Origin: Tribonema minus
Taxonomy: Eukaryota > Sar > Xanthophyceae > Tribonematales > Tribonemataceae
NCBI GenBank assembly: GCA_017506865.1
Contig: JAFCMP010000092.1
Coordinates: forward strand, 1 to 64,000
Length of the DNA: 64,000 nt
Direction: 5' to 3'
The first letter of the stretch is position 1. The number at the start of each line of letters is the position of its first letter. The position numbers and the translations under genes are program-made. This document shows positions 1 to 64,000 of this stretch, one piece after another. The notes under the pieces are model-generated. The model made no database searches and was not told the DNA's origin. It worked only from the letters and a program-made list of their open reading frames with translations.

Positions 1-640
1 GAGGTGGCACGCGGAGAGCTGACGGCCCACAAGAGCGTCTGCGTGCCCTGGCTCAAGAAGCGGCTGGAGAAGCTCAAGAAGGAAGGGAAGCCGCATGATC
101 AGCTTCAGGCCAGGCTGGAGAAGCTGAGGGGCAACAAGAAGCAGAAAAGTGAGTCCTATGACACTAAGTCTTCTGCAAACTTCATGAGTGGCATGCTTGA
201 GCATGAGCCTGCGCGTGTGCAATCCAAGGCGGGTCCCGATGCTCACTGCCACAAAACTTCAAGTTCAAGTTGCATGCGCATCCCCAGAGGCTAGCAAAGT
301 GGCCGGTGATGCAACTGCTCAGGTGAACCCAGAGGCTGATCCCGCAGCCTGCGAAGTCACTGGCACGCGTAACCATTTGCTAAGCCGTGAGGTCGGTACT
401 CGCATGCTAGCAGCTATCATGTGCGCCTGTTGCGTGGCTAGGTGCAATGACCATGACACCGACGCCAGAGCTGACGCAAAGCGCAAACGCAGCGTGCCGT
501 GCGCGGCGTCTACAGCGGTAAGTGGGAATGCCGATCTCACTGACCTTGCTTCCGATCTGTGCGCCACCCCCCGTGACACTTTCGTGCACTTGCAGACTAG
601 GAAGGGGATGCGTGCGCTCACGACGGAGAACCCGACGTGA
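1..640 (+). CDS. possible 3' end of retrotransposon gag / leader of pol (partial)
   Basis: Frame 1 is open from the window edge to a stop at 292-294 and encodes a Lys/Leu-rich, charged helical stretch. A second frame is open from 188 to the stop at 638-640 and overlaps the pol frame, which is open from 601. The pol frame lies in the -1 frame relative to it, the usual relation between gag and pol. Possible splice sites are also present (donors at 149 and 518, acceptor ending at 595), so a spliced leader is an alternative. No zinc knuckle or capsid motif was recognised. The assignment to gag rests on position alone. Confidence 0.3.
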
Positions 641-3600
641 CGGCCAGACCACTGCGAGTGGCAGAGCTTTGTTGCGGGGTGGGGGGTGTACATAGGGGGT
701 TAGAGGACTTTGCCAGACACACAGGTGTCAAGGCTGAAGTGGTCCTTGCTGTAGATAGGGCCGAATACACATGCGAGGCGTACAAGCACCAGTTCCCTGG
801 CACAGAAGTTCTATGTGCAGACATCGCCAGTCCAGCAGTGCTCAAGCGCCTCAAGCAGCTGGAACCCGATGCATTCTGGGTCACTGCCCCATGTGTTGAC
901 TTCTCGCCCTCGGGCAAGGGCGTTGAAGGCGAAGCGGCCAGCGTGTTGCCCTCCGTTGCACAGCTTGCTGTAAATGTACGGCCAAAATTGGTCTTTCACG
1001 AGAATGTGCCTCGAATGCTGTTGTCTGGGGCATGGGGCTGCGCCGACGGCCACATGCGTCAGGCGGGGTATTCGACCTTTGAGGTGCAATTTCGTGGCAC
1101 TGATGTTGATGGTGGAAGTTCACGCGAGCGCATCTATACTGTGTCTGCGTGCAACACCCAGGCCACCCCTGCACGTTTTGCCCGCCTGAATGCCCTGTTG
1201 AATGAGCGCTTTCGCAGCAGTACCCCAAAGACTGTGCGCGATTGCACTGGTTGCATGGAGGACACATTTTACTGGGATCCTCGTCAACCGCACCGTGCTG
1301 GCGTGCTTTCTACTGACATGCCACTGCCTAGCCCTGTGACTCGCCAACCTGGCAAGGGTCCCACAAGGTACGTACAGAGAGCCAAGGATGCCGGTCCTGC
1401 AAAGGACGCATTGATACTCTCGCCTGAACAGGTGATGGAGTGCCTGGGCTACCATGAGCCCTACCCTGAAGGCACACTCACCCAGAGACGCAAGTGGGCC
1501 GCTGACCTAGTACAGCCCGCGGCTGTAAGCGCCCTGATGCAGTGTGTTCATGCCGTTGCCTCTCTGCCCAATTGTTGGGAGAGACCTGCCCCCGCTGGCC
1601 CTGACGTAACTCCTGGAGAGGTAACAGTGCATGATCACACGGCGCCGCCGCCGGAGTGGGTCGTGGACGCATCGCAGCCAGCACTACTGAGGATCGCCGG
1701 GACCTGCTCAAGCGCGCTAGGGAGTGCTGCGAACTGGTGTTGGGAGAAAGGGAGAGCGTTTCTTGCTTCGCTGCGCCAAGGTGAGCCAGTGCAATTAAAT
1801 GAAGTACAGTGGCAACGCGGTGACGACGAGTCTGACTCTGATTCTGACTCACCAAGAGTAACCGTTGAGCCAGCAGTGCCTCAGTCGACTGCAACACCCA
1901 AGACGCCGATGGTAGAAGAGAGCGCTAACCCTGACTCTGACTCAGCGACACCACTGCAGACTCGCATGACACTGCACGAGTTGAAACCTAGGTGGGCAGC
2001 AAGAGGCAAAGCGCCCATGCCACTCCACAGAGTCACCCCGGTAGGGAGGCCACGCAAGAATGGCTTTGTGCACATGACCATGCGCACACAGGTGGGCGAT
2101 GCCGTGCAAGAGTTTGGTCTGGATACACTGGTGGATTGCGGCGCGGAGGCTGAGTTCATCAACAAAGATTCAGCGCACAAGCTGCCGCCGGGCACCATCT
2201 GCCCTCTGGCTGATGGGGACTTCACTACGGTGGAGCTCGCTGACGCCAAGAAGTCGGTACCTGTAGAAGGGGTGGTGCACGCTCAGGTGCGCTTCAAAGA
2301 CCACCTGCTGACGCACCGATTCTACGTCGTGGACCTGCCTTACCAGGCAATCTTAGGGTCAAACTTCTTTGGCAAGTACGGCTCCGTGATCTCCTACGAG
2401 CACGGGATGAAATTCTATCCCGCTGGCTCGTCAGGCCCCGCTGTGCCCATGCGTGAACGTGCGCGCGTTGGAGCCTTGGAGCCCCCCGAAGCAAACTCCA
2501 TCAAGATAGGCTCAGCAAGGGTACACACCAAGGACAAGCCTGTACTGCCAGAACGCAAATATCTTCTCAGAGCAGCCTCAAACCAGGTCATTGACGCTGA
2601 CACCGCGCACACGCTGGAAGTGGTGTCTCACCCGCCACTGCAGTGCACAGGTCCTGTAGAGGTGCTGCTAACCCCAGACGTCCCAGAAGCGGTGACGGCC
2701 GTGAACAAGTTGGCCGAGCAAGGCGTTGTGTTGCTGGACTCAGTAGATACTGCCATGCCGAACAAACCACTCAGGCTAATGGCTGAAAACACTTCCACAA
2801 TGCCAGTGCTCATCCGTAAGGGAGCAATACTAGGCGCTGTTGAAGCACCGGAGATGGTGTGCGGTCTAGACGTTGACCAAGAGACGCTCACAGCTAACCT
2901 CACGCGCATAGCGCTCAGCCGACTTTCTAGCGACCCCCCAACCGTAAATCAGGTGAAGCCTAGCTCAGATCCCACAGCAACCACGCAGGCTGAGGCGGAA
3001 CGCACCGCTCACAGGCGTAAGGTAGCTGAAGAGCACAATGCCACCTTAGAGCTCTGCACGGACGAGGAGCTGGCAGACGTGCTGAAGCGGGATGGTAAGG
3101 TGATACCTATGTTGGAAGAGCGCGACAAAGACGGTGTTAAGTACTACGATCGGGTCATGGAAGTGCTACGCCGCAGACGTGCTGCCTTTGCAAAAGACCC
3201 CAAAAACCCTAGGGTCACGGATCGCTTTGACGTGGACATTGATACCGGAGACGCGGCCCCCATAGCCGACAAGGCGCGGCGTTGGGCCGAGCGCGAGGCC
3301 AAAATCATTTTTCAAGCGATTCAGGACGAAAGGAAGCGTGGGCAAATCAGACCTGCTAGTGGGCCATGGGCCAGCAACCCTGTGCTGGTGGCTCAAAAGG
3401 GCAAGATACGCTTCTGTGTTGACTACAGACCGCTTAATAAGGTCACAAGGCGTGACGAATACGGCTTAGGCAACATGGAGGACTTGATTCAAAAGGTGGC
3501 AAGTTCAAGAATTTTCTCAGCTCTGGACTTTGCCTCAGGCTATAGGCAAATTCCCATGACCAAAGAGTCCTCTTGCAAGACGGCTTTCCGAGGGCCTGAT

Positions 3601-6600
3601 GGCTCCCTATGGGAGTACAAGGTCGCGCCGTTTGGACTAGTATGTCTGCCCAGCATTTTCACGCGCTGCATGCACGAGCTGTTAGGCGCTGCCAGACAGA
3701 CTCATGCGTGCGTGTATGTGGATGATGTGCTGGTTCACAGCAAAGGGCTTGAAGATCACATAGCTCACTTGGACGATGTGCTGCGTCGCGTGGAGGAGTA
3801 TGGCATGAGTGTGTCAAGGCACAAGTGTCAACTCTTCGCCGAGGAAGTGACATACCTAGGTCACAAAGTCGGCCGGTATGGCATTAGGCCGTGTGAAGAC
3901 AAGGTCAAGGCCATGGTGGACATGATGCCCCCGCTCGGTAAGGATGGCAAGGTTGACAAACGTCTCATGCAAGTTTTGATGGGATGTTTCAACTACTACA
4001 GGCGCTACATTCACCGATTTGCGTCCATCGCGGCGCCATTGATGGAGTGTACCAGGGACGGTGCTGACATGACATGGAATAAACGCCGTCGAGATGCACT
4101 CGCAGAGCTCAAACGCGCGATGTCGAGCGCACCCGTTATCATGCACCCAGATTTTGACCTGCCATTCATAGTACACACAGATGCTAGCAAGTTGGCAGTC
4201 GCTGGAGTGCTATCCCAGTTTGTGCCACTTGAGAAGCTTCGAGAGCGGCACAAAGATTTTCCATGGGCTCACACCCGCCGTGCCAAGACGGTGGATGGTA
4301 AGCCAGCCAGAGAGGTAGTTGTAGCATTTTACAGCAAAGTCAATTCAGTGCAAGACGCAAAGCTAGGTGCCACCGCGCTGGAATGCCTTGCTGTAGTGCT
4401 GGCCCTGAACAACTTCCGCTCATACGTGTGGGGTAGGCCAGTAACCGTCATTACAGATGCGTCGGCACTGCGCTGGTTGCTAAAACTGAATAACCATAAT
4501 AGCAAACTCCTGCACTGGGCCATGCGCCTCCAGGAATATGACGTCATGGTCGTACACCGCCCTGGTAAGGACAGTGGCAATGCGGACTGCCCCTCACGAA
4601 TGCCTCAAATGACGGAAATCCTGGGCCCCAGAGAGTATGACCACGCTGATGAGCAGTGGCCAGACTGTACGGATGCAGGACCTGCTCCGCCTACTGGGGT
4701 ACGCTTTGAGAGCGAAGAAGTCGTGGATTCCCCCGCGAATATAGGCAGGATTGGGGCTTATGCCTCATACCCAGATGGCCCTGGCATGCGCTTTAACAAA
4801 GTCGCACAGGTATCCCCAGACCTGAGCGAGGCCATGCTCAAACTTAACCCCGCACAAGTGCAAGATGCTTTGTTTGACACCTCGCTTGAAAGCAGCAGTG
4901 GGGACGCCGTGCTTTTCAAAGAAGAGGGAGGTGAGCAGCCGGAGCAGTCGGAGCCGGAGCTGCAGGAGCTGGCGCTGGCGTCAATGCTTTGCAATCTGCG
5001 CACCGGAGTGTACCCAGATGGCGTGTGGGATAGCTGCGCATCACTCTTGGCACAGCAAACGGGTGAGCGTACCGAAACCGAGAACTGTGAAAGCAGCAGC
5101 GAGCAGGAACCTCAACTTCAAGTAGACATGATGTCAGTTGATAGCCCTGTTCAACCCCCCGCGCCAGCAACCTCGGAACACCCTGGGGACCTTGCAGGAG
5201 GAAGCTCAGGTCAGCCCGCAGTGCTTGAGCGCGATAAATTTGTGCAATGGCAAGGGCGTGACTCTTTCTGCATGGCTGTGAGGAATTACCTAGAGGACCG
5301 CAATGAACCTTCTGATGCCAAGTTGGCAAAGTTCATACCCCAGAACCAAGAATTCTTCACGCTAGAGCCTGATGGCCTGTTGGTGCACTTCGCAGCCAGT
5401 CGCCCCAAGAGGGGAGCCCTGATCACACAGTGGGTCACCCCTGAGGCACTGAAGCCCCTGGTGCTACGCATGTGTCACGACGATGGCAGCGCTCAGCACT
5501 CATCGACCGCCGCCACGCACGCCAAGGTGTTTGAGAACTTCTACTGGCGCGGCATGGGAGCTGACATTCGCGACTACGTGCGCAGTTGCATAGCGTGCCA
5601 ACAGACCAAACCTCAGACGACAGCTCAGTACAAGCAAGTGCTCATGCCCCCTCAGCGCATGTGGCAGCGTCTTCACGTAGACTTCACTGAGCCAGGAGTC
5701 ATATCTCTTGAGGGGCACCGCTACCTACTCGTGATAGTGGAAGCCAGGTCTGGCTATTGCTGGATTTTCCCCACTAAAAAAAGATCCGCTGCTGAGGTAG
5801 CTCCCCTGCTTGCGAAGGTGCTGCTTGAATGTGGCACACTGGTGGAGGAGTTGTGCTCGGACGGAGCCAAGGAATTTGTGGGTGCGTTGGTGACTAGCCT
5901 CTGCCGGGCCTTTGCTGTTCAGAAGGTAGAGACTAGCGCGTACCACCCCCAGTCTAACGGTGTCGCTGAGAACTTGAACGGTCGTGTCAAGAGGGCCCTG
6001 GCCAGAGTGTGCTCGCACTACCAGAATCGTTGGCACGAACAAGTTGACATCGTACAGTTTGCACTGAGGAACACTCCCAGGGAAGAGACAGGCCTTACGC
6101 CTTTCTTCTGTGTCTTCGGTTGCGAGGCCAGATTCCCCCTAAATGCCCTCATCTCTAAGCCAGAGTGCACGACAGATCTGCACATAGAGGTGAAGCGGTT
6201 ACAAGAGAATCTGAAGCTGGCAGAGTCTGTCATAGGCGAGGCGTTAAGCTCCAGGGCTGAGCGCATCCAAGCTCGTAACGACAAGATTCAACGCACCCTG
6301 CATGTAAGTGTAGGCGACTATGTATGGGTCAAAAAGCCGCCCTCTGAAGGACGCGCGAGTGGCCTGGAGGAGCGCTTCACCGGACCCTGGAGGCTGATAG
6401 CACCCTACGGTGACTCAGGGCTGTCATTTCAATGTCAACTCAATGGCGCGCGTATGCGGCTCACTGATGCACACGTGGAAAACATGAAGCCGTATCACCC
6501 TAGGCCTGCTAGACTGGTCAGCGACGGAGTACAAGCCGCCGTAGACCCAGAGCAGCTGAAAGAACTGGACCTTGATCAGCGGTTACAGAGAATTCTAGAC

Positions 6601-7482
6601 CGCAGGGCTAATGAGGACGGTAGCTGGTCATACAAGTGGCTGGCACGCGACGGTACCTCGTCTGAGTGGATTCATGAGAAGGAGTTTGCAGAGAGTTTCA
6701 TAGTGCCGTCCTGGGTGCTAGACACTTTTCATGCCCTCTATGAGATCCAACACGAAGGTCACATGCCGTCGTACGCAGAACGCCCTAGCCCACGTGAGGA
6801 CCGCTCACTACCCAAAGACGAAGCGTTGAAGCGCTACCCTTGTGGCACTCAGGTGGTAAGGCAAATTTCAGGTGCCGATCCCGAGACCACTGAGTACATT
6901 TGGGGCCAAGTGCGCGACTTCGTACGATTTAAGTGGCGAGTGCGTTACACGGATGGAATTTGGGAGGACCTGACATCGGCACAGGTACGCTCGGGGAAGT
7001 TGCTAGCAGAAGGTGTGCGAGACAGGCTACGCAGGCTGGCGCGTGAACGAGGCAAGCCTGACCCTGCTGAGCATGCTGCAGATGTTACAGCTGACCCGCC
7101 CCCAGGCGTGCGAGTCACGGTGTGCCCCCACGTTCCCACCAACTTTGGGCCACTGTACGTCGGGCAAGTACTGCGCTACAGGTTCCCAACGGGCTGGAGC
7201 CGTGGCAAACTGCTAAGGCACATCTCATCGAACCGTGAGCGCGGGGAGCACGTATTTGATGTAGAGTTCCCCAATACGCGCGGAAACAGGCCGATGGAGA
7301 GGCGCCTGAAGCTCCGCCAAGAGTACTACCGCGACGATCGCAACGCTGAACCTTCCTCGTGGAACCTGCTATTGGCACAGGAAGTCATAGAGCAGCCTGA
7401 AACCCCCCACACTCCCATAGAACCTCAGGTTGCGTTGGGCCAGAATGACCTAGGACCGCGCAAACGCCCGCGTCGCCGTTGA
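637..7482 (+). CDS. DNA (cytosine-5)-methyltransferase / gypsy Pol polyprotein
   Basis: The product is a 2281-residue polyprotein. Residues 6-310 form a C5-methyltransferase: ELCCGVGG (motif I, 10-17), PC with catalytic Cys86 (motif IV), ENV 122-124 (VI), RER 163-165 (VIII), then motif IX- and X-like segments near 262-305. An acidic linker follows. Next come an aspartic protease (DCGA at 500, ILG near 572), reverse transcriptase (about 890-1085, YVDD 1027-1030) and RNase H (D1182, E1249, D1274). The integrase has an HHCC finger ending C1651/C1654 and a D1682, D1742, E1778 triad with exact D-35-E spacing. A GPY/F-like module, a chromodomain (about 1978-2035) and two Tudor-like segments (about 2067-2125 and 2170-2240, tentative) end the protein. 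The first codon given is GTG; the frame is open from 601 with no convincing ATG, so expression by frameshift or splicing from upstream is likely. Confidence 0.95.
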   Translation: MTARPLRVAELCCGVGGVHRGLEDFARHTGVKAEVVLAVDRAEYTCEAYKHQFPGTEVLCADIASPAVLKRLKQLEPDAFWVTAPCVDFSPSGKGVEGEAASVLPSVAQLAVNVRPKLVFHENVPRMLLSGAWGCADGHMRQAGYSTFEVQFRGTDVDGGSSRERIYTVSACNTQATPARFARLNALLNERFRSSTPKTVRDCTGCMEDTFYWDPRQPHRAGVLSTDMPLPSPVTRQPGKGPTRYVQRAKDAGPAKDALILSPEQVMECLGYHEPYPEGTLTQRRKWAADLVQPAAVSALMQCVHAVASLPNCWERPAPAGPDVTPGEVTVHDHTAPPPEWVVDASQPALLRIAGTCSSALGSAANWCWEKGRAFLASLRQGEPVQLNEVQWQRGDDESDSDSDSPRVTVEPAVPQSTATPKTPMVEESANPDSDSATPLQTRMTLHELKPRWAARGKAPMPLHRVTPVGRPRKNGFVHMTMRTQVGDAVQEFGLDTLVDCGAEAEFINKDSAHKLPPGTICPLADGDFTTVELADAKKSVPVEGVVHAQVRFKDHLLTHRFYVVDLPYQAILGSNFFGKYGSVISYEHGMKFYPAGSSGPAVPMRERARVGALEPPEANSIKIGSARVHTKDKPVLPERKYLLRAASNQVIDADTAHTLEVVSHPPLQCTGPVEVLLTPDVPEAVTAVNKLAEQGVVLLDSVDTAMPNKPLRLMAENTSTMPVLIRKGAILGAVEAPEMVCGLDVDQETLTANLTRIALSRLSSDPPTVNQVKPSSDPTATTQAEAERTAHRRKVAEEHNATLELCTDEELADVLKRDGKVIPMLEERDKDGVKYYDRVMEVLRRRRAAFAKDPKNPRVTDRFDVDIDTGDAAPIADKARRWAEREAKIIFQAIQDERKRGQIRPASGPWASNPVLVAQKGKIRFCVDYRPLNKVTRRDEYGLGNMEDLIQKVASSRIFSALDFASGYRQIPMTKESSCKTAFRGPDGSLWEYKVAPFGLVCLPSIFTRCMHELLGAARQTHACVYVDDVLVHSKGLEDHIAHLDDVLRRVEEYGMSVSRHKCQLFAEEVTYLGHKVGRYGIRPCEDKVKAMVDMMPPLGKDGKVDKRLMQVLMGCFNYYRRYIHRFASIAAPLMECTRDGADMTWNKRRRDALAELKRAMSSAPVIMHPDFDLPFIVHTDASKLAVAGVLSQFVPLEKLRERHKDFPWAHTRRAKTVDGKPAREVVVAFYSKVNSVQDAKLGATALECLAVVLALNNFRSYVWGRPVTVITDASALRWLLKLNNHNSKLLHWAMRLQEYDVMVVHRPGKDSGNADCPSRMPQMTEILGPREYDHADEQWPDCTDAGPAPPTGVRFESEEVVDSPANIGRIGAYASYPDGPGMRFNKVAQVSPDLSEAMLKLNPAQVQDALFDTSLESSSGDAVLFKEEGGEQPEQSEPELQELALASMLCNLRTGVYPDGVWDSCASLLAQQTGERTETENCESSSEQEPQLQVDMMSVDSPVQPPAPATSEHPGDLAGGSSGQPAVLERDKFVQWQGRDSFCMAVRNYLEDRNEPSDAKLAKFIPQNQEFFTLEPDGLLVHFAASRPKRGALITQWVTPEALKPLVLRMCHDDGSAQHSSTAATHAKVFENFYWRGMGADIRDYVRSCIACQQTKPQTTAQYKQVLMPPQRMWQRLHVDFTEPGVISLEGHRYLLVIVEARSGYCWIFPTKKRSAAEVAPLLAKVLLECGTLVEELCSDGAKEFVGALVTSLCRAFAVQKVETSAYHPQSNGVAENLNGRVKRALARVCSHYQNRWHEQVDIVQFALRNTPREETGLTPFFCVFGCEARFPLNALISKPECTTDLHIEVKRLQENLKLAESVIGEALSSRAERIQARNDKIQRTLHVSVGDYVWVKKPPSEGRASGLEERFTGPWRLIAPYGDSGLSFQCQLNGARMRLTDAHVENMKPYHPRPARLVSDGVQAAVDPEQLKELDLDQRLQRILDRRANEDGSWSYKWLARDGTSSEWIHEKEFAESFIVPSWVLDTFHALYEIQHEGHMPSYAERPSPREDRSLPKDEALKRYPCGTQVVRQISGADPETTEYIWGQVRDFVRFKWRVRYTDGIWEDLTSAQVRSGKLLAEGVRDRLRRLARERGKPDPAEHAADVTADPPPGVRVTVCPHVPTNFGPLYVGQVLRYRFPTGWSRGKLLRHISSNRERGEHVFDVEFPNTRGNRPMERRLKLRQEYYRDDRNAEPSSWNLLLAQEVIEQPETPHTPIEPQVALGQNDLGPRKRPRRR

Positions 7483-7728
7483 AGCTGTGCTGACCCTGTG
7501 CGTTAGCACTGGAGAGCAGTGTCATCGTCACGCACCCGGTGCACGCCAGACCGCCTAGGGTTTGACACGCGCCGCGTAGCCGGCCAATGAGGGACTTGAG
7601 AGCGTGTACCGTGGTGGTGATGATGCGACAATGAACACCGATGCTGTCTTCTGCGTTTAACAAGTATCATAAAACGCCGTGCGTCTCATGGGCGCGCCGT
7701 GGACGGCGGCCCTTTCAAAGAAGAGGGA
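7483..7728 (+). other. retrotransposon 3' internal non-coding region with polypurine tract
   Basis: This is the stretch between the pol stop codon and the LTR. It ends in a purine run at 7717-7728 (AAAGAAGAGGGA) placed directly before the TG that opens the LTR, the position expected for a plus-strand primer. No coding potential was recognised. Confidence 0.6.
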
Positions 7729-9313
7729 TGATACAAAGTCCATGTCACAGTGCAGTTCAAGTGCTGTGTACACCTTTGACTGTACTGTACAAGTGTACTT
7801 CAGGCCAGTTCACCTGAGGACCGTTCCTAGGAATTTGCTTGGACTGTTCCAGGAACTACTTGCACAGAACAATCTGGGGCAGCATCTCTGTGGCTTGCTT
7901 GGGTACTAACTCTTGCTAGCCAGCTGCTGGACAGCAGGGACTCATTGGAGCTGAGCCATCACCGATACACCAGGTGTGTGGTCTTTTCTCCATGCAAGTG
8001 GTTAGCCTACATCCTGAGAGTGAGCTCCTGTTTCCCAGAAGGGCTTGGCCTGCTCATGGAGCATCCCCAGAGGCCTTTCCTTTCGGATCATATTCATCTT
8101 GTTCGGGCCGCACACTCTCAATTCTGTGGATTTTCTAGCATCATGCAGGGCTGTCTAGCTCATGCGCCTCCTGCATTCTGGCGGGGGGGGTCAGTCGCGC
8201 CTGCCTGCGAGCGAGCGTAACCGGCTCGTATCATGCGCCTGTCAAGGCTCGCATGGACATAGGCCACAATTACATCCTCCAGGGCGCGGTGATGCACAGC
8301 TCAACTACTCGACTCGTGCTGAGACTCGTGCTCTTGCAACTGGCTCTCTGGCTCCTGGCTCCGTGTCATCCCTCCCCCTTTTCTCAAGGCTGTGCGCACC
8401 CTCCTGGGTGACCGCCGCACCAGCATTGCTTAGGTAGCCACCCCTACCATAACCTCTAGATACGTGAGGCCTCACTTTAGCGGATTTTTCTCTCGTGATT
8501 GAGTGTGCCCGTTAACAAGCTTCGCCTAGGTGATCGCTGGCACCGCTTTTCTCAGTAACGGTGTGGGATTTATAGCTCAGCATACCCAGCATTCCATGCC
8601 CAGTGCACTCGTTAAGCGGTACACATATCATCGAAGCGACGGGTAGATGCCAGGTTGAAGTTCGCAAAAAACAAGCCAACGAGCACTCGCAACGGCAGCG
8701 TTAGGGGTGACGAGGCTAGGTATGATCGGTTGCCATCTGATACGAAAAAACTAGGTGGTAATTTGTGAAGATGTGTGATGTGGGATGAGTAAGATGCTAT
8801 GTTGAAGCTGACTTTTGGTGAGCAGTTGAGAAACAGAGAGAGGTAGAGAGAGAGAGAGAGCACAGAGACAAGTTAGGGATCACCTGTGTTAATGTAGCGG
8901 TCCTCACAGCTAGCTGCACAGTCCAATGCTTGGGTGGGGGGCTTCCCTCAGTCTTGCTCCAGCGAGTTCCAGGAAGAGAAGTGTGATACTCTCAATCTCT
9001 GGCCAGCTAGGAACTAGGGTTAGAACTACAAATGTGAAGTTGCATACAAACACCTAGAGACATCATATAGGAAGCCCTGGTACCTAGAACTCTCTGATGG
9101 TATGTCACCCTTTCAGCTAAGGTGCACATACCCAAAGCCGTAACAATAGCATACATGCACATGATGATAGCGCCCTGGAGGTGGTTTTTAAACCGTTTGG
9201 GGGTTTTAGGGGTTTTTTTTTTTGAACTGCATTTGCAGCTTTTGAGCTGGTTGTTGGCAGTATGCCATTGCTCCCTATGTGCTCGGTAGCGCAGCTGTCC
9301 GAGTGGAGTATCA
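7729..9313 (+). repeat. 3' long terminal repeat (about 1585 bp)
   Basis: The LTR starts TGATAC just after the purine tract and ends GTATCA. These are perfect 6-bp inverted termini of the TG...CA type. The interval contains no conserved ORF. It has a GA-rich microsatellite near 8836-8862 and a T-run near 9210-9221. The matching 5' LTR is outside the window, so the boundaries are inferred from the termini and the purine tract only. Confidence 0.65.
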
Positions 9314-9488
9314 CGTGCCGGTGATCTGAGCTCTATCCATTGGCGCGCTGCTGGACTGATTCTTCTTGTTCAACCCCCCCGCTTCTGCGGTGCCGGCGTC
9401 GTTTGAGCTCGTGTGTGTGTCGACACGCACGTGCAGCCTGGCCTGGCAACAGATTGATGCATCACACAGACGATTAGGACGAATTGAC

Positions 9489-12400
9489 ATGCGCAAAGGT
9501 GAGGAGCGATGGATCCAGCCACCTTGTCTGAGTCGCAAAACACCACCAGCTTCTCGCCTGCCCGCTTGAGGTTCTGTCTGTGTTGACCTCCGATTGCTCA
9601 GATGCGCTTGCTTGCTCACATGCTCGCAGGGGACATGCCGCCCCTCACACCTACATCCAAGTCTTACCCGGAGAGTTTCGACTTCAACAAGGAGGACTCC
9701 GATAGCTTGGGCGATGTTGGAGACCGAATGTCTGCTGCTTCAGGCATTGAACCTGCGCAAGCTGGCCCCACACCTCCGCCTCCGCCAAGCAGCAATGTGG
9801 CAGATGCGACTGGACCCACACCAAATTCACAGCCACGCGACATCCTGGTGAGCGAAGCAGTTGCTTGACAATCAGTGACCCGTTGCACGTCCGTTGCGCG
9901 TCTTCAAACCCAAGCTCTGTCTGAGGTCTGGGCGAGGTTTGCTCAACATGGTGGGTTCAATAGCATCATTTCACCTGCTCATGGCCTTACTAGAGCTTCT
10001 GTCACCACTTGGGGAATTCCAGTACGACTCGACTGCACTGCTTTGTGCCTTGCAACCACGTGTGCCTCTCCATGCCTTCCACATAGCAGCTGGTCTCTGT
10101 GAGCCCTCGATTTACTCTGTTCCTCAATGCCATATGCCCTTCTCATCTCCAGCCATGGGGCGTCGGCTTAGGTCCCGTACCAGAAGTGCCCAGCTCGCTG
10201 GAGAGACCCTCGAACCCTGCGTCCACCATATCCAGCCCACAGCCAGAGCGTTTTCCGGAGGGGAATGGCGCGCCCGCTGCAGCAGCGTCCGCAGGAGTGG
10301 ATGCGGACGGGGGCTCAGCAAGCGGGGGCGGGGCGTACGATGACGAGCAAAGCAGTGGGGCGAATGCAAGCCCTTACCTAGGGCCGGAGGCAACGCCGGC
10401 GAGCGGGATAGGCATGCGGCTGCTGCGCATGATGCGTATCGCCGTGCCGCAGGCGGAGATCTGCAACGGCCTGGAGGGCAGCTATGCGGTGTACCAGGTG
10501 CGTGGCGCTGGGCGTTGCTGTCTGAGGCACTGCATCTGTTGGCCAACACTGTACGCAGTCCACTCGCAGTGCACCCGGTGACGAGTGTATTATAGCATAT
10601 GGGGTGGCATTGTGTAGAGTACCTTTCTGACTCTTCTGTTGAGTACTTTTCTTGATTTAAGAGGCGGCGCTGCAAATATTTTGTCTTGCAACCAGCACGG
10701 ACTGCAAGTGGGCGTTGTGCCCCTGCTTCCAGCCGCTTTTCACATGACCTTCACTCACTTGCTTAGAGTGCGCATACAAGCAAGGTTTCGTTGCATCGTG
10801 TCGACAGTCATTGAGCAGGCGGACCATGACGTGAAGTGGTAACCAGCCATTTTGCAGTGCGGTGTCTGGTGGAAGTCCCACTGTGGTCCTTGGTCAGCAG
10901 TGAGCATCACAGACTATCAGTCTTCTGCTGCAGTCTGTTGAACTCGGTGCTGCCACGGCAGAGTGTCATTGCACATGCCACGAGGCACCTGCAGGCTGCA
11001 GAGCTCGCATGCAGCTCCAACCGCGCTTGCCCTTCTATTCTGAATCTTTACGCCTCCACATGACATTGTGTTCATGCCAGAACGCCACAAGGGGTAATTG
11101 ACGCAGAAGCATCGCACAGCAGGGAGGTACAGAGCTTGCAGGCATTTCCAAACGTCTGTGAAGGCCAGCGCCTGGCAGTGCCTTTACGGCGATTTGCGTG
11201 CATTGCTGAACGCCACTAGTGTGCGCCTTACACACTGTTGACAGTAGCAAAGCAGGGGTTTGGTATTTGTTAGACACATGTTGTGAACCCTACTGTAGGA
11301 AACATCTGCGGTGCAAACCTCTCTTTCCAAACTTGCAGCGCACTATTTCCACGCACATCACACTGCCTCACTGCCACATGCAGCAGCCACCCACCCCACC
11401 TCACATACCCCATCCCCCGCCCTCCACCCACAGATCACCATGGCGGCGGGCGTCGGCCAGTGGATGCTGCGGCGCCGCTACCGCGAGTTCAGCGAGCTGC
11501 ACCGCGCGCTCGCGGAGGACTTCCGGCTGCAGGGACCGCCGCTGCCGCCGCTGCCGAGCAAGCGCATCTTCGGCAGCAGCACGAGCCCGGCGTTCGTGCA
11601 GGATCGGCGGCTGGCGCTGCAGGGGTACCTGCGCAAGCTGTGCGCGTCGCCGGAGTTCTGGCAGTCGGACGCGCTCGTGCGGTTCCTGGACGCCGACACG
11701 AGCATGCTGCGCATGCAGATGCGCGTCGCAGGTGCGCGCCGTGAATGGTATCAACTGGCTCTCAAAGGAATAAACAAAAACAGGTCAAGATTCGACCTGT
11801 TTCTGCCCACGTTTACATGAATTGCAGTTGGGCAATCCGAAAGTGTAGGTCGCTGAGTGCTGCTGCTTGTTGATGACGGTGGAGCTTTGGCATGCTTTTG
11901 TCGTGATGCTGACCGTGCGCAGCTGGCAAGGGGTGTGGTTGAAGTTCTGTTGAAGTTTCCGGGAGTTTGGCTTTTGCTACTGCAGCAGTTGGGGATGCTG
12001 CGGCAAGCTCTTTTGAGTGGACGAGACCACACGCCTCAGCCTCTACTGTGGGGGACTACAGTCGTGACACAGAGGGTGCGATGCATGCGCAAGTGCAGCC
12101 GCTGCCGCTGCCGCTGGCCACCCATGCCCAATGCATCGCCAACGCTCGCCACCGTCCCTGCGCGCTTCTCACGCAATGCCACGCAGTAGTCTGTCAGGCA
12201 AAACCGCAAATGTTGCCTGCGGGTCACACTGCCACGCATTGGGCAGGACTGCAAATGATGTCAAATGTTGCCTTGTGTCACGAGGCACACCGCAATGCCA
12301 TCAACTACTGTAGTCAGTGCTCACCCCCCTCTCCCGGTCACCTACCCACGCCGCCGCCGCGCCCCCCCCCCCCCCCCCCAGGCATCCTGGAGCAGGTGGA

Positions 12401-15400
12401 CCGCCTCGAGGCGCAGTGCCTCGAGCAGCAGCAGCAGCTCGGCTACGCGTCCGCGCAGCTGCAGCAGCAGGCGGACCTCATCGAGGCGCTGCGCCGCGTC
12501 ATCGCTCAGCTAGAGCGCGACAAGTCCAAGGCCGCGCGCGAGCGCGAGCGCGACAGGGAGTTTGCTGCGCGGCGCCTGCAGCGCTCGGCGACGTTCGCCG
12601 GCGGCGCCGCCGCCACTGCGCACGGGAGCGATGCCGCCGGCGGCAGCAGCGCGCAGCAGGGGACAACGCCGGTGCGGAGGAACTCGGGGCTCGGCGGCGG
12701 GATGCCGCCGCCGGTGCCGGGGAGCAGCGTGGCGGGCAGGTGCGCGCACTTCAACATTAAAACTGTGTGTAATCCTTTGATTCCCGCAGTACTTCTGTGA
12801 GATTATGACCGAGACATGATCGGTGGCCGCTTTGCGTGTGTGGTACATGGCGCAGAGGGCCTGCAGGACAGCCGCCGTTGGCAATGCCGCCGCCGCCCAG
12901 CACCAAACAAAAACGTGAACATGCCAACCGCCATACCGCCTGACGCTAACATGCACCACCATCACCCCCCCCCCCCCTTCCCTGCAGCTTCAGAGAGGGT
13001 GGCTCAGGGGGCAGCAGCGGGGGCGCCCCCTTTGTCCCCGTGGCGCGCATCCCCTCCTTCTCCAGCCTTGTGTCTTCCGGCGGCTACTGCGCGGTTGGCT
13101 CGCTGCCGCCCGGCAGCATCGACATGAGCGACCTGGACAACCTCGTGAAGCGCGTCGAGTCCGTCACGCGCTTCGCGGCGGGCGGCCCCGGCGACTCGGA
13201 TGACGACGACGACGACTGCATCGACGACGTCCTGCTGCAGCACCAGCACCTCATGCGCTCGTCCAGCGCGTACTCGCTCGGCTCGCTCGCGAACCCCGCC
13301 GCGTCGCCGGGCCAGTTCGGCTACGGCTACGCCGTGAACTACGCGACGATGGGAGGGGTAGGTATGCCGGAGCGGCGCGTGTCGCTATCGGACGTTCCGG
13401 AGCTCATGCAGCCGTCGGGGGAGGATGGCGGAGGCACTGGCAGCGGCGATAACGGCGGTGGCGGCGGCGGCGCTGGCGGCGGCGGGGAGGGGCCTCCCAT
13501 GGTTCCGTGGGTTGTGGGGGCAGTGGCAGGAGCACCGGATGGGGGGCCGGATGAGGAGGGGGCGGCGGCGGCGGCGGGGGTGCCGGCGCAGCTGCACAAC
13601 TGGTCGTTCCTGGGGCTGCAGCGCGGGACGAGCATCGTGGGCGATCCAGGTATGTATGTATGCGTGTGTTGCTGGTGATGAAGTACAGTATTGTGCTGCT
13701 GGATGAAGCACAGCAGTGGTATCATATGCCACAGCTCATGAAGCAACTTCGAGGTGCAGGCGCAGACTGCTGGAGGGTGTTGCGGCGAACGGCGCAGTGG
13801 GGGGGGCGAGGGGCGTGCCAGGGGTGTGTATGTATGCCAAGGGTATGTAGGCTGCAGTATGCAACTAATTGAGCAATGCTCACGAGCTCTGCAGCACGGG
13901 CGGCGAGTGATCTGTGAGACCATTGACTTTGACCTTATCTCTTTCATGTTTTGTCATATCATGCTGTGGTGAGTCACTGCAACAGCCTGTGTGCCTGTGT
14001 ATGCACCCTTGGGCAGGTATGCCACGCTGCTGTGGGCTGTCGCATCCGTTTCTTGACATGATCAAATCAGTTTCATGCACTTTAAGTACAAGTACAACAT
14101 CAACTTCATCATGTCAGATGCCAGTGATTCATTACCTTGTCCGCTGACCATGATCCTACTGGCTTCCACCCCTCCTCCCTCAGACGACCCCCTCTTCCAG
14201 TCCAAGCGGGCATCGGGTCCGTCCGCAGCTGCAGCCGCCGCCGCCGCTGCCGCCGCTGCTGCCATGGCCTCCCCCTCAGGGCCCGGCACAGACGATGACA
14301 AGGACAAGGGGTTTGCGCCGAATCTGCTCCGCAGCATTGCGTCGAGCATCTTTGGGCCGACATCGCCCACCACCATTGAAGGTGTGCATGAGCTCATGAT
14401 TATGTTGAAAGGCAATGGAGGTGTCTTACTGCCGTCAAGTCTCAGCATGACGGTCTCACAAGCACCCTCTTGTGCATCATTGTGCCTCTGACACGGGATC
14501 GCTCCCGGTGCATGTATGGCAGCCATGAGCCTCTCCCATGCTTCTGTGTAGCTTGACAGGTCCCGGTAATGTCTGGTGAAAGCAGTCCAGCAGGTCATTG
14601 ACTCACCCCAATCCTAACGGCAGGGCATCGCTGAGCGCTGCAACATCACCCTGCTTTGCCACGGTCAGACACACTTATGACCTGATGTTAACCATAGCTC
14701 ATCCCTCACTTCAAGTGAAACCTGCCGAACCCCCTTTGCGCGGCCGCCGCCGCCAATGCCACCGCCACGGGCACCACATGCTCTGTCAAGCTCATATGCA
14801 ATCATACGTACCCTTGACCCATAATCTACCCCTTGCCTTACCCCCACCCTATCCAAATCCTAAGTGTGCTGTGTTCCATATCGCCGCTGTCCCTCCGTGC
14901 ACATTCAGGCGCGGCCGCCGCCGCCAACGCCGCCGCCGCGGGCACCCTCCTGCGGCAGCGCTCCGGCGGCCGCAGCGCGCTCTCGCCGCCCACGCAGCAG
15001 CAGCAGCGCCAGGCCGCCCTGGCGCTGCCCATGATGAGGCGCGCTGGCAGCCAATCGGGGCCCTGGATGCCTGGGAGCGGCAATTTCGGGCCCGCGGGCA
15101 TGGGTCCGGGGGGTATGGGTATCAGTATAGGGGACGGCGGCGGGGGCATGGATGGTGGGGAGGGGCTGTGGGATGGCAGCAGGGGGCTGGTGTTCATGTC
15201 GGGGGGCGGCGCGGAGGTGAGTGGCTGGCTGCTGCTGTCGTGATACATACCTGCATGCTCAGATATTAGCGCGTGTATGCGCATTATTGTAGCACAGCAT
15301 ATGCCTGCTTGATGTGATGCGCGTGCGCGGTGATAGTGTGGGTTGGCGGGGGGGCAGCCTTGCAGGTATGTGAAAGCTATTGTTTGCTGGGGGGGCGGGG

Positions 15401-18400
15401 GGGGGGGGGGAGTTTCTTGCCGCTGTGACGATTCCTACTTGGTACCTAGATGTCGGCAGCGCTCAGTGATCGGCATATGTATGCACATTGTACAGCATAT
15501 ACATACCTCTGTGTGTTAGTGTGTCAGGCATCGCACTCACATGAGAATGGTGCCACTGGTCTACCACAGTTCTGTTAGTTATGCATGGTGTGGAGGCTCG
15601 TACTCACTGCCACCAGCTGGTACTTGCGGGGTTATACATAGGGCGAGAGACACTACACAGAGGTAGCTTCATAGCGCTGCTGTGATGACCCCAATCCTGG
15701 TGAATGCATGCGCCTAAGGCCGCTTGTTGCCATAGTCAGCATACATACCCGATGCACCATGATGTTTGCTCTGCTGTACAGTCGTAGGATGCGCTGTAGC
15801 ATGCGGCTGCAAGCCACTGCGCTGCTGTGAAATGAGGCTTTTGCCAGCCCTGCACAAACCCTACAAGTACATTGCTGATGGCAGTAGGTGAGCTGTCGCG
15901 GGAGGGCTACATGCGTGGATGACACATCAGGCACAGTGAAACATGCTGCACGGCGGTATGTCATTATGATCAACATCTGGACCTTACTCTCGTGCCAAGC
16001 GTCATGTAATTATTAAGTTCACACTGCTGGCCGCCAAGTGCATTGGGTGTGCACCCGTGCAAGCCCCTCGTGCAATGGTGGAATGCTGGTGTTGCGCCGC
16101 ACATGACAGCGCACTGCCCGCAATATGCCACAGCTTGCGCAGCGCCCGCTGACGCCATGCCCCCCTTCCCCCCAACCCCCTTTCATTGCTGTACACACAC
16201 ACGCGCGCGCGCTGCACATACGTCACTCACTGCCACGTTGCTCGCTGCCATACCCCTCAGGCGGCAGCGGAGTCCGGCCTCCCCCTGGATCTCATACCTA
16301 CCAATACCCAGCCGCTAGCAGTGGACAGACGCGTGGACGATCTGCTGCGGCTGCTGCGGCCCGCCGCCGCGGCGGAGAACTACAGGCGCAGCGTGTTCCG
16401 CTTCGTGGCGCAGCTCGTCAAGCGCGCGCTCGGCGCGCAGTGCTTCCCCGTAGGCGGCTACGCGCTGCGTACGTTCCTGCCTGATGAGGAGGTACGTATG
16501 TATGTTTGGCATATGATTGTAGAAGTATTTGCTTACTTGGTAAGGCTGCAGAGATGGAGCGTGCTCGGCGCGCAGTGCTTCCCCGTCGGCAGCTACGCGC
16601 AGCGCACGTTCCTGCCCGATGAGGGTGTATGTATCCATGATGAGGAGGTATGTATCCATGTGCAAAGTACAGTTGTAGAAGCTTGGATAGCCTTAAGAAG
16701 GCTGCTTTGTGGCGCAGCTCGTCAAGCGCGCGCTTGGCGCGCAGTGCTTCCCCATCGGCAGCTACGCGCTGCGCACGTTTCTGCCCGATGAGGAGGTATG
16801 TATCGTTACCGTATACTTCTAGTCGTAGGAAGTATTGAAGTGCTTATCAAGGCTGCTGGGATTGTGGGCTATGCGCGCGCGTCTGCCCGATGAGGAGGTA
16901 TGTATGGTTGACAAGTAGTTGTAGAAGTGTAGACTTGCCTGATAGGGCTGCAGGGATGGAGGGCTACGCCCATCGCACATCCTTTCCCGATGAGGATGTA
17001 CATATGTATGGTTGGCATATAGTTGTAGCAGTGTAATTGTGCTTACTAAGGATGCAGGCATGGTGGGCACTTGGCAGCAGTGCTTCGCTGTTGGCGGCTA
17101 CTCGTCGGGCACGTTCCTGCCCGATGAGGAAATGAGGAACGTGCCCGATGAGGAGGTATGTATGTATGAGAGACAATCCTAGAAGCCCGGATATACCTGT
17201 CAATTAAGTTGATTTCCTGTCAGCGGCCGCGCGCTGTGCACGTTTCTGCCAGGTAAAGCGGTATGTATACATGATTGGAGTTTGGAGTACAGTTGTAGAA
17301 GTGTGGATGCCGTTACTAAGGCTGTGGGGACGAAGGAGACCGTGAACCGCAACCGGGCAGGGACCTGTACCAGTTGAAGGGTGCTTCATAGGGGAGCAAG
17401 CACTGCCATGGGTGTGATGCATTGTCGTGTTACGGCAGACTGTCAGCTTACTCTGCACTTCAAGGTGCAAGTCCTTCGGTGCATGCACACACCACCAGCA
17501 GCCCTGACAATTCGCTGCTGATGGTGCGAACTGCTGAGAGCGACCTTGCTGAGTGTGCATGACCAAAACCTAGTTTCTGGCCTTGTCGCCATGACTCTTC
17601 ACAGCATCAACGCTCAGGTCCAGTTTGCTACCAAAGTTTGCAGATTTACTCTGTAGGTTGTAACTGCCAGCCGAACGCAAAACCTCAACTTCACGTCCCC
17701 CATACCCTCAATGCGACAGGTCGGCGTCAGCGCGTTCCTGTGCCACGGCCAGGAGCAGACGTGGTTCATCCGCGTCAACGAGACGCTGTGCAAGGCGTCT
17801 GCGCAACGCTCAGCAGCGGCGGCAGCAGCGGCGGATGGCGCAGGCGGCGGCGGCGGCGGCGATGGCGGCGGCGGCGGCGGGGCGAGCGCGGCTCCCGCTG
17901 CGTCAGCGCTCGGCAGCGGCGAGTTTGAGCACCGGCTGAGCAATGTCAACTTTGTGAACCTGGGGCACATGCAGCGGATCAAGTGCGTGGTGGACAACCA
18001 GGTGCGCCGCCTCCATCAGGCCCTGTTCTTGACTGCGATGTCGTAGCTTTGATTCTGGCGTAACCGATGGTGTAACTGATGGTGTAATTGATGTGCGGCA
18101 GCAGCGGAGTGTTTGCACCGACTGAGCGATGTCACGTGTGTGAAGCTGCAGCAAAGTGGAAAGTATCGAATGCATCGACGGCCATGTGCACGCTGCACCC
18201 ATACTTGCCTACCTACCCAGCATACCACCATACCCATACCCATACATACCTACCCCCGCAGGTCGCCGTGGACATCAGCGCCAACCAGCTTGAGGAGCTG
18301 TGCGCAGTGGCTTTTGAGGAGGAAGTTGACAGGCTGCTCGGCAAGGGGCGCCTGTTCAAGCGCTCGCTGCTGCTGGTCAAGGCGTGGTGGCTGTACGAGA

Positions 18401-21400
18401 GCAGGGCGTACACGGGGAGCAACATGATGGCGTGCATCAGCGAGCGCGCGCTCACGGCGCTCGTGCTGGCAGTGCTCAACCGGCACCACGCGCGCCTGCA
18501 CACGCCCCTTCAGGTGAGGATTCGTATAGGTAGCATACCTAGGGTATGGTACATTCATATCACTGTTTTGCATACAGAGCTCAACCGGCACCGCGTGCGC
18601 TGACACGCATCCTTAAAGGAGTCTGCGCACTAGCCATCATGCCGGTGAGGTATACCCCCAGTATTCGTCTGCCGCCAATTCTCAAGTATTCTACTGTACC
18701 CCCCCCCCCCCCCCCCCCCCCCCCGTGTCCCTCCAGTCGAGCTGATGCACTGGTATGCCAGTAGAGTATGCAGACAGAGTCAGTATTGCCAGGACACCCA
18801 GATATCATCCGCATTCCCTCATTTCTTGCCCCCATGCACATCCCCCCCTAACCCCACCCCACCCCCCCCAGGTCTTGGCCATGTTCTTCCACACCTACGC
18901 CAACTTCGACTGGAGCTCGCAGTGCGTGGGCGTTGATGGCGATCGTGTTGTTCGACCAAACCCTGATACCGCTGCTTCTGGGGGGCAAGGGGGAGGGGGG
19001 GGGCTGGGGGATGTCCTTCAGCCGGTGCAGGATCCGCTGCTGAGCGCGGAGCTGCTGCAGCGCTACAGAGAGAGGTGCGTCACTTGTTGAAGTTGTGAAC
19101 ATTGCAGTTTCAGTTGCGGTGATGCAATATTGGCATGCTCTGGCTCTTGTCGTCTTTTGGCAATCGCTGTGTCTGAGACAAGGGCGGACAGGTGTGATTG
19201 TGCCCTTTGAGCACCATTGTGCCCGCTGAAGATCAGTGTGTTCCCTTGCAGACACCACAGCCCGATGCGTCACTGTGCTGTCCTAGCTTGCATGCGTAAA
19301 CAGAGAGAGAGAGAGAGAGAACTTGCTTGCTGCTACCATGACCGCTATCAAGAGTTGAAGTGCACTGATGCTTGCCAATTGGACTCACGCTGTGCCTGCC
19401 TGTTTTGGTACAAAAGAGCCACGAGTCCATCATGGCCACGAGCCTCATCTCCACCCTAGACTCTCACTCGTGCGGCTAACCCTAGGTGATGCCAACTCCA
19501 ACCTCAGCCTCCAACCTCAGAAACATCAAGGCAAGCTACATCATCGCATTGCACCCCACGCAGCGCTCAATCACGCTGCTGTCATGTATTTTACCCCCAA
19601 CGCTCAGGTGCTGCCATTCAACCGCAACCGCCGGCGCTGACACCGACAGGCGCAGCAAAGCCCCGCAGCAGCAGCAGCAGGCGGGCAGCAGCGGCGCAGC
19701 CAGCGGCAGCAGCGGTTTCGTCGTGCGGCCCATGAATGTCATGAACCCCCTGAACCCGTCGCAGAACCTGATTGAGGGGGTGGTGAACACGCGGCGGGCG
19801 CACAGGGTCATGCACCTGTTGAGCATCACAGCGCGCAACCTGCAGCCGGTGCTGCTGTACCTCAAGCGCGAGGCGACCAAGGCGCAGCGCGGGCAGCAGC
19901 AGGTCAGTTCTAGGGTTAGGGCTAGGGTTAGGGGTTGTGGCAGGTGTAGTAATGCAATAGCTCAAGACTGCATGTAAAGTTGTCGGGAATGATGACAGTG
20001 CTCAACGAGTTTCTTAAGGTGAGCATGTGAAGCTGTTCATCTATACTGACGAGAAAGCTCTACATAATTTATAACCCTGCAGAAAGCTGTACATGGTTCA
20101 TCACCCTGCAGTTTGTGTTTACCACATGCAGTCGAGTATGAACTCACGTCGCTGCATGGCAAGCACTTGCACTCGCTGATACAGTACATCGTTTAACATC
20201 GAAGCTGTTGTGCCCCCCAAAATCAGGGTTAGGGTAAGATGAACTGCGTTAGGGTCAGGGTGACAGCCAACTGATCAGAACACACACTCTGACCAAACTC
20301 ATGCTGTGCCCCCCCTCTCCCTTCTGTCCAATTACCACCCTCCACCCCCCGCCCCCCCCTTCGCAGCCGCCGCCGACGCACATGCACACGACCTCCGTCA
20401 CGATGCTCGACACTTTCTTCAGCCTCAGCTGGGCGCGGTTCGGACAGGGATGGCGCCCAGACGTCCCTCCGCAATTTGACATTGAGCAGGACGAGGCTAT
20501 CGCAGCGGGGCACGCAGCGGGGCTTGCACAGGAGGGCGAGGGGGGTCTGCTGCTCGGGGGGAGGGACCCGCTGGGGGTGGACCTTGACAAGGTATGTAGG
20601 ATTTGAATGAAATTCTGTGTGCAGTTGTTGTGCCTGTTGTAGAGACAGCAGCCCTGCATGAAGCTTAGATGGCTTTGCATCCGATGACGGCGCCGTTCAT
20701 GGGTAGTCGCTGAGCGTTGGTGACGATCAAGAGCATCGCACTGGTTTGAAGTGTGACAGGAAACAAGTGCTCTAGCTGCGAATATGTCTTGCTGCTAGCC
20801 AGCTATCTTGTGTGCAGTGCATCACGGCATCTGAGTCGATTTCTGTGTGTGGTGCGTGTTGGGGGGGGGTTGCTAGACTGGGGTGAGCCTAGCTCTAACC
20901 CTAATCAACCTTGTCATGTTTGTTGCGCTGCATTGCAGTGTTTTACACTGCAACGCTTGCAACAGAGCGATCAATTGCATGCCTCCCCCACCCCAGCATC
21001 CATTTCTTACACCCTCCGCAATACCAACTCTCTTGTTTGCAGGTCTGGGACAGCATCAAGTACTGCTCGTTCCTGCTAGACGCGGAGGTCACTGACTCGG
21101 CGCTCTTTGCGCTGAGCAAGGAGATTCTGAGTGACAAGGGCCCGCTGCCCGTGGGAGAAATAGGGAAACTGCTCCAGGAGTTTACCGCAAATGCAGGGCT
21201 GTCGCAGACCCTCAAGGATCAGTTCGGCGGCCTCAAGAAGTTTCTGGAGAAGTTTCCTGAGGACTTCCTCATCAGCTCCGACCACCCGTTCAACCCGCAC
21301 GTGTATCTCAAGTCAGGTGAGGCAGCCTGCCTGATTGAGCTTTGTTTGGCAGTGTTGTTGGGGCACTAGTACTGCCCGATTCCTGGCATGAACATTGAGA

Positions 21401-23063
21401 GTATTTCAACTTTGAAGTTGCATACTTCGAAGTACTTGTGTCGCTCTGATGGTGCCGAGACGTGCAGAGCAGTGAATCACACACGATGCTGTGCGAAGGG
21501 CCTGGTTCTGAAACAGCAGTAGCAAACATCATGTTACGCCGCAGTGAAAGCTGCTGCAAGACGGACCATGCATCGCATCGCTGCATTGCCGTCAACCACA
21601 GAGCTGCAGGTATCACAGAGCTCATGCAGTCAGCAGTTGGCCCTGCTGTTACACTGTTCTGCAGCAACAACCGGGGCTGCAAAAATTATCAACTTTACCG
21701 TACCAAATTACAGGGCAGAACTGCTCTTTGCCGCCCACTTGCCACTCCCAGCTACGCAATGCTAAAATGAAGGTACCTGCCCACTGCTGTCTTCTCACAC
21801 AGCCATGTCCGAGGAAGAGGTGGAGACCGTTCTCCAAGGCGGATCGGCGCCCAACCTGCTCAAGAAGGGGAAGAAGGGGGGCAACAGGCGCAACAGCGGG
21901 TCTGGCAGCGCGGCAGCGAACAAGCAGGCGGCGGCGGCAGCGGCAGCGGCGGCGGCGGCGGCGCAGCAGAAGGCCGCGCAGCAGCACATGCCGCACTTCA
22001 CGGATCCCGGCAGCATGCACGGGGGTGAGGCTTGCTTTCGATGATGCTCAGTCAGTGACACCAGCGTTGATGATGATGGCTGCGCGTAGCAATTGTGCTT
22101 GCGGTTTATTGTCGAAGTGGCTGCAGGCTGCGTGCGATTCGTGGCTCAACATGTTGAGTGCTGATCTGGACTGCTGCACGGTGGCACTGAGCGACGTGAG
22201 CTTGTGCATCTCTCAAGTCATGAGTCAAGTCATGGAGTTGGCAGCGGAGCAGCACGGCATGTCGCACAGGCCGCATATCATTGGTTTGCGCAGCAGCATA
22301 TACGAGCCTCAAGGCTCTATGGAGCGGCTTAACAATCCTCGAACTGACCTCCCTGAAGAAATGTGTGGGATGCGCTTGTATTGACCATGAGCGTGACCGG
22401 CGACATGAATTGGAGCACATGCTGTGACGCGCAGATTCACATGACACCGGCAACAATGGGAGTATTGCCGGGCGCCGGACGGGATGGAGCGTTGCCAAGT
22501 GGTTTATGTACAGCGCACACGATTCAAATGTAATGCGCTGTGTGTGCTGCTCATTTACAGCAGTGCTCGTGTGGCAGGGGCCCCTCGCTCAAGGGGGGGA
22601 ATGTACCGCAGTCATCACTTGATACTTTTGCTGCTTGTCTTCAGTTGCAAACGGCCGCAACACTTTTAGCACGCACATCATTGCTGACCCCCTGCCCCTG
22701 TGCCGTTTGCGTGTATACGTACCCACAGTCTCGCGCCCGCCATCCGCCATGGCACTGCGACCCGGAATGAACGACCGCGGCGCCATGACCCTTCAGATCC
22801 CGAGCACCACCGGCGGCGGCGGCGGCGGCAGCACTCTAGGCCCCCCTCCGGGGTACCACCAGATGCTGCAGCAGCAGGCGCAGGCGCAGCTGCTGCAGCA
22901 GCAGCACCTTCGCGCGCAGGCGGCGGCGGCGGCGCTGAACCCTTACGGCGGCGGCGGCGGCGACGCCGGCAGCGCGTACTCGCATTTGCAGGCGGCCGAA
23001 CTTCAGGCTGCTCGTGCGAGGTCGCTGTATAGCGCTGCTCAGCAGCAGGGGCAGCAGCACTTG

Positions 23064-23095
<32 letters not shown>

Positions 23096-23300
23096 GCACT
23101 TGGAGGAGGCGGCGGCGCTGCAGCAGCACCAGCTGCGCATGCTGGCGCACCGGCAGCAGCAGCAGCAGCAGGAGCTCACGGGCTCCTCGCAGTATGACAT
23201 GGGGTACAGTGGTCAGCCGGGCGGCGGCGGCGGCGCGTTGCATTCGGATATTTATGCGCAACACAGAGACTTACAGAGAGACTATAGGGGGCCGCGTTAA
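9489..23300 (+). CDS. PX-domain / PAP-OAS1-like nucleotidyltransferase fusion protein
   Basis: Proposed exons: 9489-9498, 9630-9847, 10153-10497, 11434-11731, 12382-12739, 12988-13649, 14184-14381, 14909-15216, 16261-16491, 17720-18001, 18262-18513, 18872-19074, 19650-19902, 20367-20591, 21043-21316, 21803-22024, 22729-23300. All junctions keep frame and give about 1636 residues. A PX domain (about 165-285, RRYREF at 205-210) suggests phosphoinositide membrane binding. A coiled coil (about 291-350) and Ser/Gly/Ala-rich linkers follow. Residues 800-1200 match the plant PAP/OAS1-type nucleotidyltransferase family: GG at 864-865, D974 in VDISANQ, KAWWLYESR, and an FxxTYANFDW-like segment. The usual DxD is ExG (876-878), so catalysis is doubtful. 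A winged-helix, LOTUS-like segment lies near 1300-1370 (tentative) and the C terminus is Gln/Gly-rich. The start is uncertain; ATGs at 9602 and 9635 are alternatives. Two adjacent genes remain possible but no break was found. Confidence 0.8.
14736..14950 (+). repeat. decayed duplicate of the 5' end of exon 8 (PX-NTase gene)
   Basis: Exon 8 begins at 14909 with a GC-rich Ala-coding stretch. Nearly the same stretch occurs at about 14738-14774 in the preceding intron, with the same order of GCC repeats and the following GGGCACC. The upstream copy lacks a good acceptor and soon loses similarity, so it reads as a pseudo-exon left by tandem duplication. Confidence 0.6.
16430..17330 (+). repeat. tandem array of exon 9 3'-end copies, each with its own splice donor
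   Basis: After exon 9 ends at 16491, its 3' end (coding QCFPVGGYALRTFLPDEE) recurs in decaying form near 16558-16621, 16710-16796, 16870-16897, 16970-16997, 17075-17155 and 17222-17262. Most copies end in a GTATGTAT-like donor followed by shared intron sequence (GTTGTAGAAGTGT, then CTTACTAAGGCTGCAG). The units are roughly 100-160 bp. The first two intronic copies still encode recognisable protein with GS in place of GG. Copy quality falls with distance. Confidence 0.8.
17911..18160 (+). repeat. partial duplicate of exon 10 3' region in the following intron
   Basis: Exon 10 sequence at 17911-17975 (GSGEFEHRLSNVNFVNL coding) reappears about 185 bp downstream at 18096-18160 in degraded form. 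Just before the copy, at 18059-18093, there are three short units of a GATGGTGTAA-like motif. Confidence 0.55.
18699..18724 (+). repeat. poly-C tract in intron 11 of the PX-NTase gene
   Basis: This is an uninterrupted run of 26 C. Similar C-runs lie directly before several acceptors (for example 12362-12379 and 18862-18869), so poly-C appears to serve as the polypyrimidine tract in this genome. Confidence 0.9.
19301..19320. repeat. (GA)n microsatellite
   Basis: A simple dinucleotide run inside intron 12 of the PX-NTase gene. No function is inferred. Confidence 0.9.
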
Positions 23301-24936
23301 GGGTGGGTGGTGTTGTGTGTGTGGGGGGGGGGGGGCTGCAGGCTGTGACATGTTGAACATCTCCTTTAGCGAATACACACACCCCATAGACGGCACTGCC
23401 GTTGCTCACATGACTGCTTGCTGCGCCGTCTTGCGCTGAGGTTGCATGTCTGATGCCACGCTCAATCCTGACATAGCTGCCGCTCTGCGAGCTGGTTTCA
23501 GTACATTAGCGTTGAGGATCATGTTTGTTTCAGCGCATTACTACAGGTGCAACGTCGGCGGCGATTGGCAATCGTTGTTGCGCAGCTTCTGCAATCTGCT
23601 GCGCAATTGCCTGTGTGTGTAGTGAAGTACAGTGTCACAAAAGTGCTTCAAGATTAAAAAATTGTCCATGTGTCATCAAGATTGTTCAAGCATGCAACTT
23701 TGCAGCATCTGCGCATGGACTTGTCTGACAGGATCCTGGCCCTCTGTCAATTACTTAAGCAGATGCAATTGATTTTCATGAAATGCACCGCATTATCCCT
23801 ATTTTTCAGCCTCCGGGGTCCTGCTGCCCAGTTGTGCCAGACATCTGACCTAATCGATCGTGTCTTGACAGTGTGTGCAATTAGACGATAAAAAGCTTGC
23901 CGTCTACAAAATGTTGTTCACTCAATGCCGCACATCAAATCTCGTTTACAATGCATCACTTCACCTGGTAAATTTATAGAAGTCAGGTCAGTGGATGCAA
24001 AAGGGTGACAACACAGACATTGCCATCAGCAGCCCCATCTTCTGTTCTGTCACTGCCTTGCTGAACGGCACAGGAACCGCCTGCTGGTTAGTAGGCTCGT
24101 CTGGTGTGATCTGCTTTGTTGCCCTTTTGAAAATCATCAAGTCTGTTGATCTGTGCATTATTGCAGATGTCACGTCACATCGAGATGCCAAAGTCATCCA
24201 AGAACCACATGCTCTGGCAGGACATGCACAATGGGCCGACAAAACGTGGAGAAATACCGGATGCAATGCACAGCCGAGGTGGCTGGCGGAAAGCTCTGTC
24301 AAACACGGTACATTTGTTTGTAACAGGGTGCAAGTAATCAACACACGCCATCAAATCACCACGGTCGGTGCGCACTGCCGTCGTTACTTCTTCAACTACA
24401 AAGCTTCAACCACGCCCTCATGCTGCCTTGACGTCGACAAAAAGCCTTTGCTGCTCTGCGTTTGCAGATGCATCGCCCGCCGCCGCTGCCACCCTGTTCT
24501 TGTTCCAGTATGACTGCAAACACGGGCATCATCAGCAAGTGAAGTGTGAGAAGCTGACAGTCAGTGGCAGTACGTTAAGGGGAAACATTATGAAGGCCGA
24601 CATGAAGAGATGCATTCTAAGGCAAGTAGCTGGCGTTCAATGGTGGTGCACAATTTACACTCTACACGGCCAATTTGAGCACAGAGGGACGGTGCGAGAA
24701 GTTTAAAGCCAGAGCAAACATCATTGATGTCATGCGGTAAAAAACATCACAAGCTATGTACAAGATTCTATCAGAGGCGATGGTTCGCACTGACTTCAAA
24801 CATCAAGAGCCATAGCTCGTATGACCAGGAAACCCTCTCGGTGTCGCGTCCTACTGAGGCAAACCAAACAATTGCAGATTTAGATCGGGGATAAGTAGGA
24901 GGATCAAAAGTAGGCATTACACGTGCATACATGGCC
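23301..24936. other. intergenic region between convergent genes
   Basis: This 1.6-kb stretch separates the stop of the PX-NTase gene from the end of SQD1; the two are transcribed toward each other. A G-run follows the stop near 23320-23335. No conserved ORF or RNA gene was recognised. A TGTAA motif, the usual green-algal poly(A) signal, lies on the minus strand at 24917-24921, 16 bp past the proposed read-through SQD1 stop. Confidence 0.6.
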
Positions 24937-27900
24937 TCACAAACATATACCCATACGTACCTTGGGGTACACCAATGTCAGGTCCGCACGGTCCCCGTAC
25001 TTCTGAGCAATGTTCTGGACCTGAGACGTGAGTGAATAGCAGAGCATCCGGGCAAGCACAGAGAAACAAGCAGTTATATTTCATTTTGGTGCAGATGTTG
25101 ACACCATGGTGGATGTTGGCGCAGCAGTGACTGCAGCGGGCAAGAGGGTTCGTACAGCAAGAGGTCTGCATGAATTGCTCTGCTGTTCAGGTTCAAAGTG
25201 CCTGTGCTCCAGTGACGAATTACAGCTTGCAATATGCCGAAATCTCTCTCAAGAAGGATTTTTTTGAACGCAGTCACATGCCTTCAAAAGTGCTCCCCAC
25301 TGCACAATATCAATCCCCTATTCATAGGACATGAAGCGCTAAATTAGTTCAAACCGCTAGCCACAGTAGTTCGCCCTTATCAAAGCCACCTGCTACAACA
25401 GGCAACTCAGGACTGTCATGCTATTCCATGCAAAATTTCAGATCAGGGAGTATTGTTGAAGTTATCACCTCGTCCAGAAGGTTTTCGTCAAGGGACTTGA
25501 AGTCCACGCCGAGGTTTCCAAACTTGTCGTTACGCACATCCAGCTCGTTCTCCGCAGCCTCGTTGCGCGGGTTGCTGCGCGGGGGAGGGATCATACGTGT
25601 AAAGGACGCTGTGAGATTGAGCACTGGTTTATACAGTGGTATGTGTATGCATGTCACTGGCTCAATCATATCTGCAACACGCACAACCCCCTGGATGCAA
25701 TCGTAGAATGTCTGCTTGTCCCCTGTAGTTCATGCCTCTTGATGATCATATTGGATAGCATTGACTTCAACTATGACCAGCGCATCGTGCGTCAAAGCTC
25801 CAATACAGCTAGGGCTTATGAGGTAGGATGAAGAAATGTGACCGCTTCTGTATCTCTATTACACTCACCTCAGTGCATGTGCATTGCTTGTCAACTGATG
25901 TGTGTCAGACATTGCAGCAATGCAGGGATCAGGATCAGGTCGAGGGACCCGAGCATTTGTGGAGATGTCTGCATGTACACGCATTAAAAACGCATGTTGA
26001 TGCAAGACACACTCAGCGGTGTCCCTGGGCTGAAGCAGTCACACATCAAGCTGCACCACCTCCCATGGCAGTGCAAGCAGCCGCCATAAGTACTAGTCAG
26101 GCACCCTGTCTCTCATTTAGCACTACGTTGCAGTATGATGATACGCCCAGTGCAACGTACATCAACCATGTCACTCCAGTAGGTGACATTGCTAGCGTCG
26201 CCCAATGTCCGATGCCACATCATGCAAACAAGTTGAAGCAGGTCAGGCCATGCAACTTCAAATGAGGGGCGTCACCTGATGTAGTCTATGCCCGTGCCCG
26301 TCTTGCTGTCTATGAGCTGTGCCAGGTCCCGCACGCGGTGAGTCTCCGCGACCTGTGTGCAGCAGTGCACAACAAGGAAGCGAGTGCGCGCTGAGTTCAT
26401 TGGTGTACTCGCAATAACGACTGCGTGGTGAGACCATTGTACTCGCAGTGAGTTCACTGGCATGTCTATGGACTGTGGCAGGTCCGTCACGCAGTGGGTC
26501 TTAGCGACCTGTGTGCAGCAGTGCACAGCAACCATTGCGATTGCGTGGTGAGTTAATTGGTGCTCTCGCTGAAATGCGGCTGAGTTCATTGGTATACTCG
26601 CTGAAACGCGGCTGAAACGCATCTGCTGCGGCGCTCCAGCTGATATGCTATGCCATGTTGGAACCTGGTTGAAGATTTGTGCTTCAGAGCCGCGAGCAAA
26701 GGGTTGGTGCCCCCCATCTATGCAGTACTATTCTGGTACTTCAATGTTGAAGTGTATAAACATCACTTTTCTGTGCCCTGCAAGCCCCCAATCACGATCC
26801 TCACTAACGCCAGACATACATACATGTATGCTTCACCAGAGATACTTCAAGTTACATGTCCAAGCGGCATCGCGTACGCACCTGGTTGAAGATTTCTACT
26901 CCAGAGCCGGTGGCAGGCGGGTTGTTAACCGCCGCCTCCAGGCACCGCGCCGTGTCGCTGACGTGTATGAACGCGCGTGTCTGGCCGCCAGTCCCGTACA
27001 CCGTCATCGGGATGCCGAGCGCGGCCTGCATGAGGAACCTGGGGGCAGCGACAGCGATGCTCAGCAAGCTATTTTGCAAAATTGAAGTACTAGTTGAAGA
27101 TGAAGTAATACCAAAGAACTGTTTGTTTGCACTGTCATCGAGATGCCGAGCGCGGCCTGCATGAGGAACCTGCGGGCAGCGACAGCAGTGCTCAGCAATG
27201 GGCGCGCCATTTGCTGCAAATTTGAAGTAGTACTTGAAGATGAAGTAGTAGTCGAAGCCACTTCGCGGGGATGCCGAGCGCGGCCTGCATGAGGAAACTG
27301 GGGGCAGCGGCAGCGATGCTCAGCAACGCGAGCCATTTTGCTTATTTGAAGTAGCAGTTGAAGATCAAGTAGAACACGACTGTCTTTGCACCGTAATCGG
27401 CATGCCGAACGCGACTGCATGAGGGATCTGGGGGGGGGCGCAGCATCAGCGTTCAGCGATCACGAACCACGGAGAGTCACCTGCTTGCAGTTGCGCGAAC
27501 TGATATGCGCTATCAATCACATCTAATCACATCTGCAGCCCTAGCCCTCTCTAAATCTTGAAATGCTAGGGGTCAGCTCTTGTTCTGTCTACTGCTTAAG
27601 CACTGGCTGGTCACCATTGCAAAGCAGCGTTGCAGTGCTCAACCTTGCATGCCCAGCGGGCCACGGGGGTTGCCCCTGCATGCATGGCTCGCTGGTTGAG
27701 CACTGTGCCATGGTTGCTGAGCGCTGCTGGAGCAAAATGCCTAGGCTCTTGTGTTGGCCGCCCAGAGCTGCCCCACCTTCGTTATGGGCATGAGTTCCAT
27801 CGCATGTGATAGGCACACTTGAGGGAAACATGCCCCGATTCTCCGTGCTCCTCGGAGATGGTGCATTTGGTGCCCCCCCCGCCCCCCTGGAGGCTCACTG

Positions 27901-30900
27901 CATTGTACGTGCAGCGCAGTTGTACGTGCAGCGCAGTCAGAGCGGTTGGCCTCTCGCTGTGCACCATTATCTGCCCGAGCGTCCTCACGAGCATAGCTTC
28001 CATCATATTCGATGCTACCACTACAAGAATGTTTGCCTACCCACACCCTGGCTCCCCCATTGAGCACTGTGCTGTGATTGCTGCCGTGATTGAAGCAGTC
28101 AAATGAGCCTGGCGACAAGCACCATATCTGCCCAGACCTCTGCATCTGCCGCGGTCCTGTTTATCTGCTACTACCAGCTGAGTGAATAAGGAGCTCGTGC
28201 TGGCTCACCTGTTGAGCACTGTGCCCTAATTTAAGGCGTGCGCTGAGCTTTGTCACCCGCACCACAGCTGCTCCAGCCTTCCTTTCTGCACTACTGTAGT
28301 CTTACATATCTGATTCTACCATCTAAGCAAGTAGAAGCACAGTTTGAGCTGACTCACCTGTTGAGCACTGTGCCGTAATCGCTGTCGTAGTCAAAGCGGT
28401 TGATGAGCCGCTCGTCCCGCACCGTCTGAGCCGTGTTCGTCCCCCACACAATCCCCTGGTGCAGATCCGTCACCCTGAGCCCATCGTTCTTGTTGTAGAA
28501 CTGGAAGAGCAGCGCGTCCAAGCACTTGGTCCTGGAAGGTCAACAGAGGAGTTCAACATTGAAGTTCAGAGCTTGGGCATACATGAAGTGAAATGCGGTA
28601 TCGGCCGGGCATCCAGGTTTTCTCATTCTGTCCGCTTGATCGACACGGGCAATGAACGATATGTGCGTACTGGGCAATTCACTCGCCGAGTGTTGATTCT
28701 GAGTCACAATTCATTTCACGGCCACCAGCCATGAATACGCAGTTGCATCACAGATTGCATGTCAGAGTCCCCTTACAATATGTGCATGAACTCACGTACG
28801 CAACAGGCATACTGGTACTGTACGAACTTCATATTGAGCTCGTTTAAGGAGCATGTAGAAAGACCTGTCAACAGTTGGAGTTTAGGCACAGCAACCTTCT
28901 GTTCTAGTGACGCACCTGTGAAGGAAACAAATGTGCATACAGGGCCTCCCGGCAACTTGGCATGCCACAACCAACATAATTTCTTGGAGCTCATATGTGC
29001 GCATGACAGTTACATTGACAATCACAGGACGCCACAACTCCAAACACATGGTACGCTAATTGCACTTTCACAGCAAGCGAGGTCAGTACAAGGCACAGAG
29101 CCCCAGTGTAATGAGCATCCACGAGACCCGCTAGGCACCTTCAGACTTCTTCAAGTGCCAGCTTGTACTATGCAAGTGTTTGTATACTCACGTGTGGTAC
29201 ACGCTGCCTGGGTAAGCGGGGTGCAGGATCTGTTGCAAAAGAGGCGTCACATGACAGAAGGACAAAAGAAGTTGTGTGAGAGCTGTACATCATGCCCGGA
29301 TGTGTCAGAAAACACAAATGCAGCCTGTAAATTTCAACGTGAAGCTACAGTACATACTCCCCATTCTTCACAGCATATGTACCGTAAATGCCCAAGTAAA
29401 ATCCCCCCCCCCCCATGTACAGGCCCCTCCCCCCTGTAAACGCCCTTGGGCGTGCTGTGCAAAGTTCCAGATCCGCTCGCCCGGGGGGGCGTTTACTCGG
29501 GCATTTACGGTATTCACATGAACGGACAACACACCCGCCGCGCATCCGGCTGACTTCACGTGCAACTTGAAGTGGATAAGCTGTTGCACACGCCGAGGCA
29601 GAGTTTTTCTTACCATTGGTACTTGGACAAGTTAGGGTGAATGCAAAAACATATATTTTGTTGCAACTGCCAAGTGCAGGCCTGGCAGGCAGTATGTGCG
29701 GTTCACTACAGCAGTCTGTCAGTAGCTTTGCCTTTGCAAATCTTGACAATATCTCAATCAGTTGCTTTAGTTCTGGGGAACCCAATAAATACTTGGCTTT
29801 TCTGAAAATATTTAGCGCCAACGACAGCGCTGTGTCGCCCGGCCGCAGGATGGTGCGCCTTACACTCATACTGCAACATCACGAGGTGTCGGGTGACTGC
29901 TTTCACAAGCCCTGAGCATTTAAAGCCACAGTCACAGAAAAATTACATGTGGGCACTGTCGTTACACACGATCTGCTGTAGAACACGTACAACAATCCGG
30001 GGCAAACGCAACGACAGCAGCCAGCACCGCTCATTATGCAAATGCACAATTGACAACTGCCAACTCACGGGAGTCTTTCCTGTTGCATGGCTGTGTCTCA
30101 GGGCCAGAACTAGGAATGCTGGCCTCGATGGTACCTTTTGATTGTTGCTGCTTTTCTGGTCACTATCGCTAAGCGGCTGTGCGATTGATTACACATGACA
30201 AAAACCGGCGCCGAGGAAAGTGTGGCCACTTGTCTATGCCCAAGTGGCTCAATTCAACCAGCAGCTTTTTCCAAAATTGCACACCCAGGTGCGCTTTTCG
30301 TGGGCACCCTCAGGAGCGCCCCACGTGGGCAGCCTGGTGCTTGCCAGTGCCTTGACATGCAAGGCCGCAGCATTGTCTCATGATCCCACTGCCAGCGCTT
30401 TGCATGGCGTACGGAAACGGCCGGATGGCCATGAGCATGCAGTAGTAACACGACTGAAACCTACAACACACTATGAGTGCTTCGAGGCATGTACATCTGC
30501 CAGCATAGGGGTAACTGTGGACCGATCGTACACAAGTGCTGCAACTTTAACCCTTGAAGCATGTACATCTGCCAGCTTAGAGTACCTGTGGACTGGAGAT
30601 ACACAATTGCTGCAATTGCAGCCCCTTGCACATTGCCGGTGCTGTCAAACCGTCAGCAGCTGCTACACGAGCGCCCAGCGCAATACCATCGCAGAGCTGT
30701 GCTCGTCTGAAACGACAGCTGAGCCGCTTCGTCCCGACAGAAGGTCGTCCATCAGACCATCTTTGGCAGTTGACTCCCAGGCCACCGCCACTGGTGAGTC
30801 ATAATCTGCCATCAAACTCAAACTTCGACTTCAACATAACCCAAACTTCAACTTCAATTTGAAGTACTAGTATTACATAATTTCACGTATTATCTAGACA

Positions 30901-33900
30901 CCTGCCCTTACCTTCTGCTCCCTGTTCCCCGGCAGGATCACATCAATGTACCCCTCTGGGATCTGGCCGCCGCTGTTCCCGTACCCGTACACCCCCATCG
31001 TCCCCAGGTGCACCACGTGTATGTCCAGCCCCGACTCCACGATTGCGACGCACAGATTGTGCGTGCCGCCGATGTTGTTGTCCACCGTGTAGCGCTTCTC
31101 GCGCGAACCCTTCTGGCTGTACGGCGCCGCGCGCTGCTCCGCAAAGTGGATTATCACGTCCGGCTTCTCCCTCTGTGAATGCAGATGGGGCCGGGGGCGG
31201 GGGGCGGGGAAGGGTTCATACATGGCATTGGTCAGTGGTATTTAACCAGTATATCCCTCTGTGAATGCTAAGGGGGGGGGGGGGGGTAGGGGGGGGAGTA
31301 GGGAGGCAGGGTTCATACATGGCATTGGGTGAAAATTGTTCAACCAGTATTATCGTGTGATTCTGGCTGCAAGGGAGCTGTGCGCTGCTCTGCAAATGAC
31401 ACCATATTTCCTGAGCGCTGCTTGACATGTCTCCGTGAGCATGGTAGGGACCAGTCTATGCCCACCAAAAATGCAGTACACTAAAAGTGACACGCATGGT
31501 CATTCTTCCATGTTTCGCCCCTGGAGCAGTGGCCCACTAGTGTCAACGAGTTCATTCAGTGGCATTCTGCGGCTGGGCATCTCTGGAGGTCAAAAAGCTA
31601 CACTTGAAGTGGTGGTGATGTGAATAAAATGATCAACACTCCAAGTTCAGATGCATTTCAGCTGCACACCGCTTGCAGCAGTTGCGCAACCTGCGCTCAC
31701 CGACTTACAAGGTAGGCAGTCGCAATAGGCTTCCGCGTCTGTGTGAGTAAGAGGAATGTGCATATTGAATCAGCTTGAAACTGTCTGCAGATGCACAAGA
31801 GCTTTTTGTCTGATGATGCTAGTGCGTGAATCCGTACCGGCTTTTACAGCATCACCAGAAGAGCAAAAACAAGAAAATCACTGCTGCTGCATCAACAATT
31901 GCATGACCACGACATTCAAGGTGAGTTGGAATAAATCCAGAAAGCTGCGACACTAGACAGAAACGCATGAAAATTGCCTTCTTCATGCCAGGCTTGCAGA
32001 TGCATTGCTTTTAGGGCTAACTACTGGTTTTGAAGTTGCTGAAGAAGTAGAAGCGGTGGTGGCAGTGTTACAGATCCGTACATGAATCAAGGAGCACATG
32101 AGTTGCGTATGATCAGTATAACACTTACAGATGAATATGATGTGCTCAACAAATTTCTAATACGCAGCACCAGAGTGTGCCAATACCAGGAATTGACCTT
32201 TTCGTTTCCAGTTTGACAAAACAAGTCAATCACATTTTCAGACAGCAAGGTTTAATATATTGTTGGATGTAATGGCAAAGAAAATTGAGTATTTCACCTT
32301 GCACGAATCAAATGAGATATGGCAGTATCGTTGTCACGTGCGATGGCGGCTGACCCCTGTGTGCTGAGCCATGGTGTGTTCTACTACAGAGCCGAACAGA
32401 AACATGATTCCAAGCTTTTATTCATAGCAACTTCGTCGGCAATGACACGGAACTTGAACCCTTGGCCTTCTGTGCCCAACACAGATGTGCTACATACCAG
32501 ACTAATTTTGTCCTGAATATTAGATCTGGGAGTTGCTTGTTGATTTACTTTTGATCTAAGTATAGGGTTGAGCAACCCATGCACGCCATAGTTGCTTGGC
32601 TGGCTGAGATCAACACAAACATGATGATCCAAATGTTTCAAACTAATCTGAATGTTTCAAACTAAAGTAATAACTAATACTGTAGGAATCAGTGCCGTGC
32701 AATCGCAGTGTATCGACCCTTACAAGGGACCGGTGACCTACAGAACGTTTAAGAGACCGGTGACGTACAGCATGTTTGGCGGCGACGAGCGTTCGATGCA
32801 TCGCTGCAGCCTTCTGTCATTGTGACATTTGTTGTCATGTCACGTTTTCATTATAGTCATGTAACCAGTTGTCTGCCTGAGCCTACAGTGTGTATGGACG
32901 TATGCAACTTCAACTTTCCTATTCAGATGCCGCCTTTTGTTGTTTTTAAAGGCATAGAAGACAGGCCTCATAAAGAGCTGCGACAGCAACATATATACAG
33001 GCATCATGACGTATGTACAGGTCTGTGAAGTCTTTCAGCCTCTTGTGCTTGTCACTGCCGATGAATAATGGCTGAACAAACCGTACGCTATCATGTTACT
33101 GCGCGCTTTGCGTCCACTTGAGTACTCTCTCGCCACACAGCAGTCATACAATGCAACTATTGAATGCAATTATGCATCAACTAGAGCGCAAACAGGACTC
33201 TACACTCGAACCGTGTCAAATAAAATTGTCAGGACTGCTCTCTCGTGCTGAGGAAGGTGTCTTCAAAACACAAGTTGAAGTTTTTAGGAACGTGAGCTAA
33301 ACAGCGCACCTTGATGAGCGCCAGCAGGAGGTCGTATTCCTTCGCCACGTCTATTTTCTCCCAGCTGATTTTCCGGCCCGATACCTGCTCCCAGACCTGC
33401 AACATAAACAAAAACAAAGTGCAGTGCAGCGCTCAGCCTCAACGCTGCCAGATGCAATGTCCAGTGTGGTTCAAATACCATGCTGTTAAAGTTCACACAT
33501 GCTGCGCATCGGTGATGTGCATTTGACGTTGGCATGAGACATTTAATTGGCAAGAGATTGCAGAGTGTTGTTGAAGTACTGTACACAGATAGAGCACAGT
33601 GGTGATCTGAGTTTGCGGTCATTGCGGGGCACAATTGCAGCACTTGACATGAGGGGTCTGGCAAAGTAACTATCCGAGCAAGTGGCTGCTTGAAGTTGGA
33701 TCACTTCTTGATCAACCTGCACAGGGGAGGGTTTGCAACTGACTGATTAAGTAAATCAGCGTCACTGGGCAGTATAATGCATGGCAATTGTGCGCCACAA
33801 AACACATGTACATGGCAATTGTGGAAGCCCTGAGTGAAGAAAACAGTGCATCATGCTCAAGTTTTTTTTACAACAGAACATGACAGTACACACTGCAGAA

Positions 33901-34758
33901 CTTGCAGGTGCGGAAAAGGGCCACCGCCGTTGCCTCAGACAAGGCACGTACTCCTTGAAATATAACCTATTACTGAGCGAGACAGTTGCTGCCTCACTAT
34001 CAAGTTACGTACCTTAAGGCGCGTCTGCATGGTCTGGATAGGCGTCAGTGACTCGCAGCCCAGCTCCAGATCTATATTTCGCCGTGACAGGTTGTCAACG
34101 ATTACTACCTCATGGCCTGCAGCAGCAGAGCGGAGCGGCGAGAAAAGTTTGCAGAAATGAGGTTTACAAAACATGGCTCATGATCACCAGCGGGGTGCAC
34201 TATTTATCACGTATGGGTTGTTGAGGCTGCTGCCGTGTATCATGGTACCACCGATTAGTGTGCGATTTGTGTAACCGTGCTGCTGCTGGCCCTGATGTGC
34301 AAGCTATGTATATAGTTACAATGCATCCATTGGTGTTGGCTGTCAAGAATTTGGATGCACATATCAGTCTTGACAGAACATGGCGATGAGAAAGCAGAGA
34401 TGCGGGGTTGGTAGCTGCCGATCGCCAGACCAGAATCTTACCAATTCAGACCAGCATAAACTGCCAGTCAAGTGCTTACCGAGACCGAACGAGTTTGCCA
34501 CCATCACACAGTTGAACAATGACTGCCTCCGCACTCACCGGCGTCGGAGAGGTGCAACGCCGTGGGCCATCCGCAAAATCCATCACCGCCAAGCACCAAA
34601 GCTTTTTTGGCGCTGCCGTTCGCCGATGCCATCCGCAGCGGCCCTGCAGCGGTAGCAGGCCTCACGCCATGGCTAGGCTTGAGAGAAGTGTAGCTGGATT
34701 GGGCAACGAACCCTAGAGCGGGACAGCAGCACGCCAGCAGAGCCACCACACGGGCCAT
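24937..34758 (-). CDS. SQD1: UDP-sulfoquinovose synthase, chloroplast precursor
   Basis: The enzyme makes UDP-sulfoquinovose from UDP-glucose and sulfite in the chloroplast stroma, the first committed step to the thylakoid sulfolipid SQDG. Exons (minus strand): 34758-34539, 34116-34013, 33396-33310, 31172-30912, 29229-29192, 28531-28358, 27038-26882, 26352-26276, 25574-25469, 25020-24961; all phases agree (428 residues). Residues 1-45 look like a transit peptide. The NAD-binding GGDGFCG is at 57-63. The catalytic Thr sits in GTMG (T195) and YHTTK supplies Y235 and K239 of the SDR YxxxK motif. DLHQGIVWG and VYGTGGQTR match the family. The 3' end is unsure: reading through the last donor gives a stop at 24937-24939, while splicing to a further exon is possible. 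The 38-bp exon 5 carries the catalytic Tyr. Confidence 0.93.
26276..26530 (-). repeat. duplicate of SQD1 exon 8 in the upstream intron
   Basis: Exon 8 (26352-26276, VAETHRVRDLAQLID coding) has a copy at about 26519-26462 that still has a CAG acceptor and reads VAKTHCVTDLPQSID in the same frame. The flanking GTGTGCAGCAGTGCAC is shared by both copies. The upstream copy lacks a clean donor. Confidence 0.7.
26661..26935 (-). repeat. duplicate of SQD1 exon 7 3' end
   Basis: The end of exon 7 (26935-26882, coding VEIFNQ and its donor) is echoed at about 26720-26661, with CCTGGTTGAAGATTT conserved and divergence further out. It lies in the intron downstream of the exon. Confidence 0.6.
26995..27460 (-). 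repeat. tandem array of SQD1 exon 7 5'-end copies
   Basis: The exon 7 start with its acceptor (near 27038, coding FLMQAALGIPMT) is repeated upstream at about 27140-27200, 27268-27330 and 27395-27450. The first two copies are over 85% identical by eye (GATGCCGAGCGCGGCCTGCA is shared). Spacers are rich in TTGAAGTAG-type words. Several copies keep an AG before the exon-like part. Confidence 0.8.
27690..28400 (-). repeat. dispersed tandem copies of SQD1 exon 6 3' end
   Basis: The boundary of exon 6 (CTCACCTGTTGAGCACTGTG on the plus strand near 28354-28373) recurs at about 28206, 28065 and 27695, progressively degraded. The 28206 copy keeps the donor complement CTCACCTG. All lie in the intron downstream of exon 6. 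Confidence 0.65.
29380..29512. mobile_element. MITE-like element with 21-bp terminal inverted repeats
   Basis: A 133-bp element in SQD1 intron 4. It begins TACCGTAAATGCCCAAGTAAA and ends with its reverse complement at 29492-29512 with one mismatch. The interior is C- then G-rich and carries no ORF. A target-site duplication is not clear. It could also be read as an unstable inverted repeat. Confidence 0.55.
30481..30625. repeat. two-unit tandem repeat in SQD1 intron 4
   Basis: Two units of about 75 bp share GCATGTACATCTGCCAGC and a following CTGTGGAC. No exon sequence is included, so this is an ordinary tandem duplication. Confidence 0.7.
31105..31420 (-). repeat. duplicate of SQD1 exon 4 5' end and its intron flank
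   Basis: The segment 31105-31250 (start of exon 4, acceptor, G-rich intron flank, GGGTTCATACATGGCATTGG) is repeated in order at about 31254-31420. The second copy contains a degraded exon stretch (GCGCTGCTCTGCAAA) and no intact coding frame. Confidence 0.7.
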
Positions 34759-36183
34759 GACGCTGCTGCAAAAGAAGAGAAGCAGTTTAAATGATCATTG
34801 AGCGTTGAATGCGGGGGCAAGGCTGCATGCACACACACACACACCAATCAACACGAGATCATGCACAAAATCCGCACGACGTCGCAGTTTGAGAGCAGAT
34901 TTCGTGCAAGACGGCAGTGTGACAATCAATTCAGGTTGCAGCAGTCCGCTTACCTGCAATGGCAGTACCAGAGGCACCTTGCAGTCCGCCAAAGCTCTAG
35001 CACAACGCTCTGGTTTGTTTGAGTGTGAGGGGGGGGGGGGGGGACTCAGGTAGGTAGGTAGGACGATGTAAGATTCCAGGTTTGCGAATCTCGTGCAAAC
35101 ATATTCGTTTGTTCATTGTTGCCCTTGTCACATACATACATCGTGTATACATGTTTCCCATCCGCGACTTGAGCATGGGCTTCCATGTCTTTGTGCCAGC
35201 AGCAGCGCAAGACATTCAGGTAAACAGTAACTGGTTCAGCACCCCATTGCATGTACCTTGAACAGCTTCACGTGTGTGACCTCGACGCGCAAGACTCATC
35301 TGCGGACCAAGGTCGAGAACCCCTGGGATCACAAGCCATGCTGTCATACTGAATACTATCATGTCCAGCACGTCCACAACCCGGTTGTTGACTTCCAGAT
35401 GTTCAGTCCTCCATGCACACACAAAGCCGCATGTAGTAAGGTTGACAAGTGCGCTCGTTGCAGCGGTCTTGCAGGTAGTATACCGACCTGATGCCAGGCA
35501 TAGTACCAGCACGAAGTTGAATTGGACCGCATGAACATGGCACAATTGTTGGGATGTGGCAGCGCAGCAGGGCCGCAGCATGACAAGAGCAACGGTAGGG
35601 AACAGACCAATTTTCGGTGCTGTTGTTGCAATGATGCCAGCCCCCGTCAGCAGCAGGTGGAATGAAAAAATGAGCGTGACTGAAACATCAAGGTTTGCTA
35701 CATGGTCTGCTTTGGTTTGCAAGGCTGCTGCTTGCCCGACAGGGCTGACTGCAAAACTCCAATGACAGCAACGCTGAATAGGCAGGTGACGGCGGCCGTC
35801 ACCATTGTGACATATGTCTGCAACCAGCAGTAGTTCATGGTGCACGCACGCCACAACTGTAACTTCAACTATGTTGACGCAAGGTTAACGCACATGGCAG
35901 AGATATGCTGGTGCAGCATGCTTGATCAGTGCACAGCTACTTGGTAACAAACGAGCACACACACGCTGAATCATCAACAGAGCAGCAGGAGCAGAGCACG
36001 GCAGCCACAAGCGCCATTGACACATGAATAGAGTAGGAAGCCGTCATCAGCTACATGCTGTGCTCCATTACTCGGTGATGAACAAACATGGCGCCACAAT
36101 GTCCCACCAGCGGCAGTAGCACTTGACGACTGCGCATGGGCTTGCCATGTGTGGAGAATTACGGGAATGGCTGTGCAGCACGA
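34759..36183. other. spacer between two minus-strand genes
   Basis: This region holds the presumed promoter and 5' UTR of SQD1 and the 3' UTR of the TPR-prefoldin gene. It has a (CA)n run near 34832-34845, a G-run near 35030-35043 and an uncertain minus-strand reading frame listed separately. No RNA gene was recognised. Confidence 0.6.
35216..35854 (-). CDS. hypothetical membrane-like ORF (212 residues)
   Basis: An uninterrupted minus-strand frame with several hydrophobic stretches (around residues 57-95, 108-125 and 160-180) between two well-supported genes. No family was recognised. A second minus frame starting near 35837 also encodes a hydrophobic segment, so the true frame, if any, is unclear. 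It may be a chance ORF in the SQD1 upstream region. Confidence 0.22.
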   Translation of the reverse strand: MACVHHELLLVADICHNGDGRRHLPIQRCCHWSFAVSPVGQAAALQTKADHVANLDVSVTLIFSFHLLLTGAGIIATTAPKIGLFPTVALVMLRPCCAATSQQLCHVHAVQFNFVLVLCLASGRYTTCKTAATSALVNLTTCGFVCAWRTEHLEVNNRVVDVLDMIVFSMTAWLVIPGVLDLGPQMSLARRGHTREAVQGTCNGVLNQLLFT

Positions 36184-39100
36184 CTATGAGCGCTGTGGCA
36201 CGTTGGCCTGCCGCAGCAGCTCGTTGAGGTTGGTCTTCTGGCTGTTGAGCCTGTTCTCCAAGTAGGCCTGGCCACAAACAGCATGGCACAGGGGCGGTGA
36301 TGGGAACAGTGCTGCTCTGGCATCAACTGCAGCAAGCAGTGCTCAGGACTTACAGCCGTTGCATAGAAGCTATGTCACATAGGTAGCATTGTGGCAGGCC
36401 AGCCAGGACCCGTGTGCAAAAAATGCCTCGGCACATCATCATTGAGTCCCTCCACACAACACCAGCACCAGTGCAATTACACATCAGGCCATGATATATG
36501 AGGCAGAAGCGCCATTGCCACGGACTTACTGTGAGCTGGCGCGTGACACATCGCTAAGATGCACAATAATTGCAACATGTAGTCTAAGCGGGCTTGCATG
36601 GCTACTGGCTTCCAAGTACTTCAGATGTACGATATGGCACAGTGCTCCTGGTTATCCGTCAGCCACCAGTCGTACACACCTTCTTTCCTTTAAGCTGCTC
36701 CTCTGACTTTGCGCGCTCGGTCGCCTGTGCATCCAAGAGAGTGTCAATCTCTTTCTTGCTGTTCAGCATGAACACCTTGCCCACCGATCGATACAACCTG
36801 CCACGGTGGCGTACAGCAGCACGCAGCACAGCAGCATGCAGTGGAGGCTTGTCATTTTAACCATCACTTTTTTCAGCATGCCATCTATACGCACTTAATA
36901 TGGACAGTCGCCAGACTCTCATAGGGCAGCTCATTACATGACTTCCGCGCATCGCACACAAAGCCCTCAAGCATCACCGCAGCGCACACAAGGCTGTGGT
37001 GCTTGCGATCCTCAAGTTGAAGTCAGGGTGTGACAGCGCTCACATCCTTGCGGGCGCACAGCATGGTGCACCCGTATAGGGTTGTGCCCCATGCGGGTCA
37101 GCCAAACTTCAGAGACGATCAAAGCAATCGGCACGTAGATACATCCTGATGGCCGCATCAGCAAATGTCATTGCTGCGTCATAGCGAATGCCAATGTGTC
37201 TGCATGCTCTCAGCTATGTCATTCGTCGCGCTGGTCACAGAAGCCAGGTGCTGATACCACAATGGCAAAACTGAGGCCTCCGAGCAGATGTACAACATGC
37301 ACAGTGGCGTATGCACGTTGCTGCGCAATGCTCCAGCAGCCACAGGGGCTAGTACACCCGCATCACAGCGTAGCGATGTTGGCTGCAGATAGCTCGCATA
37401 GTGGCCGCGGCCGCCACCAACTGCCTTCTTGGGTGAGCAGGTCTGCGAAGTGCCCCAGTGCTCCACCATTTCCCCTGCACAACGCAGTGCTCCCCGCAAC
37501 TCTCCTCTGAACAAAGTATGACAGATCACGTGGCATCGTCGTGTCCTGCATCAACCCTAACCCTAGGGTCAACTTGCCTGGTGACCCCTGGCTGCCAATA
37601 GCTGTCACTGTGAGCTGTGCCTCTGATGCTGCTTTCAGCATCTTCCTTGCCAATGCCCTACATGAAGTACGATCTTGAAGTAGGAGCGTCACCTGGCATC
37701 GCCGCCCAGCCCGGCCACCTCCGTCTTCGTCAGCTGCGCGCGCCGCTGATCTCGCAGGCAGCCCTGCAGGTTCGCGCTCACCTCCGCCAGCTCGCGCTGC
37801 GTCACCTCGGACTGCACATTTGAAGTTGAAGTGACAGTTGAAGTGAGATTAAAAAGCAGAGTAATAGTGGGGTGGTGTGGTAGCATGCGCGCGCACATGA
37901 CACGTATTCATCAGGGCACCATTTATCTGTGGTTGCTGTACTGGCAGTGAACTACTATCACATCAGGGGGGGGGGGATGGACAGCGCAGAGACCCGCCAA
38001 GTGTGTGGAACATCAGTCCCTGGTGTTGTCAAACATAAATCGGCAGGCTTGGATGCATTGTAGATCAGGCGGGCGAGATACTGCCGCAAATAGCATTGCG
38101 AGTGCTGCGGATGACCCACAGTGCACTGCAAGCTTTTCAGACTGATGCGCCACGGTGCGTAACAGCATCTGACAACGGCGCCAGCAAACGCTGTCAGCAG
38201 TACATACAACTGCAACTGTAGTGTACAGCGAGACTTGCTGTACTTAGGGTTACGGTGAGGGGGAGGCCGATCAATGCGCTGCTGGCCCAATAGCGCCCCC
38301 CGCTACTCAGGCTGCCGCATGACTTGCAATCTCGCTATGCTGCCATTCGCAGCCTGCCGCCCGTCGCAAAGAGCTGATGCACCGCAGCAACCCATCACCC
38401 GACGTCCGCGGCGGGCCCATGCTACGATGATGCCACGCAACAGATCCGTAACTGTCACAGAAAGACACAGCGCAGCAGCACACACCTGGTCACTGAGCTC
38501 CCTGATCTCCTCAAACGTCTGCTTGTCCAACCCCCCTGGCGCGCCGCCGCCGCCTTGCCGCGCCTTGCTGGCCGCTGCTGCTTTCTTCCCCTTCACCACG
38601 CGCAGCTGTGTGGCAGCGGGATGCAGCGTACATGAGATGTCGTGAAAAATTCTTGTGTGCCATCAGCGGTTTGCAGCACAAGCGCTTGTTCTGTATGATA
38701 CTTCTCGCTGAGGGCGCAAGAAGCCCAGATGACTGATGTCCAGCTTGCTACCAGAAATGTACATGTACCTTATAAGAAAGTACACCGATGCGCATTGACG
38801 AGCACTTGTGAGCACTTGTACCTTGGCACTGTGCATCATCATGGAGGTTGTAAGGCTGTGTGTTTGTGTTGGGGGAGAGGCGGCCGCTACCAAATCCAGG
38901 CGCAGCTCCCATTGCTTTGCTCATGAGGCCCCAGCTGCACTCTGCGCCTCCCGCCAAGCTGCCAGATTGCCGATACCACAATGCGCTGACAAGCATGCCT
39001 CTGCAGCACTGCCTCCATGCCATGGCCTAAGGTGCGGTGTTGCATGCACTCCGACAAGGCATTCACTACAGCGCAGCATGCAATGCCAGTCATTAGGGCA

Positions 39101-39989
39101 GGTGACACTGAAGCAGAAAGCGAATGCGCGGTGGTATCATCACAATGATATACTGCTTTGTAGCCGTACCTGCCGTGTCAGGTCGGCATTTGACGGTTCC
39201 TTTTTCAGCCCCTCTGTGACCGCCTCCAGCGCTTTGTCAACTTCTCCCAGCTCCAGCTGCGCTGCTGACAGTCTGCAAGACATGTGGTGTGACCAACATC
39301 AGTGAGCGTTCCGTGCAACTGGCGCTGAATGTTTGAAGTGACAACTGCCACACTGATGACTATGAGCCTACAAGGTGTGTGATGTGGCACATGAATATCT
39401 GCGACGGTAGTGGAGGCAGCGAGTGCAGGCAAGCGCTGAAAACTTCCCCTTTGTTTTCAAAGCAGTTGAGAGTACACTGGCAGCCGGCGGGCGACCATGC
39501 TCCACGGTCCAGTGCAGCTATGTACCTGTAATAGCCCTTGACGAAGGCAGGATTCAGCTCGATGCACTTCTGAGCATCTTTCGCAGCCTCGTCGTGCTGT
39601 CCCAGAGAGGCGTAGCAGGCACTGCGATTGCTGTAGTACACGTGATTGCTGTCGTTCTGTGCACAGGCAGCAAACAGAGGCGCGATAGGTCAGTGGGATG
39701 ATCAGGCAGAGTGCTGCACGAGGGCACACAAAACCAGGGTGTGTGCGTACCAGTTGAATGGCTTCAGTGTATAACCGTATCGCCTCACTGTAGTCTTTTG
39801 ATGCAAACGCCGCGTTGCCAGCTCTGCGAGCATAGGGGGGGGGAGGGGGAGGGAAGCAGTGTCGCACACCCCCCACTGTCAGGCTGATGATCCAACTGCA
39901 CAGGGCAAGTTCAAGCCAGCAATTAGTTTGGTGTTGACTTACGCCTTCTTGCCCTCCGCAATGGCGTTGATATCATCCGTCGAGCTCAT
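36184..39989 (-). CDS. TPR co-chaperone domain fused to prefoldin subunit 1
   Basis: Exons (minus): 39989-39943, 39823-39751, 39656-39526, 39272-39170, 38605-38486, 37811-37693, 36797-36680, 36267-36184. Every junction is in phase, giving 264 residues. Residues 12-117 form an STI1/HOP-like TPR domain with the full two-carboxylate clamp for EEVD tails of Hsp70/Hsp90: K15, N19, N50, K80 and R84. A short basic, Gly-rich linker (about 118-145) leads to a complete beta-type prefoldin (about 146-262) resembling PFD1, with LYRSVGKVFML in the central hairpin region and two flanking coiled-coil helices. Prefoldin hands actin and tubulin to the CCT chaperonin; a TPR would tether it to Hsp70/90. I know of no standard PFD1 with a TPR, so the architecture is unusual. 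The gene is divergent from the ferredoxin gene. Confidence 0.88.
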
Positions 39990-40168
39990 GATGCCGTGTA
40001 GCCGGTCAGGTTGGGTACGGGTAGCCTGCGATCCTAGGCACGAACTTCAACAGCTTCTTGAACTTCCCAACTTCGTCGAAAGGTAACGCCGTGTTTGCGC
40101 CAAACGCCGTTGAAACATGAGCACGATCATGATCACTCCCTCGCTGGCTTTCCACGACAAGGTGCATC
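39990..40168. promoter_or_regulatory. shared divergent upstream region (TPR-prefoldin / ferredoxin)
   Basis: Only 179 bp separate the two start codons, so both 5' UTRs and any promoter elements must lie here or overlap the neighbouring gene. No TATA box was recognised. Confidence 0.4.
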
Positions 40169-42347
40169 ATGCGAGCCGCCGCTGCCGTTGCCGCCGCCAT
40201 GCTTGCCGGCCAGGCCAGCGCATTTCTCATGGCACCAACTCTGGCAAGGTACGATGAAGTTGATGTTTTTCTCTTCGCGTAGATCCTAGCTGCGATCCTT
40301 CATACAACCACCTGACCTCCCGGCCCTGTTCCACTGTGCAATATTGAGCAGGAATACTGCTACAGTCAGGAGCGCCATGCCCCAGGAGCTTGAGACGGAG
40401 CTGGATCCGGCAAGAACCTGGGAGGTGAGTCTAATCCCGCTCGTCATGGTGAATCCATTTATTCGCCATCGGATTGCTGCTGCAGTGATGCCTACGCCCT
40501 CTGAATAGCACTACGCTGCTGTGCTCAAGTGATTCCTGCGTGCACGTCATGATCGCCGCAACTGCCCACACTTGTGTACTTGGTCGTCTGCACAGGTGGA
40601 ACTGACACTCAACGGCGAGACTAAGGTTGTCACCATCCCGGAGGGCACCTCAGTGCTGGAGGCAGCAGAGCTTGTATTTGATGACCCGCCCAATTCCTGC
40701 CGCAATGGAGTCTGCAGTACATGTGAGTGCAGTGCAACAAATGTCATCACAGTTGATATGCTCGTGTCAGCAGCCTTTCCCTGCAAATGATGGTCTGCCT
40801 TGCCTATGACTTCTTCTCTGCATGCAGCATCCTGGTCATTAATATAGCTTCATCTGCCAGATGGATATTCTTGAAATCCTTCAATGCACTTTGACCCTAA
40901 CCTGAGTGCGCAGTGTTGCAGTGCAGCGCACGCATGGTGGTTTCACGCACCACCGTTTCTCGAGCTGAGCAAACCGCCTGTCACTCACATCACTGCCCTC
41001 CATCTGAGCACCACTGCAGCCCTGTCGCTAAGCACCGCACTGTAACCTGTTGCTGAGCATTGCTGTCTTGCCACGCACGTCCACGCTCGGGTGCCAGCCA
41101 CATTAACGGCGATGCCCACTTTGTCACTTCTGCCGTCAGCAGCCCCTGTCACGCAGCATCCTTGTCCCTTATCTTAGCCATCGCAGTCATGTTGCTGAGG
41201 GTTGCTCCCCCCTGTCACGCACGCTCCCTTGCTCAGGCGCTGGTCACATCGACGGCGGCGCCAACTCTGTCAGATACGCCGTCAGCGGCCTGGGACAGGA
41301 CCTGCTGGGCGAGGGGTATGCATTGACATGCCAAACATACCCCGCAGGGCCCGGCGTCAAGGTCTCGCTCAACAAGATGGACGAAGTTTACATGCAGCAG
41401 GTGAGGTCTAGTGTTGCGGTTGAAGTCATGTGTACTGGCAGCAAGAGTGAATTCATGAAAAGTAGACAGTCGATGCACATGGGTCAAATGTAGGACACTA
41501 GCAAGTCAGGGCATGGTTGTTCTCCATGCGATGGCCATTCGGAGACGGGCATCGAGGCAGCATTAGAGGCCATGGTAAGTTTTTTATCGAGTATTGTTTG
41601 ATGAGCTGGTGTCATCAAGGGCGATATACATGATTCAGCAGTTATCAGCACACGTCTTGCCGCTGGCAGCGCGAATCCCTGCCTGTTGCAATGATGACAA
41701 ACCTCAATCTGATGATGAAGGTGGTTTGCATTTGGAACCACCAGAGCTGGTGCTGAACCTGGTTGATGCACACGCAATATCTATGGCCGTACTGCGCTGC
41801 ACATTGCGTCATTAAGAGATGCAGCAGACGGCAAATGCCGTGCAAAGGTGCACATTAGTACTATGCAATCCTTGGTTGCGGTGCAATCCACCACAGCAGC
41901 GGAAGCAGAGAATTCCTACATGTTGCACTGGTCTTATGATGCTGACCGTGCTCGCACACCTCTACTGCCACTCGCACCCTGCATGAAACTTGCAGTATGG
42001 CAAGCACAGCGAGGAAGAACAGGAGCGCAAGATGTCGGGCGGCAAGACCAAGGTTTTTGGGGTAAGCACGTATGCACCCAGTACATAAGAGTGCATGGCT
42101 TGCGGCCGGCCATTGGCACATGCCAAAGTCCAATGCTGCACCATGCTGCACAATGTGACATGGCTTGTTAGAGTCTGCATTGCAGGCAGAGCCAGCGAGT
42201 AGTTACAAAGCCGCACCAGTTGTACAGCGCAGAACAAGCTACCTTGATGGAGGCCACTATCACCCAGCGTTCCTGCTTGACGGCTGTTTCAGTGCCTCCA
42301 GTGCACGCGGCCGCATGCCTTTCTTGTCTCTTTCAATGACTTCCTGA
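40169..42347 (+). CDS. plant-type 2Fe-2S ferredoxin, plastid precursor
   Basis: Exons: 40169-40248, 40352-40424, 40596-40722, 41237-41400, 41996-42061 and, less surely, 42186-42347. Phases agree throughout. Residues 1-45 are Ala/Arg-rich, typical of an algal transit peptide. The ferredoxin fold runs from about 52 to 148, with cluster ligands C86, C91, C94 (SCRNGVCSTC) and C125 (LTCQT). The C-terminal part (YGKHSEEEQERK) goes beyond classical ferredoxin and resembles the extended FdC-type proteins, so the partner may differ from that of photosynthetic PetF. If the last intron is retained, translation stops at 42086-42088; the final 53 residues of the spliced model are not conserved-looking. 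The ATG at 40169 is favoured because it opens a good transit peptide. Confidence 0.85.
41066..41290 (+). repeat. decayed duplicate of ferredoxin exon 4 5' end
   Basis: The exon 4 start (GGCGCTGGTCACATCGACGG at 41236) and the intron before it recur about 155 bp upstream at 41066-41150 as GGGTGCCAGCCACATTAACGG, with CCACGCACG flanking and GCCGTCAGC downstream. The copy lacks the AG acceptor. Confidence 0.65.
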
Positions 42348-44274
42348 ATGTAGTGCCAGCTGCAAGCACCGGTGCATGCATCAGAACTGACAACAAGGCT
42401 GTGAAGGCAAAGCAGCATGCACGTTGAGTGCGTCTCGCAACGCATTAGGCACATGGGGTTTGATGATGTGCCTATGGCGTTGCCTAAGGGTGGTGCATAC
42501 ATCTTGTGAACATTGAGTTTGTGCGCGATCTGCCACTGCAGCACGCACACACCAGGCGGTGCATGCACGCTTACGTATCCACGAGGCAGAATGCATGCAC
42601 AGATACTTGCATGCATTTTTTCAAGTGTACGTAGACGACGAAGTGTACTCAGAAGTATACTGCAAAGCAGGTTCATCAATGCATACAAGTATGCCCATGT
42701 CTCTACACTAATAACATGTGCTTTGCGAAGTCTGCACTTTAATGAGGCGACTCCGAATACTGCACATCCTTCTTTCGGATAGTGCGCTGTGATCTTGACC
42801 CTCAATACTGGCTGACCATCTCCCCCTTGCTGTTTTGCGTGCTGATGTGGCAGATGTTCTGAGCACTGCCAGGCTCGAGCGCCAACCCTATATCAGCACA
42901 TCGACTTTACAATATTAGCGCCCAAGATTTCTGGTGCAGCGAGCCAGTGACAGTGAAGCGCGGATGCAGAATGAGTGTGGGATGGTAGAAGTGCACCTGC
43001 AGCCCAGGCAGTGCAAGCAATCCACACCACAAATTCGCGTCGATAGTGACTCCAGGAGCCTAAATATACATTACAGTTTTGTGTCTCACAGTTCCTGTTT
43101 GATACCCTGCTGCTTTTGCACTAGCACGTTTTCCTTGTTGCTAATGTGTGTACGCCTTGCAATTGTGTCAACAGTCAACAGCAGAGTGTATGGACACATA
43201 AGTAAGCGACTGTTCTGAGATGAGTCTGTCTGTTTATAGGAAGTCCACAACACAAGAGCTCAGGGGTACACGTGTGCATTTGCTGCAAGCAGGGACATCC
43301 CCTCTCGATGTAGTAGCTGAACTGTCACAGCAACGGCGGCGATCATCAATGCAAGTGATATCTGATGGATCACAAGCAGGGCTACTGTACCTGCCAGCTG
43401 TAGATGAGCTGTGATGCAGTTCATAACGATGCATACTGTATGCAGCACGCACACCTGCCTGCTGTAGATGAGCTGCAAGCTGTGATGCAGTTCACAACAA
43501 CTATGCTTACTGTATGTGGTACGCACATCCAGGATGTGCAACGCTTGCGACACGTTTGCAGTGCGCGTGACGTTGCGGTGGCAGCGCTGTGAGGTGTCGT
43601 GTCCACTTGAACCTCGTTTGCGCAGAGTTCTCAAAGCGGGGGTCACACAAAGAAGCCTTGATGACAGTGTGCGCCAGAGATGTGTCGGTGCACTCATTTG
43701 AGCGCCAAAGTAGATGGCATGCTTTCAACTGAGCGCTGAGGTACACGCAGTAAACACACATGACGTTTATGACATCACCAAATCACCTCACAGTCGTCAT
43801 TTCTGTGCCCATGTGACCATCACTCAGAACATTCATCACCATGTAGCAAAGCTTGACATCATCATGGTTCATTACCGCAATATTGCCCTACCTGCATAGT
43901 TGAGTCATTGGAAAAGACAGCACAGGCACTTATGCCGGCTTCAGTTTTCGTTCGTAGTTGTGAATTTGTACTTCCACATGGCAGGCAACTACTGCGTCGG
44001 ACAGCAAAAACTCCCATCACAACTTCATCAAAAGTTGCCATTTGCAGCATGGCTTCGGTCAAGAGAGGGCCCATGTGCTGATTCCACAGAACCAGCGCAT
44101 GATGCACAATGAGCGATCAAGTGATGGCAACCGGCGCATCGGCAGAAGGAGCTCTGTCAACCCCAGAGACATGGCCGCAGTCAAACCAGATGATGACTTG
44201 AGTGTATTATGATTCACAAGGCCGTAACTTCTATTGATAAGTGTGGGTCAAAATCGTCGATACTCTGACGGCAG
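42348..44274. other. intergenic region, no gene recognised
   Basis: This 1.9-kb stretch between the ferredoxin and the fibrillin-like gene ends holds short ORFs without conserved features and a two-unit tandem repeat at 43391-43529. Nothing else is supported. Confidence 0.5.
43391..43529. repeat. two-unit tandem repeat (about 65-75 bp)
   Basis: Both units contain CTGTAGATGAGCTG, TGTGATGCAGTTCA and ACTGTATG in the same order. The second unit has a small insertion (CAAGC). Confidence 0.75.
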
Positions 44275-45532
44275 CTACACCTTCTTGAGCACTGCAACGC
44301 CCCCATTTGAGCTCCGCGCAGCAAGCACGCCGTCGCCGCTGAAGAAGAACGAATACGTCTTGGGGGGAGCCTCCTTCGCCCCCGGTTTTTCGAACGCAAT
44401 CGGGCCCAGCAGAACCTTGCTGAGGTTGAAGCTCACAACACCCGGCTGTGAGCCTTCTGGCTCTTGCCACGAGCAGGTGCCCTGTATGCCGCCGAGGGGG
44501 ATGCCGGGTCCAAAAGTGGTGGACAGCGAGATCTTGCCGTTGCTGATGTCGAAGCAGATGACCTCCCTCACTGGCATGTAGCCCTTGGACAGCTGCAACA
44601 TGGATGCGAGCGTTGAGAATGCATCAATTGCAGTCAGATTTTTTTTTCCCGGAAAGCATGTGCCTGCTGAGCGCTGCTGCAGGGCATGCTGTCTAAAGTC
44701 GCGTGCCTTGCCATGGGCACATAGTGAAACCGTGTTGCAGCAGGATCACCACAGTCGTGTCGGCCATCGCACATGACTAGCATGTGCAAACGATGATTCC
44801 CCTAAGATGAGCTCAGTCCAAGAACACTGAAAAATGCATTTCAGCTGCTTGCCAACCATACTGGAGGTACTGAATGTGCTCGAAAAGGATTGCTCAGCAA
44901 CATCAATGCAACGATAGTGTGAGATCGAGCGCCGTACTGATGATGGCGACAAGGCGAGCATGGCTGTCACCAGTGCTTCGGCTGTCAGAGACATGGTTGG
45001 TGTGTTGTGATACTACACAAGCAACAAACGCACCTGACTGGAAAAGACAAGCTCCCAATTTAAGCCGTCAACGTCCTGCTGCCGAACTGCCTGCGCCTTC
45101 TGCTCCAGAGACTGCACGAGCCAAAGAGAGACGCGCAATTAACTATGTGACGCTTGCAACGATGCATGAGGACGTATGTTAAACTTCGGACGCCTGAACG
45201 CCACGGCTGCAAGTCTCTTTGCCGGCGCCCTGTCCATGCACAAGTCAACGTTAAGTCCGTTTCCGTGCTTGTGTCTTTGCAAACCGAATGCTTTCCATGT
45301 GAGTGATGGTGCAGCTTACCTCCAGCGCCTGCACTACATTCTCTGCCGGAATCTGTCTGGTGTCTACAGACTCCAGCACCAATGCAACCGCGCCAGAGAG
45401 GTCCACTGCCGCTGTTGCATGCAGTTTGCTGGTGATGAAGCCAGGTGCTGCGCCTGCAACGCTGCAAGGCCCGGCGGGCACCAGAAATGCTTCCGCGGCG
45501 GCCACAACCAGCAGCAGGCTTCGGAGGATCAT
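44275..45532 (-). CDS. fibrillin / plastid lipid-associated (PAP)-like protein
   Basis: Exons (minus): 45532-45320, 45111-45034, 44592-44275; phases are all 0, giving 202 residues. The N terminus is hydrophobic and Ala-rich (about 1-40), consistent with a plastid transit or signal peptide. The rest fits the short lipocalin-like fibrillin domain: a helical start, LNWELVFSSQ in the position of the family W-x-L-x-Y/F segment, and a C-terminal GVLAARSSNGGVAVLKK resembling the usual L-x-x-x-R...GG-x-x-V-L ending. Fibrillins bind lipids in thylakoid-associated plastoglobules. Assignment is by pattern only, and the family is divergent. It is divergently transcribed from eL33. Confidence 0.65.
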
Positions 45533-45978
45533 GCTCCCAATCTTTTTGCAATGTTTTTAAAAGCCAACTTCAAGTTCCAACTTCAGCAAAGATTGAGCAC
45601 TGAGATGAGCCTGGCTGGCTGAGCAAATTACATCCGCTCGCAGCGCGTCGTGCCAGGTGCGTGGGCCAGGAAGCGAGCGAAGCAACTTGCGTTTTAACTG
45701 GTGGAGCACTGAACAGAGGCTTTTGCAGCTGTGAAGCGTGGCGGAGCCGATCACAGTTTTCTCTGGTTTGGTCGCCGCACACCTTGGGTTTTTGCTGCAG
45801 CTGTGAGCATGACGGCGCTGATGGGAAAGAGCGGCAGTTGCTTTTGCCAACAACCTCTGCGAATGTATCGTGCAGTGTCCTTATGTTGCCTATAGAAGAC
45901 TTCTTGCACGCCGTCCATCAAAACGATGTCCTCCCAACTTCTTCTATGCTGTACTTGTGTGTTGCGTTGCGCAGAGTC
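45533..45978. promoter_or_regulatory. shared divergent upstream region (fibrillin-like / eL33)
   Basis: 446 bp lie between the two divergent start codons and must contain both promoters. TTCAAGTTCCAACTTCAGC near 45569-45587 is one of the recurring TTGAAGT-type words. No core promoter motif was recognised. Confidence 0.35.
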
Positions 45979-48817
45979 ATGGCGACGGCAGTCAAGTCCT
46001 CGAAGGTAAGCTACCAAAAACCTTGGTATTAATGTTTTGCCTGCTGCCTTGTGCTGGCGAGCGCTTCTGTACCTGCTGCGGCGACGGCATGGACAAAGTC
46101 GGTATTGTACACACCTCCTTCCAACTACCTCAATTGTTTTACGTTGTTTCTTTGTTTCTGCTCGCAGCCGGCCTCGTCGCCGCGGCAGCCGGTGCGGCTG
46201 TACGTGAAGGGCGTGGTGCTGGGGTACAAGCGGGGGCTGCGCAATCAGTACAACCACACCAGCCTGATCAAGATACAGGTGAGCTGCTCTCCAACTTCAG
46301 CTCTCACTCAGTCACACACCACTCTTCTTCGTTGACGCACGAGGGAGGGGGGGGGGGGGGGGGGGCAAGCTGGGGCGGCGTGAAAGGCGATGGAAGCACT
46401 GCCGGTGCTGCTGCTGCTGCGGAGCTGAGAGAGGGGAGGCGTGAGCTGCCTGGAGCGCGCTGAGCAATGCCACCGAGGCAGGTGACCTACCTACTCATCT
46501 GGCGGAACTGCAGGCGTGCAGGCGAAGCGAACCGGGCACACCTTCAGTGCATCAACACAGGACAGCGGTGCGCTGCACGCATGCAGCGCCGTGTCGGCGC
46601 CAGCATGAAATGCAGAAAAACATAGACAGTATAGGATGCGCTTCGTACCGCATAAACCACTTTTACAGCATCAGTAGGATGAACTCCGCAGCACGCTGAA
46701 CTTGGTCGCCAATGTCTGGCGCAATCTGGTAAGGCTTCCATCGCAGTCGGAACACGGCTGCGGGCAGGGTGGCCTTGGCGATGTTGAGGAATCGGGTGCC
46801 GATGTAGCACCAGGGACAGGTGGAGTCCGCGTAGATCTGTGGCACAGCAGGGGGTGGCAGGCACGCAGGAATTTCAATAGGTGATAAACAGCAGCTGTAG
46901 CAGCAGCAGTAGGCAGACGATCCGCCTTGAACATCACAGAGAGCGCACAGCACTTTCAACAAGCAGATGATGCAGAGACGGCATTTGCCCCTCACCTCGA
47001 TGTGAAAGACAGCCCCCTGGCCTCGCTGGGGCTGCGGCGCCTGCATCTTGATGCGCACTCTCCCCCGCTGCTCCTTCGCGCCGAGCTAGCTGTTCTGGGT
47101 CTGCTATTTGTGTTGTGTCTCTGCCGAGAGCCTGATGATGACAACCGCAATTTGTCAAAATTTACCGACGACGAAGAGGTTTTGCACGTCTCCTCCTCTG
47201 ACGGCTGCGGTGATGACCAGGGGATGAAATTGTAACTGCCAGCAGCACGCCTGTTGGTGAGAGTTCAGTTTGCGATTTCGATGGCAAGCACAGCTCGTGT
47301 GTCGGCAGCAGCAAATTGCAGCCTGCAGCGCGTGCATGCACTCTATGCGCAGAGGCAGCTATGCGCTCACGCGTAGCGACACGGCTGCAGAGTCGTTCAG
47401 GAACCCCGCAACACTGCATGCGCATGCGTACATTATTCTTTCATCAGACTTGCTTCTTTTCGGGAAATGCGAATCAAAGGTTGTGAGTATGTCAGACAAA
47501 AATGGCGCCGACTGTTCTCGGGGCTCAGGAAAGGTGCTCGCGCCGCCGCCGCCGCCAGAGGCTGGAACAGCTCTGAACCCGCACGTACTGCAGAGCGACC
47601 AGCAGTGCATAGTGCATGCGCAGCGTACATGGCCACATGGCACACACGTACATACACAATGCGTGTGTGTGTGTTACGCTCTGGCCTCTGCATCTTGAGC
47701 TACGACAGCAGTGTCGCATGTCTGCATACAGTGGTGCCAAGCCCGCGCTTTATGTGGTGTGCAGTGCTGGCAACGTGACCGTGCCGCTGTGCGCAGCCCT
47801 TCTTTATGCAGCGCTGTTCATGCGCCATTACTGTGCATGTGTGCCCATGCTAAGCGTTGTGCGCATGCGGAGCGCTGTGCATTTGCTGAGCGATGTGCCC
47901 ATGCTGAGCGATGTGCACAGGCTCGGCTGAGCGCTTTGCTAGCGCGACACGCACCGTGGGCATGCTCATGCGGCGCATTGCTCACAGTCAAGCAGCAGGA
48001 GTTAAGGACACGCGTGCATGAGGCATGGTGACTTTTAAGCAAACGCACTCGCTTGCAGGCGCGCCAGCGGAGCAAGTACATATCCGCCTAGTGGTTGGGT
48101 ATTGCACACTTGTTCGGACAGTCATTCTTTGTTGAGGGCTGTGCGGTCGTGTCAATGGTCTTCTTTGGGCAACTGCATCATCTTCTTTGGCAGTCAACAC
48201 AGTGTGGACTGTAATGTCAATTTTTGCCCAAATTCATTGATTTGTGCAGGGGGTGGAGGACACGGCGGCGACAGAGTTCTACCTGGGCAAGCGCATTGCG
48301 TACATCTACAAGGCCAAGGCGCTCAAGAACAACTCCAAGTTCCGGGTCATCTGGGGGCGCGTGTGCAGGGCGCATGGCACCAACGGCGTCATCCGCGCAA
48401 AGTTCCGCACCAACCTCCCACCGAAGGTGCGGCAGAGCTGAAGTCGCTCTGCGCTTTGTTTTTGAGTTCTTACACGAGAAGTCGCTTGCACTGCTTGCAT
48501 GTCAGCTGAAAGCGCCCCCTGCCAGTGCTGGTGTTTCACAGTTGAAGTTGATCTTGAAGTTAACATCACATGGGATGCGTCGCTGAGAATGTTGTGTCAC
48601 AGCAGCAAGAGATGCGCTTGAATTCTGCGTCACCGCAGCAGGCACGCTCGCACCTTGTGGCGACCTGTGCACTTGCCTTCTTCAGGAAGTCCAAGACGAT
48701 TTGCTTTCAGGGTCTGAGACAGCGCACATCTACACACTCACCGAACATCCCCGCGTGCATCCGCTGCAGGCCATCGGAGCACCCGTGCGCGTTATGCTGT
48801 ACCCCTCTAGGATCTAA
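45979..48817 (+). CDS. RPL35A: 60S ribosomal protein eL33 (L35a)
   Basis: Exons: 45979-46005, 46168-46278, 48250-48426, 48770-48817; all junctions are phase 0, giving 120 residues. The family signature is clear: [49 protein letters not shown] and [11 protein letters not shown], then a short last exon ending [10 protein letters not shown], matching the conserved V-R-V-F-M-Y-P-S terminus. eL33 is a component of the large cytosolic ribosomal subunit. Without the last exon the frame would stop at 48439-48441 and lack the conserved C terminus, so the four-exon model is preferred. The 2-kb second intron carries an inverted copy of part of the FrnE-like gene. Confidence 0.95.
46705..47676 (-). pseudogene. 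truncated inverted copy of the FrnE-like gene 5' end, inside eL33 intron 2
   Basis: On the minus strand this segment contains near-copies of exon 1 and exon 2 of the gene at 51526-53638, including [16 protein letters not shown] and the donor after FHIE, plus the upstream flank. Similarity stops just after the exon 2 codons for PDIGD, so the catalytic CPWC is present but most of the fold is missing. By eye identity is about 95%, suggesting a recent duplication. It is antisense to its host gene eL33. Confidence 0.85.
47838..47930 (+). repeat. 18-bp minisatellite (about 5 units)
   Basis: Degenerate units of the form GCGATGTGCCCATGCTGA are repeated in eL33 intron 2. The unit is a multiple of three, so frames through it encode a repeating peptide, but no gene is supported here. 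Confidence 0.7.
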
Positions 48818-50999
48818 CTGCCTCTCTTCGGGCGCTGAATCAGCCGCTGACGGGGCCCATTCCGAATACGGGACAGCGTCTGCAGCGGGGGCTGGTGCGG
48901 CCACAGGGGGGGAAGTTGAGCACTGTGGGGGCGGATGTGGGTACTGTGGGCTGGTGTCGCTCTTGAATGACATACCTACGACTCAATTGTACACCACGTT
49001 GTGCGGGTCTCTGCTGCGTCCCGTCGTTGTCCTGTTGCGGTGAGGATTCGCGTGTTGTGCTGTTCATATGGTAGCGCAGCGCACCTACGGTAGACAGTGC
49101 TTCTCTGCAGCCGTTGCAATGTGGAATTCCCTGTTTGGGCACATACAACAGTGCATACTTCAAGGCACATCTGCGTGAGCAAGGCGGGGAAGGCTTTCAT
49201 TACTGACTGCCTTCGACACTTACTTGCAAAGTATGATATGCACAGGTCTGTGCCACCATGACTGTGCTGGATTATGAGATGCCGTGCATGATGCGGGGGC
49301 TGGATACACCGTTGCTTGTGTTAGGCACAAGTTTGTGTTTGCGTGTACTGGATTCATCACACTCCAGATAATTGCTCAGAATCATTGCAGCACAAGTCGG
49401 GCTTGAGAACACATTCCGCTCTATGGGTGGCTACACAAGCAGTTGGCACGCGGTCAATGTACATGCGCGCCTGTCCTTCAATGCTCAACTGCTGCCATGC
49501 ACAATTGGCGATGCCCTTCAGGAGCAATCGTCAATGCGCATTGAGACACTGGCAAGTTTTCATAGGCCACATGTAGGTAGATACGGTGGCAAGCTGGACA
49601 TCATCAACTGGCCTTTTTCGCGCCAAGCGTTCCACACATTTGACCATGGTGACTGAAATAGCGGGTCTGGTCAATGTCCTTGAGATCTTGACACCTGTGC
49701 GTGCCGTTGCATTTGCACGCTACCAAGCGCCGCAAAGCGAACAGATCAGCACAGGCAGACGCCAGTGGCCGTGATGTTCATGCTGCATGTTGCTCATGTG
49801 TACCAGGACGTTTCAGCACTCATCAGAGCAACAGAGGCGGAGGTGACCAGGTGGCACACGTCATTGCAATCAAACAACTGTGGTTCGGTTGCAGCTATTG
49901 TGCCAATTGCGAGGCAAATGTGCAAAGAAGAGTATCCATACGCCAATCTCCGCGCAAGCGAAGGCTGCAGCATGTGGCCTGAAGAGTTACTGCAGACATC
50001 ATGTGTATGTCCTGGTTTACAAATCAGTGGAAGCAACTCTCACATATGTGACTCTTGCGTCGAGCAACCAGCAATGCTGCAGCGCACACTGGGCACGCCT
50101 ACAGTCAGATGCTGCAGCGCACGCTGGGCACGCCTACAATGTGTGGACATATTGCCGGTTGGCATGCATGCCAGGCCCCCATAATGACCATGTGCCCCCC
50201 ATAATGACCATATCTGCAACTGCTGCTAGTGACATCACTCAGAAGTATACCATCGGCCGGCCGGCCGGCCGGTCAACGCATCCGATGCATGGAGCTGACT
50301 TGGGCGGCTCGACACGAAAGTAGATGGACAGGCGGCAGGCAAACATACACTCTCCGATCCTTAATGCATACGCGGCATCATGAATGCGTTGCGCTGCTGG
50401 CGCTTGTACCTGCTCTCTGGTGCAGCTACCTGCCATGTACGTGCTCTTACGTCGACTTCGTCGACTCAAAAAGTACATCGTGTCGTTGACTGGATTGACA
50501 TTGACAAGGTTTATTCTCCGGGGTCAGATTATTTCTCAGGAGGTGTGTGTGTGCAGTGGTGGCCTGTTAGGCGGCTTTGTCCAAACTTCATCCAAACCAG
50601 AAGTGCTGAATGGAGGAGCAGCCGTTGGCGTTGGCGCATCGTGTTGCACGGTCAGTAATCTGTATACGTACTGAGGGAGGCGAGGCCGACGAAAAAGCAC
50701 TCATTTCGTGTTCTGCGTCGATCATGCGCTGAAAGCGCTGCTGGCACTCATCTGATCGGCACTCGTCTGATCGACACATCGACGCAGCAAAACTCTGTTG
50801 CTTCCCTGTTTGTTTCGTCGAATCATTCGTGCGCGTGGGTGCTTGGTGTCCTGCCTGCGCAGGACTTGCCGCAAAACAGCGAGTGTGATCATCCACCTGG
50901 CAGAGGTCGCGCATCGAGCGGAAGCTTGAGCTCAGCTCGAGAGATTGTTGCCCAAAGCTCTCGTGAGCCCGCATAGAGCCACATGTGCCACGGGAACGA
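48818..50999. other. intergenic region with possible transposon remnant
   Basis: No gene was recognised. Plus-strand frames near 49372-49656 and 49765-50184 are moderately long, but no family could be assigned. A stretch at 49500-49570 resembles one at 54440-54510, suggesting a dispersed repeat. A (CCGG)n run is at 50254-50272. Confidence 0.4.
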
Positions 51000-51957
51000 G
51001 CGCAACACACACACATGCATTGTGTATGTACGTCTGTGCCGTGTGACCATGTACGCTGCGCATGCACTATGCACTGGTCGCTCTGCAGTACGTGCGGGTT
51101 CAGAGCTGTTCCAGCCTCTGGCGGCGGCGTCGGCGCGAGCACCTTTCCTGAGCCCCGAGAACAGTCGGCGCCATTTTTGTCTGACATACTCACAACCTTT
51201 GATGCGCATTTCCCGAAAAGAAGCAAGTCTGATGAAAGAATAATGTACGCATGCGCATGCAGTGTTGCGGGGTTCCTGAACGACTCTGCAGCCGTGTCGC
51301 TACGCGTGAGCGCATAGCTGCCTCTGCGCATAGAGTGCATGCACGCGCTGCAGGCTGCAATTTGCTGCTGCCGACACACGAGCTGTGCTTGCCATCGAAA
51401 TCGCAAACTGAACTCTCACCAACAGGCGTGCTGCTGGCAGTTACAGTTTCATCCCCTGGTCATCACCGCACCCTCCAGAGGAGGAGACGTGCAAAACCTC
51501 TTCGTCGTCGGTAAATTTTGACAAAATGCGGTTGTCATCATCAGGCTCTCGGCAGAGACACGACACAAATAGCAGACCCAGAACAGCTAGCTCGGCGAAA
51601 GCAGTGGGGGGAGTGCGCATCAAGATGCAGGCGACGCAGCCCCAGCGAGGCCAGGGGGCTGTCTTTCACATCGAGGTGAGGGGCAAATGCCGTCTCTGCA
51701 TCATCATCAGCTTCTTGAACGTGCTATGCTCTCTTTAAGGCGGATCGTCTGCCTCCTGCTGCAGCTACAGCTGCTTTATCACCTATTGACATTCCTGCGT
51801 GCCTGCCATCCCCTGCTGTTCCGAAGATCTACGCGGACTCCACCTGTCCCTGGTGCTACATCGGCACGCGATTCCTCAACATTGCCAAGGCCACCCTGCC
51901 CGGAGCCTTGTTCCGACTGCGATGGAAGCCTTACCAGATTGCGCCAGACGTTGGAGA
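51000..51957 (+). repeat. right arm of a ~970-bp inverted duplication
   Basis: This is the reverse complement, at about 95% by eye, of 46705-47676, with a spacer of about 3.3 kb. It contains the upstream flank, exon 1 and most of exon 2 of the FrnE-like gene. As this arm belongs to the complete gene, it is taken as the parent. Confidence 0.85.
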
Positions 51958-53638
51958 GGAAGGTGAGCTTACTGCCGAGCAATTCCGACGCTGGCGGGCT
52001 GCTTTTGCGTTGATCGGGTGCAAAAACGCGGGTTTGTCCTTGACTCCGCATTTTTACTGATTCCTGGTGATTCCTGTCATGATTTGTGCAGGGGAGGGCA
52101 TGCGGGAGCTCATGGAATCTCGCTATGGCAAGACCATCGACCTCGATGACCCCAACAGCCCTCTGGCGAAGGCAGCAGTAGCCGCTGGCGTGACCCTGAC
52201 CTCTGGCGCAGGCATTCCCGGCAATTCCGAGGCTTCCACATGCGGGTCAGGGTTCCTATCCAGGAGGGTATGGAACAGCACGGCCTCCCATAAACTCGTT
52301 CAGGCAGCGGGGAAGCAGGAGGCGCAGAAACCTGGCCTGCAAACGGCGGTGGTGGAGGCCATTTTTGAAGCCTACTTCAAACACGACGCCAACATAGCCG
52401 ATGAACAAGTGCTGGTCTCGCTCGCGGCCCAGGCGGGCATGGCCAACGCTCAAGAGGCTTTGCGCAGCAGCAAACTGGCAGACCGTGTCGCCAACTTCAA
52501 GGAGGCTGCTGCGGTGAAAGGAGTTGAGGCAGCACCTTTCTTCTTCATCAGCAGGCAGGGGTACCCCGGATGCTACCGCCTATCGGGGGCACAGCCTGCT
52601 CAGGTGTTCATCAGGGCATTCGAGTCGCTGCTCATCGACAGGGAGCAGCTCGTTCGAATGCTTAGGGCCAAGCAGCAGGGAGACCGCTCGCATGCCAACT
52701 CGCCCAGCAGCGCAACTTCCGCCAAGCCCGCCGAAACTTCAACAGAGGCGGCTGCGGGTGAGCACACGCGGACCATACGCGGAGCGGGCTACTGCTCATC
52801 AGCGCCGCCTTTGTCCAGCAGCTCCGACTGCTCTGAGCCGCTTCCCGGCAGGTCACGGAAGCGGTCCCGCACGGACATGTTCGGCATGGACGTCAGCCGC
52901 AGCAGTGGCGACAGCAGCGCCGAAGACGCCGACGCCTCAGCAGACAGCGACATTCATGCGGCGGCTACAGCACTTCTCAGCGCCCGGCATGTTTCATCGC
53001 CAACTGCCGCTGAGCGCGCTTCCGCCGCGGCGCCGGCGCCGCAGAAGGCGCGAACGCTGCCGCAGCAGGCGTGGAGCGACCGTGATGGCAGTCAGGCATC
53101 CACTGTCAGCAGCGACAGCGGCGGCAGCAGCGCTGCCCGCTCGCCATTCGCTGTCAGCATCGACACCAGCATCGGCAGCGTCAGGCCGTGCGCATATTTC
53201 AGCCAGGGGCTGCCTGCCGCAGCATCGGCGGCGGCAGCGGCGCAGCGCCAGGCGGGCAGGGTGGCCATGCTCAGCGACAGCAGGAGCGGGCAGCAGCAGG
53301 ACGCGCGCTCGTACCAGCCTGCGGCGCCGTTTGAGCAGCCGCGGTACCAGCGCGCGCAGCAGCAGCAGCAGCAGCAGCACGTCATCCACTACATGTCGGC
53401 AGACGTGTCCACGTCCGCTGCCTCGTCCGCGCCGTACGCCGTGACGCTGGTGCCGGTGACGCGCTGCGGCGGCGGCACGATGCTGGCGCCGCTGCGCGGG
53501 TACATCGGCGGCGGCGGCGACTACGGGTGCCAGCAGCAGCAGCGGCAGCAGGCGTGGCTGCCGCAGCACCCCCACGGCTTTGCGCCGCGCACGTGGCCCC
53601 AGTACGCCGCCGACCGCAGAGTGCAGGCGGACCTGTAG
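51526..53638 (+). CDS. DsbA/FrnE-like thiol oxidoreductase with low-complexity C-terminal extension
   Basis: Exons 51526-51675, 51827-51962 and 52092-53638 join in phase to give about 610 residues. Residues 45-285 match the FrnE branch of the DsbA thioredoxin-fold family: [13 protein letters not shown] with the CPWC redox site at 57-60, an NTxxxH-like segment (NSTASHKL), the AYF...IAD...L pattern, APFFF with the cis-Pro, and LSGAQ near the end of the fold. Bacterial relatives are dithiol oxidases or isomerases; the substrate here is unknown. From about residue 290 the chain is Ser/Ala/Gln-rich with a Gln run and basic patches, twice the length of the usual family member. The exon 2 acceptor is AAG rather than CAG, whereas the inverted copy has CAG. 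Confidence 0.85.
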
Positions 53639-56600
53639 GGCGCCCCAGCCAGCCACCACGCGCATGCTTCGCATGTCGCTGTACAATTGGTACCCTATCT
53701 AAAGACGCTAGCGCAGTCACATCCACTGGCCTGGCGTCCACGGCTGCGCCGCGTGTCCCGCTCCCATTGAGGGGTGCAAGGGGGGGGGTGTAAGCGCGCG
53801 CGCCTGCGGAGCGCGCCGCGCTCACATGGTTCCCCCCCCCCTCTTCGCACCCCCTGTCCTCATTTTGTTGTGGCGGCGGCGGCTGGCGCTCCTGCCACCC
53901 GCTGTGTGCCTGTGTTTCTGTGTTTCAATGTCTGTGACAATCGCTCATGCGTGGCCGCGCGACGGCCCTGATACAAGCTGTACAGGCGTGCATATATGGC
54001 TGCGGTCTGCGACATCGATCTGCCCGTGTGTGTACAGTAGACGCCTCGCCCCCCTTTGCAAAAAACAACAAAACTGTGCGTTTTCTTCGCAACTTGATGC
54101 CAGCTTCCTCTCTCTGTGGCTTGGTTGTTGTCTTGGCTGAGATTTCAGGCAGTGCTTTATCGTTGTTGTTACATACCATGATGCTCCTCGCTTGCTATAT
54201 TTCTCAGCGGCACGCTTGCTTCATAATGCATGCAATGCAATTGCATGCGATGATGCCATGTGTGCATCACTGCAAGGTCAACATTCGGTGCTTCTCTGGC
54301 ATGTGAGTAACTGGCCCCCTGTTGTTGCTCATGCATTGCTGCATGCGGGATGTCGTACAAGTATTTGGCCGTTTGCTTCATGTGCATCACACATTGCGGA
54401 GTTCAAACAGGCGTACAGATGGGAGAGGACAGCAGTGGGAATGCCATTTGCTATGTCATTCAGGAGAGATCGTCAACGCGCATTGAAACACTTGGTCACA
54501 AGGTTCATGCATGTAGGCTCTGTTAGCAGGCTTGACATTCAACATTTGGTCTCAATTGCGTCCTGAAGGGTTTACACATGTAGACTACAGCAAGTGTACT
54601 TTGCATGCACCTGTGTCATGTGCCACGTGCGCTGCAATGGTCACATGAGCTGGGTGATTCGCTGAACCTTGCTCACAGTTCCAGCATTATACTTGGCAGC
54701 TCCACCAGGCTATTGTTGTTGTCAAAGCTACTTGACAACAACCAGCACAGCTTGCCTTTCTTTCTGACTTTGGTCCATGCCGCACAAATCAGACTATGAA
54801 ACTCAAGCCTCTCGCAGCACATATTGCACTTCAGCTGTGCACGGCTACAATTCTGGCCACCCAAACATGCATATGTGCAGCACAGCAAGTGACCGCTCTT
54901 AGCGTATTTGGTTGCAGCTTTTGTATGACAACACATGCCTTTAGCTGGTAAGCAGCCCATGAATGCAACCTTCAAAGTAGATTATCAGTCCCACCTCTAG
55001 GTCTAGTGGACGACTCCAGCGCTTGCCTGCATCCATATGCCGCGTGTGTGACAAGAGCTGGTATGCTTGCATAAGCACTCGAAAGCAAGTGGTGACTGCC
55101 TGCTCATTTACTCCAGCATTGCTCTGAGTGTAGACATCATGGGGGTGCAGGCCTCCACTTTCGAGTGTGGTGAGTGTTGACTATTATGAAGCCTGGTCAA
55201 TGACATCTTAGGTGTGTCCTATGGCGGTATTTAAGAGTAAGTCTGGTTCAAGAGTCTAGCTGAGCGCTAACGTACTAAGAGTGTTAAAGTACTACATGTA
55301 TATTGCACTCATCAGTTCCAGACTATGTATAATCATAGACTTCTTAGCAAGCTCAGCAATGTATTAGTAGGCAGCCCAACAGTTTTGGCAGGTGCAGCTG
55401 GGTGCAATGCAATGAAATGACACTCGCCTCACCGCGCCAACTGCTTGCTCGTGGCCTGCGATGCCTTGAACCGTTCGCAGGCACTTCTGTGCATGAGACA
55501 GAACACAGGAGAACTGACCTGAAATCTCCATGCCACGGTCGAGCAATGGTGTCGCTGGCATGCATAAGTTCATGTTGGTCACATATGTTCATCGTCAAAG
55601 GCGACCTGCCTGATCTTGCGGCCCATTGTGCATAGAATCACAAGCGATGTCATTCAAAGCAAGTCCGGTTGGCACAACGAGAGCCATGAGCTGCAGCATG
55701 CTGCAGGATTGTTTTGTACTTCAGAGTATATGTATACACATCCCGTGTCATGCATCTCCCTGCATGGGCCTGCGCTCCAGTGCTGCGCAGGACGCACAAA
55801 TGCAACAAGAGAGAAAACAGATGCAATGAGTGCGTCAGCAACATTGACAGCCTCAAAGCATCCACACCAGAATCACAGTCGCAAGAGTTTGCGTGCAAAC
55901 TTATGAGCACGAGCATGCGTAGCTCCTCACACAAGAGCAGTTGAACAAGGAGCCACGGAGAGAAGCCGTGTAGACAAACTGGCAATGGTGTGCGGGACTT
56001 GCTAGAACCGGCTGCATAGTGGTGTGCTGGTGCAAAATGTAGGCGTTGCCAGCTTTCACTGATTGTAATGGACACCTCTGCGTCTAAATGGGGGTCCAAC
56101 ATGGTCACTCAGTGGTCCCACACGCGCAAGTACGTGGTAGCGACACAATGACATACATGCTGGTTACACTTAACCCTACCAATCACGAATCAACCGGTAC
56201 ATCCGAAAAGATCTGATGGCGCCAGCGCTTGAAGCACGGAATCAGCACAACGCCTGCCAACAAGTGTGGGGTCGCTTTAAAGGCATGCATGGTGGTCTCT
56301 TTTCCAAGTGAGGCAGCCTTGATGGTAAGGTGGCTGCCATTTCACATCTGCCCGCCAAATGCGCGGCAATGGTGCTGACACTTTTTTTTTTTTGCAAGTG
56401 TACAGCGCTGGCGACAGAACATACGCCAACACATACAAGTGGCCTCATGAGAAAATTGAGCCTAAGTCTTGACATCACGTCTCCTGTGGCCATGTGGAGC
56501 CACCTACAAGCTTGATTGACGGAGCTAGGTTTTGTTGTCGATGCCCCAAGCCTGCACCACAACAGCTGACACCGAATGGTTGACCACTGCACCAACCTGG

Positions 56601-56730
56601 GTGCTGCAATTGGTCCACAACAAGATTGCGAATTCTCTCATTGGTAGCAGGACATCGATATGTATGTCTTCGATACTTTGATATAAATGCCATGCGACAA
56701 ATCGCCACGATTTACTCATCCATGTCAAGA
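53639..56730. other. intergenic region, no gene recognised
   Basis: About 3 kb without a supportable gene. Short ORFs include a Cys-rich minus-strand frame at 54673-54975 (CxxC-like spacing, family unknown) and scattered others. A stretch near 54440-54510 shares about 70% identity by eye with 49500-49570. A T-run lies at 56383-56394. Confidence 0.45.
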
Positions 56731-56783
56731 TCAGCAAACGCAGTGTGGACCTAGGACGACAGCAGGATCCTTGCAATACTCAC

Positions 56784-56973
56784 AATTGTAGTTCAGCAGC
56801 TTCTCGATAAGGTCCACGTGTGTCAGCACCATTCTCCGGCAGCAATATCGCTTGAGTCCCAGCTCATCCAGTGCATCGCCCTCCGAGATATCGCTCTGCA
56901 GCAGCCCCAAGTAAGTCTCCCACTTATTGCCGATCACCTTGCCGCAGGTGAAGCACCGCACCGGGATGATCAT
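56784..56973 (-). CDS. RPB10: DNA-directed RNA polymerases I, II and III subunit RPB10 (main exon)
   Basis: This exon encodes 63 residues nearly identical in pattern to eukaryotic RPB10/ABC10-beta: [18 protein letters not shown] at the start, zinc ligands C7, C10, C44 and C45, and [14 protein letters not shown] at the end. The protein is a small zinc-binding subunit shared by all three nuclear RNA polymerases. A GTGAGT donor follows at 56783 in phase 1. The last few residues must come from a downstream exon that could not be fixed. If the intron is retained, translation continues to a stop at 56731-56733 (80 residues), longer than the usual 65-71. Confidence 0.92.
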
Positions 56974-57261
56974 GAGCGCTACTGAGATGGTTAGCTCTTC
57001 TGCTTCGTGAGTTCTCCTCGGTGGAGTCTAGAGTGTGTGTATGCTCAGCTTTCGTCAAGTGAAGTTCCGCCTGAGCATCATCGGTCGTACTTCAACAGGA
57101 AAGTTCTGCCTTGCCGGAGAGCGCGCGGCACGTCTCCTGCGGCTATGCGCCGCCGTTGCTGCATCAAATAGCGCTGTAAAGCACCAACGGTCGGCAGTGT
57201 CTTGTTACAACACTACAGAGCCTCGAACAGCTGAAGTTGAAGTTTATTACATCCCTGGATC
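56974..57261. promoter_or_regulatory. shared divergent upstream region (RPB10 / C2CD5-like)
   Basis: 288 bp separate the two divergent start codons. GCTGAAGTTGAAGTTTATTA near 57230-57249 carries a doubled GAAGTT word. No TATA box was recognised. Confidence 0.4.
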
Positions 57262-60200
57262 ATGCCTTCTTCCGTGAGAGTGAAGGTGGTGGAGGCCAGG
57301 GACCTGCCGGAGATGGATCGAAACTACGTCAAGGGAGAGCTGTACACCGATGCCTACGTAGACATCAAATTCAGGCACTACGAGAACAGGACACAGGTGC
57401 GAGCCTGGTTTGGTTGAATGCTTTGGTATCAGCGATACGTGTGCTGCTCTAATCCTGTCATGTGCATGACAGACTGCTTTTTGATCGATCAACAGCCAGC
57501 ATTGAGAATTCACAATACTAAAGAGCATATGTGACTTTGCATCGAAACATGATCTGCCACTTCAACAACTTGCGTTCACTGTGTGTGTGTGGTTGCCCGC
57601 TGCACTGACACAGATCCGCCGCAAGACGCTCAATCCGGTTTGGGACGAGGAGTTCAGATTTGACGTGGCGGACGACAGCATGCTGCAGAATGAGCCAATC
57701 GAGTTCAAGGTGCGTCCCCCGAGGTGACTCTCCGCACGTTTGCATCCTCCTCTGCTACATCATTCAGCTCTGACTGTGGCTCATCACGCACCGCCTTGCA
57801 GCTGCACTCAAGAGGATCAGGCAGGCAGCTCCAGCACTCACGCCTCTGCATGTTCATCTTTCATTCGCATGCTTTGACAGCAGCAGCGCGCCCTAGTTTC
57901 CACCACCTGCCGTGATGAATGCTGCATCCCTCGCCAATGTACGTCTGCAGCCTGCGATGCCATTGACAACTTTCGTAACAATTCACCTGACGCGCTGCTG
58001 CTGCGCGGGCAGTCATGCCACCACTTTGCCATTTAGGGTTAGGGTTAGGGTTAGGTTTACGAGCGCGCCAGGAGCGCGCATCACCACCCGTACGGTAACC
58101 GCGCCGCTATGGACAGTGCGCATTCGCACGTGTCCGCACTCTGAGCTACGAACCCTGAACTGTGAACTGTGGACTGAGCGCTGCCGCAGGTGATGGACAA
58201 GGACGTGTACACCGCGGGCGACGCCATCGGCAAGGTACATTTGCACTCGTCCGCACTCTGAACTGTGAACTCTGAACTGTGGACTGAGCGCTGCCGCAGG
58301 TGATGGACAAGGACGTGTACACCGCGGACGACGCCATCGGCAAGGTGTACATCAGCCTGGGGCCGCTGCTGATGCGTGCTGCGGACGCGACGGAGAAGAG
58401 CGATCTGGCCATACAGGGGTGGTTCCCCCTGTACGACACGCTGCGGGGGGTCAGGGGGGAGCTGTACCTGGTGATAAAGTTGAAGTTCATCGGCGATCAG
58501 AACCCGTTCAGGTGAGTGACGGTTCTTGAGCTACAACTCTTGTGTGAGCACTGTGGGCAGAGTACGTACTGCAGGCGTTCTTCTGTGTCCGCACAGTATT
58601 CATAATCTGTTTTGGTGAGCATCGGCTCCTGGGCTGTGGGGGCTGTACGAGTGCTTTGAAGAGCAGAGTACTTTTATCGGTGTCTGGCACGCTCTGATTT
58701 GTGTCAAAGCTCACAGGTCCTCTCGGGTTGCACCGATATGAAATGGTGCAGTGCGTAATTATACAACACTGTGCTGCACTAGCATCTGTGTTCTGCTCCG
58801 GCCTGTCGTGCCGAGGTTGGTGCAACAATATAGTGTGAACACCTGCATTGAAGCCGTGCTGAAGCGCACCACTGCATGGGCGCCAGATGCGCATGTCAGA
58901 TCACACGTGCCTCTCCAATCACGCCTGTTCAAATTGATGTGTCGTCCCATACAAACCCCATACATGTACATACTTTGACTAATAATCTCATCACCCTGGT
59001 AGGGTGCGTAATTCTTAACTACACCTACAGAGTGCGTGTCACCTACAAAAAAGGTACACATGGGGCGCCTGTGCAGGAAAAAAACGTCTATATTTGCAAC
59101 CCTTTGGAGTATACTTCAAGTATGGGTATGGCACAAAAAGAGCTCATGTGCTCATCATTCGCTTTAATGTCTGACCTCGGTCACAACAAGCAGCTTCGAG
59201 TCAGCGATGCAACGCTCTTTCTGGTGCCAGCATGCCTGCAGGCATAATCGCAAAGCTGGTCATTTCAAGCTCAACTCTATTGCCACACTTGCGTTTCTCA
59301 AATGCCCCCCCCCCCGCCTGGTGTTTGTTTCATACCAGGGAATCGTCTGCCGGCGTGCAGTTCTTTGCCATGTCAACGCTCAACCCCGATGTGTACCGCG
59401 TCACCAAGGCAAGTGTATAAATTTGGGGCGCTCCACCTGATGCAGTGCACCAGGCTTTGCCTGGCTTATGTATTCTAGAAGTAGTAAACGTAGATTCGTG
59501 CCGCGTGACCCAACGCCTGCTTGCGTGAGGCACTACCATTGACGGCGACGGATACTACATACATAGCTTGATCAAGTATACTGTAAAGTTCCACCGTGTG
59601 TTTCCAGCCGCCGCACAATTCGTGCAGGCGCCATACCAATTATTGTGCACAGCCCATGTGCTCTAAAGCGCTCGTTAGATTCTCACAAGCACTGAGAGTT
59701 GTAACCCTCGTCATGCTGTTAAGGTGTGCAGTGCTGCTGCCATTGTGATGGCTGCTTGTTGTTATGACAGTCTCACTGTCGGCTCAACATGCAGCCGCCA
59801 ATGAGTGTTTTGCACAGGTTTGTCGGAATGGCGCTTCCACACGTTTTCCACTGCCTCAACTTGCATGCTTGCCTACATCCAATGCCCATGTCTTACACCA
59901 GGTGCAGTCGCTTGTACATGTTGCATACTTTAAAGTATGTACATACGTTTACTTTCCGCTTTGCCATTCCAGGCACGGTATTTCGTACCCCACGCATGCA
60001 GTGATGTCTTGCACATGCGGGTGCGAGTGCGCTCTTCCAGCCGGCTCTGATGTCTGAACGCGACGTATTATGCGAGGACAGTTAGATGCCTCATGAGGCA
60101 TCCTGTGTTTTGTGGTCATTTCTGTGCTGTCATCATGGCCAATGTGCGCGACCAAAACTCAACTCGCGCTCCTGCTTCTCGTATGTATGCTCCAAGCGCA

Positions 60201-63200
60201 CCAAGGTCCATGCCTCAACCTCTGGTGTTGAAGGTGCAGTAATGCTCAGCAATGACGTGGATGTATACGTACGTATGTATGTCACTGACGTCAGTGCTCC
60301 GTATAATCACTGCATCCTTTGCAGGTCTTTGGTTTTGTGGAAGAGCTTCTCGTGGAGAATGATCCAGAGTTCCAGTGGAGGGACAACTTCAGGTACCTCA
60401 ATTTGAAGTGTTGTTTGACTTCTCATGCAGGCATCACACTTGCGTGCCAGGCAGTGGCTTCAATGGGCATGCAGCAGGTGTACTTAGTGTTATGTGTTCA
60501 TGCTATATAAGTACTTGTGAACACTATATGAAGTAATGATGACATTGCTACCTTCAGGACATGACCCTTAAACTCTCCCTGCTCCTTTCCAATTGAATGT
60601 TATGGGTTGATCAGTTTGTGACTTTCACATGCAGATGCCATCTAGTCCCGCTGTAGGCAACAGCAGGCAAGCACGCAGCACCTGTGCACCATCTTGTTCT
60701 CCCTTCGCCTATGACATCAACGCCAGGTTGCTGTGCTTCAATGAACCAATCAGCTGCCCCCCACCTGTCCTGTTGACAGGCTTGTCTCGCAGCAGCAACA
60801 CAATGCCATGCTCTCCGTGCAAAGTACAAAGTACAAAGTACAATTGGCAGTCAGTTAGCCCTTGACGTAAGGATTCCGCGGCGCGTGTTTTGCTTGGCAC
60901 TGTGACAGGCAGGCGCGCAGCAGCAACGAGTCGCGGCAGAGCCTGCTGTTCAAGCTCGACGCCGCGGTGCGCCGCCAGCTGGGCGTCAAAGTGCAGGCAC
61001 GTCGCACAGTGAAGTTGGATTGAACTTGAAGTTGGCAATGCATTGCCACATCATGTGTCTGTAGGTTTGCACAGCCATTGGGACTCTTTGTTGCTTGATG
61101 GCGCCGGTCGATTGTCGGCGCCGCGGTGCGCCGCCAGCTGGGCGTCAAAGTGCAGGCACGTCACACAGTGAAGTTTAATTGAACTTGGAATCTGGCAATG
61201 CATTGCCGCACCATGTTTGTGTAGTGTCGTGGGACTCTTTGTTGCTTGATGCCGCTGGTTGATCCATCACACGCTATTAGGCATCAAATTGCGGGAACCA
61301 TCTGGCCTCGTAGTGCGGTTTCTCAAGGGCTGTAATCGAACTGCACTTTGCGCTGAAAGCGGCAGGGGAGCCTCGTGCGCGATATGAGCTCACACACCGC
61401 CGTTGCTGAAGCTTCCCCACCGCGCACTTGCTCGTGCAGTGGCCGAGTGCTGTCGTTTTGTGTCACCCAGGATGAAGTGACGTGCTGCATCCTCAACACA
61501 CGTGCGTGTGCGCACATACATCTGTGTGAACACACAACATGATTGCATGCCCATGTACCTACTTCCATGAGTGCGCATAGACAACTGTTGATTTCCTCTA
61601 CAATGCCACACCCCGGTGCAGTCAACGGCGGTTAGCCAGCGAGTCCTCGTTCGGCGCTCATAGACTCTATGGCTGGTTGAGGACTGCTTACACTACATAC
61701 CTTTGAAGCTTTTGTATTAAAGTGCTGCCCTCCTCTTCTTCTTCTTCCGCTACACCCTCAAGCACCTGGACCTGGCTGGCTTCTATTCTTCAATGCTAGG
61801 TTGCAGTACCTGGGTTGCAGTACCTAGCAGTACCTAGCATTGAAGAATAGAAGCCAGCCAGGTCCAGGTGCTTGAGGGTGTAGCGGAAGAAGAAGAAGAG
61901 GAGGGCAGCAGCCAGGAGAAGGCAGAAGAAGAGCGCCATCCAAGCTGATATTATTGAAGTATGATGCTATGGCATGCATACATGCTTATGCGCACATGTG
62001 ACATTTGATGTGTAGCTTGCCTTCACCACCATCCCCACCTTAATCAACGGCGACCAGCCTGCAACTACTCATTCCATGATCATGCTCCATGACCATGCTC
62101 TGTGTTTCGTGCGCTCTGCTTGTGGCGCAGGATGCCGGCGGCAATGCGGTGCTGGGCTACCTCCAAGACTTTGACATTGAGGGAGACAGCGGTAAGTAGG
62201 TATTACAGGCGCAGTGGTCATGGCATACGTACATGCCCTCTATGGACATGTGCGTTTCTTGGCAGTTCGTGTTCTGAGGCTAACTGCAGAGCGTGACGTC
62301 AACAGCAGCAAGTAGGTTTTGCCACTGCATTTGAATGCTCATTTGAATGCAGTTATCATCCACGTTCACCGCCACTCGAATGAATCCCGGCGCTGTTGCA
62401 GCAGCGCCAAGCATTCCAAGAAGGATCAGTGCGACAGCACAGGGGCTTTGCTTCATCTTCAACCAGAAAGTTCAATCACCTTAAGGGGGAGATGTCGGCC
62501 GGCTGGGTCGGTTTTATGGATTACAGAAATGTCAGACGCTTGACGTCAGTGCATGTAGGCATGCAGCCTGGGTGTGCGTCACCAGACACTTTCTGAATCT
62601 CATGTGGCGCGGGAGCAGCACCATGACCATGTGCTGTCAACAGGACTCTGTGCACAGCTCACTCCACAGAGCTCCGACCACTTTCATGTACAGTGCACTC
62701 AGGGCTGCAATGTCTACCGAGACAGCGGCACTGCGTTGGCATTGATAGGAGCCTGCACGCGCTGGCGCCGCGCTTTGGCCGCTCGTTTGCCAGCACAGGC
62801 ATGAGGCACTATACGATGCCGCAGCATGGCCCACCATGGCTGTTGCGGGCACGCGTGTAGTCACTGCGGAGCACCTCCCTGTCCCATCAATCTCAACATC
62901 ACTGCGCGCGCGCAACCATGTCGGGACATGCGTGCACTTGCTTGCAGCTGAGGTAGCACAAACATTCATCTCCTTGCGTCAGTGCTAATGATCTATGCCC
63001 CCATATTGTGGCACGCGCCTACTGCATCTATCCCCCCATGTTGGCGCTCACAATCAAACCGCCCATTACACCCCACCCCCCCCTCAACCCCACCCCCCAC
63101 CGCAGGCATAGTAGCGCGGGCCTACGGCATCTGTCCCCCCACGTCGGCGCTTACAACCAACCACCCTTACCCCGCCCCCCCCCAACCCCCCCAACCCCCC

Positions 63201-63510
63201 CCTCAACCCCCCACCCCCCACCCCAGGCATCGTGGCGCGCGCCTACGGCACCGCCTGCGTCATCCAGCGCACGCACCAGTTCCTCGCAGAGCAGCAGGCG
63301 CAGCTAGCACAGCACATGGCGGCCGCCGCCGCCGCTGCCGCAGACACGTCCGGCCCGGACGACTTTGCCTTCGAGGCACCGGCGGCGGCGGCGGTGCTGG
63401 GCCGTGATAGCGGTGGCAGCGTCGGCGATGGCGGCGCGGAGGGCAGCGGCGGTGGTGGCAGCGCTCACCATCATCACCAGCGCACGTCATCGACGACGGT
63501 TCTGGCGCAG
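57262..63510 (+). CDS. C2CD5: C2 domain-containing protein 5 (C2CD5/CDP138-like), N-terminal part
   Basis: Exons: 57262-57396, 57614-57709, 58300-58511, 59339-59408, 60325-60392, 60909-60996, 62131-62191, 63227-63510; phases agree, giving 338 residues before the window edge. A C2 domain occupies about 1-120 with acidic loop residues (EMDRN; VMDKDVYTADDAIGK), typical of Ca2+/phospholipid binding. It continues with GWFPLYDTLRGVRGEL, then the conserved C2CD5 core: SSAGVQFF, GFVEELLVENDPE, SNESRQSL, GNAVLGYLQDFD and GIVARAYGTAC. In animals C2CD5 promotes fusion of GLUT4 vesicles with the plasma membrane, so a vesicle-trafficking role is inferred. Two introns use GC donors (59409 and 60997). An Ala/Gly/His-rich insert lies near 270-330. 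The gene continues beyond 64000. Confidence 0.92.
58033..58055 (+). repeat. interstitial telomere-like (TTAGGG)n tract
   Basis: Nearly four perfect TTAGGG units in C2CD5 intron 2. Shorter tracts of the same word occur near 19912-19933, 20224, 37556-37568 and 63957-63969. Confidence 0.85.
58127..58346 (+). repeat. 110-bp tandem duplication covering the start of C2CD5 exon 3
   Basis: The unit includes intron sequence (ACTGTGGACTGAGCGCTGCC), the CAG acceptor and the first 45 bp of exon 3. The first copy (exon part 58190-58234) reads VMDKDVYTAGDAIGK and is followed by GTACAT, a possible donor. The second copy (from 58300) is the true exon. The two copies differ by only a few bases, so the event is recent. 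Confidence 0.9.
60955..61225 (+). repeat. 160-bp tandem duplication covering the end of C2CD5 exon 6
   Basis: The end of exon 6, its GC donor and about 70 bp of intron (GCAGGCACGTCGCACAGTGA, GGCAATGCATTGCC) are repeated at about 61115-61225. Copy two keeps GTGCAGGCACGT, so the non-canonical donor was copied as well. Confidence 0.85.
61723..61910. ncRNA. perfect 79-bp stem-loop in C2CD5 intron 6 (possible small-RNA precursor)
   Basis: The arm 61723-61801 is fully complementary to 61832-61910, leaving a 30-nt loop that contains repeats of GCAGTACCT. I checked the arm base by base and found no mismatch. Long near-perfect foldbacks are typical of green-algal miRNA/siRNA precursors; a very recent inverted duplication or MITE is the alternative. 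Either strand could be transcribed; the host intron is on the plus strand. Confidence 0.6.
62990..63265 (+). repeat. three tandem copies of the C2CD5 exon 8 5' end
   Basis: The exon 8 start (GGCATCGTGGCGCGCGCCTACGG at 63226) is preceded by two decayed copies near 63110 (GCATAGTAGCGCGGGCCTAC, with a CAG before it) and 63005 (TTGTGGCACGCGCCTAC). Units are about 100-115 bp with C-rich spacers. The middle copy has an in-frame TAG. Confidence 0.85.
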
Positions 63511-64000
63511 GTGCGCGACAGGAAGGGGGAGCGGGGCGGGGGGGGGGGGGGTCTGTGTGTGATGTCAAAGTCGCTCGCGGTGGAGCTGCGTGCGCCGCAA
63601 CATCAGCGTGCACCGCATTGTCGACACTACAGCAGACATTGGCGTTCCTCTGGTACTGCTCAGAGCTGATGCACTGTGCTCACATCGTGCATGTGACTGT
63701 GGAGTTGAACTTGCAACAGCAGCGGCAACCGGTTCCCTTTGCGTTCCCGGCCGCAGCATTTGTGTTTGAGTCCTTTTACACATTGAGTTGTTCGCAGTGC
63801 ATTGGCCTGATAGGCGCGGGTTACTCCAGAACTGGCGGATTGAACAGCACTGGAAGCACCTGTCACCACTCGTGCGTGTCGTTATCAATGCCATGACAAA
63901 TGCAATCCTGATGCTGTCATTCCTTATCGTCAGTGTATTACCTCAGTCTCTGGCCCTACCCTAACCCTAATTAACCTCGCCATAACTGCAACCTCAACGT
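63511..64000 (+). other. start of the next C2CD5 intron
   Basis: A GTGCGC donor at 63511 opens an intron with a G-run (63535-63550). The next exon was not identified before the window ends. CCCTAACCCTAA-like words lie near 63957-63969. Confidence 0.45.

Follow-up and report, generated by a model that had tools for sequence, protein, structure and literature searches.

A cytosine-5 methyltransferase domain in Ty3/gypsy polyproteins of the xanthophyte alga Tribonema minus

Structure of the element

The window, which is the whole stretch of DNA that was analyzed, comprises 64,000 nucleotides of a genome settled as that of Tribonema minus or of an alga very close to it (Xanthophyceae, Ochrophyta, stramenopiles), and not that of a green alga or dinoflagellate; light-harvesting genes were found in the same genome. 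A volvocine green alga had been considered as host; a pherophorin search gave no match, which is weak evidence since its control came up empty too, and the protein P0016 (below) decided the matter. The window opens with what is, to near certainty, the 3′ portion of an LTR retrotransposon of the Ty3/gypsy type, from a family with recent insertions (family A). Since the window begins at base 1 of contig C92, the 5′ LTR, the leader, and most of gag are absent from this copy. The features are listed in Table 1, with numbering of methyltransferase (MTase) motifs that we take to be the conventional one. The domain order is that of Ty3/gypsy elements, with protease (weakly detected), reverse transcriptase (RT), RNase H, and integrase, and the RT is nearest to that of Ty3. 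The corresponding end features were present in sister copies: two LTRs with TG..CA ends, a short target duplication, a primer-binding site (PBS), and a polypurine tract.

Table 1. Features of the retrotransposon copy in the window (positions in nucleotides)
Feature	Position	Strand	Evidence
3′ part of gag	1..600	+	Matches gag portion of the frame of copy L010
Stop-free open frame, 2,293 aa: MTase, protease, RT, RNase H, integrase, C-terminal extension	601..7482	+	
C5-cytosine methyltransferase domain	637..1560	+	Pfam DNA_methylase (PF00145), 1.7e-16, 61 bits against a cut-off of 22; alignment
Motif I GxGG	about 676-687	+	Alignment
Cys86 codon	892-894	+	Alignment
Glu-Asn	1000-1005	+	Alignment
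RxR	1123-1131	+	Alignment
Altered motif X	about 1495-1518	+	Alignment
Putative aspartyl protease	2122..2373	+	Weak Pfam matches, best 0.011, under cut-off
Reverse transcriptase	3397..3870	+	RVT_1, 2.2e-32; nearest solved sequence Ty3 RT, 4e-53
RNase H	4150..4539	+	RT_RNaseH, 1.1e-22
Integrase: H2C2 zinc binding domain and core	5440..5949	+	Integrase_H2C2, 1.3e-17; rve, 3.3e-7 (31.0 bits, slightly below its own cut-off of 32.6)
Weak Tudor-like stretch in C-terminal extension	about 6895..6987	+	PF21743, E 0.026, under cut-off
Polypurine tract, adjoins 3′ LTR	7717..7728	+	By eye; family B has the same
3′ LTR, 362 bp, TG..CA ends	7729..8090	+	Matches to 5′ LTRs of sister copies
14-nt LTR stretch, likely self-primer	7945..7958	+	Pairs base for base with the PBS of other family A copies

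The original prediction had read a single frame running from MTase through protease, RT, RNase H, and integrase to a chromodomain. Pfam recovered the MTase in the same frame as RT, RNase H, and integrase, which bears out the fusion of a conserved MTase with a gypsy polyprotein; the protease match was weak, and the chromodomain was unmatched. The protease has the same position in relatives (family D, 0.00018; foreign protein P0012, 7.9e-5; both Pfam matches under cut-off), and the Tudor-like match recurs in foreign protein P0013 (Pfam, E 0.0074). In 6400-6780 no chromodomain was found by Pfam at E up to 5, a range in which HMMER filters drop most matches above 0.1; the region after the integrase is chromodomain-like by eye only, and the SH3_Tf2-1 match of family C is weak (0.0069). 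It had also been proposed that Pol begins with the MTase. This is an appearance of the window copy: in sister copy L010 one frame reads Gag and then MTase, and the window frame seems to start at the MTase because of one-base length differences at two places upstream of it relative to the copies aligned with it.

Copies across the genome

Sister copies have 362-bp LTRs with TG..CA ends, a polypurine tract, and a PBS. The window 3′ LTR is 100% identical to the 5′ LTRs of L009, L010, and L011 and 99.7% identical to that of L012. Copies with both LTRs exist: eight flank pairs were compared, giving six LTR pairs, one tandem of two elements, and one pair without a match. Four of the six LTR pairs are identical, one has 1 difference in 362, and one has 2 in 407. 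Target duplications of 4 bp were seen by eye in A copies on C4, C434, and C513 and in B copies on C404 and C423.

In the genome search with the MTase, 122 of 384 candidates were scored and 124 matches were listed, with intact copies ranked first. Identity among the listed matches is 95-100% in family A (partial rows excepted), 57-65% in family B, and mostly 33-37% in the others. Among listed matches of at least 285 aa, 102 of 108 are stop-free by hand count, intact copies having been ranked first (A, 17/18; B, 27/31; others, 58/59); 16 further listed matches are partial. The longest family A frame among the matches listed is 3,501 aa. Genome-wide, at least 251 raw matches merged into at least 225 loci. 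Four of these lie outside the retroelement MTases, three being virus-like genes (L038-L040) and one an exon of a host DNMT2 (L041), which leaves at least about 220 retroelement loci, a figure from the listing rather than from a one-by-one count.

An MTase lies upstream on the same strand in 93 of the 105 RT matches that were listed (with one copy entered as two pieces), at 1,962-5,965 bp and mostly at 2.75-3.07 kb. The finding of other copies that lack the domain or carry it broken had been set out as a way to refute the original prediction, and with these counts it survives that test. The remaining 12 of the 105 have no MTase within 9 kb upstream among the matches listed. For three of them (C218, C507, and C27) an MTase lies 9.7-13.1 kb upstream, as a nested insertion would give, and C257, a match of the B type, has no MTase at all among the matches listed. 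Families C, D, and E have the MTase ahead of the RT in a single frame, and family H has a gypsy RT-RNase H about 2.7 kb downstream of the MTase on the same strand and in the same frame. Foreign proteins (P0012 and P0013) share the domain order: two ENA polyproteins of 3,112 and 3,241 aa, whose MTase has 45-47% identity, run from MTase through protease, RT, and RNase H to integrase. A C5-MTase between Gag and protease is a regular polyprotein domain in many families.

The protein P0016, assigned by its source to T. minus, is 99.5% identical to the L010 Gag over 208 aa and contains further Pol pieces, and this match settled the host. Most of the MTase and RT is missing from its gene model, which may have helped hide the domain.

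Conservation of the methyltransferase

The domain has the features of the C5-MTase superfamily, namely PF00145 and the catalytic PC, ENV, and RxR. In an alignment of 12 sequences, the motif I glycines (G14, G16, and G17), Cys86, Glu122-Asn123, Arg163, and Arg165 are invariant, and they persist at identities down to about 33%. The MTase had been described as complete with every catalytic residue present; this holds for motif I, Cys86, ENV, and RxR, while motif X is altered. Both the canonical motif X (GN) and the motif VIII Gln are replaced in families A to F, and motif X of families G and H is closer to the canonical form. The PCV of motif IV in the window copy, previously taken as a sign of unusual specificity, is not a clear signal, with SCV, PCT, or PCS in relatives and PCN in DNMT3A.

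The altered motifs X and VIII of families A to F would suit a decoy or other non-enzymatic part that does not methylate but instead binds SAM, host silencing factors, or DNA, or takes part in particle assembly. A purely structural role needs none of the Cys, ENV, and RxR that are invariant in the 12 sequences, and we regard such a part as improbable.

The MTase is under purifying selection. Three diverged B pairs gave dN/dS of 0.100, 0.137, and 0.124 (dS 0.84-1.18), and within family D the values were 0.155 and 0.167. Between families, dN/dS was 0.18 for C to E, 0.23 for C to D, and 0.13-0.19 for A to B at a dS of 1.7-2.4, near saturation. Pairs at 99% identity are uninformative (A to A gave 0.32 from a handful of changes; the E pair was not computable). 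Conservation from A to B is 90% in the RT versus 64% in the MTase, and dS of the RT is saturated between families.

An accidental fusion or assembly artefact without function could leave RT matches with no listed MTase (12/105) and long listed MTase matches with stops (6/108). It is largely refuted by the purifying selection, the many families, the stereotyped spacing, and the foreign proteins of the same architecture, and is scarcely credible.

Repeats and priming

CpG is nearly absent from the LTRs of families A and B, with 3 observed versus 23.9 expected in A (o/e 0.13) and 3 versus 23.8 in B (o/e 0.13). The LTR ratio is 0.37 in E and 0.52 in C, and in D it is 0.46 in the 400 bp ahead of the PBS. 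Element bodies of A, B, C, and E have a host-like mean o/e of 0.77-0.83. Host windows of 362 bp have a mean of 0.75; none of 911 overlapping windows is at or below 0.15, and 0.8% are at or below 0.3. On this comparison with host windows and element bodies, the CpG-poor A and B LTRs beside a host-like body look more like promoter selection than general decay. Of the 33 singleton differences in five A copies, 14 are G>A and 4 are C>T; 6 of these 18 lie in CpG. Neither the body o/e nor these singletons gave a sign of 5mC decay in the element body, there being no CpG loss and no clear signature.

In families A and B the bases that directly follow the 5′ LTR complement a stretch within the LTR exactly, over 14 nt in A (LTR position 217) and 13 nt in B (position 209), and the four A copies that were read agree in this. 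Shuffling (2,000 each) gave maxima of 11 for A and 12 for B; 3 of 2,700 overlapping host windows reached at least 12, the highest being 14. Outside the complementary stretch, the LTRs of A and B have diverged strongly. A tRNA primer had been a candidate for A and B, as the PBS first resembled the complement of a tRNA-Asp-like end; the complement was then located in the LTR itself. Patterns for tRNA gave 0 matches in the genome at first and 2 when loosened, neither with the PBS complement. The PBS complements the element's own LTR and no fitting tRNA gene was found, which makes priming by a tRNA unlikely in these two families.

Self-priming is marked by a PBS that pairs with the transcript of the element itself and has no fitting tRNA. 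Families A and B show both traits and are likely to be self-primed in a Tf1/Sushi-like manner. A duplex of the 5′ end with the PBS was absent from the lowest-energy folds of the supposed A and B leaders, whose transcript start was assumed. Family E has no LTR complement of its PBS, families C and E lack an own-LTR complement of the Tf1/Sushi type, and families C and D have TGGCACC after the LTR, which is another PBS type. Among plant chromoviruses, the part of PMC6317226 available gives self-priming for Tcn1 only, a clade related to Tf1/Sushi. The Tf1/Sushi and Tcn1 elements resemble the T. minus element in a PBS complementary to their own leader region and in a gypsy-type Pol (PMC6317226); they differ in that an MTase has no occurrence in the text available from that paper and in that the T. 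minus element gave no Pfam match to a chromodomain.

Relationships

Seventeen retroelement-type MTases formed one clade (support 97/96) in a tree of 29 rows, apart from DNMT1, DNMT2, DNMT3A, bacterial, phage, and virus-like rows. Support was unchanged (97/96) in a tree of 32 rows, from which G_L042 and P0005, present in the 29-row tree, were omitted as near-duplicate or garbled. Relative to the DNMT1, DNMT2, and DNMT3 rows of these trees, which were built without DNMT4, DNMT5, DNMT6, ChloroDNMT, or published retroelement MTases, "orphan lineage" seems a fair word for the retroelement MTases. Phylogeny had been named as a check on the original prediction; it set the domain apart from DNMT1, DNMT2, DNMT3A, and bacterial rows. 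In AU tests of the deeper placement, joining the retroelement MTases to DNMT2 gave a p-AU of 0.16 (0.053 without G and H), and joining them to the single DNMT3A row gave 0.088 (0.005 without G and H, rejected); with G and H included, neither union was rejected.

Over motifs I-VIII the nearest solved sequences are DNMT2, at 1.2e-9 versus 0.0095 for HhaI with the window domain and 7e-12 versus 2.7e-8 in a profile search, which returned no DNMT3 chain among solved sequences at E up to 1. A DNMT3 origin, as in Klebsormidium, was considered and is not favoured, given the free tree (97/96) and the missing DNMT3 chain at E up to 1.

DNMT2 is an RNA enzyme and CFT is its motif. These matches and the clade with DNMT2 that was not rejected (p-AU 0.16) would agree with a DNMT2-like RNA methyltransferase that acts on tRNA or on the element's genomic RNA, affecting stability, translation, or priming. 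However, the four DNMT2 rows, that of the host included, form their own clade (100/99) with the retroelement MTases outside it, there is no CFT motif in the latter, and a tRNA primer is unlikely in A and B as set out above. The similarity also stops short of the target-recognition part. An RNA substrate is kept as an unlikely alternative that deserves some weight.

Searches for a viral or bacterial source were limited in reach. An IMG/VR scan with alignment A2 gave a single match, a phage Dcm-like gene at 28%; scans with single proteins from D, A, H, and G found no viral or bacterial relatives, and a GTDB scan with the window protein found none, such single-protein scans reaching close relatives only.

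The MTase and RT trees are broadly concordant, with A beside B, then the foreign P0012-P0014, and with C, D, and E apart. They conflict over P0014, whose MTase groups with P0012 and P0013 (91/88) and whose RT groups with A and B (88/86). The broad agreement fits an old capture that may have been followed mainly by joint descent with the RT. Family H stands on a very long branch (6.5) in the RT tree. An MTase protein, P0015, that has an RT-like stretch by eye but no RT by Pfam branches within the retroelement MTase clade; exchange of the MTase between element classes might be read from it, as a lead only.

Discussion

Capture of MTases by retroelements was known before from dinoflagellates and one charophyte, and the available part of PMC5890265 agrees with the original prediction on this point. 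The closest published case is KnitGypsy-Dnmt3 of Klebsormidium nitens, likewise a gypsy Pol with a cytosine MTase whose key residues are kept and whose Ka/Ks is under 0.2 (PMC5890265). By its description there, the MTase of KnitGypsy-Dnmt3 is of the Dnmt3 class and its repeats are DIRS-like, whereas the T. minus element has an MTase apart from DNMT3A, ordinary LTRs, a stramenopile host, and the MTase between Gag and protease. Because the T. minus MTase does not group with the rows of DNMT1, DNMT2, or DNMT3, it looks like a capture separate from that of KnitGypsy-Dnmt3. SymbioLINE-Dnmt and SymbioDIRS-Dnmt3 of Symbiodinium are also retroelement cytosine MTases, SymbioLINE being an orphan lineage too, but by description they belong to LINE and DIRS elements, not gypsy (PMC5890265). 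The eukaryotic orphan DNMTs described in the available part of PMC12344493 likewise do not belong to the ancestral families and are in some cases borne by mobile or viral elements, but those named there are in dinoflagellate LINEs and viral insertions, not in a xanthophyte gypsy element. In the open-licence PMC literature, which takes in PMC12477816 and PMC9998398 as far as their text was available and no subscription papers or preprints, we came upon no retrotransposon of a xanthophyte, or of any other ochrophyte, that is described as carrying an MTase.

We propose that the MTase may serve self-methylation of the element's own DNA, a reading that we consider as apt to prove right as wrong. 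The protease would cut the single polyprotein, the MTase would be packaged alongside RT and integrase, and its substrate would be the element's cDNA or, at the insertion site, the newly made copy. As the A and B LTRs are almost CpG-free, CpG methylation would fall within the coding body and leave the promoter untouched; the element could thereby mark itself without switching itself off. The mark could let it pass as methylated host DNA, or could damp recombination and cryptic transcription. DNMT5 is a maintenance enzyme elsewhere, and that of the host could keep the mark. According to the portion of PMC10538959 available, T. minus has DNMT5, HELLS, a putative CDCA7, and one protein in a DNMT4-annotated clade, with no DNMT1.

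Invariant catalytic residues, purifying selection, recurrent linkage of MTase and RT, recent insertions, and CpG-poor LTRs argue for self-methylation. There is also the precedent of SymbioDIRS, whose MTase domains produced CG methylation in yeast (PMC5890265); in that 2018 assay no activity was detectable for the KnitGypsy or SymbioLINE domains, a result that its authors call inconclusive (PMC5890265). Against it stand the altered motif X and motif VIII Gln, the body without CpG loss, the DNMT2 affinity of the nearest solved relatives, and the less pronounced CpG deficit in the LTRs of E and C. Released MTase might instead mainly methylate host chromatin or rival elements. Many copies could yield much enzyme, and the 2018 paper raises spill-over to the host genome (PMC5890265, in the part available), but selection acting on each copy would favour action in cis, and a mainly host-directed writer appears quite improbable to us.

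Going further than self-methylation of the element, the orphan MTases of retrotransposons might be the main de novo CpG writers of this genome, with new copies methylated over the body, DNMT5 maintaining the mark, and CpG-free LTRs exempting the promoter; we offer this as a long shot.

New here are the stramenopile host, an MTase lineage outside DNMT1, DNMT2, and DNMT3 in the trees, and the many families with recent intact copies. Why an element carries an enzyme of the silencing type becomes answerable within one organism, and the CpG-poor LTRs set against a CpG-normal body make a direct prediction for long-read methylation calls.

Results

Families C and D of the MTase-bearing retroelements share a putative PBS type unlike that of families A and B, in which the PBS is complementary to the element's own LTR. 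The comparison was made with the 5′ end of the family C element L020 and the region upstream of the frame of the family D element L023; in both families, the LTR or its likely end is followed by the motif TGGCACC and, a few bases further, by AGACAGTCCTTACC. L020 stands in tandem with a second family C element, L034, on contig C69, and one LTR is apparently common to both. On contig C311, an open frame of 6,208 aa, about twice the usual length, spans the MTase and RT of one element among the matches listed. The public gene model JKP88DRAFT_354395 of Tribonema minus joins pieces of the present retrotransposon with an EGF-like host gene, and most of the MTase and RT is absent from it.

In the tree, the MTases of two proteins from other sources, P0009 and P0015, fall in the retroelement MTase clade. 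An RT-like stretch was recognized by eye in P0015; no RT was found in it by Pfam. The genome also contains three stand-alone Dcm-like MTase genes (L038, L039, and L040, on contigs C223 and C181), which have the top PF00145 scores of the genome among the matches listed. One of them is adjoined on the opposite strand by a frame judged by eye to be dNMP kinase-like, and, going by this neighbor, the three loci may be endogenous giant-virus stretches.

Host MTase exon in the genome
Locus	Contig	Position	Feature	Tree placement
L041	C523	358815-359333	Exon of the host's own DNMT2	Groups with DNMT2

Singleton differences among the five family A copies (L009, L010, L011, L012, and the window copy) were strand-biased, with 14 G>A versus 4 C>T, these being small numbers. 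Editing or errors on the minus-strand cDNA could be the source of the G>A excess.
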